Assembly (NCBI RefSeq): GCF_045679555.1
Contig: NC_092099.1
Span: forward strand, 10,214,076 to 10,278,075
Direction of reading: 5' to 3'
Source of the DNA: Salvelinus alpinus
Taxonomy: Eukaryota > Chordata > Actinopteri > Salmoniformes > Salmonidae
Length of the DNA stretch: 64,000 bases
Part shown: positions 1 through 64,000 of the stretch, piece after piece
Layout: every line of letters starts with the position of its first letter
Numbering within the stretch: the first letter of the stretch is position 1
Program-made: the position numbers and the translations under genes
The notes under the pieces: model-generated
Database searches by the model: none
Told to the model about the DNA's origin: nothing
What the model saw: only the letters and a program-made list of their open reading frames with translations

Positions 1-252
1 TTTGAACATCTTGGCCATGTTCTCTTATAATCTCCACCCGGCACAGCCAGAAGAGGACTGGCCACCCCTCATAGCCTTGTTCCTCTCGAGGTTTCTTCCT
101 AGGTTTTTGCCTTTCTAGGGAGTTTTTCCTAGCCACCGTGCTTCTACACCTACATTGCTTGCTGTTTGGGGTTTTAGGCTGGGTTTCTGTACAGCACTTT
201 GAGATATCAGCTGATGTAAGAAGGGCTATATAAATACATTTGATTTGATTTG
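1..252 (+). mobile_element. 3' tail of a non-LTR retroelement
   Basis: A non-coding segment ending in tandem TTTGA/GATTT units (about 237-254), preceded by a motif reading GCTATATAAATA. This tail type is common at the 3' ends of fish LINEs and their SINE partners. The left part lies outside the window, so the length and family cannot be given. It abuts a Tc1 relic at about 253, suggesting insertion into that relic. Confidence 0.55.
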
Positions 253-446
253 ATCAAGGCAAAGGGTGGCTATTTTGAAGAATTTAAAATATATTTTGAT
301 TTGTTTAACACTTTTTTTTGTTTACTACATGATTTCATGTGTTATTTCATAGTTTTGACGTCTTCACTATTATTGGACAATGTAAAAATAAAAATAAAAA
401 CTGGAGTGAGTAGGTGTGTCCAAACTTTGGACTGGTACTGTATGAT
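253..446. mobile_element. Tc1-like terminal relic
   Basis: The stretch from ATCAAGGCAAAGGGTGGCTA to a terminal motif resembling GTGTCCAAACTTTGGACTGG matches, in inverted orientation, the two ends of the Tc1-like element at 40040-43072. Only one end is present and there is no transposase. It is a dead fragment. Confidence 0.6.
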
Positions 447-996
447 GTACTGTGTGATTGGATGTCCGTGTGTGGTTCCTCATCAGTAACGTCTGCTTGA
501 CCCAGGGCTGGAAGTACCCTACTCCGCCTTGTTTTATTGAGCATTGGTGCGTCAGATCATTTCTCCTAGCGGATTTATGGCCCCTCTATAAAGTTGACTG
601 TAGAGGCCTCAAATGAAGATGACCAAGGCTGCATCCCAAATGGCATCCTAAACCCTTTATAGTGCATTTCTTTTGACCAGGGACCATAGGGCCGCAGCCC
701 ATTTGGGACGCAACCCAAGAGACTCAAACAGGCCTTTCATCAAACAGCTGTCCTGAAATCTTGTGCCTTGGGTTGGTGTGTTCAGGGATAGGCTTTTTAT
801 AGCCTCCTACAGTATGTGGGTTTATACAGGGGTAATATAAAATATAAATGACTTTGGGACCTACAGTAAACCAGTAGAGATGGAGGTGAACACAACAATA
901 TGGGGCATAATATTATGTCAATCGGCCTGAGATTTTCCATAGTGGAAATGGAAATAATTGGAAGTGCCAACACTGTCTGCGTTGCCAGTCCTAAAC
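447..996. other. Unassigned sequence
   Basis: No gene or recognised repeat is visible. Around 600-720 it reads like degraded interspersed repeat, but I cannot name a family. Confidence 0.3.
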
Positions 997-1004
997 ATTG
1001 TAAT

Positions 1005-2621
1005 TAGTGTTGCACAGTATACCGAAACTTCTGTACTTTTTAGATACCATACTGAACAAAAATATAAACGCAACATGTAAAGATCCCAGAAATGTTCCAT
1101 ACGCACAAAAAGCTTATTTCTCTCAAATTTTGTGCACAAATTTGTTTACATCCCTGTTGGTGAGCATTTATCCTTTGCCAAGATAATCCATCCACCTGAC
1201 AGGTGTGGCATATCAAAAAGCTGATTAAACCGCATGATCATTACACAGGTGCACCTTGTGCTGTGGACAATAAAAGGGCAATCTAAAATGTGCAGTTTAG
1301 TCTCACAAGGCAAAGCCACAGATGTCTCAAGTTTTGAGGGAGCGTGCAATTGGCATGCTGACTGCAGGAATGTCCACCAGAGCTGTTACCAGATTATTTT
1401 ATGTTAATTCCTCTACCATAAGCCACCTCCAGTTTTGTTTTAGAGAATTTGGCAGTACGTCCAACCGGCCTCACAACCGCAGACCACGTGTAACCATGCA
1501 AGCTCAGGACCTCAACACCCGGCTTCTTCATCTGCTGGATTGTTGATTGTTGAAGACTATTTCTGTCTGTAACAAAGCCCACAGTGGGAGGGCCTGGCTC
1601 CAAAGTGTTTGGGCCTATGCCCTCCCTGGCCCACCCATGACTGCACCCATGACTGCACCCCTGCCCAGTCATCTGAAATCCATAGATTAGGGCCTAATGA
1701 ATTCATTTCAATTGACTGATTTCCTTATATGAACTGTAATTCAGTAAAATCGTTGAAATAGTTGCATGTTGCATTTATATTTTTGTTCAGTGTAGATCAT
1801 GAAAAACGGTCCTGTACTAGAATTATTGTTACTTTCGGTACTTCTGTCAAATGTTTCCCCAGGTCAGGTCTGTTTTAGCGCAGCCAATGTCCCCCTTATA
1901 GCACAAAAGCACTGTGCCTGCTCCACTTAGCCTGTGCTTGGAGTCTGGGCTCCATCATGTTAACTCCCCACTCATGCTTCACATAGGTTAACACACTTGA
2001 ATAATGCAACATGGCATGTTTAAACTGTTAATTACTGTTCGCAAAACAATGTCCATACAGGCTCGAAAACTTTAAAATGGAAGAAGATACCTGTAGCTTC
2101 TAGCTTTGTAGGCTAACCTTTCTTGCGAGCGTATAGCTGAAGCAAACATAAATTCACTACCATAGTACTTTATTTGTGGTAATATGCAAACCATAATGCA
2201 GAAGATGCTGATTTCAAAACTGATTGGGTAAATCAAGTTTTGGGAGAAATGTGAGAAAGACTGATTAAGTGAGTTAAGTAAAGTTAAGGGGACAGTTTAT
2301 CAATAGAGATCAACTAAATTATTACTATTATGTTGTTATGTAGTTAGATTGGTAAAAACTAAGTGAAATGTATTGTATAATGGATTTATTAACGCATACA
2401 TGGCTGTCTCATGATGATGTCTATAATGATATCGAACTCAAAAGATACCCAACGATTGAACAGAGCAGTAGCAGAGTTTATTTGTCTGGATCAAGTGCTA
2501 TTCTGTGACTTTGGTTAATATGCATTCTTTTTTTGCCATGGTATCATTTTGGTATTGAGAATCGTGATACTAAACCTGGTATCGGTATCCAAGTCAAAAT
2601 GCTGGTATCATGACAGCACTA
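1005..2621. mobile_element. Non-autonomous hAT-like DNA transposon, interrupted by a Tc1
   Basis: The element is bounded by identical 8-bp direct repeats, ATTGTAAT at 997-1004 and 2622-2629, the target duplication length expected of hAT transposons. Its ends are imperfect inverted repeats beginning TAGTGTTG and, on the other strand, TAGTGCTG. It carries no transposase ORF. Without the Tc1 inserted at 1050-1794 it would be about 870 bp. Confidence 0.7.
1050..1794 (+). mobile_element. Internally deleted Tc1-like element
   Basis: The terminal inverted repeats begin CTGAACAAAAATATAAACGC and end with the complementary motif at about 1763-1794. Between them only the N-terminal DNA-binding part of a transposase survives (1322-1546, reading [20 protein letters not shown]), followed directly by 3' end sequence. 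The catalytic domain is gone, so the copy is non-autonomous. The same family occurs at 23129-24122 and 60703-61800, with an end fragment at 38579-38680. Confidence 0.75.
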
Positions 2622-2629
2622 ATTGTAAT

Positions 2630-3258
2630 ACACTCCCAAGAGGAAGAACATGGAAACAATAAAAGTGTGTGTGCATGTGTGTTTAACTAGTATCCGTGGT
2701 TGGGGAAGCGTCAGAGAAGTGTATACAGCTAGGAAAGCATAAAGGCATTTTGAGCTTGTTTTCTTTTTTCCCCCCTGCTATTATCTATAATATATTGGAG
2801 ACCACAGTCCCTTTGTAAACCGTTGTGGGCAGACTCCAGGAACAGATAGTATTAAAGGTCCCTTTTGATTGACTAAAGTATCACCCATAATATGTTTTGG
2901 GGATAGACATACAAAAATATTTTTTCTCTCATGGCTAACTACCAGGAAGTTTGAAAAGACTGGCTGAGTGGGCGGGGAGCTTATAATCATGAGCTAGCCT
3001 TGACTGGCAGCTCTTCGAAATGCCTATGTCAAGAAACTTAGATGCAGTGTTGCAGTAAAATCATCTCTAACAAATTTGGTGATACACAATGAAACTCAAA
3101 CATGTTTGGCATGTCTCTTGTCATGTGGTTCACAGCAGTACTGACAGATGTGTTGACATGACTACTGTGTCAGTTTTGAACAACCCTTCTTTCCCTTTTG
3201 TTCCATGCTGGCAGAAGACCTAGCTAGCCAGTAACTAGCTAACACCAGACACACCAGA
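2630..3258. other. Unassigned sequence
   Basis: No gene, splice-flanked exon or clear repeat is recognised. There is a short TG-rich patch at about 2667-2680. Confidence 0.3.
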
Positions 3259-4460
3259 CACAGATATATACAAAAGTATGTGGACACCCCTTCAAATTTG
3301 TGGATTCGACTATTTCAGCCACACCCATTGCTGACGGGTATATAAAATCAAGCACACAGCCATGCAATCTCCATAGACAAACATTGGCAGTAGAATGGCC
3401 TCACTGAAGAGCTCAGTGACTTTCAACGTGGCACGTCATAGGATGCCACCTTTCCAACAAGTTAATTTGTCAAATTTCTGCCCTTCTAGAGCTGCCCCAG
3501 TCAACTGTAAGTGCTGTTATTGTGAAGTGGAAACGTCTAGGAGCAACAATTGCTCCACCATGACGTGGTAGGCCACACAAGCTCACAGAACGAGACCGCT
3601 GAGTGCTGAAGTGTATAGCATGTTAAAATAATTTGTCCTCGGTTGCAACGCTCACTACTAAATTCCAAACTGCCTCTCGAAGCAACGTCAGCACAAGAAC
3701 TGTTTGTCGGGAGCTTCATGAAATGGGTTTCCATGGCCAAGCAGCTGCACACAAGCCTAAGATCACCATGAGCAATGCCAAGTGTCGGCTGGAGTGGTGT
3801 AAAGCTCGCCACCATTGAACTCTGGAGCTGTGGAAACGCGTTCTCTGGAGTGATGAATCACGCTTCACCATCTGGCAGTCCGACGGATGAATCTGGGTTT
3901 GGCAGATGCCAGGAGAACGCAACCTGCGTAGTGGGAACTGTAAACTTTGGTGGAGGAGGAATAATGGTCTGGGGCTGTTTTTCATGGTTCGGGCCCATTA
4001 GTTCCAGTGAAGGGAAATCTTAATGCTACAGCATACAATGACATTCTAGACGATTCTGTGCTTCCAACTTTGTGGCAACAGTTTGGGGAAGGCCCTTTCC
4101 TGTTTCAGCATGACAATGCCCCCGTGCACAAAGCGAAGTCCATACAAAAATGGTTTGTCATGAACTTGACTGGCTTGCAGAGAGCCCTGACCTCAACCCC
4201 ATCAAACACCTTTGGGATGAATTGGAACGCCGACTGCGAGCCTGGCCTAATCGCCCAACATCAGTGCCTGACCTCAATAATGTTCTTGTGGCTGAATGGA
4301 AGCAAGTCCCCGCAGCAATGTTCCAACATTTTTTGGGGCCTTCCCAGAAGAGTTGAGGCAGTTGTGGCAGCAAAGGGGGACCAACTCCATTTTAATGCCC
4401 ATGATTTTGGAATGAGATCTTCGACGAGCAGGTGTCCCACATACTTTTGGTCATGTAGTG
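3259..4460 (+). mobile_element. Degenerate Tc1-like element, about 1.2 kb
   Basis: The ends are inverted repeats containing ACAAAAGTATGTGGACACC and its complement. Transposase pieces lie in several frames: the HTH region (3633-3818), a middle part with [13 protein letters not shown] (about 3949-3993), QHDNAPVHKAKS with the second catalytic Asp (about 4108-4140), and SPDLNPIKHLWDE, where the expected Glu of PIEH is Lys (4150-4356). Frameshifts and this catalytic substitution make it inactive. A second copy of this family is at 44121-45290. Confidence 0.8.
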
Positions 4461-5236
4461 TAAGTATCTTTGCCATAGATGAATAGTTTACACTTTTAAT
4501 TATAAATTTGGCACCTGTGGAGTAGGTATCTAGCTATATAAACCACGCCCCTCCGCAAACACGCTTTCTCCGATGTTGGTTTACAAGGCAGTACTTATTT
4601 AAATGAGGTAATATAATATCATGTTACCATTGGTGTATTAAAATGAGTTCGGGTGATGTCACTCTATCCCCTTAATAATCCAACCTCCTGAATCCAGGTG
4701 TTTCACAAGGTGTTTATGATCAAACTGTTTCAATGTAGAAGCAACAGTCATTTTAAATACTTTGGTTAATACATCATGAAAAACATGATTTTGACTTTTC
4801 ATGACTGTTAAAAACCAGTGTGGTGTCTCTTGCACACCCAAACTGATTGATTCCTGCCAACACTTGTTTCAATGCTGGCTTATGCACCTGCACGTTTGTT
4901 TGTGTTTGCATACACACACACCAATTGAACCCTGGCTCTTAGAGATTATAGCCATATTTACTGTAATAACACACTGGCAGGGAAAGTTGAGTTCCTTCCC
5001 TCCCATACAACCAGTTACAGTACATTTCTCCAGCACTGATGACTTTCCTCTGTGACTACAATAATATGTGTCCATGCGTGACAGAGTCGCAGCCTCTCTG
5101 GCCTAGAAGGCATTGAACCGTGGCGTTACCACAGTCCTTGAAGCAGTAAACAAGCCTGAGTCATAGTAGGTCAACTGTTATTAGATTCTCTCTGTTAGTT
5201 GCCCCTTGGTAGCCTGAAGGCAGTAGTCTAGGTATC
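4461..5236. other. Unassigned sequence
   Basis: AT-rich DNA without a supported gene or repeat. This would be intronic or flanking DNA of the hibch locus. Confidence 0.3.
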
Positions 5237-5238
5237 CA

Positions 5239-5368
5239 CAGGGTGTGCAGGCTGTTGTTCCAGCCCAGCTCTAAATAATATCACACCTGATTCAACTAAT
5301 CAAGGGCTTGATGATTACAGTTGTCAGATGTTTTAGTACTGGGCTGGAACGAAAGCCAGCACACCATG
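5239..5368. mobile_element. Short palindromic MITE
   Basis: About 130 bp with imperfect terminal inverted repeats: the left end contains GGTGTGCAGG and GTTCCAGCCCAG, and the right end contains CTGGGCTGGAAC and GCACACC. There is no coding capacity. The ends look hAT-like, but no clean target duplication could be assigned. Confidence 0.55.
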
Positions 5369-5651
5369 TGTGTCTCCAGAACCAGCATTGAAGCACACTG
5401 CACTACCAAGTGTTCTGTTATATTTAGCATTGGTGCACTGCTAATAGTACACTCTTATCATCGAGTACACATGGACCTGTCTACCGTATGTGTTTTTTTA
5501 TGAAAAGCTGTTGTGTAATGTGGGCTATTTTTTACACTTGTCCTTGGTTGTTTCACTAACACACATATTCTTAGTGGATGGAAATCCCACCTGCACACTG
5601 GGGATTATAACATTGGTCCCGTGCCAAGAATGTATATGTTAAATGAAACAT

Positions 5652-6100
5652 TGCAGTGCTTGAGGCGTCACTACAGACCCTGGTTTGATCCCAGGATGTG
5701 TCACAACCGGCTGTGACCGGGAGTCCCATAGGGCGGTGCACAATTGGCAAAGCGTCATCCGGTTTAGGGGAGGGTATGGCCGGGGGGAGGGCTTTACTTG
5801 GCTCATCACGCTCTAGTGACTCCATGTGGCGGGCCGGGCGCCTGCAGGCTGACCTTGGTCGTCAGTTGAACTGTGTTTCCTCCGACACATTGGTGCGGCT
5901 GGCTTCTGGGTTAAGTGGGCGGGTGTTAAGAAGCGTGGTTTGGCGGGTCATGTTTCAGAGGACGCATGACTCGACCTTCACCTCTCCCGAGCCTGTTGGG
6001 GAGATGCAGCGATAAGACAATATCGTAATTAGATTGCAATTGGATATCACGAAATTGGGGAGAAAAATGGGGTAAAATACAAAAATAATAATAATAATTT
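5652..6100 (+). mobile_element. tRNA-derived SINE (long salmonid type)
   Basis: It contains a B-box-like motif GGTTTGATCCC near the 5' side, then the SINE body with TCCTCCGACACATTGGTGCG, and ends in AAATTGGGGAGAAAAA followed by an (AAT)n tail at about 6085-6100. The same body is at 39529-39961 (+) and 44259-44673 (-). The 5'-most tRNA-like part seen in those copies is missing, so this copy is truncated. Confidence 0.75.
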
Positions 6101-6253
6101 TTCACATAATAAAATTATGTGAGAGTAACACATTCAGTTGCCGACATACACTAAGTGATGAGTTCAGATGTTGGTGTGTGGGAAATTAGGGAAAGGGAAG
6201 TTATAGATAGAGGGTTAGGGCTGTGAATGTGCAGCCCCTCACAACTCCAAGGG

Positions 6254-6367
<114 letters not shown>

Positions 6368-6389
6368 GGTGTGTGTATTTTCTTTCTCT

Positions 6390-6480
6390 CTGCATTGTTG
6401 GGAAGGGCCCGTATGTAAGGGTTTCACTGCTAGTCTACACCTGTTGTTTACGAAGCATGTAACAAATAAAATGTGATTTG
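6390..6480 (+). mobile_element. LINE 3' tail fragment
   Basis: The segment reads CTGCATTGTTGGGAAG to AACAAATAAAATGTGATTTG, like the end of the LINE at 9830-10431 plus 16441-16482. Only the tail is present. Confidence 0.6.
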
Positions 6481-6653
6481 CACATATCAATACAAAGCTT
6501 GTAATTGTGGGTGACTATAATGATATAGGCTATTCACACTATCACATTAAATAATTTCCAGTGTATTGACCATAAAGTTAATGATCAATACTTTATGGTC
6601 ATAACAAACTAGGCTACAGCTAACCAGGTTTTTTGTGTTTGTAAATTTCACAG

Positions 6654-6773
6654 ACCCTAGCCAAGATGTCTCCCACATCGCTGAAGATAACCTTCAAGCA
6701 GCTTCAGGAGGGAAGCGCCAAGAGTTTGTAGGAGGTTCTGGTGATGGAGTGCAGACTCAATCAAGCCTGCATG
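6654..6773 (+). pseudogene. hibch: hibch exon with premature stop
   Basis: Forty codons open after a consensus acceptor (TTTCACAG at 6646-6653). The translation has MSPTSLKITFKQLQEGSA, then SL, a TAG stop at 6729-6731, then EVLVMECRLNQACM. This is the C-terminal part of 3-hydroxyisobutyryl-CoA hydrolase, a mitochondrial enzyme of valine breakdown, where the family has a Gln codon at the stop (CAG to TAG would explain it). A Tyr usual in the MEYRL motif is Cys here. The 3' boundary ATG|GTGGTC is a weak donor. No later hibch exon was found before c2orf88. The strand and position fit the MSTN neighbourhood. It is most likely a decayed duplicate, but a single bad base call cannot be excluded. Confidence 0.8.
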
Positions 6774-7129
6774 GTGGTCCGTTCCAAAAGTCCCCAGGCC
6801 CTTAATACTACCTCCTCTTTTCATAGGTGTCCAAGTTGCCTAAATTAGTTTCCGTCCCTCGTATCCTTTCTTTCATGTCAACTCAATATAATCCATGTTC
6901 TCCTTGAGTTTTATGGTTGAAATAAGCCACCATATTCACCTATTAGTGGTCATACAGTTGGAAAGGAGACAGGGAAAGGACCATCAGACATGGCATGCCA
7001 GTCACTCAGTGGCCTCTCACAACAGCAGGACTTTGGTAAGACCACACCCCAGTGCCGTGCCCATTTCTGTGGGGGCAGAGACTATGACCTCACCAGCGCA
7101 TTATTGTCGTTCTTGCTGCTGGTGAGTCT
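6774..7129. other. Unassigned sequence after the hibch exon
   Basis: Presumed former hibch intron. I see no exon with the expected terminal HIBCH motif (a VDKDQSPKW-like peptide) here. Confidence 0.3.
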
Positions 7130-7710
7130 CTGATCCACCTCTACGCAGACGACACCATTCTGTATACTTCTGGCCCTTCTTTGGACACTGTGTTAACAAC
7201 CTTCCAGGCGAGCTTCAATGCCATACAACTCTCCTTCCGTGGCCTCCAATTGCTCTTAAATACAAGTAAAACTAAATGCATGCTCTTCAACCGATCGCTG
7301 CCTGCACCTGCCCGCCTGTCCAACATCACTACTCTGGACGGCTCTGACTTAGAATATGTGGACAACTACAAATACCTAGGTGTCTGGTTAGACTGTAAAC
7401 TCTCCTTCCAGACTCACATCAAACATCTCCAATCCAAAGTTAAATCCAGAATTGGCTTCCTATTCCGCAACAAAGCATCCTTCACTCATGCTGCCAAACA
7501 TACCCTTGTAAAACTGACCATCCTACCAATCCTCGACTTCGGTGATGTCATTTACAAAATAGCCTCCAATACCCTACTCAATGAATTGAGTAACTCTGTG
7601 TTGCTCTATGTGTCGAACTGCTTTGCTTTATCTTGGCCAGGTCGCAGTTGTAAATGAGAACTTGTTCTCAACTTGCCTACCTGGTTAAATAAAGGTGAAA
7701 TAAAAAATTG
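7130..7710 (+). mobile_element. LINE fragment: RT palm end plus 3' tail
   Basis: In one frame from about 7132 the translation gives HLYADDTILYTSG, the reverse transcriptase YADD catalytic box, then the thumb region with YKYLGVWLDCKLSFQTHIK. At about 7588 coding sequence jumps to the 3' tail (TTGGCCAGGTCGCAGTTG, then TTAAATAAAGGTGAAATAA). It is 5' truncated and internally deleted. A second copy of this tail, with more 3' UTR, is at 49266-49750. Confidence 0.8.
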
Positions 7711-8263
7711 ATAACATTACTGTGTCAATGATTGTTACATGACATCTATCAACATGGATTCAAAGTATATTATCTTTCTACAATAATGGTTGATAACACA
7801 GTGAATCTTTTTGGTTTGTTTCTACTAGATTTACTAAATTGATGTTTCCTAATATACATCTACATTATCTAGCTAGCTGGTCTCAAAGTTTGTAGTGCTG
7901 AATTGCAAATCGTAGGACTATGGATCAAGCAATGATCTAGGCATCAGAAATCCTCTGCAAAAGTGAACGATGAGGCATTAGGGTATGTGAATTCAAACTG
8001 ATACGGCAGATTTATTAGTCAATAAATATGAAGACACTACATTTAGAAAAGGAGTTGGGCTACATACCAAACCTCTCTAGTGCTGTCTATTAGGTTACTC
8101 GCAAACAGGGGGCTTGCATTTTTTTATTTATTAAATTGACTCTTCAAGCATGACTTCTCAAAAGCTGCACAAGTGTTTGTAAGACAACTCCTAGCATCAA
8201 GCTAAAAGGCTAAAGTGGGATACAAAACCAGTTATATAGTCAGTCAGACAATATGTACAGCAG
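7711..8263. other. Unassigned sequence
   Basis: AT-rich DNA; no gene or repeat recognised. Confidence 0.3.
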
Positions 8264-8503
8264 GGGTCTTCAACAGGCAGTCCGGGGGCCAACTTCGGTC
8301 CACGGGTGGTTATATCTGGCCCCACAAATAAACAAAAAAAGACTAAAGTCACCAGGAAATAACCATAAAGTGATTTTAATTTAGGAAATCTGTTCCCATG
8401 CTTAAATAAAGAGATGTAATCAAGGTTCAAAATGATTCGGTTTTTGTCCATACGCTTCAGAAAAAATTGACACGTGGCTGAATTAGTTGGGGATCCCTGA
8501 TGC
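8264..8503. mobile_element. hAT-like MITE or relic
   Basis: The left end CAGGGGTCTTCAACAGGCAG and the right end reading GTTGGGGATCCCTG form an imperfect inverted repeat of the type found on hAT non-autonomous elements. There is no ORF of interest. Confidence 0.5.
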
Positions 8504-8519
8504 ATTATATATATTTATT

Positions 8520-8582
8520 TTTTTACATTTATTTAACCTTTATTTAACTGGGCAAGTCAATATCTCTGTTGTGCTGATGTAC
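8520..8582 (-). mobile_element. Reverse-orientation SINE/LINE tail fragment
   Basis: On the minus strand it reads GACTTGCCCAGTTAAATAAA, the conserved tail shared by the LINE at 7130-7710 and the SINE at 53031-53225. Confidence 0.55.
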
Positions 8583-9829
8583 AGAATTATTGGCAAAGGG
8601 CAATATTTCTCATTACAGTTGGTGGTGCAAAGAATCAAATGTTTGTTTTGGTGAGTAGGTGGAGTAGCTGGGTAAGGAAGAGGTTCTATCCTGTTTGAAG
8701 TATCACATAACTTGGGATGGTACTGTCAGGTGGTTTTTATGGCCCTTGTTGAGTCATACTTTCCTGTTTACTAGTGCATGTCAGTCTGTCCAATACATGT
8801 CCCAATACATTCAATCAAATACACAATGCAGGAAGCCTACACTGGGAAAACACCAGGTCAAAATGTACAACCTACTGTAATTTCTACCTAATTTGCATTT
8901 TAATGAAAATGGCGATTTTGCAGCACTTGAGCTGTTATATTATTTTTCCTGCAGTGTGGCTTTGATTGAATTTCTCTGTACGCAGCTCAAATCATTGGTT
9001 ATATTAAATCCCATTTGCAGCACTCAAACCCTCAGCACACAGTTAAGAGCACTTACAGGCTCCCAGAGAGAAATGAGGCCAGAGAAGCTAAATGACCCGC
9101 CATGGAGTTTTGCTAAGTAAACAATGAACCAGCATACACTCTCTCTCTGGAGAACACAGGCTCAGTAATTCTCTTGGTGTCAGAGATTTTATGGTTTAGA
9201 ATTTCCCCTTCAAAACGCACCAGCCGGGTATCGTTCTTCTTAATGTCTTTTGCCCTTGTCATGTATCTGGAGTGATCACTCAGTGTTGCATTTGCCATTG
9301 TATTACTGTATGCTAAAGGCCAGTTCTCAATTCACTGTGCACCCTGGTGTACAATTCAATGACTACAATTTCCCAACTAGTAGCTTCAAACGTATGTTGT
9401 ATAATAATTATGTTGATAAAGATGTGTATGAAAAAAAATATATATATAATTTGATGTTTTGTTTGAAGTTGTTGACAAAAGCATAATTACACTGTACCTG
9501 TCTATGTAACTATATATTTAACACTTAGTTGTATATTCCATTTATAAAGTGGAATGTTAAACATTGGCTTTGTGTACAAGCCTGTATTGTTCAGCTGCTA
9601 AAGCTTCTGAGTCACTATATCAAAGGTCATTTGTGTGATCCATTAATCCATTTGGCCGATTAGAAATCTCCTGGACCTGACAGTCTATCAGCTAATCTAA
9701 TGATTCAGTTCATGTTACAGGGACATAACACAGGCGCAGAGGGGGCTGTTGGCCCTGGATAGGCAAGAATGGGTTGAGCACATGATCAAATCTGTTTCAA
9801 CTCTAGGTAGTGGATATTCCTCAAAAAGT
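8583..9829. other. Unassigned sequence
   Basis: No supported gene or repeat. Short ORFs in it have no recognisable motif. Confidence 0.3.
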
Positions 9830-10431
9830 TCTACAGCTGCACCATCAAAAGCATTCTGACCAGTTGCATCACCGCCTGGTATGGCAACTGCTCGGCATCC
9901 GACCGTAAGGCGCTACAGAGGGTAGCGCGTATAGCCCAGTACATCACTGGGGCCAAGCTATCTGCCATCCAGGACCTCTATACTAGGCGTGTCAGAGGAA
10001 GGCCCAAAAAATGGTCGAAGACTCCAGCCACCCAAGTAATAGACTGTCCTCCTTGCTCCCGCACGGCAAACGGTACCAGAGCGCCAAGGCTCCTTAACAG
10101 CTTCTACTCCCAAGCCATAAGACTGCTGAACAATTAATGAAATGGCTACCCGGACTATTTGCACTGCCACTGATGCTACTCACTGTTTATTATCTATGCA
10201 TAATCACTTTACCCCTACCTACAAGTACATATTACCTCAATTACCTTGACTAAACTGTACACCCGCACATTGTCTCGGTACCGGTCTCCCCTGTACATAG
10301 TCTTGTTATTGTTATTTTATTGTAACTTTTTTTACTTTCATTTATTTTGTAAATATTCTCTTAACTCTTATTTTCTTAAAACTGCATTGTTGGTTAACTT
10401 GTAAGTAATCATTTCACGGTAAGGTCTACAC
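9830..10431 (+). mobile_element. LINE C, 3' end, left segment
   Basis: It encodes, in decayed form, the extreme C-terminal RT region (CTIKSILTSCITAWYGNCSAS-like peptide), followed by a long 3' UTR. It stops at TACAC (10427-10431), where LINE B is inserted. The missing end of its tail resumes at 16441-16482. Confidence 0.75.
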
Positions 10432-10470
10432 AAATCAAATCAAATGTTATTGGTCACATACACATGGTTA

Positions 10471-13400
10471 AATCAAATCAAATCAAATTTATTAGTCACA
10501 TACACATGGTTAGCAGATGTTAATGCGAGTGTAGCGAAATGCTTGTGCTTCTAGTTCCGACAATGCAGTAATAACAACAAGTAATCTAACCTAACAATTC
10601 CGCAACTACTACCTTATACACGCAAGTGTAAAGGGATAAAGAATATGTACATAAAGATATATGAATGAGTGATGGTACAGACGGCATAGGCAAGGTGCAG
10701 TAGATGGTATAGAGTACGGTATATACCTATGAGATGAGTACTGTAGGGTATGTAAACATAAAGTGGCATAGTTTAAAGTGGCTAGTGGTCCATGTATTAC
10801 ATAAGATGGCAAGATGCAGTAGATGATATAGAGTACAGTATATACATATACATAAGAGATGTGTAATGTAGGGTATGTAAACATTATATTAGGTGGCATT
10901 GTTTAAAGTGGCTGGTGGTACATTTTTACATAATTTCCATCAATTCCCATTTTTAAGGTGGCTGGAGCTGAGTCAGTTTGTTGGCAGCGGCCGCTAAATG
11001 TTAGTGGTGGCTGTTTAACAGTCTGATGGCCTTGAGATAGAAGCTGTTTTTCAGTCTCTCGGTCCCTGCTTGGATGCACCTGTACTGACCTCGCCTTCTG
11101 GATGATAGCGGGGTGAACAGGTAGTGGCTTGGGTGGTTGTTGTCCTTGATGATCTTTATGGCCTTCCTGTGACATCGGGTGGTGTAGGTGTCCTGGAGGG
11201 CAGGTAGTTTGCCCCGGGTGATGCGTTCTGCCGACCTCACTACCCTCTGGAGAGCCTTACGGTTGTGTGCGGAGCAGTTGCCGTACCAGGCGGTGATACA
11301 GCCCGACAGGATGCTCTCGATTGTGCATCTGTAGAAGTTTGTGAGTGCTTTTGGTGACAAGCCGAATTTCTTCAGCCTCCTGAGGTTGAAGAGGCGCTGC
11401 TGCGCCTTCTTCACAACGCTGTCTGTGTGGGTGGACCAATTCAGTTTGTCCGTGATGTGTACACCGAGGAACTTAAAACTTTCCACCTTCTCCACTACTG
11501 ACCCGTCGATGTGGATAGGGGGGAGCTCCCTCTGCTGTTTCCTGAAGTCCACAATCATCTCCTTTGTTTTGTTGACGTTGAGTGTGAGGTTATTTTCCTG
11601 ACACCACACTCCGAGGGCCCTCACCTCCTCCCTGTAGGCCGTCTCGTCGTTGTTGGTAATCAAGCCTACCACTGTAGTGTCGTCCGCAAACTTGATGATT
11701 GAGTTGGAGGCGTGCATGGCCACGCAGTCGTGGGTGAACAGGGAGTACAGGAGAGGGCTCAGAACGCACCCTTGTGGGGCCCCAGTGTTGAGGATCAGCG
11801 GGGTGGAGATGTTGTTACCTACCCTCACCACCTGGGGGCGGCCCGTCAGGAAGTCCAGGACCCAGTTGCACAGGGCGGGGTCGAGGCCCAGGGTCTCGAG
11901 CTTGATGACGAGTTTGGAGGGTACTATGGTGTTAAATGCTGAGCTGTAGTCGATGAACAGCATTCTCACATAGGTATTCCTCTTGTCCAGATGGGTTAGG
12001 GCAGTGTGCAGTGTGGTTGCGATTGCGTCGTCTGTGGACCTATTGGGTCGGTAAGCAAATTGGAGTGGGTCTAGGGTGTCCGGTAGGGTGGAGGTGATAT
12101 GGTCCTTGACTAGTCTCTCAAAGCACTTCATGATGACGGAAGTGAGTGCTACGGGGCGGTAGTCGTTTAGCTCAGTTACCTTAGCTTTCTTGGGAACAGG
12201 AACAATGGTGGCCCTCTTGAAGCATGTGGGAACAGCAGACTGGGCTAAGGATTGATTGAATATGTCCGTAAACACACCAGCCAGCTGGTCTGCGCATGCT
12301 CTGAGGACGCGGCTGGGAATGCCGTCTGGGCCTGCAGCCTTGCGAGGGTTAACACGTTTAAATGTTTTACTCACCTCGGCTGCAGTGAAGGAGAGCCCGC
12401 AGGTTTTGGTAGTGGGCCTTGTCAGTGGCACTGTATTATCCTCAAAGCGGGCAAAAAAGGTATTTAGCCTGTCTGGGAGCAAGACATCCTGGTCCGCGAC
12501 GGGGCTGCTTTTCTTTTTGTAATCCGTGATAGACTGTAGACCCTGCCACATACCCCTTGTGTCTGAGCTGTTGAATTGCGATTCAATTTTGTCTCTGTAC
12601 TGGGACTTAGCCTGTTTGATAGCCTTGCGGAGAGAATAGCTACACTGTGTGTATTCGGTCATGTTTCCGGTCACCTTGCCCTGGTTAAAAGCAGTGGTTC
12701 GCGCTTTCAGTTTCACGCGAATGCTGCCGTTAATCCACGGTTTCTGGTTTGGGAATGTTTTAATCGTTGCTCTGGGTACGACATCGTCAATGCACTTCCT
12801 AATGAACTCGCTCACCGAATCTGCATATTCATCATTGTTGTTGTTGGACGCCGTGCGGAACATATTCCAATCCGCGTGATCAAAGCAGTCTTGAAGCGTG
12901 GATTCAGATTGGTCGGACCAGCGTTGAACAGACCTGAGCGTGGGAGCTTGTAGTTTTAATTTCTGTTTGTAGGCTGGAATCAACAAAATGGAGTCGTGGT
13001 CAGCTTTTCCGAAAGGAGGGCGGGGGAGGGCCTTATATGCGTCGCGGAAGTTAGTATAACAATGGTCCAGAGTTCTGCCAGCCCTGGTCGGACAATCGAT
13101 GTGCTGATAGAATTTAGGGAGTTTTGTTTTTAGATTAGCCTTGTTAAAATCCCCAGCTACGATGAATGCAGCCTCAGGGTGTGTGGTTTCCAGTTTACAG
13201 AGAGTCAGATAGAGTTCGTTCAGGGCCATCGATGTGTCTGCTTGGGGGGGAATATATACGGCTGTGATTATGACCGAAGTGAATTCCCTTGGTAGATAAT
13301 GCGGTCTACATTTGATTGTGAGGAGTTCTAGATCAGGTGAACAGAATGACTTTAGTTCCTGAGTGTTGTTATGATGGTCACACCACGTCTCGTTAATCAT

Positions 13401-13974
13401 GAGGCATACCCCCCCGCCCCTCTTCTTACCAGAAAGATGTATGTTTCTGTCTGCGCGATGCGTGAAGAAACCAGCTGGCTGCACCGACTCCGTTAGCGTC
13501 TTTTCAGTTAGCCATGTTTCCGTGAAGCAGAGCACGTTGCAATCCCTGATGTCTCTCTCGAATGTTACCCGTGCTCGGATTTCATCGACCTTATTCTCAA
13601 GAGACTGGACATTGGCGAGTAGTATGCTAGGGAGTGGAGCGCGATGTGCTCGTCTCCGAAGCCTGACCAGGAGACCGCTACGTTTGCCCCTTTTTCGGCG
13701 TCGTGTAGCTTCGCCGGCTGGGATCAGGTCCATTGTATTGGGTGGAAGGCAAGACACTGGATCCGTTTCGGGAAAGTCATATTCCTGGTAGGAAGGGTGG
13801 TTAGTTGACGTTAATCGTATATTCAGTAGTTCCTCCCGGCTGTATGTAATGAAACTTAAGATCACCCGGGGTACCAATGTAAGAAATAACACATAGAAAA
13901 ACAAAATACTGCATATTTTCCAAGGAACGCGAAGCGAGGCAGCCATCCTGTTCGGCGCCGGAAGTAACGCCAGA
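10471..13974 (-). mobile_element. LINE A, full-length non-LTR retrotransposon
   Basis: A 3.5-kb element flanked by GGTTA at 10466-10470 and 13975-13979, which is a target duplication in LINE B. The minus-strand 5' end starts CTCTGGCGTTACTTCC, only about 28 nt before the ORF start. One long ORF (11001-13946) covers endonuclease and reverse transcriptase. A 3' UTR of about 530 nt ends in repeated TTTGATT units. The RT sequence resembles fish Rex1/CR1-type (Jockey superfamily) elements; the exact clade is unconfirmed. It appears complete. Confidence 0.85.
11001..13946 (-). CDS. LINE ORF: endonuclease-reverse transcriptase, 981 aa
   Basis: This protein would nick target DNA and copy the element's RNA into it by target-primed reverse transcription. 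An apurinic-type endonuclease occupies about residues 105-325, with ANVQSLENK at 111, TETWL at 142, GDFNKA at 265 and DHD at 316. The reverse transcriptase occupies about 530-900, with RKAAGPDGI at 536, FIDYSSAFN (catalytic Asp) at 664, GAPQGCVLSPLLY at 722 and FADDTT at 753. There are no stops or frameshifts. The N-terminal 33 residues contain a strongly hydrophobic run (about 11-33), odd for a retroelement protein. Codons and domains look complete, so the copy may encode a working enzyme. It lies inside LINE A in an inverted nest and has no relation to the host genes. Confidence 0.9.
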   Translation of the reverse strand: MAASLRVPWKICSILFFYVLFLTLVPRVILSFITYSREELLNIRLTSTNHPSYQEYDFPETDPVSCLPPNTMDLIPAGEATRRRKRGKRSGLLVRLRRRAHRAPLPSILLANVQSLENKVDEIRARVTFERDIRDCNVLCFTETWLTEKTLTESVQPAGFFTHRADRNIHLSGKKRGGGVCLMINETWCDHHNNTQELKSFCSPDLELLTIKCRPHYLPREFTSVIITAVYIPPQADTSMALNELYLTLCKLETTHPEAAFIVAGDFNKANLKTKLPKFYQHIDCPTRAGRTLDHCYTNFRDAYKALPRPPFGKADHDSILLIPAYKQKLKLQAPTLRSVQRWSDQSESTLQDCFDHADWNMFRTASNNNNDEYADSVSEFIRKCIDDVVPRATIKTFPNQKPWINGSIRVKLKARTTAFNQGKVTGNMTEYTQCSYSLRKAIKQAKSQYRDKIESQFNSSDTRGMWQGLQSITDYKKKSSPVADQDVLLPDRLNTFFARFEDNTVPLTRPTTKTCGLSFTAAEVSKTFKRVNPRKAAGPDGIPSRVLRACADQLAGVFTDIFNQSLAQSAVPTCFKRATIVPVPKKAKVTELNDYRPVALTSVIMKCFERLVKDHITSTLPDTLDPLQFAYRPNRSTDDAIATTLHTALTHLDKRNTYVRMLFIDYSSAFNTIVPSKLVIKLETLGLDPALCNWVLDFLTGRPQVVRVGNNISTPLILNTGAPQGCVLSPLLYSLFTHDCVAMHASNSIIKFADDTTVVGLITNNDETAYREEVRALGVWCQENNLTLNVNKTKEMIVDFRKQQRELPPIHIDGSVVEKVESFKFLGVHITDKLNWSTHTDSVVKKAQQRLFNLRRLKKFGLSPKALTNFYRCTIESILSGCITAWYGNCSAHNRKALQRVVRSAERITRGKLPALQDTYTTRCHRKAIKIIKDNNHPSHYLFTPLSSRRRGQYRCIQAGTERLKNSFYLKAIRLLNSHH

Positions 13975-14140
13975 GGTTAGCAGATGTTAATGCGAGTGTA
14001 GCGAAATTCTTGTACTTCTAGTTCCGACAGTGCAGTAATATCTAACAAGTAATCTAACAAATTCACAACAACTACCTTATACACACAATGTAAGGGGATG
14101 GAATAAGAATATGTACATATTATATATATATATATATATA

Positions 14141-15714
14141 CACTGCTCAAAAAAATAAAGGGAACACTTAAACAACACAATGTAACTCCAAGTCAATCAC
14201 ACTTCTGTGAAATCAAACTGTCCACTTAGGAAGCAACACTGATTGACAATAAATTTCACATGCTGTTGTGCAAATGGAATAGACAAAAGGTGGAAATTAT
14301 AGGCAATTAGCAAGACACCCCCAATAAAGGAGTGGTTCTGCAGGTGGTGACCACAGACCACTTCTCAGTTCCTATGCTTCCTGGCTGATGTTTTGGTCAC
14401 TTTTGAATGCTGGCGGTGCTTTCACTCTAGTGGTAGCATGAGATGGAGTCTACAACCCACACAAGTGGCTCAGGTAGTGCAGCTAATCCAGGATGGCACA
14501 TCAATGCGAGCTGTGGCAAGAAGGTTTGCTGTGTCTGTCAGCGTAGTGTCCAGAGCATGGAGGCGCTACCAGGAGACAGGCCAGTACATCAGGAGATGTG
14601 GAGGAGGCTGTAGGAGGGCAACAACCCAGCAGCAGGACCGCTATCTCCGCCTTTGTGCAAGAAGGAGTAGGAGGAGCACTGCCAGAGCCCTGCAAAATGA
14701 CCTCCAGCAGGCCACAAATGTGCATGTGTCTGCTCAAACGGTCAGAAACAGACTCCATGAGGGTGGTATGAGGGCCCGACGTCCACAGGTGGGGGTTGTG
14801 CTTACAGCCCAACACCGTGCAGGACGTTTGGCATTTGCCAGAGAACACCAAGATTGGCAAATTCGCCACTGGCGCCCTGTGCTCTTCACAGATGAAAGCA
14901 GGTTCACACTGAGCACATGTGACAGACGTGACAGTCTGGAGACGCCGTGGAGAACGTTCTGCTGCCTGCATCATCCTCCAGCATGACCGGTTTGGCGGTG
15001 GGTCAGTCATGGTGTGGCATTTCTTTGGGGGGCCGCACAGCCCTCCATGGGCTCGCCAGAGGTAGCCTGACTGCCATTAGGTACCGAGATGAGATCCTCA
15101 GACCCCTTGTGAGACCATATGCTGGTGCGGTTGGCCCTGGGTTCCTCCTAATGCAAGACAATGCTAGACCTCATGTGGCTGGAGTGTGTCAGCAGTTCCT
15201 GCAAGAGGAAGGCATTGATGCTATGGACTGGCCCGCCCGTTCCCCAGACCTGAATCCAATTGAGCACATCTGGGACATCATGTCTCGCTCCATCCACCAA
15301 CGCCACGTTGCACCACAGACTGTCCAGGAGTTGGCGGATGCTTTAGTCCAGGTCTGGGAGGAGATCCCTCAGGAGACCATCCGCCACCTCATCAGGAGCA
15401 TGCCCAGGCGTTGTAGGGAGGTCATACAGGCACGTGGAGGCCACACACACTACTGAGCCTCATTTTGACTTGTTTTATGGACATTACATCAAAGTTGGAT
15501 CAGCCTGTAGTGTGGTTTTCCACTTTAATTTTGAGTGTGACTCCAAATCCAGACCTCCATGGGTTGATAAATTTGATTTCCATTGATAATCTTTGTGTGA
15601 TTTTGTTGTCAGCACATTCAACTATGTAAAGAAAAAAGTATTTAATAAGAATAGTTCATTCATTCAGATCTAGGATGTGTTATTTTAGTGTTCCCTTTAT
15701 GTTTTTGAGCAGTG
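14141..15714 (+). mobile_element. Element D, Tc1/mariner-like transposon
   Basis: The 1574-bp element has terminal inverted repeats beginning CACTGCTCAAAAAAATAAAG, with the complement at the right end, and is flanked by TA on both sides. It is inserted in a TA repeat of LINE B. It carries a near-complete transposase region (14438-15456). Confidence 0.9.
14438..15456 (+). pseudogene. Tc1-family transposase, frameshifted
   Basis: The likely start is the ATG at about 14438 ([16 protein letters not shown]). The first part holds two helix-turn-helix regions ([20 protein letters not shown]) and the first catalytic Asp in LFTDESRF. The frame then breaks at about 14930-15030, where small deletions are visible. 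Thereafter QDNARPH gives the second Asp and [12 protein letters not shown] the Glu, with 34 residues between them, the DD34E spacing of Tc1. All three catalytic residues are present, but the frame is broken, so the copy should be inactive on its own. Confidence 0.85.
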
Positions 15715-16440
15715 TATATATATATATGGATGTGCGATGGCCGTGCGGCATAGGCAAGATGGAATAGATGGTATAAAATACTGTATATACATATGAGATG
15801 AGTAATGTAAGATATGTAAACATTATTAAAGTGTCATTATTTAAAGTGACTAGTGAGACCATTATTAAATCACTTTATTAAAGTGGCCAGTGATTTGAGT
15901 CTGTATATAGGCAGCAGCCTCTCTATGTTAGTGATGGCTGTTTTAACAGTTTGATGGCTTTGATATTGAAGCTGTTTTTCAGTCTCTCGGTCCCAGCTTT
16001 GATGCACTGTACTGACATCGCCTTCTGGATGATAGCGAGTTGAACAGGTTACAGGTCCTTGATTATCTTTTTGGCCTTCCTGTGACATCGGGTGCTGTAG
16101 GTGTCCTGGAGTGCAGGTAGTTTGCCCCTGGTAATGCGTTGTGCAGACCGCACTACACTTTAGAGAGCCTTGCGGTTGAGGGCGGTGCAGTTGCCGTACC
16201 AGGCGGTGATACACCCTGACAGGATGCTCTCGATTGTGCATCTGTAGAAGTTTGTGAGGGTTTTAGGTGACACCTGACACTTGTCACCTGTTGCGCCTTC
16301 TTCACGATGCTGTCTGTGTGGGTGGACCATTTCAGTTTGTCCGTGATGTGTATGCCGAGGAACTTAAAACTTTCCACCTTCATTACTGTCCCGTCGATGT
16401 AGATAGGGGGGTGCTCCCGCTGCTGTATCCTGAAGTACAC

Positions 16441-16482
16441 ATGTTGTATTCGGCGCATGTGACAAATATAATTTGATTTAAT
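16441..16482 (+). mobile_element. LINE C, distal tail segment
   Basis: It reads ATGTTGTATTCGGCGCATGT and then ACAAATATAATTTGATTT. This continues the LINE C tail interrupted at 10431; the same continuous tail, without insertion, is seen at 6390-6480. Confidence 0.75.
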
Positions 16483-17567
16483 TCAGACGGAAGACAGCAG
16501 ATCCAAAGGTTAAGGTTAGGCAATAGAGAAATTTAAATTGCTTAAGGTTAGAGTAAGGGTAGCTTTGATTCCAGCCGATTTTTCTCAAGCCATTCTCAAA
16601 TGAGAATACAGTGTTGAGATGTGGTACCGTGAGACTACAGTAAGGGGTAAGTAAGGGTTAGGGTCATTATCAGATGATTAACCTTTGATGATGCTCATGA
16701 TCAATGGCCCCATTTATACCAGGTGCTAACGTGTCCTCTCTCCTGATCTTGCCCATATTCTGATTGTGCCCATAACTTTAAAAGTGTTGACGATTAAAAT
16801 AATTGATTGCAATCAGATCTTCCCAAGTATTTCAGAAGTAGTTGGACAAATTGATTGGTTGGATTAAAGCTCATTGGTCAGAGCTTAGTAAAGGTTAGTG
16901 GGGTCTGAGGTGGATGGGGGGCGTCAGACGCGGGTTGCGACCCGCAAGGTTTCCAGTTCGAACCAAAGTTTCAACTTTTTCCCCGCCAACATTACCCAAC
17001 ATACTTCACTAATCACATTTCTAATTTATTAACATTCTAAGTGCCTCAACAGCAGTTGACTATGCACTGAGATAGAGGGTCACAGGTCCTAATCTTGCCG
17101 ATGCCCTTTCTCAAAAAAGAGATGAAGTCACTTCATCAATGGTAGAAGGCATAGATTTCAGCTTTATTGGTATTCACATTTTTTTTCAATTAGTTATTTG
17201 ACATGTACAGTGCTGCAGGTGAAATGAATATTACATAAATATATAGATTCAGATGATGCAAAAGAAGCATTAGGATCTCCCAACAGAAAACACATTTTGT
17301 TCATAATCAAACCAAAGGATTGACTGAAAGACTGATGTTACAAGATGTTACTGTAACTCAAGTGAAATTTCACCATTGTTACCGATACTGACATCATATT
17401 TCGAAGGAAAGAATCCAGGTACACCTAGTTTGTACATACGTTGGTATTCCTTGTATTTCTTTCAAGCTGGAAGCATTGTGAACTGCAACATTGACCATAT
17501 CCAAGGCATTGGATTTCTGTGTTCGACGTAACTTAGAAGGCTATCGCAGTTTTATTGTTATGAAATA
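16483..17567. other. Unassigned sequence
   Basis: It includes degenerate GGTTAAGG/TTAGGG-like units at about 16505-16665, and otherwise no recognisable gene or repeat. Confidence 0.3.
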
Positions 17568-18971
17568 CAGTGCACTCGGAAAGTATTCAGACCCCTTGAC
17601 TTTTTCCACATTTTGTTACGTTACAGCCTTACTCTAAAATGGACACATACATTATCTCCCCTCATCAATTTACACGCAATACCCCACAATGACAAAGCAA
17701 AAACAGGTTTATCAAATGTATAAAACAAACAAAATACTGTATTTACATAAGTATTCAGACCCTTCGCTATGAGACTCAAAATTGAGCTCAGGAGCATCCT
17801 GTTTCCATTGATCATCCTTGATGTTTCTACAACCTGATGATTGGAGTCCACCTGTGATATATTCAATTGATTGGACATGATTTGGTAAGGCACACCCCTG
17901 TCTATATAAGGTCCCACAGCTGACAGTGCGTGTCAGAGCAAAAACCAGGCCATGATGTCGAAGGAATTGTCCGTAGAGCTCCGAGACAGGATTGTGTCAA
18001 GGCACAGATCTGGGGAAGGGTACCAAAAAATGTCTGCAGCATTAAAGGTCCCCAAGAACACAGTGGCCTCCATAATTCTTAAATGGAAGAAGTTTGCAAC
18101 CACCAAGAATCTTCCTAGCGTTGGCCGCCCGGCCAAAATGAGCAATCGGGGGAGAAGAGCGGTGACCAAGAACCCGATGGTCACTCTGACAGAGCTCCAG
18201 AGTTCCTCTGTGGAGATAGGAGAACCTTCCAGAAGCACAACCATCTCTGCAGCACTCCTCCAATCAGGCCTTTATGGTAGAGTGGCCAAAGCCACTCCTC
18301 AGTAAAAGGCACATGTTTGCCTAAAGGCACCTAAAGGACTCAGACCATGAGAAACAAGATTCTCTGGTCTGATGAAAACCAAGATTGAACATTTTGGCCT
18401 GAATGCCAAGCGTCACGTCTGAAGGAAACCTGGCACTATCCCTACGGTGAAGCATGGGGGTGGCAGTATCATGCTGTGGGGATGTTTTTCAGGGGCAGGG
18501 ACTGGGAGACTTGTCAGAATTGAGGGAAAGATGAATGGAGCAAAGTACAGAGAAATCCTTGATGAAAACCTGCTCCAGCGCACTCAGGACCTCAGACTGG
18601 GGTGAAGGTTCACCTTCCAACAGGACAACGCAGGAATGGCTTCGGAACAAGTCTCTGAATGGCCTTGAGTGATTCTTGAACCAGATCGAACTCTGGAGAG
18701 AGACCTGAACATAGCTGTGCATCGACGCTCCCCATCCAACATGAGAGCTTTTGAGGATCTGCAGAGAAGAATGGGAGAAACTCCCCAAATACAAGCCTGT
18801 AGCGTCATACCCAAGAAAACTCGAGACTAAAAACCTGTTTTTGCTTTGTCATTATGGGGTATTGTGTGTAGATTGAGGGGGAAAAAACAATTGAATCCAT
18901 TTTAGAATAAGGCTGTAACGTAACAAAATGTGGAAAAAGTCAAGGGGTCTGAATACTTTCCGAATGCATTG
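17568..18971 (+). mobile_element. Tc1-like element, degenerate
   Basis: The inverted ends contain CGGAAAGTATTCAGACCCC and its complement, with TA flanks. The transposase starts MSKELSVELRDRIVSRHRSG at about 17955 and runs to a stop near 18303. Downstream are broken pieces of the catalytic domain, including a [16 protein letters not shown]-like region near 18450. Related copies are at 38720-40031 and about 56150-57555. Confidence 0.85.
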
Positions 18972-20717
18972 TATACAGTATATACTGTAGTGCTAGCTGT
19001 CTTCTGCATAGTAAAACATGACTTTTATCAACCAATTTATTGGAGTCAAAATCAAGCTTAATGGAAAACAACTTTTGTATGTATTGTTTTTTGCAGCTTT
19101 ATCTATAAGTTGTTAAAACATTTAGCTGAAGCAGTGATAAGTGATCTGTTTCTAAACCCTCCACCTCCCAGTTCTTAGATTAAGGAATTCAGTATGGGGA
19201 AAAAATTGGGTCACCGCTAAAATGGGCCCACAAACTAGGTTTGGTTTGCTACTAGCAAACTCCCTTAAAAGACCTTAGCTTGAAAAACAAGAAAAAAGCA
19301 GCAATATTACGGTTTGTCCCTCTTGAGATGCCGTAGCAACAACTTAGCCAATAACACTTCCTCAAAAGAGTCAAAGATAAATCAAAGATAAATCAAGAAT
19401 TATTAGTAATTAATGTTGGCATTTTTGCTGAGGAGGTCTTAGTAATTTTACATCTAACTAAGATGTTTGGTGCAGTATTTCTCATGTGAGAAAATGTGCA
19501 TGAAAATCTGTCGTCTCTCATTCAAGAATCCTGTCTATAGTTCCCACTGCTACTAGGAGTAGCACCAATCACCGACAAAGGGGCATATACTCGGGCTACC
19601 GAACTTAAACTTGCCTCAAGAAAAATGTTTGTGTGCGCGAAAAAAAAAAGACAAAACAAAGAATAACGTCACAAAATGTTGTTGTAATATACGCGCAAAC
19701 TGTTTCGACGGAGGCATTCGACAGGCTTTTAAATTTGTTTACAGAATTTTTGGGATGGTTCAAGAGATTAATCTCTCAACCCAGATTAGTGCAAATGTCA
19801 TTATAAACAGTATTTGTTGCTTTTAACTAGAATGGATTTTTGGTGTCGCATTTAAAGCACACCACCACATTTTTTGCTGAGCAAACCTAATGCCCTGCCA
19901 GCTGAATTCTCACTTGAGATACACATTCCAAACTTCAGCAATTCCAAACTTCAGCAAAACTTGATTTTCCAGTCAAATAATGTCCACTTGTTCTTTGTGG
20001 TGTATACAATAGCACCCTAATTAACGCTCTGGAAATGTACCATGTTGCCCAGCCTAGACTAATGCACCTTTTAAAGCTTCTTGAACATCGTTTGTGGTAG
20101 GGTGGGAACTGACGTGCTATGACTAAAACTCACTAATATCGCATTCTATCAAATAAACGTCATAAGAAGAAAGCCCATCAAACATATTGTGCTTGTATTA
20201 GCATTCATTAAGGACTTTGGCAGTTGTGGTCCCCTATTCCAAACAACTCAACTCTCTGTTGTGAGTATGTGTGTCTTTGGCCTGTTAAAATAGCATCGTA
20301 CTATTAAGAAGCCATTTGCTCTTAATAAAAATAACATGGCCTTTTAGAGTTGCATATTTGTGCTGTAAATTCTATGGGGCAGATGGCAGTAGTTCATCAT
20401 TGGATAGAAGACAGTACGTAAAAACCAGGGTGCTTGGTCCTAAGAACATTTTGGCCAAAACAAAAGGTATTTGTGAACCCAGCACACTTTTTGTGCCCAG
20501 AAGAAAAGTCACGGTAAAAGTGTGTGAATCCGTCCTAATGTCCTGATTTACTCATGGCATGCGGACCTAGCCAGCCCTCAGGAATGTCCTATTGTCATTG
20601 GCATTCAAATTCACAAAATGGGAGGACGCTGAACCTCTGTAAAACATTCCTCGAGCATCATTTTGTCAAAGTGACCGTAGTCAGGTCCTAGGATGCTGCA
20701 GCTCGTGGGCAGACCTG
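18972..20717. other. Unassigned sequence
   Basis: AT-rich, apparently single-copy DNA. Short ORFs such as 19611-19826 and 20316-20546 show no family motifs. No hibch terminal exon was recognised here. Confidence 0.35.
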
Positions 20718-20725
20718 CTTAATGG

Positions 20726-20981
20726 TAGGGCCGGGACGATACCAGTATCGCGATATTCTTTCCATGGCAAAAATGAAAACACGAAGCTCTTTGGTCCTTT
20801 AAAAACCTGCTGTATGTAAAATATTGTGTGCTATAGCTTGGAAAATAAATGAACGGGACTCTGGATAACAACATAATGATTTTTGTTTCCAACATCAGGG
20901 CTGAAGTTAAATTCGCTTCATGTTTTGTTTCCTTGCCACGATACTAACGAATATCGCGATACTGGTATCGTCCCGGACCTA
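20726..20981. mobile_element. hAT-type MITE, 256 bp
   Basis: Near-perfect terminal inverted repeats of about 29 bp start TAGGGCCGGGACGATACCAG (left) and end with the complement of TAGGTCCGGGACGATACCAG. It is flanked by CTTAATGG (20718-20725) and CTTCATGG (20982-20989), a 7-of-8 match to an 8-bp target duplication. It has no coding capacity and lies about 700 bp beyond the c2orf88 stop codon. Confidence 0.8.
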
Positions 20982-21303
20982 CTTCATGGGTAGTTTGAAG
21001 AATGAGTTTCCTTTGTTGGTGGATGTGGACCACAGGCCCCCTGGGACACCATTATCCAATATCCCTAACCTGGGAGCTTCTGCCTGAGAAGACAGATAGA
21101 GAGGGAGGTGTGTACCTGCTGACCCCAGCAAACATTTCAAGTGAAAAACACTTGAGGGGCCAATTAATAATTTCCTACATAGGACCTGAAATTTGGCCCC
21201 AGGATGTGGCACGCGTCAAGCAAAAAAAAAAAAAAAACGGTATACTTTTACTGAAAGGCAGAACCGGTAATTTTCAAACCAGGATTCAATGATACTCTCC
21301 TGC

Positions 21304-21309
21304 TTTATT
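21304..21309 (-). terminator. Putative c2orf88 polyadenylation signal
   Basis: TTTATT on the plus strand is AATAAA on the minus strand. It is the first such hexamer downstream of the c2orf88 stop and implies a 3' UTR of about 370 nt. Confidence 0.5.
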
Positions 21310-21681
21310 GGCTCCCAAGCCGGTTTAACCAAACACACCCCAACTCTCATCCTCTAGCTAACGATAGAGGGAAGCACATGGTCTAGATTGAATATGAGAG
21401 GAGTAGCCAAGGTCTTTGTCTGTTAGTCAAGGTCAAAATGTCACCAGATGAGTTACAACATCCAAGTATGTATTAATTAAACAGAAAAATGGCTTTGGAC
21501 CATAGATTGGGATCAACATCTTGTCATCTCCAGCTGGTACATGTTCGTAGTGTTTTGTTTCACCCTGAATCTGAGTGCTGTCTGGTCTCCTGTCTTCTGG
21601 GCATCCATTTGTCCTCCTCTCCCCAGAGGGTCAAGGTGAATCCCAGAACAGAAATGCCTCTTGCACTGCCTCTGCCCCCCC

Positions 21682-21945
21682 TCATGGCACGTCACACTCA
21701 ATGTAGGGGATGTCACTGTAGCGGCTGTCCACCTCCAGCCACTGCTGCACTGCCCGGGCCACAATCTCCTCCGACAGCCGCTGGGCATACTCCAGCAGGA
21801 TGGGGTCCACCCGGGCAGAGTCTTTCCCTGACCCCGTCTCCGAGTGGACCAGCAGCGCATTCTCGCCCCATCGCTTCCCGTCCACCTTCTCCACCGAGTT
21901 GGCGTACTGGGTCGGATCGCTCTTCTTGGATTTGACGCATCCCAT
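21682..21945 (-). CDS. c2orf88: Small membrane A-kinase anchoring protein (C2orf88 homologue), 87 aa
   Basis: This protein tethers type I protein kinase A to the plasma membrane. It begins MGC: Gly2 and Cys3 fit the N-myristoylation and palmitoylation known for the mammalian protein, followed by basic residues (KSKK). An amphipathic helix at about residues 49-69 (ILLEYAQRLSEEIVARAVQQW region) matches the PKA regulatory-subunit-binding helix. The C-terminus RYSDIPYIECDVP closely matches the family ending DIPYIES. The human protein is about 95 aa, so the length fits. The whole CDS is in one exon. Its position beside mstn on the opposite strand matches mammals. Frames overlapping it on both strands are shadows. 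Confidence 0.93.
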   Translation of the reverse strand: MGCVKSKKSDPTQYANSVEKVDGKRWGENALLVHSETGSGKDSARVDPILLEYAQRLSEEIVARAVQQWLEVDSRYSDIPYIECDVP

Positions 21946-22129
21946 GATATAAATAGTGTAGCATTGATTTCAGGGAGCTGGTGAAGCAGGAGTGTGTCTG
22001 AGAGGGGCTTAGGCTTTGGTCGAGAAGTAACGCCTAGGAAGCCGATTCTTGTCTGGACCGAGCTTCACTGAAATAGTCCAGACGGTCAGCCATCCTCCTG
22101 TACTCCCCTACACAGATCTTTTCCATATG
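21946..22129 (-). other. c2orf88: c2orf88 5' leader part of the coding exon
   Basis: On the minus strand a splice acceptor (TCTCTCCCTACAG, AG at 22130-22131) precedes 184 nt of leader that runs straight into the MGC start codon. The leader is GC-richer than the surrounding DNA and contains an upstream ORF. Confidence 0.6.
22034..22126 (-). CDS. Upstream ORF in the c2orf88 leader, 30 aa
   Basis: The ORF starts three bases into the exon (ATG at 22126-22124) and ends at TAG (22036-22034), 88 nt before the main start. The predicted peptide begins MEKICVGEYRRMADRLDYF and ends RQESAS. It closes before the main ORF, so it could reduce or gate translation of the anchoring protein. I do not recognise a family. 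Whether the peptide is made is unknown. Confidence 0.4.
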   Translation of the reverse strand: MEKICVGEYRRMADRLDYFSEARSRQESAS

Positions 22130-22414
22130 CTGTAGGGAGAGAAAATAGGGAGAGAATTTCAGTGTTTTATTTTCCATCAGAGGCAGCCTAAAAATACCAG
22201 ATGGCAAAGGAAAGAATTGAGAGGCCTACTATTTTCACAGTGACTTAGCATTTTTCCCTCTGTTACCACCTATGCAGCAGTAGCTACACACTGGACACAC
22301 CAGGTGATTTCAACATGGACCTTTGGGTCATATTTGGTTGAGACGTTGATCAATGAGATTTCAACCTTTTATTCACCCATTCAAAAAGGACAGCCAGAAG
22401 TTTGTTGAATTCCC

Positions 22415-22560
22415 AATGTGTTATCACTACGCTTTCAACCATCTAAAGCACAACCAAATTCCAATGGAAAAACAATGTCTGATTTTTGGTTAAGTTAAGT
22501 CATCTGAATGTGTTATCACTGCGCTTTCAACCATTAATCTAATAGCACAACCAAATGACC
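22415..22560. repeat. Two-copy direct repeat in the c2orf88 intron
   Basis: AATGTGTTATCACTACGCTT at about 22418 recurs at about 22507 with one change; both copies continue TTCAACCAT and then GCACAACCAAAT. The spacing is about 88 bp. Confidence 0.6.
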
Positions 22561-23128
22561 TGGATTGCAGTTGAGATTAGACTGCATTAAAATTACATAG
22601 TGCAAGTGATCAATGCTGTTCAAGATTCTGCACAGATTATTACAGCAATTGTGAAGATTTCCACAGACGTGCGACCTTCACATGCTATGTTGAACATGCA
22701 CGCTTTCTATGATTACATAAAAATACATTTATGGTTAGAAAACCTCAATGTGGCCATGGATGTGTTACTCATTTTAAGGTTGAATAGATACTGTTACATT
22801 CGTTTCTAAGATTGCCTTAACTTTTGGCTATTTACTGTATTACATTACAAAAGTCATATTGAATTGTGTTTGGTTGATAATGCAACCAAGTATCAACATT
22901 TAAAAGAGGTTAATCCTAATCTTTAACTTTTATTTTTGGTTTACTTGGAGACGTGAATCGAATATATAATTTGTTGACTTGTCAAAGTTATAAGGCTATT
23001 TAATGTATTGCAAAAGTAATATTGAATTGTGCATGGAAGCAAATATCAACATTTGAAGGAAATAAATATTTTTGTTCAGTATAGTTGTAGAGAAACTGGA
23101 ATTAAAGCCAGATGAAGTTAATGGCACA

Positions 23129-24122
23129 AAAGATACAAACGCAAGATGTAAAGTGTTCGTCTCATGCTTCATGAGCTGAAATAAAAGCATGCTGACTGCA
23201 AGAATGTCCACCAGGGCTGTTGCCAGAGAATGTTCATTTCTCTACCATAAGCCATTCTTTTAGAGAGTTTGGCAGTATGTCCAACCGGCCTCACAACCGC
23301 AGACCACGTGTAACCATGCCAGCCCAGGACCTCCATATCCACCACTGGCACACTGGAGAAGTGTGTTCTTCACAGATGAATCCTGGTTTCAAATGTACTG
23401 GGCAGATGGCAGACAGCATAGTGTGTATGGCGTTGTGTGAGCTAGCGGTTTGTTGATGTCAACGTTGTGAACAGAGTGCCCCATGGTGGGGTTATGGTAT
23501 GGGCAGGCATAAGCTACAGACAACGAACACAATTGCATTTTATCGATGGCAATTTGAATGCACAGAGATACCGTGACGAGATCCTGAGGCCCATTGTCGT
23601 GCCATTCATCCGGCGCCATCACCTCATGCACGGCCCCAAGTCGCAAGGATCTGTACACAATTCATGGAAGCTGAAAATGTACCAGTTCTTCCATGGCCTG
23701 CGTATTCACCAGACACGTCACCCATTGAGCACACTTGGGATGCTCTAGATCGACGAGTACAACCGAGTGTTCCAGTTCCCGCCAATATCCAGCAACTTCG
23801 CACAGCCATCGAAGAGGAGTGGGACAACATTCTGCAAACCACAAGCAATAGCCTGAATAACTATGCAAAGGAGATGTGTCGCGCTGCATGAGGCAAACGG
23901 TGGTCACACTAGATAGTGACTGGTTTTCTGATCCACGACACCTACCTTTTTTTTAAGGTATCTGTGACAAACAGATGCATATCTGTATTTCCAGTCATGT
24001 GAAATCCATAGATTAGGGCCTAATGAATTTATTTCAATTGACTGATTTATTATATGAACTGTAACTCAGTAAAATCATTGAAATTGTTGTATGTTGCGTT
24101 TATATTTTTGTTGTTCTGTGTA
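23129..24122 (+). mobile_element. Tc1-like element, degenerate, about 1 kb
   Basis: Same family as 1050-1794. The left end is eroded. The transposase survives as scattered pieces: the HTH part near 23190-23320, then GGVMVWAGISY (about 23482-23514), NLNAQRYRDEILRP (about 23551-23592), and SPDTSPIEHTWDALDRRVQ near 23710. The right end reads CGTTTATATTTTTGTTGTTC, with a small insertion. Inactive. Confidence 0.75.
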
Positions 24123-24615
24123 GATATAAGTAATTTGGAAAATGCTCTATAATTTTTTTCACTTTGAAAATGTGGAGTAGGTTTTTGTTTAATTATAAGG
24201 TAGCAAAATGTGAAGACTGCAAGGGGTGTGTAGACTTTGACTAGGCATTGTATAAATAGACTATGTGGCTCTAGGTTGAATGCACAAAGGACTGATGTTA
24301 TTTGCTGTTGTCCACATCTCCATCTGTCCTGTGCTTGTGTGTGCTGCCTCAGTCCTGCCTGATCCAGATTCAAGGTGGCATGTGATTATTTCTCTGATAG
24401 AGCAGCACACTATTATATCATCCCGTTCATCTCTCACATACAATTTGCTTTATACAGATGCTGCAAAATACTAGCATTGTAGCTTATGCTTTTTGATAGT
24501 GGCTTCCGCTTATATAAGTACAGTGCTGATTCCTAAAACTTCAATCAGATCTTTATGACACATCTTTTCATATTTTAAGACAAAGTGGGGAAAGGTGATG
24601 CCTGTTACCTTATGT

Positions 24616-24715
24616 CAAGCATGTCGCTCTAGCCCAGGTAGCCTATAAGGAACGTGGCAATGTAGCATTTAGCTCAAGCATGGAACGTGGCAAGCATGTC
24701 GCTCTAGCCCAGGTA
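24616..24715. repeat. 25-bp exact direct repeat pair
   Basis: A 25-bp unit beginning CAAGCATGTCGCTCTAGCCC occurs at 24616-24640 and 24691-24715, 75 bp apart, suggesting a local duplication. Confidence 0.85.
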
Positions 24716-26968
24716 TCATGGGACTCGACCCTGTAAACCCTACCCTCCTCCCCAGCGGATTTAGAAGGGAGGGGGGGAGGGAGGGTATTACAACCAACAC
24801 ATACAACAATTCTACTTTACATTTTGTTATTATATTTTACATTTGGAAATAACCTGATTATGTGTAATATAGTCGTATAGGTTATTATTTGAGAAAAAGT
24901 TATTCTAAATAAAAAATGTGTCCATTTAATTTCCATCTTTGGGAATGTGAGGGTGAAGTTGGCCATACCTGGGACGTTTATCCCCCATTCTACTATAACC
25001 CACCTTTCTTGAATTAGTAAGGGCATATATGAAATAATCTCACTATTGAAATGTGAACATAAAAGGTCAAGGAGAAATGCTAACCGGGATGGGGAAATAG
25101 AGGGCGAAATAGTTGTCACCCTTCGAAATAAGATTCTGAAAATTCCCTACTCATGAGCGCATTTCTGCTTAATACACCATTATTTAGACGTAGACTGCGC
25201 CTATAGTCCATTTCCCACACAATTCCCTGAAAAATACATATCATAAAATATTGTTGATGCGTGGGGTACATACCTTCAAGAGGGCTCTTGGAAAAGTAGG
25301 ACTGGGTGAGTTTACCCCCATGAATATCAAATTCACCCAGTGGGAAATCACATCCTCGTTTTCTCTTTAACGACACTTTCCCCTACGGTCGATTTCAATA
25401 AATAAGTGTCATACATCCACACGGATTGTGAACCGAAATTACTATATGTGCCGCCTCTCCTTTCTATTCAATCTCCTTATCGGCTTCAAACCGCTGCATA
25501 TGCGTCCAATGATTTGAACTTGAAGCTTGGAAGGCAGCGACATTATTGGTCGGTTTCTCTCTATGCACGAAATGTGCACTACGTTACCAAACTGGGCATC
25601 CAATGTTGCACCATACCACATTGTGCAGTAATTTAACTAAATGCTAAATCGATTTAAGGTCTCAAACCCATGAATAGTCCTGGACCTGGATGACGACAAC
25701 TTCTTGCCATCATTCTACTCGAGATTACCCATAGGTCATCGTTGAAATTGTTGCCTGTTTGACTTCACTTTCTAATGGCGGCTGTAGCTTGTAGGACGTA
25801 ATTATATTTTGAATACACACTCAACAGCAATTAGTAGCTGTGTCGACTAGGTTGTGGAGGTAAATTGTGCGCACACAATCAGGCTACTGATACTTGTACA
25901 ATATCACCCTCTTGTGGCATGTTTGACATCTCAGTGATTTATTACAATGTTTAAAGTAAGGAATATACTCAGTTGTTGCTATAAACTAACGCCATAGATT
26001 ATAATCCTGTCTCCCAGGCCTTTGCTGGAAGTGTACCCCCGTGCAGCTTCCCTGTATCTAGGTTTTAGGCTACTACTGAGTCTGCCAAGAGGTCTGGACC
26101 ATTATGGCACAGGAGGTACCGTAGTGCGCTTTCGCTTAAGCCACAGGGGCACTGTGTAAGGTTTTATGAGTATTGATAGCAAGCTATATGTGCTCATATA
26201 TATTTAAAACCAATTGTTGTCATAAAAAATATATATATTTTTGACGAATTCTTTCTTGACGAATGCGTAAATCTGTAAAACTCATTGGAGGAGTGTGCGT
26301 AAAACTGTATAGTCCATAAGTCTGCATTAGTTAAAGTCGTTCAGTATGTTTTCTTTCACATAAGGGATATAGTCTCAAATTCCATAATGATAATAGGCTA
26401 TAAACCATTGACATGACTCGTGCCCAAGTCATTGTGTCATGCCATCCATATTGCTGCGTAAAATGTACATAATTTTGACGATTTGATTGACTTTCATTAG
26501 AACCTATATGCTACTTTTCATCTGTAAATGAAAAGAATATTTCATAACATGTGCGTAATGTTGCAACTGTAGTTGTCGATAAGCCGCACGATGGCACTAA
26601 ACGTCTTAACGAAAAAGCTTTCGTAAATCAGACACCCCAAGGCAACAATACCCAGTAGCCTTTAGTACAGTATAGTAGGCCTACAGTACAGCCCATTTCG
26701 CCATATATTTTCTATGCAATGGTATCTATCCTATAGCCTATTGATTAATACATTTTGCCTTTGGAAAGTAGGTTTGGAGACAAGTAGGTCTACTCCATGT
26801 AGCCTATAGGTCTACATAGACTAAATATTGGTTCCTGTCATAATTGTAAATAATTTACCTTACATTTTCAAGAGAGATTCAGAAAGATAGGCAAACTGAT
26901 CATATAACTAACTGATCGTAAAGAAGTCATAACTCCGATTAATTTGATCCCTGTCGCTTTGATGGGAT
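24716..26968. other. Intergenic DNA between c2orf88 and mstn
   Basis: Apparently single-copy and AT-rich. It includes a GA/GGGGAGGG purine tract at about 24767-24784. Around 25525-25800 there are GC-richer stretches with an ATTGGTC motif (inverted CCAAT) and AATGGCGGC, which could belong to a promoter of the divergent c2orf88 gene. No coding exon is recognised. Confidence 0.4.
25274..25376 (-). other. Possible 5' exon of c2orf88, speculative
   Basis: On the minus strand a good donor (CTTGAAG|GTATGT, exon end at 25274) lies upstream of the c2orf88 acceptor. The preceding sequence is open (starting MSLKRKRGCDFPLGEFD). Mammalian C2orf88 has non-coding 5' exons, so this may be one. A donor motif alone is weak evidence. 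Confidence 0.18.
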
Positions 26969-27228
26969 GCAGGGGCGGACTGACTATCTGGCATTTCTGG
27001 CAAATGTCAGAAGGGCTGGTAAATGTTTTGCCTAGAGGGCCTGTCTAACTTCTTTTTTTTGTTGCCCAAAATGATAATTATCTGGCTAATAATGGTGGCC
27101 TCAATGAATAAAATGGGCTGCTGTAGAGGCCTTGAGGAAACATTTTTAGTTGTGGGGGCCTCAAGGGGAAAAATGGGCCATTGTGTTATAAATGTCAGAA
27201 CCGATTTCTGGTTCCAGTCTACCGCTGG
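26969..27228. mobile_element. Degenerate DNA-transposon relic upstream of mstn
   Basis: It begins GCAGGGGCGGACTGACTATC and ends with a decayed inverted counterpart (CCAGTCTACCGCTGGTG). There is no transposase. It lies about 300 bp upstream of the mstn TATA box. Confidence 0.45.
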
Positions 27229-27480
27229 TGTGATGGGACAGGCTAAATAAAAAAGGTTTCTCAGTGGCATTCAGATGTTGACAGTTGGTGGCTGACTTAC
27301 GTTTATGCAATAAATCAAGAACTATATCCGAAATGTTTATTTGACCATTTGCAGTACTGTCTTGTCTGATTGATAGTGTAGTTGTCTCAAAACTATTCCA
27401 AACCTTGCCATTGCGTACCTCTTTAAGGTTTGACAGAAAAATACAGTTAATGTCTGTCTGTTAAATTCATTGTTGCCAGC

Positions 27481-27540
27481 CCAGCCAATCATAGATTTTG
27501 ACGACACAAAAGAGAGGCCAAAGTTGCAATATAAAAAGGG
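27481..27540 (+). promoter_or_regulatory. mstn: mstn core promoter: CCAAT and TATA boxes
   Basis: CCAAT at 27485-27489 sits in CCAATCATAGATTTTGACGA, a block resembling the proximal promoter of mammalian MSTN. TATAAAA follows at 27530-27536. Initiation about 30 bp further on would give a 5' leader of about 110 nt before the ATG at 27674. Confidence 0.8.
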
Positions 27541-27673
27541 CTGCCGAATTAAAGCATGACACCTATCAGTGTAGAGCCTGATTTCAAACACAGGCAACTC
27601 TGTAGTCCGTCTTCACCCCAATACATATTACATTTGGGATTCCAATTTTATAGCAAACTCCGCACCTTAGATA

Positions 27674-30940
<3,267 letters not shown>

Positions 30941-31325
30941 GCGAGAGCTCTGCCGGTGAGGGGGAGGGGCTCAGCCAGGGTCTCCACCCTGGACTTTGGG
31001 ACAGATCCATCCACCACTACCAGTGCTTTCTGCAGAACACGGTGCAATAGAGCCAGAATAGCGGCTAAAGAAATGCCCGTCCATTCGCTGAGCAGCGCTT
31101 CCACCACGGACATGTCTCGTTCAGTTTTTTTTTTTTTTTCCTCCTCCAATCACATGTTCGCAGCCACAATGGCCTAAAATCACATGGATGTAGGAACACG
31201 ACGCCTGTTGGACTTGGGAGTGGACGTAGTAGCCCAAAGTACGCCACATTTTCCCACAAAACGTTTAAATGTGACACGCTCCGTCCAGTTATTCAAACAT
31301 ACAGACATGGATGGACACACATACA

Positions 31326-31494
31326 CCAGACCTGGGTTCAAATAGTATTTGTTTTCTTTCAAATACTTTGACTGTTTGATGGAGACAGGTGGGGTTTGCA
31401 CTTTGGGGAATAATCCATTGGTTCCATTGCACCAGGCAAGCACAGCTTAAGTACTGGAAAGACAACAAATCATATTTCAACCCAGGTCAGAAAC
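31326..31494. mobile_element. Palindromic MITE in the mstn 3' UTR
   Basis: The ends read GACCTGGGTTCAAATAGTAT and the complement of GACCTGGGTTGAAATATGAT, an inverted repeat of about 22 bp with few mismatches. It is 169 bp long, non-coding, and a type of short element common in fish genomes. Confidence 0.65.
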
Positions 31495-32133
31495 ATAGGT
31501 GCACACACACAGACTCATTTCCCCCCAAGATTTTACAGCTACGCTTACCTATCAGTGTGATAATCATATAAGCAATGTTTGAGAGTGAAACCGGGAATCC
31601 TCAACGACTTTTGAAAGGGCTTGGAAAACTATAGCTGAGGTCTCAGTCTGAACTGGCCTTCATGCATAATGCCATACACGCCATGCACACACACAGCAAC
31701 AGTGCATTCTTATTCAACTTTTAATCATAGCTTTTCCACCATTCAACTGCCTGTACGGCCCTACTCACTTGAATTATTCTTATTGTAAATCAACATTACT
31801 GGACAGGAGGACATGAACCGGAAGCACAATGAATGCAGTCGACACATTGAGATGTGTTTAAGACAGAGAAATATATTTTGAAAAGTATGAATGTTAAAAC
31901 CACGTTTAAACTCTGTCTTACAAATAACACAGTTTGCACTATGGCAAACCAATAGAAAGAATTGGTTGCTACAAAAGTTGTAAAAACTGATTTTGATATG
32001 TTTGCTAATTTGTATTGTATACATATGCCATTGTTTCCATTAGCAGTTGCCTTTCTAAACCACTGTTAGTAAATGTATAAGACCACAAACTAGCAAGAAA
32101 ACAGTACAAATGCGACTATATACCTGTTAATCA

Positions 32134-32139
32134 AATAAA
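32134..32139 (+). terminator. mstn: mstn polyadenylation signal
   Basis: AATAAA in an AT-rich context, about 1.19 kb downstream of the stop; no earlier AATAAA was seen on this strand. Confidence 0.55.
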
Positions 32140-32155
32140 GGTGCTTGCTTATATG

Positions 32156-33290
32156 TTAAGTTCAGTTATTTCATCCAATAGCTTAGTAATGGTATTTTAC
32201 TGCCCTAGGAATACTAGAGCTGTGCATGTATTCTAAACAAGGGACGATGTGCTCCTTCAGCAATGAGTTCTGAATGACACAAGTGCCATGTGGAATCATC
32301 TAAAGGTCATTTCTAACATCCCTGTTCATGTGCATTTGGTCACAAGCCTCAGTCATGTAAACGGAGTCATAAGAGGAAGGTTCTTGTGATAAACACATGG
32401 AGACTAATGCATCACTATGGTTCCATTATAGACCGCAATATAGTTAATTCAGTTCCCCTGAACAGGGCTCAAACTCAAAATACCTTGCACAACACCACTT
32501 ATAGCCAACAGAGCAAGAGACATGTCTGTCATTCCATGAGCGACAATTGGCTTCAGATCTCAAGGAAGGTGACGTCAGCGATGTAATCAAGCCAACATGC
32601 GACCTGAATTTCTCATCCACTACACAGGCAATTCAGCCAAATAGCGCAAGACCCAAAACCCTCCCGTCCATGGTCACAGAAAGTGTGCCCAGGCTAAGGA
32701 ACAGCATGGATCCTACCATACCCCATTAAAACGATTGGACCAACATGGTGCCTTTCAGCTGACCAATCACACGGACCCAGCCAGCCGTGGTGTTACCGTT
32801 TCGTTTCATCACCAAAACAACATACAGTGATCAGAGTAGTCTGGACAACATGTCTCATTCACTTGAGTTTATCCACCCTTATTCTTTCAACATATGTTGT
32901 CTACTGATGGATAAGCAACAGGAGGTGTGTGAGTTTGTGCATGCTTGTGTTTGTGCATGCACCCATGCATGGATGTACAGAAAAGTAATAAGATCAACAT
33001 TCACTGATAACATTATATCATACCTATTGTGGACATCATTCATGCCAACTGTCTTTCAATCTGCTTTTCCAGCTAGGGGTCTAGCAGTCAGTCAGGGCTG
33101 TAGAAGGCATTGCAGTCTAATGAGAGAGGAAGTGAACTCTGTTGCGTTCTGACAGCATGACTTATTGAACTGATGGCTTCATGAGGCTTCACTTCCGCCC
33201 GGTAGAGGGCGAACTGAGCATTGGCCCAGAGTGACATCCTTTCTTGCTGTGAGCTGGAGGCCTGCCATGACAGTCGGGTGGGACTCTAGC
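32156..33290. other. Unassigned sequence downstream of mstn
   Basis: No gene recognised. A perfect cAMP-response-element palindrome TGACGTCA lies at 32570-32577. The ORFs have no family motifs. Confidence 0.35.
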
Positions 33291-33291
33291 A

Positions 33292-33480
33292 CAGGGTTTC
33301 CCAAACTCTGTCCTGGGGCCCCACCGAGTGCATGTTTTGTTTTTTCTCCCCCTAGCACTACACAGCTGATTAAATAATTAAAGCTTGATGATGAGTTGGT
33401 TATTTGAATCAGCTGTGTAGGGCAAAAAAACACAACAAAATGGGCACCCAGGGGGTCCCATGACAGTTTGGGAAACCCTG
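33292..33480. mobile_element. Palindromic hAT-like MITE, 189 bp
   Basis: The ends are CAGGGTTTCCCAAACTCTGT and the complement of CAGGGTTTCCCAAACTGTCA. The centre is AT-rich with an inverted CAGCTGATT/AATCAGCTG pair. A clear target duplication was not found. Confidence 0.65.
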
Positions 33481-33929
33481 AAGCCTAGCAGACAGGTGCA
33501 GTAGATTCACAGAACAGCTTTCCTTGAGAGTATTCTTTTCCCCCAAAGTTATTCCTTGCCCACTGCCATCCCTACTAATGCATACGGACACGTAACAGGT
33601 GCATTGTCAGGAAGTAAAGCACTATGGGTGCGAGCTTTACACATTACGTGGTCCCTACACATATCATGCCTTTAAGCTACATAGCAATGGCAGGAAGTTC
33701 TAGAAAAGCCCTACGAGTAGTAGGTAGAATAAATTTAAAAAATCTAGTTACTTCCAAATCATTCTCAGAGGTATAAACGATCAATTCAATTAAACCATGT
33801 AATCAATGACATATACACAAATTACACTACATTGAAACTTATAAACATGATGACAACATTACATGACAATTTTCCACAATGTTTATGATTGTTGAAAAAT
33901 TACACATCTAGTTCAGTTGATAAAATACC

Positions 33930-34450
33930 CGATGTAACACTTTACAATATAGACTTAATAAGAGATTAATTAACGTTAGTTAATGCAGCAGTTAGCGCAA
34001 ATAAATGATTAAGTAATAGTGCTACAAATCATTAAGTATTCTTTATGCCCACATCACATATTTTCCATTATGTTTACAATGAATATTTGTTGAATCTAGT
34101 TCAATGTAGATCTAATACCTAATCGGCAGTACTTTAGAATACAGCTTCATTACTCATGTTGATTATTTAGTTAATGAGTTCATGCAGTAATTAACATGAA
34201 TACATCATTAAGCTAATGAAGGTAATACCGGGAGGGTGTGTTCATAGGGTGGGAGGGAAGGGACTTGTAACATAACTGTAATCGTATATTGTCTGCCATT
34301 TGTGTGTGTGAAAAAATATAGACTTTTAATAAATGAGTAAAGAGGTGAAAATGGCAATAAATGGCATGTACATAAGTATTAGTAAGTAAATGGTTTGTTA
34401 ATCGGGTATTAGTTAATGCTATCTAAGTATTAAAGTGATAGTGCGAGATT
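33930..34450. repeat. AT-rich interspersed repeat, uncertain
   Basis: Repeated TTAATTAA/AGTTAATG motifs and a TGTAACACTTTACAATATAG entry sequence resemble a known type of fish non-autonomous element, but the limits are unclear. Confidence 0.3.
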
Positions 34451-35281
34451 TAGCAATTCCTTCCTGCGTGCAGTTTGAAGAAAGTTGAAGGTAGTTTTGC
34501 GAGCCATTGCTAACTAGCATTAGCGCAATGACTGGAAGTCTACCGTAACAGCTGTCATGGCTACTGGAACAGCCAGATCAGATTTTTCATAAATAAGTAG
34601 CACTTCTTGAACACCTCCAACTTTCAAATCTAATCATCAGGTAGGTGTGCTTAAGTGATAAACCTCCAAATCAGCACCATTCTCCAAAATCACCATTCTC
34701 CCAAAAATATCTGTCAAGGTAGCAATAGTACTGCACATGTTGGATTGTTTTCCTGGTCTGTGCCAGGTAAGTGTTGCTGCTAAATGAACAGCAGCAGGGA
34801 AACGCTTTGACTGATCATCACTACATCTGTCACCGCAAGACTAGCATTTCCAGAGAAGTGACACTGCCAACAACATTCCGTGCTTGACAGGTGAGGATGT
34901 GACAGTGAGAAAAGGGGAAGGAGGGGGAAACCCGTAGAGGTGGCTAGGGAGACAGTTCTGGTTGCTGCGCTCAGGATTCCCCTCCGTCTGGTATTAGGAT
35001 GCTCCACCTCATCCCGCTCCCGGACGGGGCAGAGAGCCACAAACAAGGGGAAGGGGTAGGCTGCCAGGGGCAGTCCAACAGCTGGAGCCTTCGGCAGACG
35101 TGCAAGACATACGGAGTCTGAAAAAAAAAACATCTGGAGAAACACTCTGGCAGATCCCTCTGTGGGAAGGAAGGACTTCCTTGTAACGTACATGGGTTGA
35201 TAGAGATTAGGATGGATGAAGCTGTCGCACTTGACGAAAACCCTTCTGTGCTGCATGTGTTCTTCTAACTGATTGAGGAAA
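34451..35281. other. Unassigned sequence
   Basis: A minus-strand frame (34780-35256) is open for 158 codons but shows no recognisable domain or splice-flanked pattern. I treat it as chance. Confidence 0.3.
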
Positions 35282-35289
35282 GTCTAATA

Positions 35290-35486
35290 GAGGGGTGGGC
35301 AACTCCAGTCCTCGAGGGCCTGATTGGTGCCACAGTTTTGCCCCAGCTAACACACCTCACTCCAATAATCACCTAATCATGATCTTCAGTTTATAATGCA
35401 ATTTGATTAATCAGCTGTGTTTGCTAGGGATGGAGAAAAAGTGTGACACCAATCAGGTACCCAAGGACTGGAGTTGCCCACCCCTG
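35290..35486. mobile_element. hAT MITE, 197 bp
   Basis: The ends read GGGGTGGGCAACTCCAGTCC and its complement. It is flanked by GTCTAATA (35282-35289) and GTGTAATA (35487-35494), a 7-of-8 match to a hAT target duplication. A sister copy is at 58668-58856. Confidence 0.8.
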
Positions 35487-35717
35487 GTGTAATAGCTGAG
35501 GGGTCATCATTGGATCATCACTACTATGTCAGGTGTGTTGGAGAGTTTTGGGAAGCCATACCAGAGGAGGTACAAGTGTTTTGGGTCTTTAGTAACTGGT
35601 ATGGAGTTGGTCCTCTGTGTGCTCCTGCCCTGTCTATTTATCTGGTGAATATGTATGGGAAGTCTTGACTGCCCATTGACCAATTACTTATCGACCCCTA
35701 CACATGAGAAGGTCTGA

Positions 35718-35860
35718 AACAGGGGTGTCAACAGGGGTGTCAACTCCAGTCCTCAGGGGCCAAAGTGTAAACTTTGCACTTCATTAATCAAACACTGATT
35801 CAAAAGGCAAGGATTTAAATCAACAGGTATGTGGCCCTCCAGGAGCTAAGACTTGTGCTA
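35718..35860. mobile_element. Partial MITE of a related family
   Basis: It starts AACAGGGGTGTCAACTCCAG and ends near GGCCCTCCAGGAGCT. The right inverted repeat is eroded. Confidence 0.4.
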
Positions 35861-37280
35861 ATGTGACTTGGGGAGCTAATACAAGTCCTCAGGTCTCAGG
35901 AAGGTTACTCGTCACACAAGTGAACCACGGAACCACCTCCATTACACTTCACCCCTCGCAGAGACCCATCCAGGTCACGGCACCAATGTGACAGACTGGG
36001 TTTTGAACCTGGGTCTCCTGTATGCCAGAAAGTATTCAAGTCTCAAGAAGGTTGCTCATCACGCAAGTGTGAGTAATTAACTAAATCAAAGTAGCTAGGA
36101 TAGACACTGGCATAAAAGTGCAGCAAGAGATGGGCCAATCAACCCCACAGAGAAGCCTGGGAAAGTTTCTCAATCCTGGGAAGCCTCTCAATCCTCACAC
36201 TGCTAGGCATCCAGGTACCTGCAGATATGTAGTAATCACTAAAATAACCAAGAAAGGATGAGAATAAGGGGCCAGCTGAAAGGTAATCTGTTAAAGTCTC
36301 TCTCGGGTCCAAAGAAAGCAATGAAATGCAATAAAAGGAGCCAGTCTGGGACAAGGGGAGCCAGATGTGCAGCTGCTGGAGGCTACCTGTCGTCAGGCCA
36401 CAATGATTTATCCTTCCCGTCCACACCGCTGCTTGCTTTTTCACTTAGGGGAGGAATCAGCGCTCCCATCCCTAAACTATACTGACCTCTGTGAAACTAT
36501 CACATGATTAATGACATTGTAAAGCTACTGGAAGTTGGGAGATGGGATCTTTTTGGTGTCCATTCAAGATACATTTAAATTACTTATTTTTTGTCTTTTG
36601 TGTGACATGACAGTTGGAGTTACATCCGCTGCAACAATCGTGTTTACAACACATCTAAATATCTGTCTTGGTTTACGAGGAGGACAGTGACTGACATAAA
36701 TGTGGCTAAAAGACAGCCAAAGCCCAAGGCAATGAAGCAAGTGTTCTCAGGGGCCGTGGGCTGACAGTGATGGAGGATAGATGTTTCTCTAAGGAGACTG
36801 GGAGAAGTCTGGATTATGGAAACCTCATGTCTCCCAGTGTCATTCCTGTGCAGTTCCGTCAGCCGGATGAAGAAGAATATCAGCTATCTGTCAGATGGGG
36901 GATATGTTTTGACATGTCTCAGAACAATATTTATGAAATGTTTTTTAGAGAGATTATTACATACAATTAATTATACGGAAAACTCTGGGTTGAGTGAAAT
37001 GTTCAGAAGCAATAATGCTGTAAAATGTACAATAAACGGACAACCAGTCATTTCCAGAGCTAAATATATACAGCCCCGACAAAATTTCACTGGACATCCC
37101 TGTTAATAATTAGCCTCCTCATTGGGCAATAATATGTGCGCCGTTAGCAAGGTTTATTTTCTGAGAATGTGCCTACCCCACTACAGCGACAGATCAACAG
37201 TTTCCATTTAGGAAGTTTGGTATACTAAAACTAAGGGTTTTGTGTTGTAATGAGGTAAGTCTATTGATTATGAACCAAAG
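35861..37280. other. Unassigned sequence
   Basis: No gene or named repeat recognised. Short ORFs at 36767-36970 and 36816-37106 lack domains. Confidence 0.3.
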
Positions 37281-37648
37281 TGTAACGGTGTCGTCGCCTG
37301 AAGAGGAAGAATCGGACCAAAGCGCAGCGTGGTAAGTGTTCATGATTTTATTAAACTGAACACTAGAACAAAATAACAAAGTGAATAAACGAAACCGAAA
37401 CAGTCCTGTCAGGTGCAGAACACTAAACAGAAAACAACTACCCACAAAACACAGGTGGGAAAAATGCTACCTAAGTATGGTTCCCAATCAGAGACAACGA
37501 TAGACAGCTGTCCCTGATTGAGAACCATACCCGGCCAAAACAAAGGAATACCAAAACACAGAAAAATGAACATCGAATGCCCACCCAATCAAACCCTGAC
37601 CAAACCACACTAGAGACATAAAAAGCTCTCTAAGGTCAGGGTGTGACA
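37281..37648. mobile_element. Solo-LTR-like repeat, 368 bp
   Basis: It begins TGTAACGGTG and ends GGGTGTGACA, the TG...CA ends typical of LTRs. It is flanked by CAAAG (37276-37280) and CAAAC (37649-37653), a possible 5-bp target duplication with one mismatch. There is no coding sequence. A DNA transposon origin is possible. Confidence 0.4.
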
Positions 37649-37665
37649 CAAACATGCAGTATATA

Positions 37666-38350
37666 CAGTGCCTTCAGAAAGTATTCACACCTCTCGACTT
37701 TGTTGTGTTAAAACCTGAATTTAAAATGGTTACATTTAGATTTTGTGTCACTGGCCTACACACAATACCCCATAATGTCAAAGTGGAATTATGTTCTTAG
37801 AAAATTATAAGCTGAAATGTTTCAAGAACTCAAGAATTCAACCCCTTTGTTATGTCAAGCCTAAATATGTTCAGGAGTAAAAATGTGCATAACAAGTCAC
37901 ATAAGTTGCATGGACTCGTTCTGTGTGCAATAATAATTAACATGATTTTTGAATGACTACCTCATCTCTGTACCCCACACATACAATTAATTGTAAGGTT
38001 CCTCAGTCGAGCAGTGAACACAGATTCAACCACAATGCCTCGCAAAGGGCAACTATTGGTAGATGGGTAAAAAAATAAAGAAAATGACTATGAATATCCC
38101 TTTTAGCATGGTGAAGTTATTAATTACACTTTGGAAGGTGTATCAATATACCCAGTCACTACAAAGATACAGGCGTCCTTCCTAACTCAGTTGCCGGAGA
38201 GGAAGGAAACCGCTCAGGGATTTCACCATGAGGTAAATGGTGACTTTAAAACCGTTAGGGTTTAATGGCTGTGACAGGAGAAAACTGATGATGGATCAAC
38301 AACATTGTAGCTGCTCCACAATCCTAACCTAAATTACAGTGAAAAGAAGG
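37666..38350 (+). mobile_element. Truncated non-autonomous Tc1 derivative
   Basis: The left end CAGTGCCTTCAGAAAGTATT is present and the right end is lost. The interior around 38215-38345 is inverted relative to 59466-59640 of the copy at 58546-60236. No transposase. Confidence 0.65.
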
Positions 38351-38578
38351 AAGCCTGTACAGAATAAAACAAATATTCCAAATCATGAGCGGAATTCCCA
38401 AGCCATTATGGAATAGTTGGTTACTTCATCTCAATCTGTTGTTTCATTTTTAAACATTTATTTTGGAAGAACATTAACAGATACCCACCCCCCTGGCTGT
38501 CATGAATTCTGCTCCAGGAGCAGTTACACTTACACATTCTACCTGTATAGAACAGTGTCAGTTCATATTCTGTATATA

Positions 38579-38717
38579 CACTGAACAAAAATATAAACGC
38601 AACATGCAACAATTTCATAGAGTTACAGTTTACATAAAGAAATCAGTCAATTGAAATACATTCATTAGGCCTTAATCTAAAAAGTCAAGGGGTCTGAATA
38701 CTTTCCTAAGCACTGTA
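38579..38717. mobile_element. Two Tc1 terminal fragments
   Basis: 38579-38680 is one end of the family seen at 1050-1794 (CACTGAACAAAAATATAAAC). 38681-38717 is one end of the family seen at 17568-18971 (AGTCAAGGGGTCTGAATACT). Confidence 0.65.
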
Positions 38718-38719
38718 TA

Positions 38720-40031
38720 CAATGCCTTCGGAAAGTATTCAGACCCCTTCCCTTTTTCCACATTTTGTTATGTTACAGCCTCAAATAGATCAAACATTTT
38801 CCTCATCAATGTACACACAATACCCCATAATGACACAGCGAAAACAGAAATACTTTATTTACATAAGTATTCAAACCCTTTGCTATGATACTCGAAATTG
38901 AGCTCAGGTCCATTGATCATCATTGAGATGTTTCTACAACTTGGGGTCAATTCAATTGATTGGACATGTTTTGGAAAGGCACAGCTGTCTATATAAAGGT
39001 CCCACAGTTGACAGCGCAGTTCAGAGCAAAAAAACATGATGTCGAAAGAATTGTCCGTAGAGCTCCAAGACAGGATTGTGTCAAAGCACAAATCTGGGGA
39101 AGGGTACCAAAACAATTCTGCAGCATTGAAGGTCCCCAAGAACATAGTGGCCTCCATCTTTCTTAAATGTAAGAAGTTTGTAACCACCAAGACTCGTCCT
39201 AGAGCTGGACGCCCGGCCAAACTGAGCAATCAGGGGAGAAGGGTCTTGGTCAGGGAGGTGGCCAAAAACCAATCAGGCTTTTATGGTAGAGTGGCCAGAC
39301 AGAAGCCACTCCTCAGTAAAAGGCACATGACAGCCCACTTGGAGTTTCCCAAATGAGCTCAATTTCGAGTCTCATAGTAAAGGGTCTGAATACTGTAAAT
39401 AGGGTATTTCTGTTATCAAACATTTCTAAAAACCTGTTTTCCCTTTGTCATTATGGGGTATTATGTGTAGACTGATGAGGGGAAATTGCAATTGAATCCA
39501 TTTTATAATAATGCTGTAGGGCCTCCCAAGTGGCGCAGTGGTCTAAGGCACTGCATTGACACTAGAGAACCTTGTTCGAGTCCAGGCTCTGTCGCAGTCG
39601 GCCGTGACCGGGAGACCCATGGGGCAGCGCACAACTGGCCCAGCGTCGTCCGGGTTAGGGGAGGGTTTGGCCGGCAGTAATGTTCCTGCCCTATCGCGCA
39701 CTAGCGACTCCTGTGGCGGGCCGGGAGCAATGCACGCTGACACAGTCGCCAGGTGTACGGTGCTTCCTCCGACACATTGGTGCGGTTGGCTTCCGGGTTA
39801 AGCAGGCGTTGTGCCAAGAAGCAGTGCGGCTTGGTTGGGTTGTGTTTCGGAGGATGCACTCTGTATGGGAGTTGCAATGATGGGACAGGACTGTAACTAC
39901 CAATTGTATAACATGAAATTGGGGAGAAAAAAGGGAGTAAAATAAAACAAAAAACAAAATAATAATAATGCTGTAATGTAAAAACAAAATAAGGAAAAAG
40001 TCAAGGGGTTTGATACTTTCCAAATGCACCG
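38720..40031 (+). mobile_element. Tc1-like element with internal deletion, split by a SINE
   Basis: The left end is CAATGCCTTCGGAAAGTATT, with a matching inverted right end at about 40012-40031. The transposase N-terminus begins MSKELSVELQDRIVSKHKSG (about 39039) and ends at a stop near 39354; the catalytic part is deleted. A SINE occupies 39529-39961. Without it the element is about 0.88 kb. Confidence 0.8.
39529..39961 (+). mobile_element. tRNA-derived SINE, inserted in a Tc1
   Basis: Complete-looking copy: a tRNA-like head (GGCCTCCCAAGTGGCGCAGT, B-box-like TTGTTCGAGTCC), the body, and an A-rich (AAT)n tail. The 14-bp ATAATAATGCTGTA at 39515-39528 recurs at 39962-39975 as target duplication; part of the match may come from the tail. 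Confidence 0.85.
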
Positions 40032-40039
40032 TATACATA

Positions 40040-43000
40040 CAGTACGAGTCAAAAGTTTGGACTACTCATTCAAGGGTTTTTCTTTATTTTCTACATTGTA
40101 TAATAATAGTGAAGACATCAAAACTATGAAATAACACATATGGTATCATGTAGTAACCCAAAAAGTGTTAAAAAAAATCAAAATATATTTAATATTTTAG
40201 ATTCTTCAAAGTAGCCACCCTTTGCCTTGATGACAGCTTGGCACACTTGGCATTCTCTCAATCAGCTTCACCTGGAATGCTTTTCCAATAGTCCTGAAGG
40301 AGTTCCCACATACTGTATGCTGAGCACTTGTTGGCTGCTTTTCCTTCACTATGCGGTCCAATTCATCCCAAACCAATGGTTGAGGTTGGATAATTGTGGA
40401 GGCCAGGTCATCTGATGCAGCACTCCATCACCCTCCTTATTGGTCAAATAGCCCTTACATAGCCTGGATGTGTGTTGGGTCATTGTCCTGTTGAAAAACA
40501 AATGATAGTCCCACTAAGCGCAAACCAGATGGGATGGCGTATCGCTGCAGAATGCTGTGGTAGCCATGCTGGTTAAGTGTGCCTTGAATTCTAAATCACT
40601 GACAGTGTCACCAGCAAATCACCCCCATACCATCACACCTCTCCTCCATGCTTCACAGTGGGAATCACACATACGGAGATCATCTGTTCACCTCTGTATC
40701 TCACAAAGACACGGCGGTTGGAACCAAAAATCTAAATTTTGGACTCCAGACCAAAGTGCAGATTTCCACCGATCTAATATCCATTGCTCGTGTTTCTTGG
40801 CCCAAGCAAGTATCTTCTTATTATTGGGGTCCTTTAGTAGTGGTTTCTTTGCAGCAATTTGACCATGAAAGCCTGATTCACACAGTTTCCTCTGAACAGT
40901 TGATGTTGAGATGTGTCTGTTACTTGAACACTGTGAAGCATTTATATGGGCTGCAATTTCTGAGGTGCAGTTACAGTGCCTTGCAAAAGTATTCATGCCC
41001 CTTGGCGTTTTTCCTATTTTGTTGCATTACAACCTGTAATTGAATTAGATTTTTATTTGGATTTCATGTAATGGACATACACAAAATAGTCCAAATTGGT
41101 GAAGTGAAATTTAAAAAATGTATCGTTATCAAATGTATATATATATTTTTTTAAACGGAAAAGCGGTGCATGCATATGTATTCACCCCTTTGCTATGAAG
41201 TCCCTAAATACAATCTGATGCAACCAATTACCTTCAGAAGTCACATAATTAGTTAAATCAATTCCACATGTGTGCAATCTAAGTGTCACATGATCTGTCA
41301 CATGATCTCAGAATATATACACCTGTTCTGAAAGGCCCCAGAGTCTGCAAGACCATTAGTGGGGGCACCACCACTAAGCAAGGGGCACCACCAAGCAAGC
41401 GGCACCAGGAAGACAAAGGAGCTCTCCAAACAGGTCAGGGGCAAAGTTGTGGAGAAGTACAGATCAGGGTTATAAAAAAATATCAGAAACTTTGAACATC
41501 CAACGGAGCACCGTTAAATCCATAATTAAAAAATGGGAAGAATATGACACCAGAAGAAACCTGCCAAGAGAGGGCCATCCACCAAAACTCATGGACCAGG
41601 CAAGGAAGGCATAAATCAGAGAGGCAACAAAGAGACCAAAGATAACGCTGAAGGAGCTGCAAAGCTCCACAGCGGAGATTGGAGTATCTGTCCATAGGAC
41701 CACTTTAAGCTGTACACTCCACAGAGCTGGGCTTTAATGTAAGAGTGGCCAGAAAAAAGCCATTGCTTAAAGAAAAAATAAGTAAAGACATTTGGTGTTC
41801 GCCAAAAGGCATGTGGGAGATTCCCCAAACATATGGAAGAAGGTACTCTGGTCAGATGAGACTAAAATTGAGCTTTTAGGCCATCAGGGAAAAGGCTATG
41901 TCTGGCGCAAACCCAACACCTCTCATCACCCTGAGAACACCATCCCCACAGTGAAGCATGGTGGTGGCAGCATCATGCTGTGGGGATGTTTTTCATCGGC
42001 GGGGACTGGGAAACTGGTCAGAATTGAAGGAATGATGGATGGAGCTAAATACAGGGAAATTCTTGTGGGAAACCTGTTTTAGTCTTCCAGAGATTTGAGA
42101 CTGGGACGGAGGTTCACCTTCCAGCAGGACAATGACCCTAAGCATACTGTTAAAGCAACACTCAAGTGGTTTAAGGGGAAACATTTAAATGTCTTGGAAT
42201 GGCCTAGTCAAAGCCCAGACCTCAATCCAATTGAGAATCTGTGGTATGACTTAAAAGATTGCTGTACACCAGCGGAACCCATCCTACTTGAAATGGCAGG
42301 AACAGTTTTGCCTTGAAGAATGGGCAAAAATTGCTAAGCTTATAGAGACATTACCCAAGAGACTTGCACCTGTAATTGCTGCAAAAGGTGGCTCTACAAA
42401 GTATTGACTTGGGGGGGGGGGTGAAGTTATGCACGCTCAAGTTTTCAGTTTTTTTGTCTTACTTCTTGTTTGTTTCACAATAAAAAATATTTTGCATCTT
42501 CAAAGTGGTAGGCATGTTGTGTAAATCAAACGATACAAACCCCCCAAAAATGTATTTTCATTCCAGGTTGTAAGGCAACAAAATAGTTAAAATGCCAAGG
42601 GGGTGAATACTTTTGCAAGCCACTGTAACTCTAATGAACTTATCATCTGCAGCAGAGGTAACTCTGGGTCTTCCTTTCCTGTGGCGGTTCTCATGAGAGT
42701 CAGTTTCATCCTAGCACTTGATGGTTTTTGCGACTGCACTTGAAGAAACTATAAAAGTTCTTGAAATTTTCCAGATTGACTGACCATGTCTTAAAGTAAT
42801 GATCGACTGTCGTTTCTCTTTGCTTATTTGAGCTGGACTTGGTATTTTACCAAATAGGGCTATCTTCTGTATACCAACCCTACCTTGTCACAACACAACT
42901 GGCTCAAACGCATTAAGAACTAAATAAATTCCACAAATTAACTTTTAAGAAGCCACACCTGTTAATTGAAATGCATTCCAGGTGACTACCTCACGATCTG

Positions 43001-43072
43001 GTTGAGAGAATGCCAACAGTGTGCCAAGCTGTCATCAAGGCAAAGGGTGGCTACTTTGAACAATCTCAAATA
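40040..43072 (-). mobile_element. Tc1-like element X, split by element Y
   Basis: The left end is CAGTACGAGTCAAAAGTTTGG. The body 40200-40970 reads in reverse as a decayed transposase (40688-40996 minus, with [21 protein letters not shown]). It resumes at 42626, after element Y, with CTCTAATGAACTTATCATCT and ends at about 43072 (AGGGTGGCTACTTTGAACAA), where element Z begins. The right inverted repeat is missing. Confidence 0.7.
40975..42625 (+). mobile_element. Tc1-like element Y, nested in X
   Basis: Full-length, 1.65 kb, with ends CAGTGCCTTGCAAAAGTATTC and the complement of CAGTGGCTTGCAAAAGTATTC, and TA on both sides. Transposase pieces include [17 protein letters not shown] (about 41845-41895), [15 protein letters not shown] (about 41961-42005), [10 protein letters not shown] (about 42118-42147) and [11 protein letters not shown] (about 42211-42243). 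All three catalytic residues are visible, but several stops and frameshifts intervene. Confidence 0.85.
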
Positions 43073-43985
43073 TACACTACTGTTCAAAAGTTTGGGGTCA
43101 CTTAGAAATGACCTTGTTTTTGATAGAAAACCTAATTTTTTATCCATTTAAATAACATCAAATTGATCAGAAATACAGCGTAGACATTGTTAATGTTGTA
43201 AATGACTATTGTAGCTGGAAACGGCAGATTTTTTATGCAACATCTACATAGGCGTACAGAGGCCCATTATCAGCAACCATCACTCCTGTGTTCCAATGGC
43301 ACGTTATGTTAGCTAATCCAAGTTTATATTTTAAAAGGCTAATTGATCATTAGAAAGCCCTTTTGCAATTATGTTAGCACAGCTGAAAACTGTTCTGATT
43401 AAAGAAGCAATAAAACTGGCCTTCTTTAGACTAGTTGAGTATCTCGAGCATCAGCATTTGTGGGTTCGATTACAGGCTCAAAATGGCCAGAAGCACAGAA
43501 CTTTCTTCTGAAACTCGTCAGTCTATTCTTGTTCTGAGAAATGAAGGCTATTCCATGCAAGAAATTGCCAAGAAACTGAAGATCTCGTACAACGCTGTGT
43601 ACTACTCCCTTCACAGAACAGTGAAAACTGTCTCTAACCAGAATAGAAAGAGGAGTGGGAGGCCCCGGTGCACAACTGAGCAAGAGTACAAGTACATTAG
43701 AGTGTCTAGCTTGAGAAACAGACGCCTCACAAATCCTCAACTGGCAGCTTCATTAAATAGTACCCGTAAAACACCAGTCTCAGCGTCAACAGTGAAGAGG
43801 CGACTCCGGGATGCTGTCCTTCTAGGCAGACTTGCAAAGAAAAAGCCATATCTCAGACCGGCAAATAAAAATAAAAGATGAAGATGGGCAAAAGAACACA
43901 GACACTGGACAGAGGAACTCTGCCCTTAAGTCCAGCATCCCTGAGTCGCCTCCTCACTGTTGACGTTGAGACTGGTGTTTTACGG
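43073..43985 (+). mobile_element. Tc1-like foldback element Z
   Basis: The left end is CACTACTGTTCAAAAGTTTGG. After the coding part, 43918-43985 is an inverted copy of about 43764-43830, so the interior folds back on itself. The second terminus is missing; the copy ends at about 43985 in unrelated sequence. Confidence 0.7.
43483..43881 (+). pseudogene. Tc1 transposase N-terminal half (element Z), 132 aa
   Basis: An open frame starts MARSTELSSETRQSILVLRN and contains the paired-type DNA-binding domain: a first HTH (about 15-45), an RKRSGRPR hinge (about 63-70) and a second HTH region ending near SASTVKRRLRDAVLLGRLAK. It stops before any DDE residue. It could bind element ends but not catalyse transposition. 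Confidence 0.7.
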
Positions 43986-44120
43986 CAAAGGCAGCTACTT
44001 TGCTGTTATTCTTCCTAGATTGTTTGACGTGACTTTGTTAGCTGAAGTTGGCTAGCGAGCAAGCAAGGGATAAGAACGCTGCCTGCCATCATGGCAACGG
44101 AACATTTAGAACGAACGACT

Positions 44121-45290
44121 GGTCAGGCACTGATGTTGGGCGATTAGGCCTGGCTCACAGTCAGCGTTCCATTTCATTCCAAAGGTGTTCGATGGGGTTG
44201 AGGTCAGGGCTCTGTGCAAGCCACTCAGTTCTTCCACACCAATCTCAACAAACCATTTTTTTCTTTTTTTGTTAGTAGTTACTGTCTTGTCTCATCGCTA
44301 CCACTCCCGCACGGGCTCGGGAGAGACGAAGGTCAAGAGCCATGCGTCCTCCGAAACACAACCCAACCAAGCCGCACTGCTTCTTAACACAGCGCGCATC
44401 CAACCCGGATGCCAGCCGCACCAATGTGTCGGAGGAAACACCGTACACCTAGCGACCTGGTCAGCGTGCACTGCGCCCGACCCGCCATAGGAGTCGCTAG
44501 TGCGCGATGAGACAAGGATATCCCTACCGGCCAAACCCTCCCTAACCCGGACGACGCTAGGCCAATTGTGCATCACCCCATGGCCCTCCCGGTCGCGGCT
44601 GGCTGCGACAGAGCCTGGGCTCGAACCCAGAGTCTCTGGTGGCACAGCTAGCACTGCTAGACCACCCGGGAGGCAACAAACCATTTCTGTATGGACCTCG
44701 CTTTGTGCCTGGGGGCACTGAAATAGGAAAGGGCCTTCCCCAAACTGTTGCCACAAAGTTGGAAGCACAGAATCGCCTAGAATATCCTTGTATGCTGTAG
44801 CATTAAGATTTCCCTTCACTGGAACTAAGGGGCCTATCCCAGACCATGACAAACAGCCCCAGACCATTATTCCTCCTTCACCAAACTTTACAGTTCGCAC
44901 TATGCATTTGGGCAGGTAGCATTCTCCTGGCATCCACCATACCCAGATTCATCCGTCGGACTGCCAGATGGTAAATCGTGATTCATCAAGCCAGAGAACT
45001 TGTTTCCACTGCTCAAGAGTCCAATGGTGGCGAGCTTTACACCACTCCAGCCGACGGTTGGCTTTTACAGTTGACCGGGGCAGCTCTAAAAGGGCAGGAA
45101 TTTGACGAACTGACTTGTTGAAAAGGTGGCATCCTATGACGGTGCCACATTGATTCTACTGCCAATGTTTGTCTATGGAGATTGCATGGCTGTGTGTTCG
45201 ATTTAATAAACCTGTCAGCAACGGGTGTGGCTGAAATAGCTGAATCCATAAATTTGAAGGGGTGTCCACATACTTTTGTATATATAGTGT
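44121..45290 (-). mobile_element. Tc1-like element, split by a SINE
   Basis: Same family as 3259-4460, inverted. The right end, read on the minus strand, contains ACAAAAGTATGTGGACACCC. Minus-strand transposase remnants include [19 protein letters not shown] near 44850 and [16 protein letters not shown] near 44710. The left terminus is missing. Inactive. Confidence 0.75.
44259..44673 (-). mobile_element. tRNA-derived SINE, inserted in a Tc1
   Basis: On the minus strand it begins CCTCCCGGGTGGTCTAGCAG, has B-box-like GGGTTCGAGCCC and ends in an A-rich tail. It is bordered by an exact 13-bp target duplication, CAACAAACCATTT, at 44246-44258 and 44674-44686. Confidence 0.9.
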
Positions 45291-45830
45291 AATTGGATTT
45301 GTCCACCAGTGCTGCTCTTTGGTCTCCAAGCAGCAGAGCGTGACGTCTGACTCGTCACACATATCCAAACAGCTCCAGAAGCCTGCCAGCTCTGAGCGTC
45401 ATTGTGGCACTGTTGGAATGAATCTTATTTGGCAAGTTTCTCCACTCGGACATGCAGTAGCCCACTGGGTGCTAGCTGCTGGCACAATTCCCTTCCCTTA
45501 ATTAGTGACAGCTGCTGAGGTCTTTATTGATTACAGATAGTTGTGTATAGTCTCTGGATACACAAGATGGCTCAGAGATTTGCACACTGTGCTAATTTCT
45601 GGTGTTGCTACCTGTTGTAGACACAGCATAGCTAAGCACTTTTACCATTACAATTCAACTTATAGTTACAATTAGTTACAGAAGGAACTATTCATTATAA
45701 CAGTATGACCTGCTTGGTCAAATGTAATTTAACAGCAAGAACCAACAACACAAATTAGCACCAGCTAAGTGACAGTACAGTATTAATGCCTTTTACATCC
45801 TGGGACTATGCACAACTATCTGTCATAATA
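45291..45830. other. Unassigned sequence
   Basis: No gene or repeat recognised. Confidence 0.3.
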
Positions 45831-46803
45831 CAATACCTTCAGAAAGTATTCACACCCCTTGAATTTTTCCACATTTTGTTATGTTAGTGACAAAATGGGG
45901 TTAAAAATGAATTGAATTGTAATTTTTTGTCAGTAATCTACACAAAATAATGACAAAGTGGAAGGAAAAATAAAACACTCATGTTGATTAGAGTATCCCC
46001 CCCAGTCAATGCATGTTAGAAACACCGTAGGCAGCAAATACAGCTGTTAATATTTTTGGGTAAGTCTAAGTGCTTTGTACACCTGGATTGTGCAATATTT
46101 GCCCATTATTCTTTTTTAAATTCAAGTTGGTCGTTGATCACTGCTAGACAGCCATTTTCAACTCTTGCCATAGATTTTCAAACAGATTTAAGTCAAAACT
46201 GTAAGTAGGCCACTCAGTAACATTCAATGTTGTCTTGGTAAGCAACTCTAGTGCAGATTTAGCCTTGTGTTTTAAGGGTATTGTCCTGCTGAAAGGTGAA
46301 TTCATCTCTCAGTGTCTGGTGGGAAGCAGTGAACCAGGATTTCCTCTAGGATTTTACCTGTGCTTAGCTACATTCCGTTTCTTTTTATCCTGACAAGCAA
46401 AATTTAGAGTGGGCTACCCAGTGATGTGTTGTATTGGATTTGCCAAAAATATCTAACACTTTGTATTTAGGACAAAAAGGTAATTTCATTGCCATGTTAC
46501 TTTAGTGCCTTGTTGCAAACACTATTAATTGCACACAGTGAGTCCAGGCAACTTATGGGATATGTTATGCAAATGTTTACTCCTGAACTTATTTAGGCTT
46601 GCCATAACAAAAAGGGGTTGAATACTTTGACTCAAAACATTTCAGATTTTCAATAATTAATTTGTTTTAAATTTCTAAAAACAAACTTCTACTTAGACAT
46701 TATGGGGTATTGTGTAGATCAGTGACACAAAATCTCAATGTAATCAATTTTATATCCAAGCTGTCACACAACAAAAGGGGTGTGAATAATTTCTGAAGGC
46801 ACT
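45831..46803 (-). mobile_element. Non-autonomous Tc1 derivative, about 970 bp
   Basis: Ends of the CCTTCAGAAAGTATTCACAC type are inverted at both sides. The interior carries only remnants of a transposase 3' region in minus orientation (around 46020-46300). Same family as 58546-60236. Confidence 0.7.
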
Positions 46804-47224
46804 AATTTCTGAAGACTACTAATATGCTTACATATATCCCAGGATGCACCAGTGAAAAAGTTGTGTAAGCATGTGCCACTAAATCTGACACGTGATTCAC
46901 TGCACCCCTACCTTCATGCTCGCTTATGAGTCTGAATAAATAATCAAAAGAAAAATAAGGAACCAGATTACACTAAACTAAGAAACATGCTTATGGATAC
47001 ATGAATGTCTTGAAAAAAAAGACCCCCTCCCCCACGCACATTTATATCTATATGCTGAATCCAAACACGAGGAGTGCAACTCAATAGCTCATCCTATGAT
47101 AATATTATAGTTGCCACAGGGAAAGGTCAAACCACAGCACACGTCTTGGCTTTCATGGCCTCCGCTGTGACTCCACAGATGGCTTCAGCATTGCTGCAAG
47201 GCAAAAATTATCTTAAGAGCCTAT

Positions 47225-47249
47225 GGGGGGGGGGGGGGGGGGGGGGGGG
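47225..47249. repeat. G25 homopolymer
   Basis: Twenty-five consecutive G residues on the plus strand. Capable of G-quadruplex formation and prone to sequencing length error. Confidence 0.9.
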
Positions 47250-48114
47250 TACAAGAGGAGGGCTGGCAGCCTTCCCAGAGGTGCCATCATCTTGGCCCTG
47301 GATCCTGCCTTGTTTGAAACTTCGATTAGAGCCGTGGGTACGCAATTCCCTGATGCACTCTGTCCAGAGCTGCCGCAGCAGAATCTGCCCCATGTGTGCT
47401 GCCTTCGGCACCTTGGGGTCATATCAGGGTGATTAGCGGGGATTCACTGATTATCATCTTTTAAACATGTGACAGTTAAAAAGGTCAGTCATTACTTATT
47501 TTACCAGCTGTCATTCAAACCACCTGAAATGTTTTGATGTATTGTTTTTTTTGAGCCTAGAGTTTTTTACCAATAGTCAGTGCATCAATTAGCATAGTGC
47601 ATCCAATAATGTATTATATACTGCTAGCTCCTCCTCATTATACGCAATGGACTGTCCAGATGGAACATTATCAAGTTATATAATACCTCATATCACTGCT
47701 CCAACGTGCGAGGCCTCTGCTCCTCAGGTTGTACTCAACAACTGGGGTAACTGCATACTTCTTTTGCAGCACGGTAACGTAACCCCATTAACATAGTCAT
47801 CAAGGCCTGAATAAAATGACATGTGCTATATATTTACCCACCTTCCCACTACTTTTGGATCGGCAATGAGAAATCCACACGTACCGAGCAGTACAGAAAG
47901 AGGTTAGGGACACCATCTGTTTCTGTTAAGGAACAGGAAACTGGATGTAGGGAATGACAAGTAGATTTCCAATTAGAAATGTATAAAGTACACTATTGGC
48001 ACCGGTATTAGTTAGATATGAGAGAACACTTTGCTTATGTCAAAAATCGAATAAAGTCCTTAAAATAATAGGACAATTGGTGCAAGCAGTTGTACGTTAA
48101 CAAGGTTACGTTAA

Positions 48115-48295
48115 AGAATACTAGTGAGTGGTTAAGGATAGGGTAAGGTTAAGTTTAAGCATGCTAGCGAGTGATTGACATTAGGGTAACGTTAAGGTTA
48201 AGCATTCAACTGGTTAGGGTTAACAGTTAGGGTAAGTTACGTTTAGGCATGCTAGCTAGTAGGTTAGGGGTATAAGGTTAGAGCATGGGTAGGAT
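48115..48295. repeat. Degenerate TTAGGG-like repeat
   Basis: Units such as TTAGGGT, GGTTAAG and AGGGTAA alternate with CATGCTAGC motifs over about 180 bp. Confidence 0.5.
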
Positions 48296-49265
48296 TACAA
48301 AACTAAAACAGGCCAAGAACCACACACGGATTCAACCACTGCCACTCAAGGATGTCTTTGTTACCCCCCCACCTACCAAACTGCTAGCAAATTTCTGAGA
48401 TGACTCAACATCACACAAAAAGTGTTCATTATTTACTTATGGCTGCATTTCATATGTACAAACCTTACATCTGCATAGCAGTTCCACAATAATTGTTCTG
48501 ACATTTCAATATGGATCAGTGATGATGGATAAAGAAACAAAATGACACAATGACTGACAGTGCAGCCAAGTCTCCATCAAAAGGCTTTGAGGATACAATT
48601 AGAATCATTTAATTTCTATTCATTTTTGGTACTCCAAAAGCGAAACTAATATTTTCACTAATCAATCTAACCCCATGAAACATGAGCTGTATCCACCTGA
48701 ATTACCACCTGCCGCTCTCAGTCTCTCCTGCCATTACCACTCTGGTCCTGACAAAATCAAAAATGTCACCACCCCAATGAAATGCCCATACAAGGCTGGA
48801 GCAAGCAGTCCCGAGGGATCCTACCAGGAACCACTACCTGATCCAGGCCTCAGCACTGCCAGAGTCTGCCTCTGGCATTGGGTGACCTCTCCATCACCTC
48901 CAGTCCCTATGGACCTAGTTATGACACAGCCTTATATATTTATATGCCTTACTAGGACACTATTCAAAAAGCTCAGCATGTTCCTTAGCATCGGTTTCAT
49001 TTGAGAGTACTGATGCCATTAGTTTAAAATGCTCTTAATGCTCATGAGACAGCTGCAGAGAAGTTCCAAGTCCTTTGCCACCCTCAAGCGGCATTGTATT
49101 TAGCTTGCCAAAATAACAAGTTGCCTCTCAATTTGCTGTGGTTTTTAGAGAGCAGCATTTGAAGATGCTTTCCGCAACACCTCATAGAAAAATGTGATTC
49201 TCTCAAGACAAGTTTTTCAGCTTGTCAACACCCAATGCAATTTCCTTTACGGAAGGAAAAACGGG

Positions 49266-49750
49266 CAAGAGCTTATTAACCCTTCACACTCGCAGGAATT
49301 GGCCTATATATAGCTGTCAGAGCAGCTCACAGATTACTACACCTGTACATAAACCATCTATAATTTAGCCCAAACAACTACCGCTTCCCCTACTGTATTT
49401 ATTTTGCTCCTTTGCACCCCATTATTTATATTTCTACTTTGCACATTCTTCCACTGCAAATCTACCCTTCCAATGTTTTACTTGCTATATTGTATTTACC
49501 TCGCCACCATGGCCTTTTTTTTGCCTTTACCTCCCTTATCTTACCTCATTTCCACTCACTGTATATAGACTTTTTGTTTTCTTTTGTTCTACTGTATTAT
49601 TGACTATGTTTTGTTTATTCCATGTGTAACTCTGTGTTGTTGTATGTGTCGAATTGCTTTGCTTTATCTTGGCCAGGTTGCAGTTGCAAATGAGAACTTG
49701 TTCTCAACTAGCCTACCTGGTTAAATAAAGGTGAAATAAAAAGAAATAAA
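49266..49750 (+). mobile_element. LINE 3' UTR and tail
   Basis: The final 130 bp (ACTCTGTGTTGTTGTATGTG to TTAAATAAAGGTGAAATAA) match the tail of the LINE at 7130-7710. The preceding T-rich stretch is presumably its 3' UTR. No RT sequence is included, so the copy is strongly 5' truncated. Confidence 0.65.
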
Positions 49751-49789
49751 ATAAATATATGGATAGGGCTCAATTGAAAGGTAACTGTT

Positions 49790-50467
49790 TGGAGATTATG
49801 GAAAAATTATTAGACCAAAGGTGAGGACATTTCACCTGACACAAGACAATCCAAACATTACACTGTTGATTTTATGTGCACTTTACATTTACTGTACCTT
49901 TCGCAGCATTTGTTGATAATGAAATCTAAAAATACACTGGATACATTCAGTAACATGATTTGGGATTTTGATGTATGCTTGGGGTTATTGTCTTGCTGGA
50001 AGCTCCATCCGGGGCCAAGTTTCAGCATTCTTGCTTTTGGCTAAAATATCCTGGGTAAAGTTCATGATGCCATTGACCTTAACAAGGGCCCTAGGACAAG
50101 TGGAAGCAAATTAGCCCCATAACAAATATCCATCACCATATTTTACAGTAGGTATGGGGTTATTTTCTGCTCATTCATTCTCATTTCAACCCCAAGCCCA
50201 CCACTGGTGTGCGTGGCCAAAGAGCTCTAATTTCATGTCATCTGACCCAAGCACTAGTTCCAATCCAAGCGCCAAAGTCGTTTAGCCAACTCCAGGCATT
50301 TACATTTGCTGGATGACATGAAAATAGAGCTCTTTGGCCACGCACACCACTAAAACACTATGTTGATGTTTCCTTTATTTTAGCAGTTACCTGTAGCTCA
50401 CTATTTCAATTAGTTATTTTTGCTTATCTTTAATCGAGGGTGTCAATCATTTTGGACCCCACTGTAT
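49790..50467 (-). mobile_element. Tc1-like relic with internal inverted repeat
   Basis: It reads in reverse as decayed transposase 5' half. GTGCGTGGCCAAAGAGCTCT at about 50208 recurs inverted at about 50325-50345. The right end resembles a terminal repeat (ATTTTGGACCCCACTGTA). Confidence 0.55.
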
Positions 50468-51907
50468 GCCTCTATTTATGTGGGAATACATGGGAACAGA
50501 TTTCCTCAATTCAACTTTGAGCTGATTTCCTGGTGATTTTAGTCTTATGTCTAACACCGAAAACCCCCAAAAATATGTATATTATTTTTGCTAAGAAAAC
50601 ATGGGGGGCCAAATAAAATCACCCGCGGGACGAATTTGGCTCGCAAGACGCCTATTGGGGAAGCCTGCCCCTAAGGTCCCCGCTGCCAAACTCCATGATA
50701 ACCACCACCACCTTGCTCATGTGGAGTTGATCAAAACATTTTAAAGCCACAAACCATATGTCCACAGGGCACCAACTGTTAAATCCTTACTGCATCTGAG
50801 CTTTATTTTCAGCAAGGTAACTGGAGGTGCCTCACAGTGACTGTGCACTTTTGGGCCAACCACAGAAAAGCAACTACTTCGATTTCATGGGCATCAAGCG
50901 CACACTAATCTCATGGGTGTTAAAGGCACTGGTTTGCAGCAGTGGGAGAAGTGTCAATGGCACTTTCTGTGGGGTCATTGATTCTTCTGTTTTTGAGTTC
51001 AAATCAGAGGACAACAAGGCCTATTGTTAAAATTCGATTTTTAAAACTCTGGTCTCTCAGTGTCTACTGTATCTCTGTATAGTGATAATCTCTCTAACAG
51101 TGAGCCCTTTTTCAGCTCATTGTTTAACGATTTTAAAAAATACCATCACTACTAAAATACTGGATCACATCCCACATTTACCAGTAATTGTCATCACTCA
51201 CTGTAAAAAATAAGTGTTTTCTATAGAGCTATATGACTAATATGTTTCTCAGTATTGTCGCGAGATGCACGATACATTGGTGACCATATCGGTAATATCG
51301 GGGGAGACAAACGGAGTGGTCTGTAGTCAACCGAATGCGCTGCTTAGATCATAGAACCATGGTTACGTGAGTAACCTTTGATGTCCGCTATTAGCAGTTG
51401 GGACAGAGGGGTGTCTGTCTTCTTCCTACAATTTCGGCTCCAGCTTTTGAACAGTTGAAGCTATTAGCTATTATGACCCCATGAAAGCTGACTCCAGAAC
51501 ACGTACGCGTCCTCTGTTTCCCTCTACGACATGTTAAAAGGGACTGTGACAAAACCGCAATTGAAAGAAATGCAGATATTCTTTTCCACACACAAATATT
51601 ACCTGATGATCTTCAGACGTTTTCCGGAACTTTCCAATACTTTTGATGCATTTAATTTACTCTGTGATGCAAATCAAGACTTTGTTGCAGTTTGTATCTG
51701 TGCTAACATGCTTAAAAAGGCCATCAAAATGAAGATATATGTCAGTATCGATATTGGTGCATATTACAAAGAAAATATTGTACATCAAGGAAGGCCTAGA
51801 AATCCACCCGCGGAAGGTCGAAAAGTCAGCTGCATATGTCATTTACAATCCAGCTGCATAATTTGATTCTGTATTCACTTCTTTTCATCATAAGAAATAG
51901 CCACATA
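50468..51907. other. Unassigned sequence with transposon scraps
   Basis: A hAT-like end (GCGGGACGAATTTGGCTCGC) is at about 50626-50645. A stretch near 51255-51310 (GCACGATACATTGGTGACCA) resembles another DNA-transposon end. An ORF at 51531-51866 has no recognised domain. Confidence 0.3.
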
Positions 51908-52293
51908 CAGTTGAAGTCGGAAGATTACATACACTTAGGTTGGAGTCATTAAAACTCGTTTTTCAACCACTCCACAAATTTCTTGTTAACAAACTATAGT
52001 TTGGCAAGTCTGTTTGGACATCTACTTTGTGCATGACACAAGTCATTTTAGCAACAATTGTTTACAGACAGATTATTTAACTTATAATTCAATGTATCAC
52101 AATTCCAGTGGGTCAGAAGTTTACATACACTAAGTTGACTGTGCCTTTAAACAGCTTTGAAAATTCCAGAAAATGATGTCATGGCTTCAGAAGCTTCTGA
52201 TAGGCTAATTGACATAATTTGAGTCAATTGGAGGTGTACCTGTGGATGTATTTCAAGGCCTACCTTCAAACTCAGTGCCTCTTTGCTTGACGT

Positions 52294-53475
52294 CATGGGA
52301 AAATCAAAAGACTTCAGAAAAATAATTGTAGACCTCCACAAGTCTGGTTCGTCCTTGTGAGCAATTTCCAAACACCTGAAGGTACCACGTTCATCTGTAC
52401 AAACAATAGAACGCAAGTATAAATACCATGGGACCACGCAGCCGTCATAACGCTCAGGAAGAAGACGCCGTTCTGTCTCCTAGAGATGAACTTACTTTGG
52501 TGCAAAAAGTGCAAATCAATCCCAGAACAACAGCAAAGGACCTTGTGATGATGCTGGAGGAAACCGGTACAAAAGTATCTATATCCACAGTAAAACGAGT
52601 CCTATATCGACATAACCTGAAAGGCCCCTCAGCAAGGAAGATGCCACTGCTCCAAAACCGCCATAAAAAAGCCAGACTACGGTTTGCAACTGCACATGGG
52701 GACAAAGATTGTACTTTTTGGAGAAATGTCCTCTGGTCTGATGAAACAAAAATAGAACTGTTTGGCCATAATGACCATCGTTATGTTTGGAGGAAAAAGG
52801 GGAGGCTTGCAAGCTGAAGAACAGCATCCCAACTGTGAAGCATGGGGGTGGCAGCATCATGTTGTGTGGGTGCTTTGCTGCAGGAGGGACTGGTGCACTT
52901 CACAAAATAGATGGCATCATGAGGCAGGACAATTATGTGGATATATTGAAGCAACATCTCAAGACATCAATCAGGAAGTTAAAGCTTGGTCGCAAATGGG
53001 TCTTCCAAATGGACAATGACCCCAAGCATATGGGGCGGCAGGTGGCCTATTGGTTAGAGCGTTGGACTAGTAAACAAAAGGTTACAAGATCGAATCCCCG
53101 AGCTGATAAGGTAAAAATCTGCTGTTCTGAACAAGACAGTTCACCCACTGTTCATAGGCTGTCATTGATAATACGAATTTGTTCTTAACTGACTTGCCTA
53201 GTTAAATAAAGGTCAAATATAAAAATACTTCCAAAGTTGTTGCAAAATGGCTTAAGGACAACAAAGTCAAGGTATTGGAGTGGCCATCACAAAGCCCTGA
53301 CCTCAATCCAAAAATAAAATTTGTGGGCAGAATTGAAAAAGCGTTTGCGAGCAAGGAGGCCTACAAACCTGACTCAGTTACACCAGCTCTGTCAGGAGGA
53401 ATGGGCCAAAATTCACCCAACTTATTGTGGAAGGCTACATGAAACGTTTGACCCAAGTTAAACAATTTAAAGGCA
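52294..53475 (+). pseudogene. Sleeping Beauty-type transposase, frameshifted
   Basis: It starts [19 protein letters not shown]-like at about 52295. It continues with a DNA-binding region (52428-52817: INPRTTAKDLVMMLEETGT), first catalytic Asp in [16 protein letters not shown] (about 52732-52775), then a frame change into [20 protein letters not shown] (about 52839-52898) and the second Asp in VFQMDNDPKHM (about 53001-53033). The SINE separates this from SPDLNP (53292 on), where the catalytic Glu region is also disrupted. It is dead through frameshifts and the insertion. Confidence 0.8.
53031..53225 (+). mobile_element. tRNA-derived SINE inside the Sleeping Beauty-type element
   Basis: The head GGTGGCCTATTGGTTAGAGC is A-box-like and AGATCGAATCCC is B-box-like. 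The tail TTGCCTAGTTAAATAAAGGT resembles the 3' tail of the LINE at 7130-7710, suggesting that LINE lineage mobilises it. Target duplication unclear. Confidence 0.8.
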
Positions 53476-53714
53476 ACGCTACCAAATACTAATTGAGTGT
53501 ATGTAAACTTCTGACCCACTGGTAATGTGATGAAAGAAATAAAAGCTGAAATCATTCTCTACTATTATTCTGACATTTCACATTCTTAAAATAAAGTGGT
53601 GATCCTAACTGACCTAAAACAGGCAATTTTTACTCGGATTAAATGTCAGGAATTGTGAAAAACTGAGTTTAAATGTATTTGGCTACGGTGTATATAAACT
53701 TCCGACTTCAACTG

Positions 53715-54166
53715 TCGGTGCCTACATGTAACACAGGACAAGGCTGTGTTTTTTTGCTCATGAAGGAATTGTTTCACACTCAAACACAAAAAAGTCCAGC
53801 ACAGGGCCAAGTGAGGTGCGTACCATGAAGAATCCGGGACGTGAAGATATAGTTGGCTCCCATTCAAGTAATCACAGCTATCAGCGGGAGCATGATCATG
53901 CTGAATGGTTACAGCCCAGCAACTCAGGCTGACCCAGTTCTTAGAAGTAGGCTAGCACACTGCATAAGAATGTGAGTTCCTGATGGGTAGAGTTGAGTTG
54001 GGGGATGTGTGATGAATATTGTTCTCTACTTTGTGGCCAACATACTCAAACGCCTAAGAGTGTTTGTTGTCTCCCCCCAAAATTCTGAAGAGCTCTGCAG
54101 ATAAGCATAAGTACTACACCCATGATGACACAGATTATTCAACACATGATTTTAAATAAATAAATA
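53715..54166. other. Unassigned sequence
   Basis: No gene or repeat recognised. Confidence 0.3.
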
Positions 54167-55814
54167 AATTGGTCATAAAATTTGATCTGATTTTCATCTA
54201 GGTCACAACAATAGACAAACACAGTTCGCTTAAACTAATAATACACAAAGATTAGACGTTTTCATGTCTTTATTGAACACAGTGTAAACATTCACAGTGC
54301 AGGGTGGGAAATGTGAACCCTTGGATTTAATAACTGGTTGACCCTACTTTGGCAGCAATAACCTAAACCAAAAGTTTTCTGTATTTGAGGATCAGACCTG
54401 CACAATGGTCAGGAGGAATTTTTGACCATTCCTCTTTACAAAACTGTTTCAGTTCAGACATATTCTTGGGATGTCTGGTGTGATGCCACAGTCATGCCAC
54501 AGCATCTCAAATCGGGTTGAGGTCAGGACTCTGACTGAGCCATTTCCTTCTGTTGAAGCCATTCTGTTGTTGATTTACTTCTGTGTTTTGAGTCGTTGTC
54601 CTGTTGCATCACCCAACTTCTGTTGAGCTTCAATTGGCGGACAGAGGGCCTAACATTCTCCTGCAAAATGTCTTGATAAACTTGGGAATTCATTTTTCCG
54701 TCAATGATAGCAAGCTGTTCAGGCCCTGAGGTAGCAAAGCAGCCCCAAACCATGATGCTCTTCCACCATACTTTACAGTTGGGATGAGGTTTTGATGTGT
54801 GCTGTGCCTTTTTTTCTCCACACATAGTGTTGTGTTCCTTCCAAACAACTCAACTTCAGTTTAATCTGTCCACAGAATATTTTGCCAGTAGCGCTGTGGA
54901 ACTTCCAGGTGCACTTCTGCAAACTTCAGACATGCAGCAATGTTTTTTTTGGAAAGCAGTGGCTTCTTCCATGGTGTCCTCCCATGAACACCATTTTTGT
55001 TTAGTGTTTTGCGTATCGTAGAATTGTCAACAGAGATGTTTGCATGTTCCAGAGATTTCTGTAAGTCTAACTACATTTACATTACATTTACATCATTTAG
55101 CAGACGCTCTTATCCAGAGCGACTTACAAATTGGAAAGTTCATACATATTCATCCTGGTCCCCCGTGGGGAATGAACCCACAACCCTGGCGTTGCAAGCG
55201 CCATGCTCTACCAACTGAGCCACACGGGACCATAGGGACCACGGGAACTGACAGTCTAGGATTCTTCTTAACCTCATTGAGCATTCTGCACTGTGCTCTT
55301 GCAGTCATCTTTGCAGGATGGCCACTCCTAGGGAGAGTAGCAACAGTGCTGAACTTTCTCCATTTATAGACAATTTGTCTTACCGTGGACTGATGGACAT
55401 CAAGGCTTTAAGAGATACTTTTGTAACCCATTCCAGCTTTATGCAAGTCAACAATTATTAATCTTAGGTCTTCTGAGATCTCTTTTGTTCGAGGCATGGT
55501 TCACATCAGGAAATGCTTCATGTGAATAGCAAACCTACATTTTGTGAGTGTTTTTTTATATTGCAGGGCAGCTCTAACCAACATCTCCAATCTCGTCTCA
55601 TTGATTGGACTCCAGGTTAGCTGACTCCAATTAGCTTTTGGAGAAGTCATTAGCCTAGGGGTTCACATACTTTTTCCAATCTACACTGTGAATGTTTAAA
55701 TGATCTATTCAATATATACAAGAAAAATACAATCATTTGTGTGTTATTAGTTGAAGCACACTGTGTCTATTGTTGTGACTTAGATGAAGATCAGATCAAA
55801 TTTGATGACCAATT
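54167..55814 (-). mobile_element. Tc1-like element Q with long inverted ends, split by a SINE
   Basis: Inverted ends: AATTGGTCATAAAATTTGAT on the left and the complement of AATTGGTCATCAAATTTGAT on the right. The inverted repeats continue for over 100 bp with differences. The minus-strand transposase has KSIMVWGCFATSGPEQLAII and SWVMQQDNDSKHRSKS (54523-54825); the rest is in broken frames. A SINE sits at 55068-55236. Confidence 0.8.
55068..55236 (-). mobile_element. tRNA-derived SINE inside element Q
   Basis: On the minus strand it begins GGTCCCGTGTGGCTCAGTTG, with A-box TGGCTCAGTTGGTAGAGC and B-box-like GGGTTCATTCCC, then a SINE body and a tail of TTTACATT-type units (plus-strand left side). 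Confidence 0.85.
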
Positions 55815-56149
55815 CATCCATTAACAAAAACTTATTCAGCATAATTATTATTACTTTGTAGACTGAATTAAAAGTGTTGTGCAAAATCGAAATATAATGC
55901 ATATATTAGATAGTCGATAAGCTGAATATGGACATTTCTTGTAACCTTATAAGACCTGCTTAACTAAACTATGTAAAAAATAATAATTAATTGTATAACA
56001 TGCATTTATTCACTTTCATTAACATTAGTAAATACACACATAAAACCATTTATTATGAAGACCTGCATTTTTTTTTTTATAAATCAGGAACACCACATCT
56101 TAATTATAAGCAGATCTTCAAATACGGGTTAAATAAATAAAAAATCTCA
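55815..56149. other. AT-rich unassigned sequence
   Basis: No gene. A T9-10 run at about 56070; no named repeat. Confidence 0.3.
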
Positions 56150-57555
56150 GCAATCTACACACAATACCCAATAATGACGAAGAGAAAATAGATTTGACAT
56201 TTTTGCAAATGTATTAAAAATAAAAAACAGAAAGACCTTATTTACATAAGTATTCAGCCCCTTTGCTATAAAACTTGAAATTGAGCTCAGGTGCATCCTG
56301 TTTCCATTGATCATCCTTGAGATGTTTCTACAACTTGATTGGAGTCCACCTGTGGTAACATCACCAGTCTATATAAGGTCCCACAGTTGACAGTCCATGT
56401 CAGAGCAAAAACCAAGTCATGAGGAAGGAATTGTCCGTAGAGTTCCGACACAGGGTTGTGTCGAGGCACAGATCTGGGGAAGGGTGCCCAAAAAAATTAT
56501 GCAGCAAGGAAAGTCCCCAAGAACACAGTGGCCTCAATCATTCTTAAAAGGAAGAAGTTTGGCACCACCAAGACTCTTCCAAGAGCTGGATGCCCGGCCA
56601 AACTGAGCAATTGGGAGAAAAGAGACTTGGTCAGGGAGGTGACATTGAACCCGATGGTCAGTCTGACAGAGCTCCACAGTTCCTCTGTGGAGATGGGAGA
56701 ACCTTCCAGAAGGACAACCATCTCTACAGCTCTCCACCAATCAGGCCTTTATGGTAGAGTGGGCAGACAGAAGACACTCATTAGTGAAAGGCACGACAGC
56801 CCACTTGGAGTTTGCCAAAATGCACCTAAAGGACTCTCAGACCATGAGGAACAGTATTCTCTGGTCTGATAAAACCAAGATTGAACTATTTGGCTTGAAT
56901 GCCAAGCGTCACGTCTGGAGGAAACCTGGCACCATGTTTTTCCAGAGGCAGGGACTGTGAGACTAGTCAGGATCGAGGGAAAGCTGAACGGAGCAAAGTA
57001 CAGAGAGATGCTTGATGAAAACCTGCTCCAGAGCACTCAGACCTCAGACTGGGGCGAAGGTTCACCTACTAACAGGACAACGACCCAAAGCACACAGCCA
57101 AGACAATGCAGGAGTGACTTCGGGACAAGTCTCTGAATGTCAGCCAGCCAGAACCCAAACCCAATCTAACATCTCTGGAGACCTGAAAATAGCTGTGCAG
57201 CAACGCTCCCCATCCAACCTGACAGAGCTTGAGAGGATCTTCAGAGAAGAATGGGAGAAACTCCCCGAATTCAGGTGTGCCAAGCTTGTAGCGTCATACC
57301 CAAGAAGACTCGAGGCTGTAATCGCTGCCAAAGGTGCATCAACAAAGTACTGAGTAAGGGTCTGAATACTTACGTAAATGTTTTATTTTGAATACATTTG
57401 CAAAAATGTCTAAACACCTGTTTTTGCGTCGTCATTATGGGGAATTGTGTGTAGATTGATGAACAAAAAACAATTTAAGCCCTTTTAGAGTAAGACTGTA
57501 ACGTAACAAAATGCGGAAAAAGTCAAGGGGTCCGATTACTTTCCAAATGCACTTT
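56150..57555 (+). mobile_element. Tc1-like element G, left end eroded
   Basis: Same family as 17568-18971. Transposase pieces include NTVASIILKRKKFGTTK (about 56520-56570), ILWSDKTKIELFGLNAKRHVW (about 56852-56920; the expected Glu after the catalytic Asp is Lys) and, at the 3' end, FREEWEKLPEFRCAKLVASY (about 57240-57300). The right end reads GTCAAGGGGTCCGATTACTT. It ends 75 bp from the pms1 stop codon. Confidence 0.75.
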
Positions 57556-57629
57556 ATCCAGGGTTTGTTTTAACTAGCTCTATACTTCCATGGAAAAGGT
57601 AACAAAAAGGTAACAAAAAGGTAAGAAAG

Positions 57630-57827
57630 CTACAAAATATTGGACATGATCTTCAGCGCCTCTTGTTCGGTGTCAGGAATGTCAGAAAGGTGGTGGAAAA
57701 AGGCTTGTCCATGGATGCAGGCTTGGCTGGTCTCCTCTAGCTGCTGTTGCATCCGCAAAAGTGTGTCCTCCACATCCTCTTTGGCAAGGGTCACAGGCAG
57801 CTGACGGGCCAGTCGAACAGCTTCTCC
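57630..57827 (-). CDS. pms1: pms1 last coding exon
   Basis: On the minus strand, 65 codons plus TAG follow an acceptor ending TTCCACTTGAAG. The translation starts GEAVRLARQLPVTLAKEDVE and continues to FFHHLSDIPDTEQ. This is the C-terminal end of PMS1, a MutL-family mismatch repair protein that pairs with MLH1. The human protein has GEAVRLSRQLPM and ends shortly after FFHHLTYLPE; this one has about 12 extra residues (EALKIMSNIL). It joins the upstream exon (60311-60471) in phase 0. Confidence 0.88.
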   Translation of the reverse strand, partial: GEAVRLARQLPVTLAKEDVEDTLLRMQQQLEETSQACIHGQAFFHHLSDIPDTEQEALKIMSNIL

Positions 57828-58667
57828 CTTCAAGTGGAACACACCATCATGCATTAAAGGCAACATAATCAGTATATTTGGCTTTCACCTAGAGATAGTC
57901 TTGATCTAGTGGTCTTGATGTCGACATTGGGTCTTGGAAAGGTGTCTGCTTCTTGGCACCACTATCCTGGTCTGGGTCTTGATCTCGGCTCCTAGTATCA
58001 GAAAATACCATTGTTTTTTGTAGTCTCTAAACTCATGTGGTCAAGATGCACCACCTTGCTTTCTGACCAACTCAGTGGCCTTGGGGTAAGAGTATCTGCC
58101 CTGAGATTGGAAGGTTGGGTGTTGGGGAGATGGATTTGTGGTAAGGCCCTGTGATAGACTAGCAACCTGTCCAGGGTGTGTACTTGTACATCAAGCTGTT
58201 TTATGATACAAACAAGAGGTACGCTTTTGCCCTATGGGCCATTCTGGTTTGGACATGGCTACTCTTACTTACCTTGCTTCTTAAACGTGGAAGCCGGATA
58301 CCAAAATGTTTAGAGAGAATGTATTATTTCTCTGGGTCTCGTTTCATCACAATGAATTGGTCTTGGTCTCATGATGTCAATATACAGGGTCTAGGTCTCA
58401 ATGGGTCTCTGGCTGAGTGTTCCAGTCTTGACTCCATCTCCACTTTCATCACATGATAAAGGGCTTTCAAGACCTTCACATCAATTTAACCATCATACAT
58501 TTACCCACAGGAAAGTACAGCATAGGAACCTTACACATACACACACAGTGCCTTCAGAAAGTATTCATACCCCTCGACTTATTCCACATTTTGTTGTGTT
58601 ATAGCCTGAATTCAAAATGCATTAAATCAATGTTTTTTCTCACCCATCTACACACAATACTCTATAA

Positions 58668-58856
58668 CAGAGGTGGGCAATTCCAGTCCTAGAGGGCCGG
58701 ATTGGTGTCACAGTTTTCCCCCAGCTCCAGCGAACAATAATCACCTAATCATGATCTTCAGTTTAGAATGCAATTTGATTAATCAACTGCGTTTGCTAGG
58801 GATGGAGGAAAAGTGACACCAATCCGGCCCTCGAAGACTGGAGTTGCCCACCCCTG
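58668..58856. mobile_element. hAT MITE, 189 bp, nested in a Tc1 derivative
   Basis: Sister of 35290-35486, with GGTGGGCAATTCCAGTCCTA and GGAGTTGCCCACCCCTG ends. It is flanked by CTCTATAA (58660-58667) and CTCTATGA (58857-58864), a 7-of-8 target duplication. Confidence 0.8.
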
Positions 58857-58942
58857 CTCTATGACAGTGAAAGTGAAAACATGTTTAGACATTTTGCTCA
58901 TCTATTGAAAATGAAATACAGAAACATTTCATTTACATAAGT

Positions 58943-58946
<4 letters not shown>

Positions 58947-58996
<50 letters not shown>

Positions 58997-59018
58997 AAAC
59001 ACACAAACACACAAACAC
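58947..59018. repeat. (CA)n with CAAACA interruptions
   Basis: A CA run followed by four ACACAAAC-type units. Confidence 0.95.
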
Positions 59019-60310
59019 ACACGTCAATACCTTGAAGAAGCACCTTTGGCAGCGATTGCAACTGAGTCTTTCTGGGTAAGTCTCTAAGAGCATTCCACAC
59101 CTGGATTGTGCAAAATTTGCCCATTATTCTTTTAAAAATTCTTCAAGTTCTGTCAAACTGGTTGTTGATCATTGCTAGAAAACCATTTAAGGTCTTGCCA
59201 TAGATTTACAAGTAGATTTAAGTCAAAACTGTAACTCGGCCACTCAGGAACATTCACTGTCTTCTTGGTAAGCAACTCCAGTGTAGATTTGGCCTTGTGT
59301 TTTAGGTTATTGTCCTGCTGAAAGTTGAATTCGTCACCCAGTGCCTGGGGGGGAAGCAGACAACCAGGTTTCCTCTAGGATTTTACCCGTGCTTAGCTCC
59401 TTTCCGTAAGTTTTTTATCCTTAAAAACTTTTTGGGGGGGCAGTATAACTTTAGTGCCTTGTTGCAAAAAGGATGCATGTTTGGGAATATTTGTATTCTG
59501 TACAGGCTTCTTTTCTCTCTGTCAATTAGGTTAGTATTGTGGAGTAACTACAATGTTGTTGATCCATCTTCAGTTGTCTTCTATCACAGCCATTAAACTC
59601 TGTAGCGGGTTTAAAGTCACAGTTGGACTCATGGTGAAATCCCTGAGTGGTATCCTTCCTCTCCGGCAACTGAGTTAAGGACATATGTACCTTTCTAGTG
59701 ACTGGGTGTATTGATACACCATCCAAAGTGTAATTAATAACTTCACCATGCTCAAAGGGATATTCGATGTCTGCTTTTTGTTTTGTTTTACCCATCTACC
59801 AATAGGTGCCCTTTTTTGCGAGGCATTGGAAAACCTCCCTGGTCTTTGTGGTTGAACCTGTGTTTGAAATTCACTACTCGACTGAGGGACCTTACAGATA
59901 CTTGTATGTGTGGAGTATAGAGATGAGGTAATCATTCAAAAATCATGTTAAACACTATTATTGCAACTTATTATGTGACTTGTTAAGCAAATGTTTACTC
60001 CTGAACTTATTTAGGCTTGCCATTACAAAATGGGTTGAATGACTCAAGACATTTCAGATTTTGATATTTAATTCATATGTAAACATTTCTAAAAACATAT
60101 TTCCACTTTAATATTATGGGGTATTTGTTTAGGCCAGTGACAAAAAAAAATCTAAATGGAATACATTTTAAATTCAGGCTTTAACAGCAAAATGTGGAAA
60201 GAGTCAACGGGTGTGAATACTTTCTGAAGGCACTGCATATTCACACATATATTTGTTATTGTGTAAGTGAGCCTTATTTTCAGGTACATGAATCAATGTT
60301 TATTTCTTAC

Positions 60311-60471
60311 CTGAAGGTAGTTGGTGACTTTTAGCGGCCGGCACTCCTGCACGGTCTTAGCATTCCTGTGCAGAACAGCTGTAAGGATCTCCCTGAGGTC
60401 CTCCATACCGAGGAAAGGCACGCACTCGGCCATCGCTGTCACTTCCAGATGTCTCTCAGTGGACGAGGACC
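60311..60471 (-). CDS. pms1: pms1 penultimate coding exon
   Basis: 161 nt on the minus strand between acceptor TTTGGCCAG and donor CTTCAG|GTAAGA. The frame reads [20 protein letters not shown], then GMEDLREIL and [12 protein letters not shown]. Human PMS1 has a closely similar block ending ECRPRKVISYLE. It lies in the C-terminal MutL dimerisation region. Upstream exons must lie to the right, beyond the window; none was found in 60472-64000. The strand relative to mstn matches mammals. Confidence 0.88.
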
Positions 60472-60702
60472 CTGGCCAAAGAAAGCAGAAAACAAGGATT
60501 AATATACTCCAGACACTAACAACTATCTCCAGGAAAGAATAATAAATAAATATTGTGATTTACACCCATACTGGGGTCCAAGTAAAACAACCAAGGGGCC
60601 AAATAGAGTGCTAAATGACTATTACGATGTCTTTGCAGACTGGAAACAAAATATTGAGGCGGAAAATGATCCTAATGGCATACAATGTTGTTGAATAAAA
60701 AG
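60472..60702. other. pms1 intron, unassigned part
   Basis: No further coding sequence or repeat recognised. Confidence 0.35.
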
Positions 60703-61800
60703 TATACAGTGTTGGTCCCATGTTTAATGAGCTGAAATAAAAGATAACAGAAATGTTCCATACGCACAAAAAGCTTGTATAATTTTGTGCACAAATTTGT
60801 TTACATCCCTGTTAGTGAGCATTTCTCATTTGCCAAGATAATCTATCCACGTGACAGGTGTGGCATATCAAGAAGCTGATTAAACCACATGATCATTACA
60901 CAAGTACTCCTTGTGCTAGGGAAAATAAAAAGGCCATTCTAAAATGCGCAGTTTTGTCACACAACAATATCACAGATGTCAAGTTGAGGGAGTGTGCAAT
61001 TTGCATGCTGACTGCAGGAATGTCCACCAGAGCAGTTGCCAGAAAATGTAACGTTCATTTCTCTACCATAAGCAGCCTCCAACGTTGTTTTAGAGAATTT
61101 GCCAGTATCTCCAACCGGCCTCACAACCGCATACCATGTGTATGGCGTCATGTGGGCGAGCGGTTTGCTGATATCAACATTGTGAACAGAGTGCCCATGG
61201 TGGCGATGGGGTAATGGTAAGGGCAGGCATAAGCTACGGAAAACGAACACAATTGCATTTTATCTATGGCAATTTGAATGCACAGAGATACCGTCACGAG
61301 ATCCTTAGGCCCATTGTCATGCCATTCATCCGCCGCCATCACCTCATGTTTCAGCATGATAATACACAGCCCCATGTGGGAAAGATCTGTACACATTTCC
61401 TGTAAGCTGCTAAGACCGTGCAGGAGTGAAACAAACATTTGGGATGCTCTGGATCGACGAGTACGACAGCGTGTTCCAGTTCCCGACAATATCTAGCAAC
61501 TTCGCACAGCCATTGAAGAGGAGTGGGACAACATGCCACAGGCCACAATCAACAGCCTGATCAACTCTATGTGAAGGAGATGTGTCACGCCGCATGAGTC
61601 AAATGGTGATCACACCAGATTCTGACTGGTTTTCATATCCACGCACCTACTTTTTTTTCAAAAGAAAAAAAAAGGTATCTGTGACCAACAGATGCATATT
61701 TGCATTCCCATTTATGTGAAATCAATAGATTACGGCCTAATGAATTTATTTGCAATTTATGAAATTGTTGAATGTTGAATTTATATTTTTGTTCAGTATA
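60703..61800 (+). mobile_element. Tc1-like element, degenerate, about 1.1 kb
   Basis: Same family as 1050-1794 and 23129-24122. Transposase pieces: [20 protein letters not shown] (about 61000-61060), NLNAQRYRHEILRPIVMPF (about 61272-61328), and FQHDNTQPHVGK with the second Asp (about 61349-61385). The right end is TTTATATTTTTGTTCAGTAT. Inactive. Confidence 0.75.
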
Positions 61801-61926
61801 TATGAAAAATATTACCACAGTGGAGAGAAATGTTTTGCATACACCAAACAATGTGCTACTAGGCTTGGGTAGGTTACTTTCTAAATGTAATCCATTAGTT
61901 ACTAGTCACCTGTCCAAAAGTGTAAC

Positions 61927-62719
61927 ATCGCGGACAAACTGAAATGGTCCACCCACACAGACAGTGTGGTGAAGAAGGCGCAACAGCGCCTCTTCAACCT
62001 CAGGAGGCTGAAGAAATTTGGCTTGTCATCTAAAACCCTCACAAACTTTTACAGATGCACAATTGAGAGCATCCTGTCGGGGCTGTATCACCCGCCTGGT
62101 ACGGCAACTGCACCACCCTCAACCGCAGGGCTCTCCAGAGGGTGGTGCGGTCTGCACAACGCATCACCAGGGGGGCAAACTATCTGCCCTCCAGACACCT
62201 ACAGCACCCAATGTCACAGGAAGGCCAAAAAGATCATCAAGGACAACAACCACCCGAGCCACTGCCTGTTCACCCCGCTACCATCCAGAAGGCGAGGTCA
62301 GTACAGGTGCATCAAAGCTGGGACAGGGAGACTGAAAAATATCTTCTATCGCAAGGCCATCAGACTGTTAAAACAGCCATTACTAACACAGAGAGGCTGC
62401 TGCCTTCATACAGACTTGAGATGATTGGCCCCAATAATAAATGGAACACTAATCACTTTAATGTTTATATATTTGCAATACTCATCTCATAGGTATATAC
62501 TGTATTCTATACCATCTTAGCCTATGTCGCTCTGTCATTGCTCATCCATATATTGTTCCAGTCCTTTACTTAGATTTGTGTGTATTAAGTATCTGTTGTG
62601 GAATTGTTTGATATTACTTGTTAGATATTGCTGCACAGTCGGAACTAGAAGCACAAGCATTTCGCTACACTCACAATAACATCTGATAACCATGTGTATG
62701 TGACCAATAACATTTGATT
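61927..62719 (+). mobile_element. 5'-truncated LINE (LINE A/B family)
   Basis: It encodes, with frame breaks, the RT C-terminal region (HTDSVVKKAQQRLFNLRRLK to RLKNIFYRKAIRLLK; 61930-62380), then 3' UTR and a tail ending ACATTTGATT. It is flanked by TGTAAC at 61921-61926 and 62720-62725, a 6-bp target duplication in an older repeat (TAGGTTACTTTCTAAATGTA). Confidence 0.8.
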
Positions 62720-62957
62720 TGTAACTGATTACAGTTAGTCTTTTTGTAATCAAATTGTATTGGACATATGTACCGAATACAACGGGTATAGACTATTGTG
62801 AAACGCTTGTTTGCTTATGAGCCCTTCCCAATGATGCAGTTAAAAAATTATATGAAAAAAAGATATACTAACACAAGGAATAAATTAAAATACACAGGAA
62901 TGGAGCTATATACAGGGACTCCTAGTGCCTGATCAATGTGCAGGGGTACGAAGTATT

Positions 62958-64000
<1,043 letters not shown>

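Follow-up and report, generated by a model that had tools for sequence, protein, structure and literature searches.

The window analysed here is a stretch of 64,000 nucleotides of Salvelinus alpinus (NC_092099.1, positions 10,214,076–10,278,075, in an assembly of 2.37 Gb), in which four transposable elements lie one inside another. LINE C, on the forward strand, is interrupted by LINE B, on the reverse strand, at 10431/16436, and LINE B in turn contains two insertions, a full-length LINE A at 10470/13975 and, at a TA, the Tc1 transposon D. The first-pass annotation had described such a nest of four elements; its coordinates for the TACAC pair, the GGTTA pair and D (14141–15714) all proved correct on re-check, and the nest is borne out by the segment map, the joins and uninterrupted relatives of the elements. 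The parts are arranged as follows:

9819–10431, + strand: left part of LINE C, ending with the target copy TACAC (10427–10431); the left edge is approximate, at about 9819–9830
10432–10470, − strand: 3′-terminal 39 nt of LINE B (B1), ending in the target copy GGTTA (10466–10470)
10471–13974, − strand: LINE A, full length, with its 3′ tail at the left and 9 extra nt at 13966–13974
11001–13946, − strand: intact 981-aa ORF of LINE A, with RVT_1 and an endonuclease/exonuclease/phosphatase-type match just below the Pfam curated cut-off
13975–14140, − strand: middle part of LINE B (B2), starting with the second GGTTA (13975–13979)
14141–15714, + strand: Tc1 transposon D, with CACT ends, 39-nt terminal inverted repeats, flanking TA on both sides and a transposase spread over two ORFs
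15715–16435, − strand: 5′-truncated end part of LINE B (B3), placed by segment comparison and B relatives
16436–16440, no strand: second TACAC, a probable target duplication, four of whose five bases fit B's own TCCAC
16441–16482, + strand: 3′ tail of LINE C, ending in TTTGATTT-type sequence

Other LINE sequences are present in the window. Another B-type LINE, 5′-truncated and with TTAC at both edges, was seen by eye at 61920–62750; the sequence that follows it again resembles, by eye, the element's own, and a C-type tail at 62748–62783 adjoins it. In addition, 7090–7700 is apparently part of a further LINE reverse transcriptase, distinct from A, B and C, with a YADDT-like translation (by eye).

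Coding capacity of LINE A and transposon D

The 981-aa ORF of LINE A matches RVT_1 in Pfam with an E-value of 6.5e-34, and its reverse transcriptase region matches R2 and LINE-1 proteins in the PDB. The match to Exo_endo_phos (1.5e-4) reaches 22.0 bits, where the curated cut-off is 24.5, and is only suggestive of an endonuclease part. Forty copies of LINE A with flanks (L009–L048) were chosen on their shared 3′ end from 2,257 candidates, and all 40 scored identical to the window copy over 730 nt. The 3′ end is common to all 40, this being the selection criterion, while the 5′ end varies: in 23 copies it lies no more than 13 nt from that of the window copy, and 12 of these begin precisely at ACTTCCGGCGCC; the other 17 start later than nt 13. 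With its reverse transcriptase and putative endonuclease, common 3′ end and variable 5′ truncation, A is a LINE, that is, a non-LTR retrotransposon. An ORF 970 aa or more in length is kept in 15 of the 22 full-length copies that were aligned in one piece, and (TTTGA)n-type tails are found in the 40 copies and in the window copy. To judge from the copies compared, A belongs to a very young family, which may still be active. In five full-length copies (L019, L020, L021, L023 and L024), GG stands directly before the family start ACTTCC, as if extra Gs had been added at the 5′ end of the RNA. A search against Rfam gave no LINE-tail match, its four matches all being below gathering scores; folding of the tail predicts a hairpin whose loop contains TAACC, with an energy no better than that of shuffled sequences (z +1.06).

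With the short tandem repeats of its 3′ tail, A may be an L2-type LINE. It has been reported that the salmonid LINEs RSg-1 and SalL2 are abundant and are partners of tRNA-derived SINEs (PMC3747384); that A, B and C belong with RSg-1 and SalL2 is a lead only.

Transposon D is 1574 bp long, and its two transposase domains, HTH_Tnp_Tc3_2 (5.1e-23) and DDE_3 (1.4e-10), lie in two separate ORFs. The claim that B is split at TA by a Tc1-like element thus holds in its coordinates, its TA flanks and its Tc1-type transposase domains. The TA flanks sit within a (TA)n run, and because of this run the exact target TA of D cannot be singled out. DTSsa2 of Atlantic salmon has been described with a TA target, CACT ends, terminal repeats of about 40 bp and a length of about 1600 bp (PMC2198921). 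D fits this published description in all four features, in agreement with a salmonid origin of the DNA, whereas the split of its transposase over two ORFs is unlike what is described for DTSsa2.

Joints between the elements

GGTTA stands on both flanks of LINE A, and when one copy is removed together with A, B1 and B2 form one uninterrupted LINE tail, offset 0 giving the best join of 25 offsets tried. Across the GGTTA point, the assembly contains 9,161 exact and uninterrupted copies (4,532 + 4,629) of the 37-nt tail. The split of B by A at GGTTA, as first proposed, is therefore a clean five-base duplication; the case for insertion rests on the 9,161 empty tails and not on a family-wide duplication test. 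At the 5′ side, the window copy of A carries 9 additional nt (13966–13974) between the usual family start and the GGTTA copy.

Three other origins were considered for this arrangement. That A and B are a single rearranged element is ruled out, as segment comparison finds them about 80–86% alike and they lie far apart in divergence. It is very improbable that B1 and A came from one insertion, in which an A copy acquired a doubled 3′ tail when the reverse transcriptase jumped back to the 3′ end of the RNA. Such a doubled tail does occur in L079, with the same GGTTA/AATC joint (the slash marking the joint) and with AAGCA on both flanks, but here B1 fuses with B2 into a single LINE tail, and 35 of its 39 nt (positions 5–39) are identical to the B-type copy at 62687–62721, against a match of only 95% to A's own tail. 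Moreover, B3 lies 8.4% and A 0.09% from their respective family majorities, so that B and A were not made in one event, and a doubled A tail was rejected as the source of B1. An assembly artefact arising from the collapse of near-identical A copies, of which many identical ones exist, is scarcely credible: both A joints fall exactly at the five-base duplication within one older B copy, and three rare differences mark the window copy of A, one of them common to 1 of 30 others. On these grounds it was rejected as well, and the insertion of A into B is retained.

The joint between B and C is less simple. When C is joined across the insertion, its alignment score to the tail at 6380–6500 rises from 28 to 66, in agreement with the claim that removal of the insertions restores a C tail matching the uninterrupted tail at 6390–6480; of 25 offsets tried, 0 and −1 tie as best. 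None of the 20 C relatives fetched, from 39 other matches listed, has an AAATC tail at the TACAC position, and TACACCT is read in 13 of the 20. Just after CCTGAAG, the 29 fetched B relatives (39 other matches were listed) read TCCAC in 28 cases, TCCAT in one and TACAC in none. Four of the five supposedly duplicated bases thus agree with B's own sequence as well, and the A at 16437, absent from all 29, is the single base that marks TACAC as target-derived. Of the proposed split of C by B at TACAC, the insertion stands and the length of the duplication is less secure; the repeat lies partly inside B's own consensus, which bears on that length but not on the insertion.

We consider it probable that TACAC is a target duplication of about 5 bp, the overhang having paired with a cDNA end almost complementary to it; the duplication could also have fewer bases, or there could be none if one mutation is assumed. 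According to a less likely account, TACAC would not be a target duplication at all: B would extend over these bases, its TCCAC changed by one mutation, and one base would have been lost from the target, the order of insertion being the same. The TCCAC read in nearly all B relatives favours this account, but no relative reads TACAC, and the base after TACAC also occurs in two of the 20 C relatives (L087 and L098). Against it stand also the duplications of about 5 bp published for the zebrafish LINE ZfL2-1 (PMC4245944). If C without the insertion were to read TACACATG here in another individual or species, a target duplication would be favoured, while TACACCTG would not decide, and a B copy elsewhere with CCTGAAGTACAC but without the insertion would count against TACAC as a target duplication.

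Target duplications were also examined across the A family. A shared word of at least 5 nt is present at both joints in 11 of the 40 A copies, where 2.3–2.4 are expected from re-paired flanks. In 9 of the 40 the element sits within an array of tandem repeats, and 7 of the 11 copies are among these, where words repeat anyway. Outside arrays, words of at least 5 nt are found in 4 of 31 copies against 1.6 expected (P = 0.07), and 4-nt words in 11 of 31 against 6.0 expected (P = 0.03). Most of the signal for short duplications as a habit of the A family thus stems from the arrays, and the long target duplications of about 30 to more than 100 nt that local flank alignment gave for several A copies were rejected on account of the arrays. 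The order of insertion in the nest is unaffected, since it does not rest on this test.

Arrays lie at the A insertion point in 9 of 40 copies. Of 1795 stretches of 160 bp drawn at random from the window, 16 have one, as do 5 of 38 stretches of flank lying farther out. It is possible that the A family prefers micro- and minisatellites, the background here being one window only. L045, an A copy with AAGT at both edges, lies in flanks similar by eye to the body of a C-type LINE and is probably another LINE-in-LINE nest. In L009, the two flanks of the A copy are alike in inverted orientation (by eye), with a repeat array on the 5′ side.

Order, relative ages and probable mechanism of insertion

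That C preceded B, and B both A and D, was already read from the nesting, and this order follows from the map. Divergence from the family majority agrees with it for B, D and A and forms a ladder: B3 differs at 57 of 679 sites (29 relatives, some covering only a part), D at 7 of 520 sites (the best 6 of 39 other matches, over about one third of D) and A at 3 of about 3495 sites (40 relatives; one position in the 5′ extra nucleotides, covered by only two copies, is omitted). The relatives used for dating are best matches and not random copies, which can lower the divergence figures. The difference between A and D is significant by Fisher's test (P = 5e-5), and remains so (P = 1.9e-4) when the 730 nt used to choose the A copies are left out. 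By this comparison of sequences, the insertion of D comes out as earlier than that of A, an order that the first-pass annotation had left open. The divergence of D may be set beside the burst of DTSsa2 in salmon, which has been placed at about 1.8 to 0.9% divergence in the published account (PMC2198921). The C tail shows 3 differences over 73 sites compared, and C would be the oldest element, placed first by nesting alone. Taken together, four successive insertions in the order C, B, D, A are the preferred reading, with a probability of roughly 0.93.

The events may be reconstructed as ordinary target-primed LINE insertion combined with Tc1 cut-and-paste. LINE B would have entered the 3′ tail of LINE C in antisense orientation via target-primed reverse transcription, its 5′-truncated end probably being joined when a few bases of the cDNA end (TCCAC) paired with the overhang of the target (TACAC). 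D would have followed by cut-and-paste at a TA in B, and the full-length A would have come last, near the 3′ end of B, with the duplication of GGTTA and the 9 extra nt at its 5′ joint.

It has been reported that 93% of the inserts of zebrafish ZfL2-1 (CR1-1_DR) in DT40 cells carry duplications of 1–8 bp with a peak near 5 bp, and that the 5′ joint shows microhomology or additional nucleotides in every case (PMC4245944). As far as this published description goes, the nest resembles ZfL2-1 in the 5 bp GGTTA duplication, in the 5′ truncation of many copies, in the extra nucleotides at the 5′ joint of A and in the probable microhomology of B. ZfL2-1 is described as carrying ORF1 and ORF2 (PMC4245944), unlike A, which shows one long ORF. 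Full length was reported for 6% of ZfL2-1 inserts in DT40 cells (PMC4245944), compared with 23 of the 40 fetched A copies.

Landing sites in LINE tails and significance of the nest

The exact nest joint CACATGGTTA/AATC... is found at four places, the window included. In a gapped scan of 31 positions after ACACATGG, five joints were found, four of them at GGTTA/ (window included), while a second scan of the 31 positions further in gave no joints. At one of the other GGTTA/ joints (C31, L081), a B-type LINE is interrupted by a repeat about 100 nt long with an AAATC tail, and the LINE continues after it with the next base. Another is the doubled tail between AAGCA flanks in L079 (C5), which could have arisen by tandem duplication or as a nested insert of very small size, and the third (C29, L080 and L108), which may be either a nest or a doubled tail, belongs to a copy whose 5′ end lies beyond the 1,981 nt fetched. 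In C-type tails, both joints of the same scan, that of the window and that of C16 (L109), fall on the same base, and a longer-tail scan of C-type tails found no joints. In C16 the joint stands at TACCC/, where an AAATC-tailed repeat follows a C copy 76% identical to the C of the window; the inserted repeat begins like that in L081, and its far edge lies beyond the fetched sequence. The inserts at these recurring joints are not all alike. The AAATC-tailed repeat of L081 and L109 may be a salmonid SINE, although in L109 it may exceed SINE length. At G000:C20:17203591-17203645 the tail is rearranged, a new AAATC tail coming directly after GTCACATACACATGGTTAGCAGATGTTATTGGTCACATAC.

With the window excluded, three of four joints lie at GGTTA/ (P = 1.3e-4 under uniform landing); when L079, as a possible tail duplication, and L080 are dropped as well, so that L081 remains as the clear case, one of two does (P = 0.06). 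It is therefore a tentative and rather doubtful proposal that AAATC-tailed elements repeatedly hit one exact base in LINE 3′ tails, GGTTA/ in B/A-type and TAC(A/C)C/ in C-type tails, and the recurrent sites are a hint to be followed up as a lead and not a result. If the proposal is true, the nest would owe its form to a nick site favoured in kin elements and not to a chance landing.

The reading of insertion order from nested transposons is an established method, and the nest itself breaks no new ground. In the transposition-in-transposition (TinT) approach, the order of activity is read from nested insertions (PMC3014933); as that method is described, it uses genome-wide frequencies, whereas one locus together with divergence is used here. 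The nest is a well-preserved case of a common type of event, of an ordinary kind, and its value is that of a clean worked example in which nesting and divergence agree for B, D and A at one locus. In addition, it draws attention to a very young group of LINEs, many of whose copies in this genome of 2.37 Gb are intact and full-length and which would suit integration tests in the native host, and if the recurrent landing sites hold genome-wide, they would give a direct view of the nick preference of the LINE machinery.
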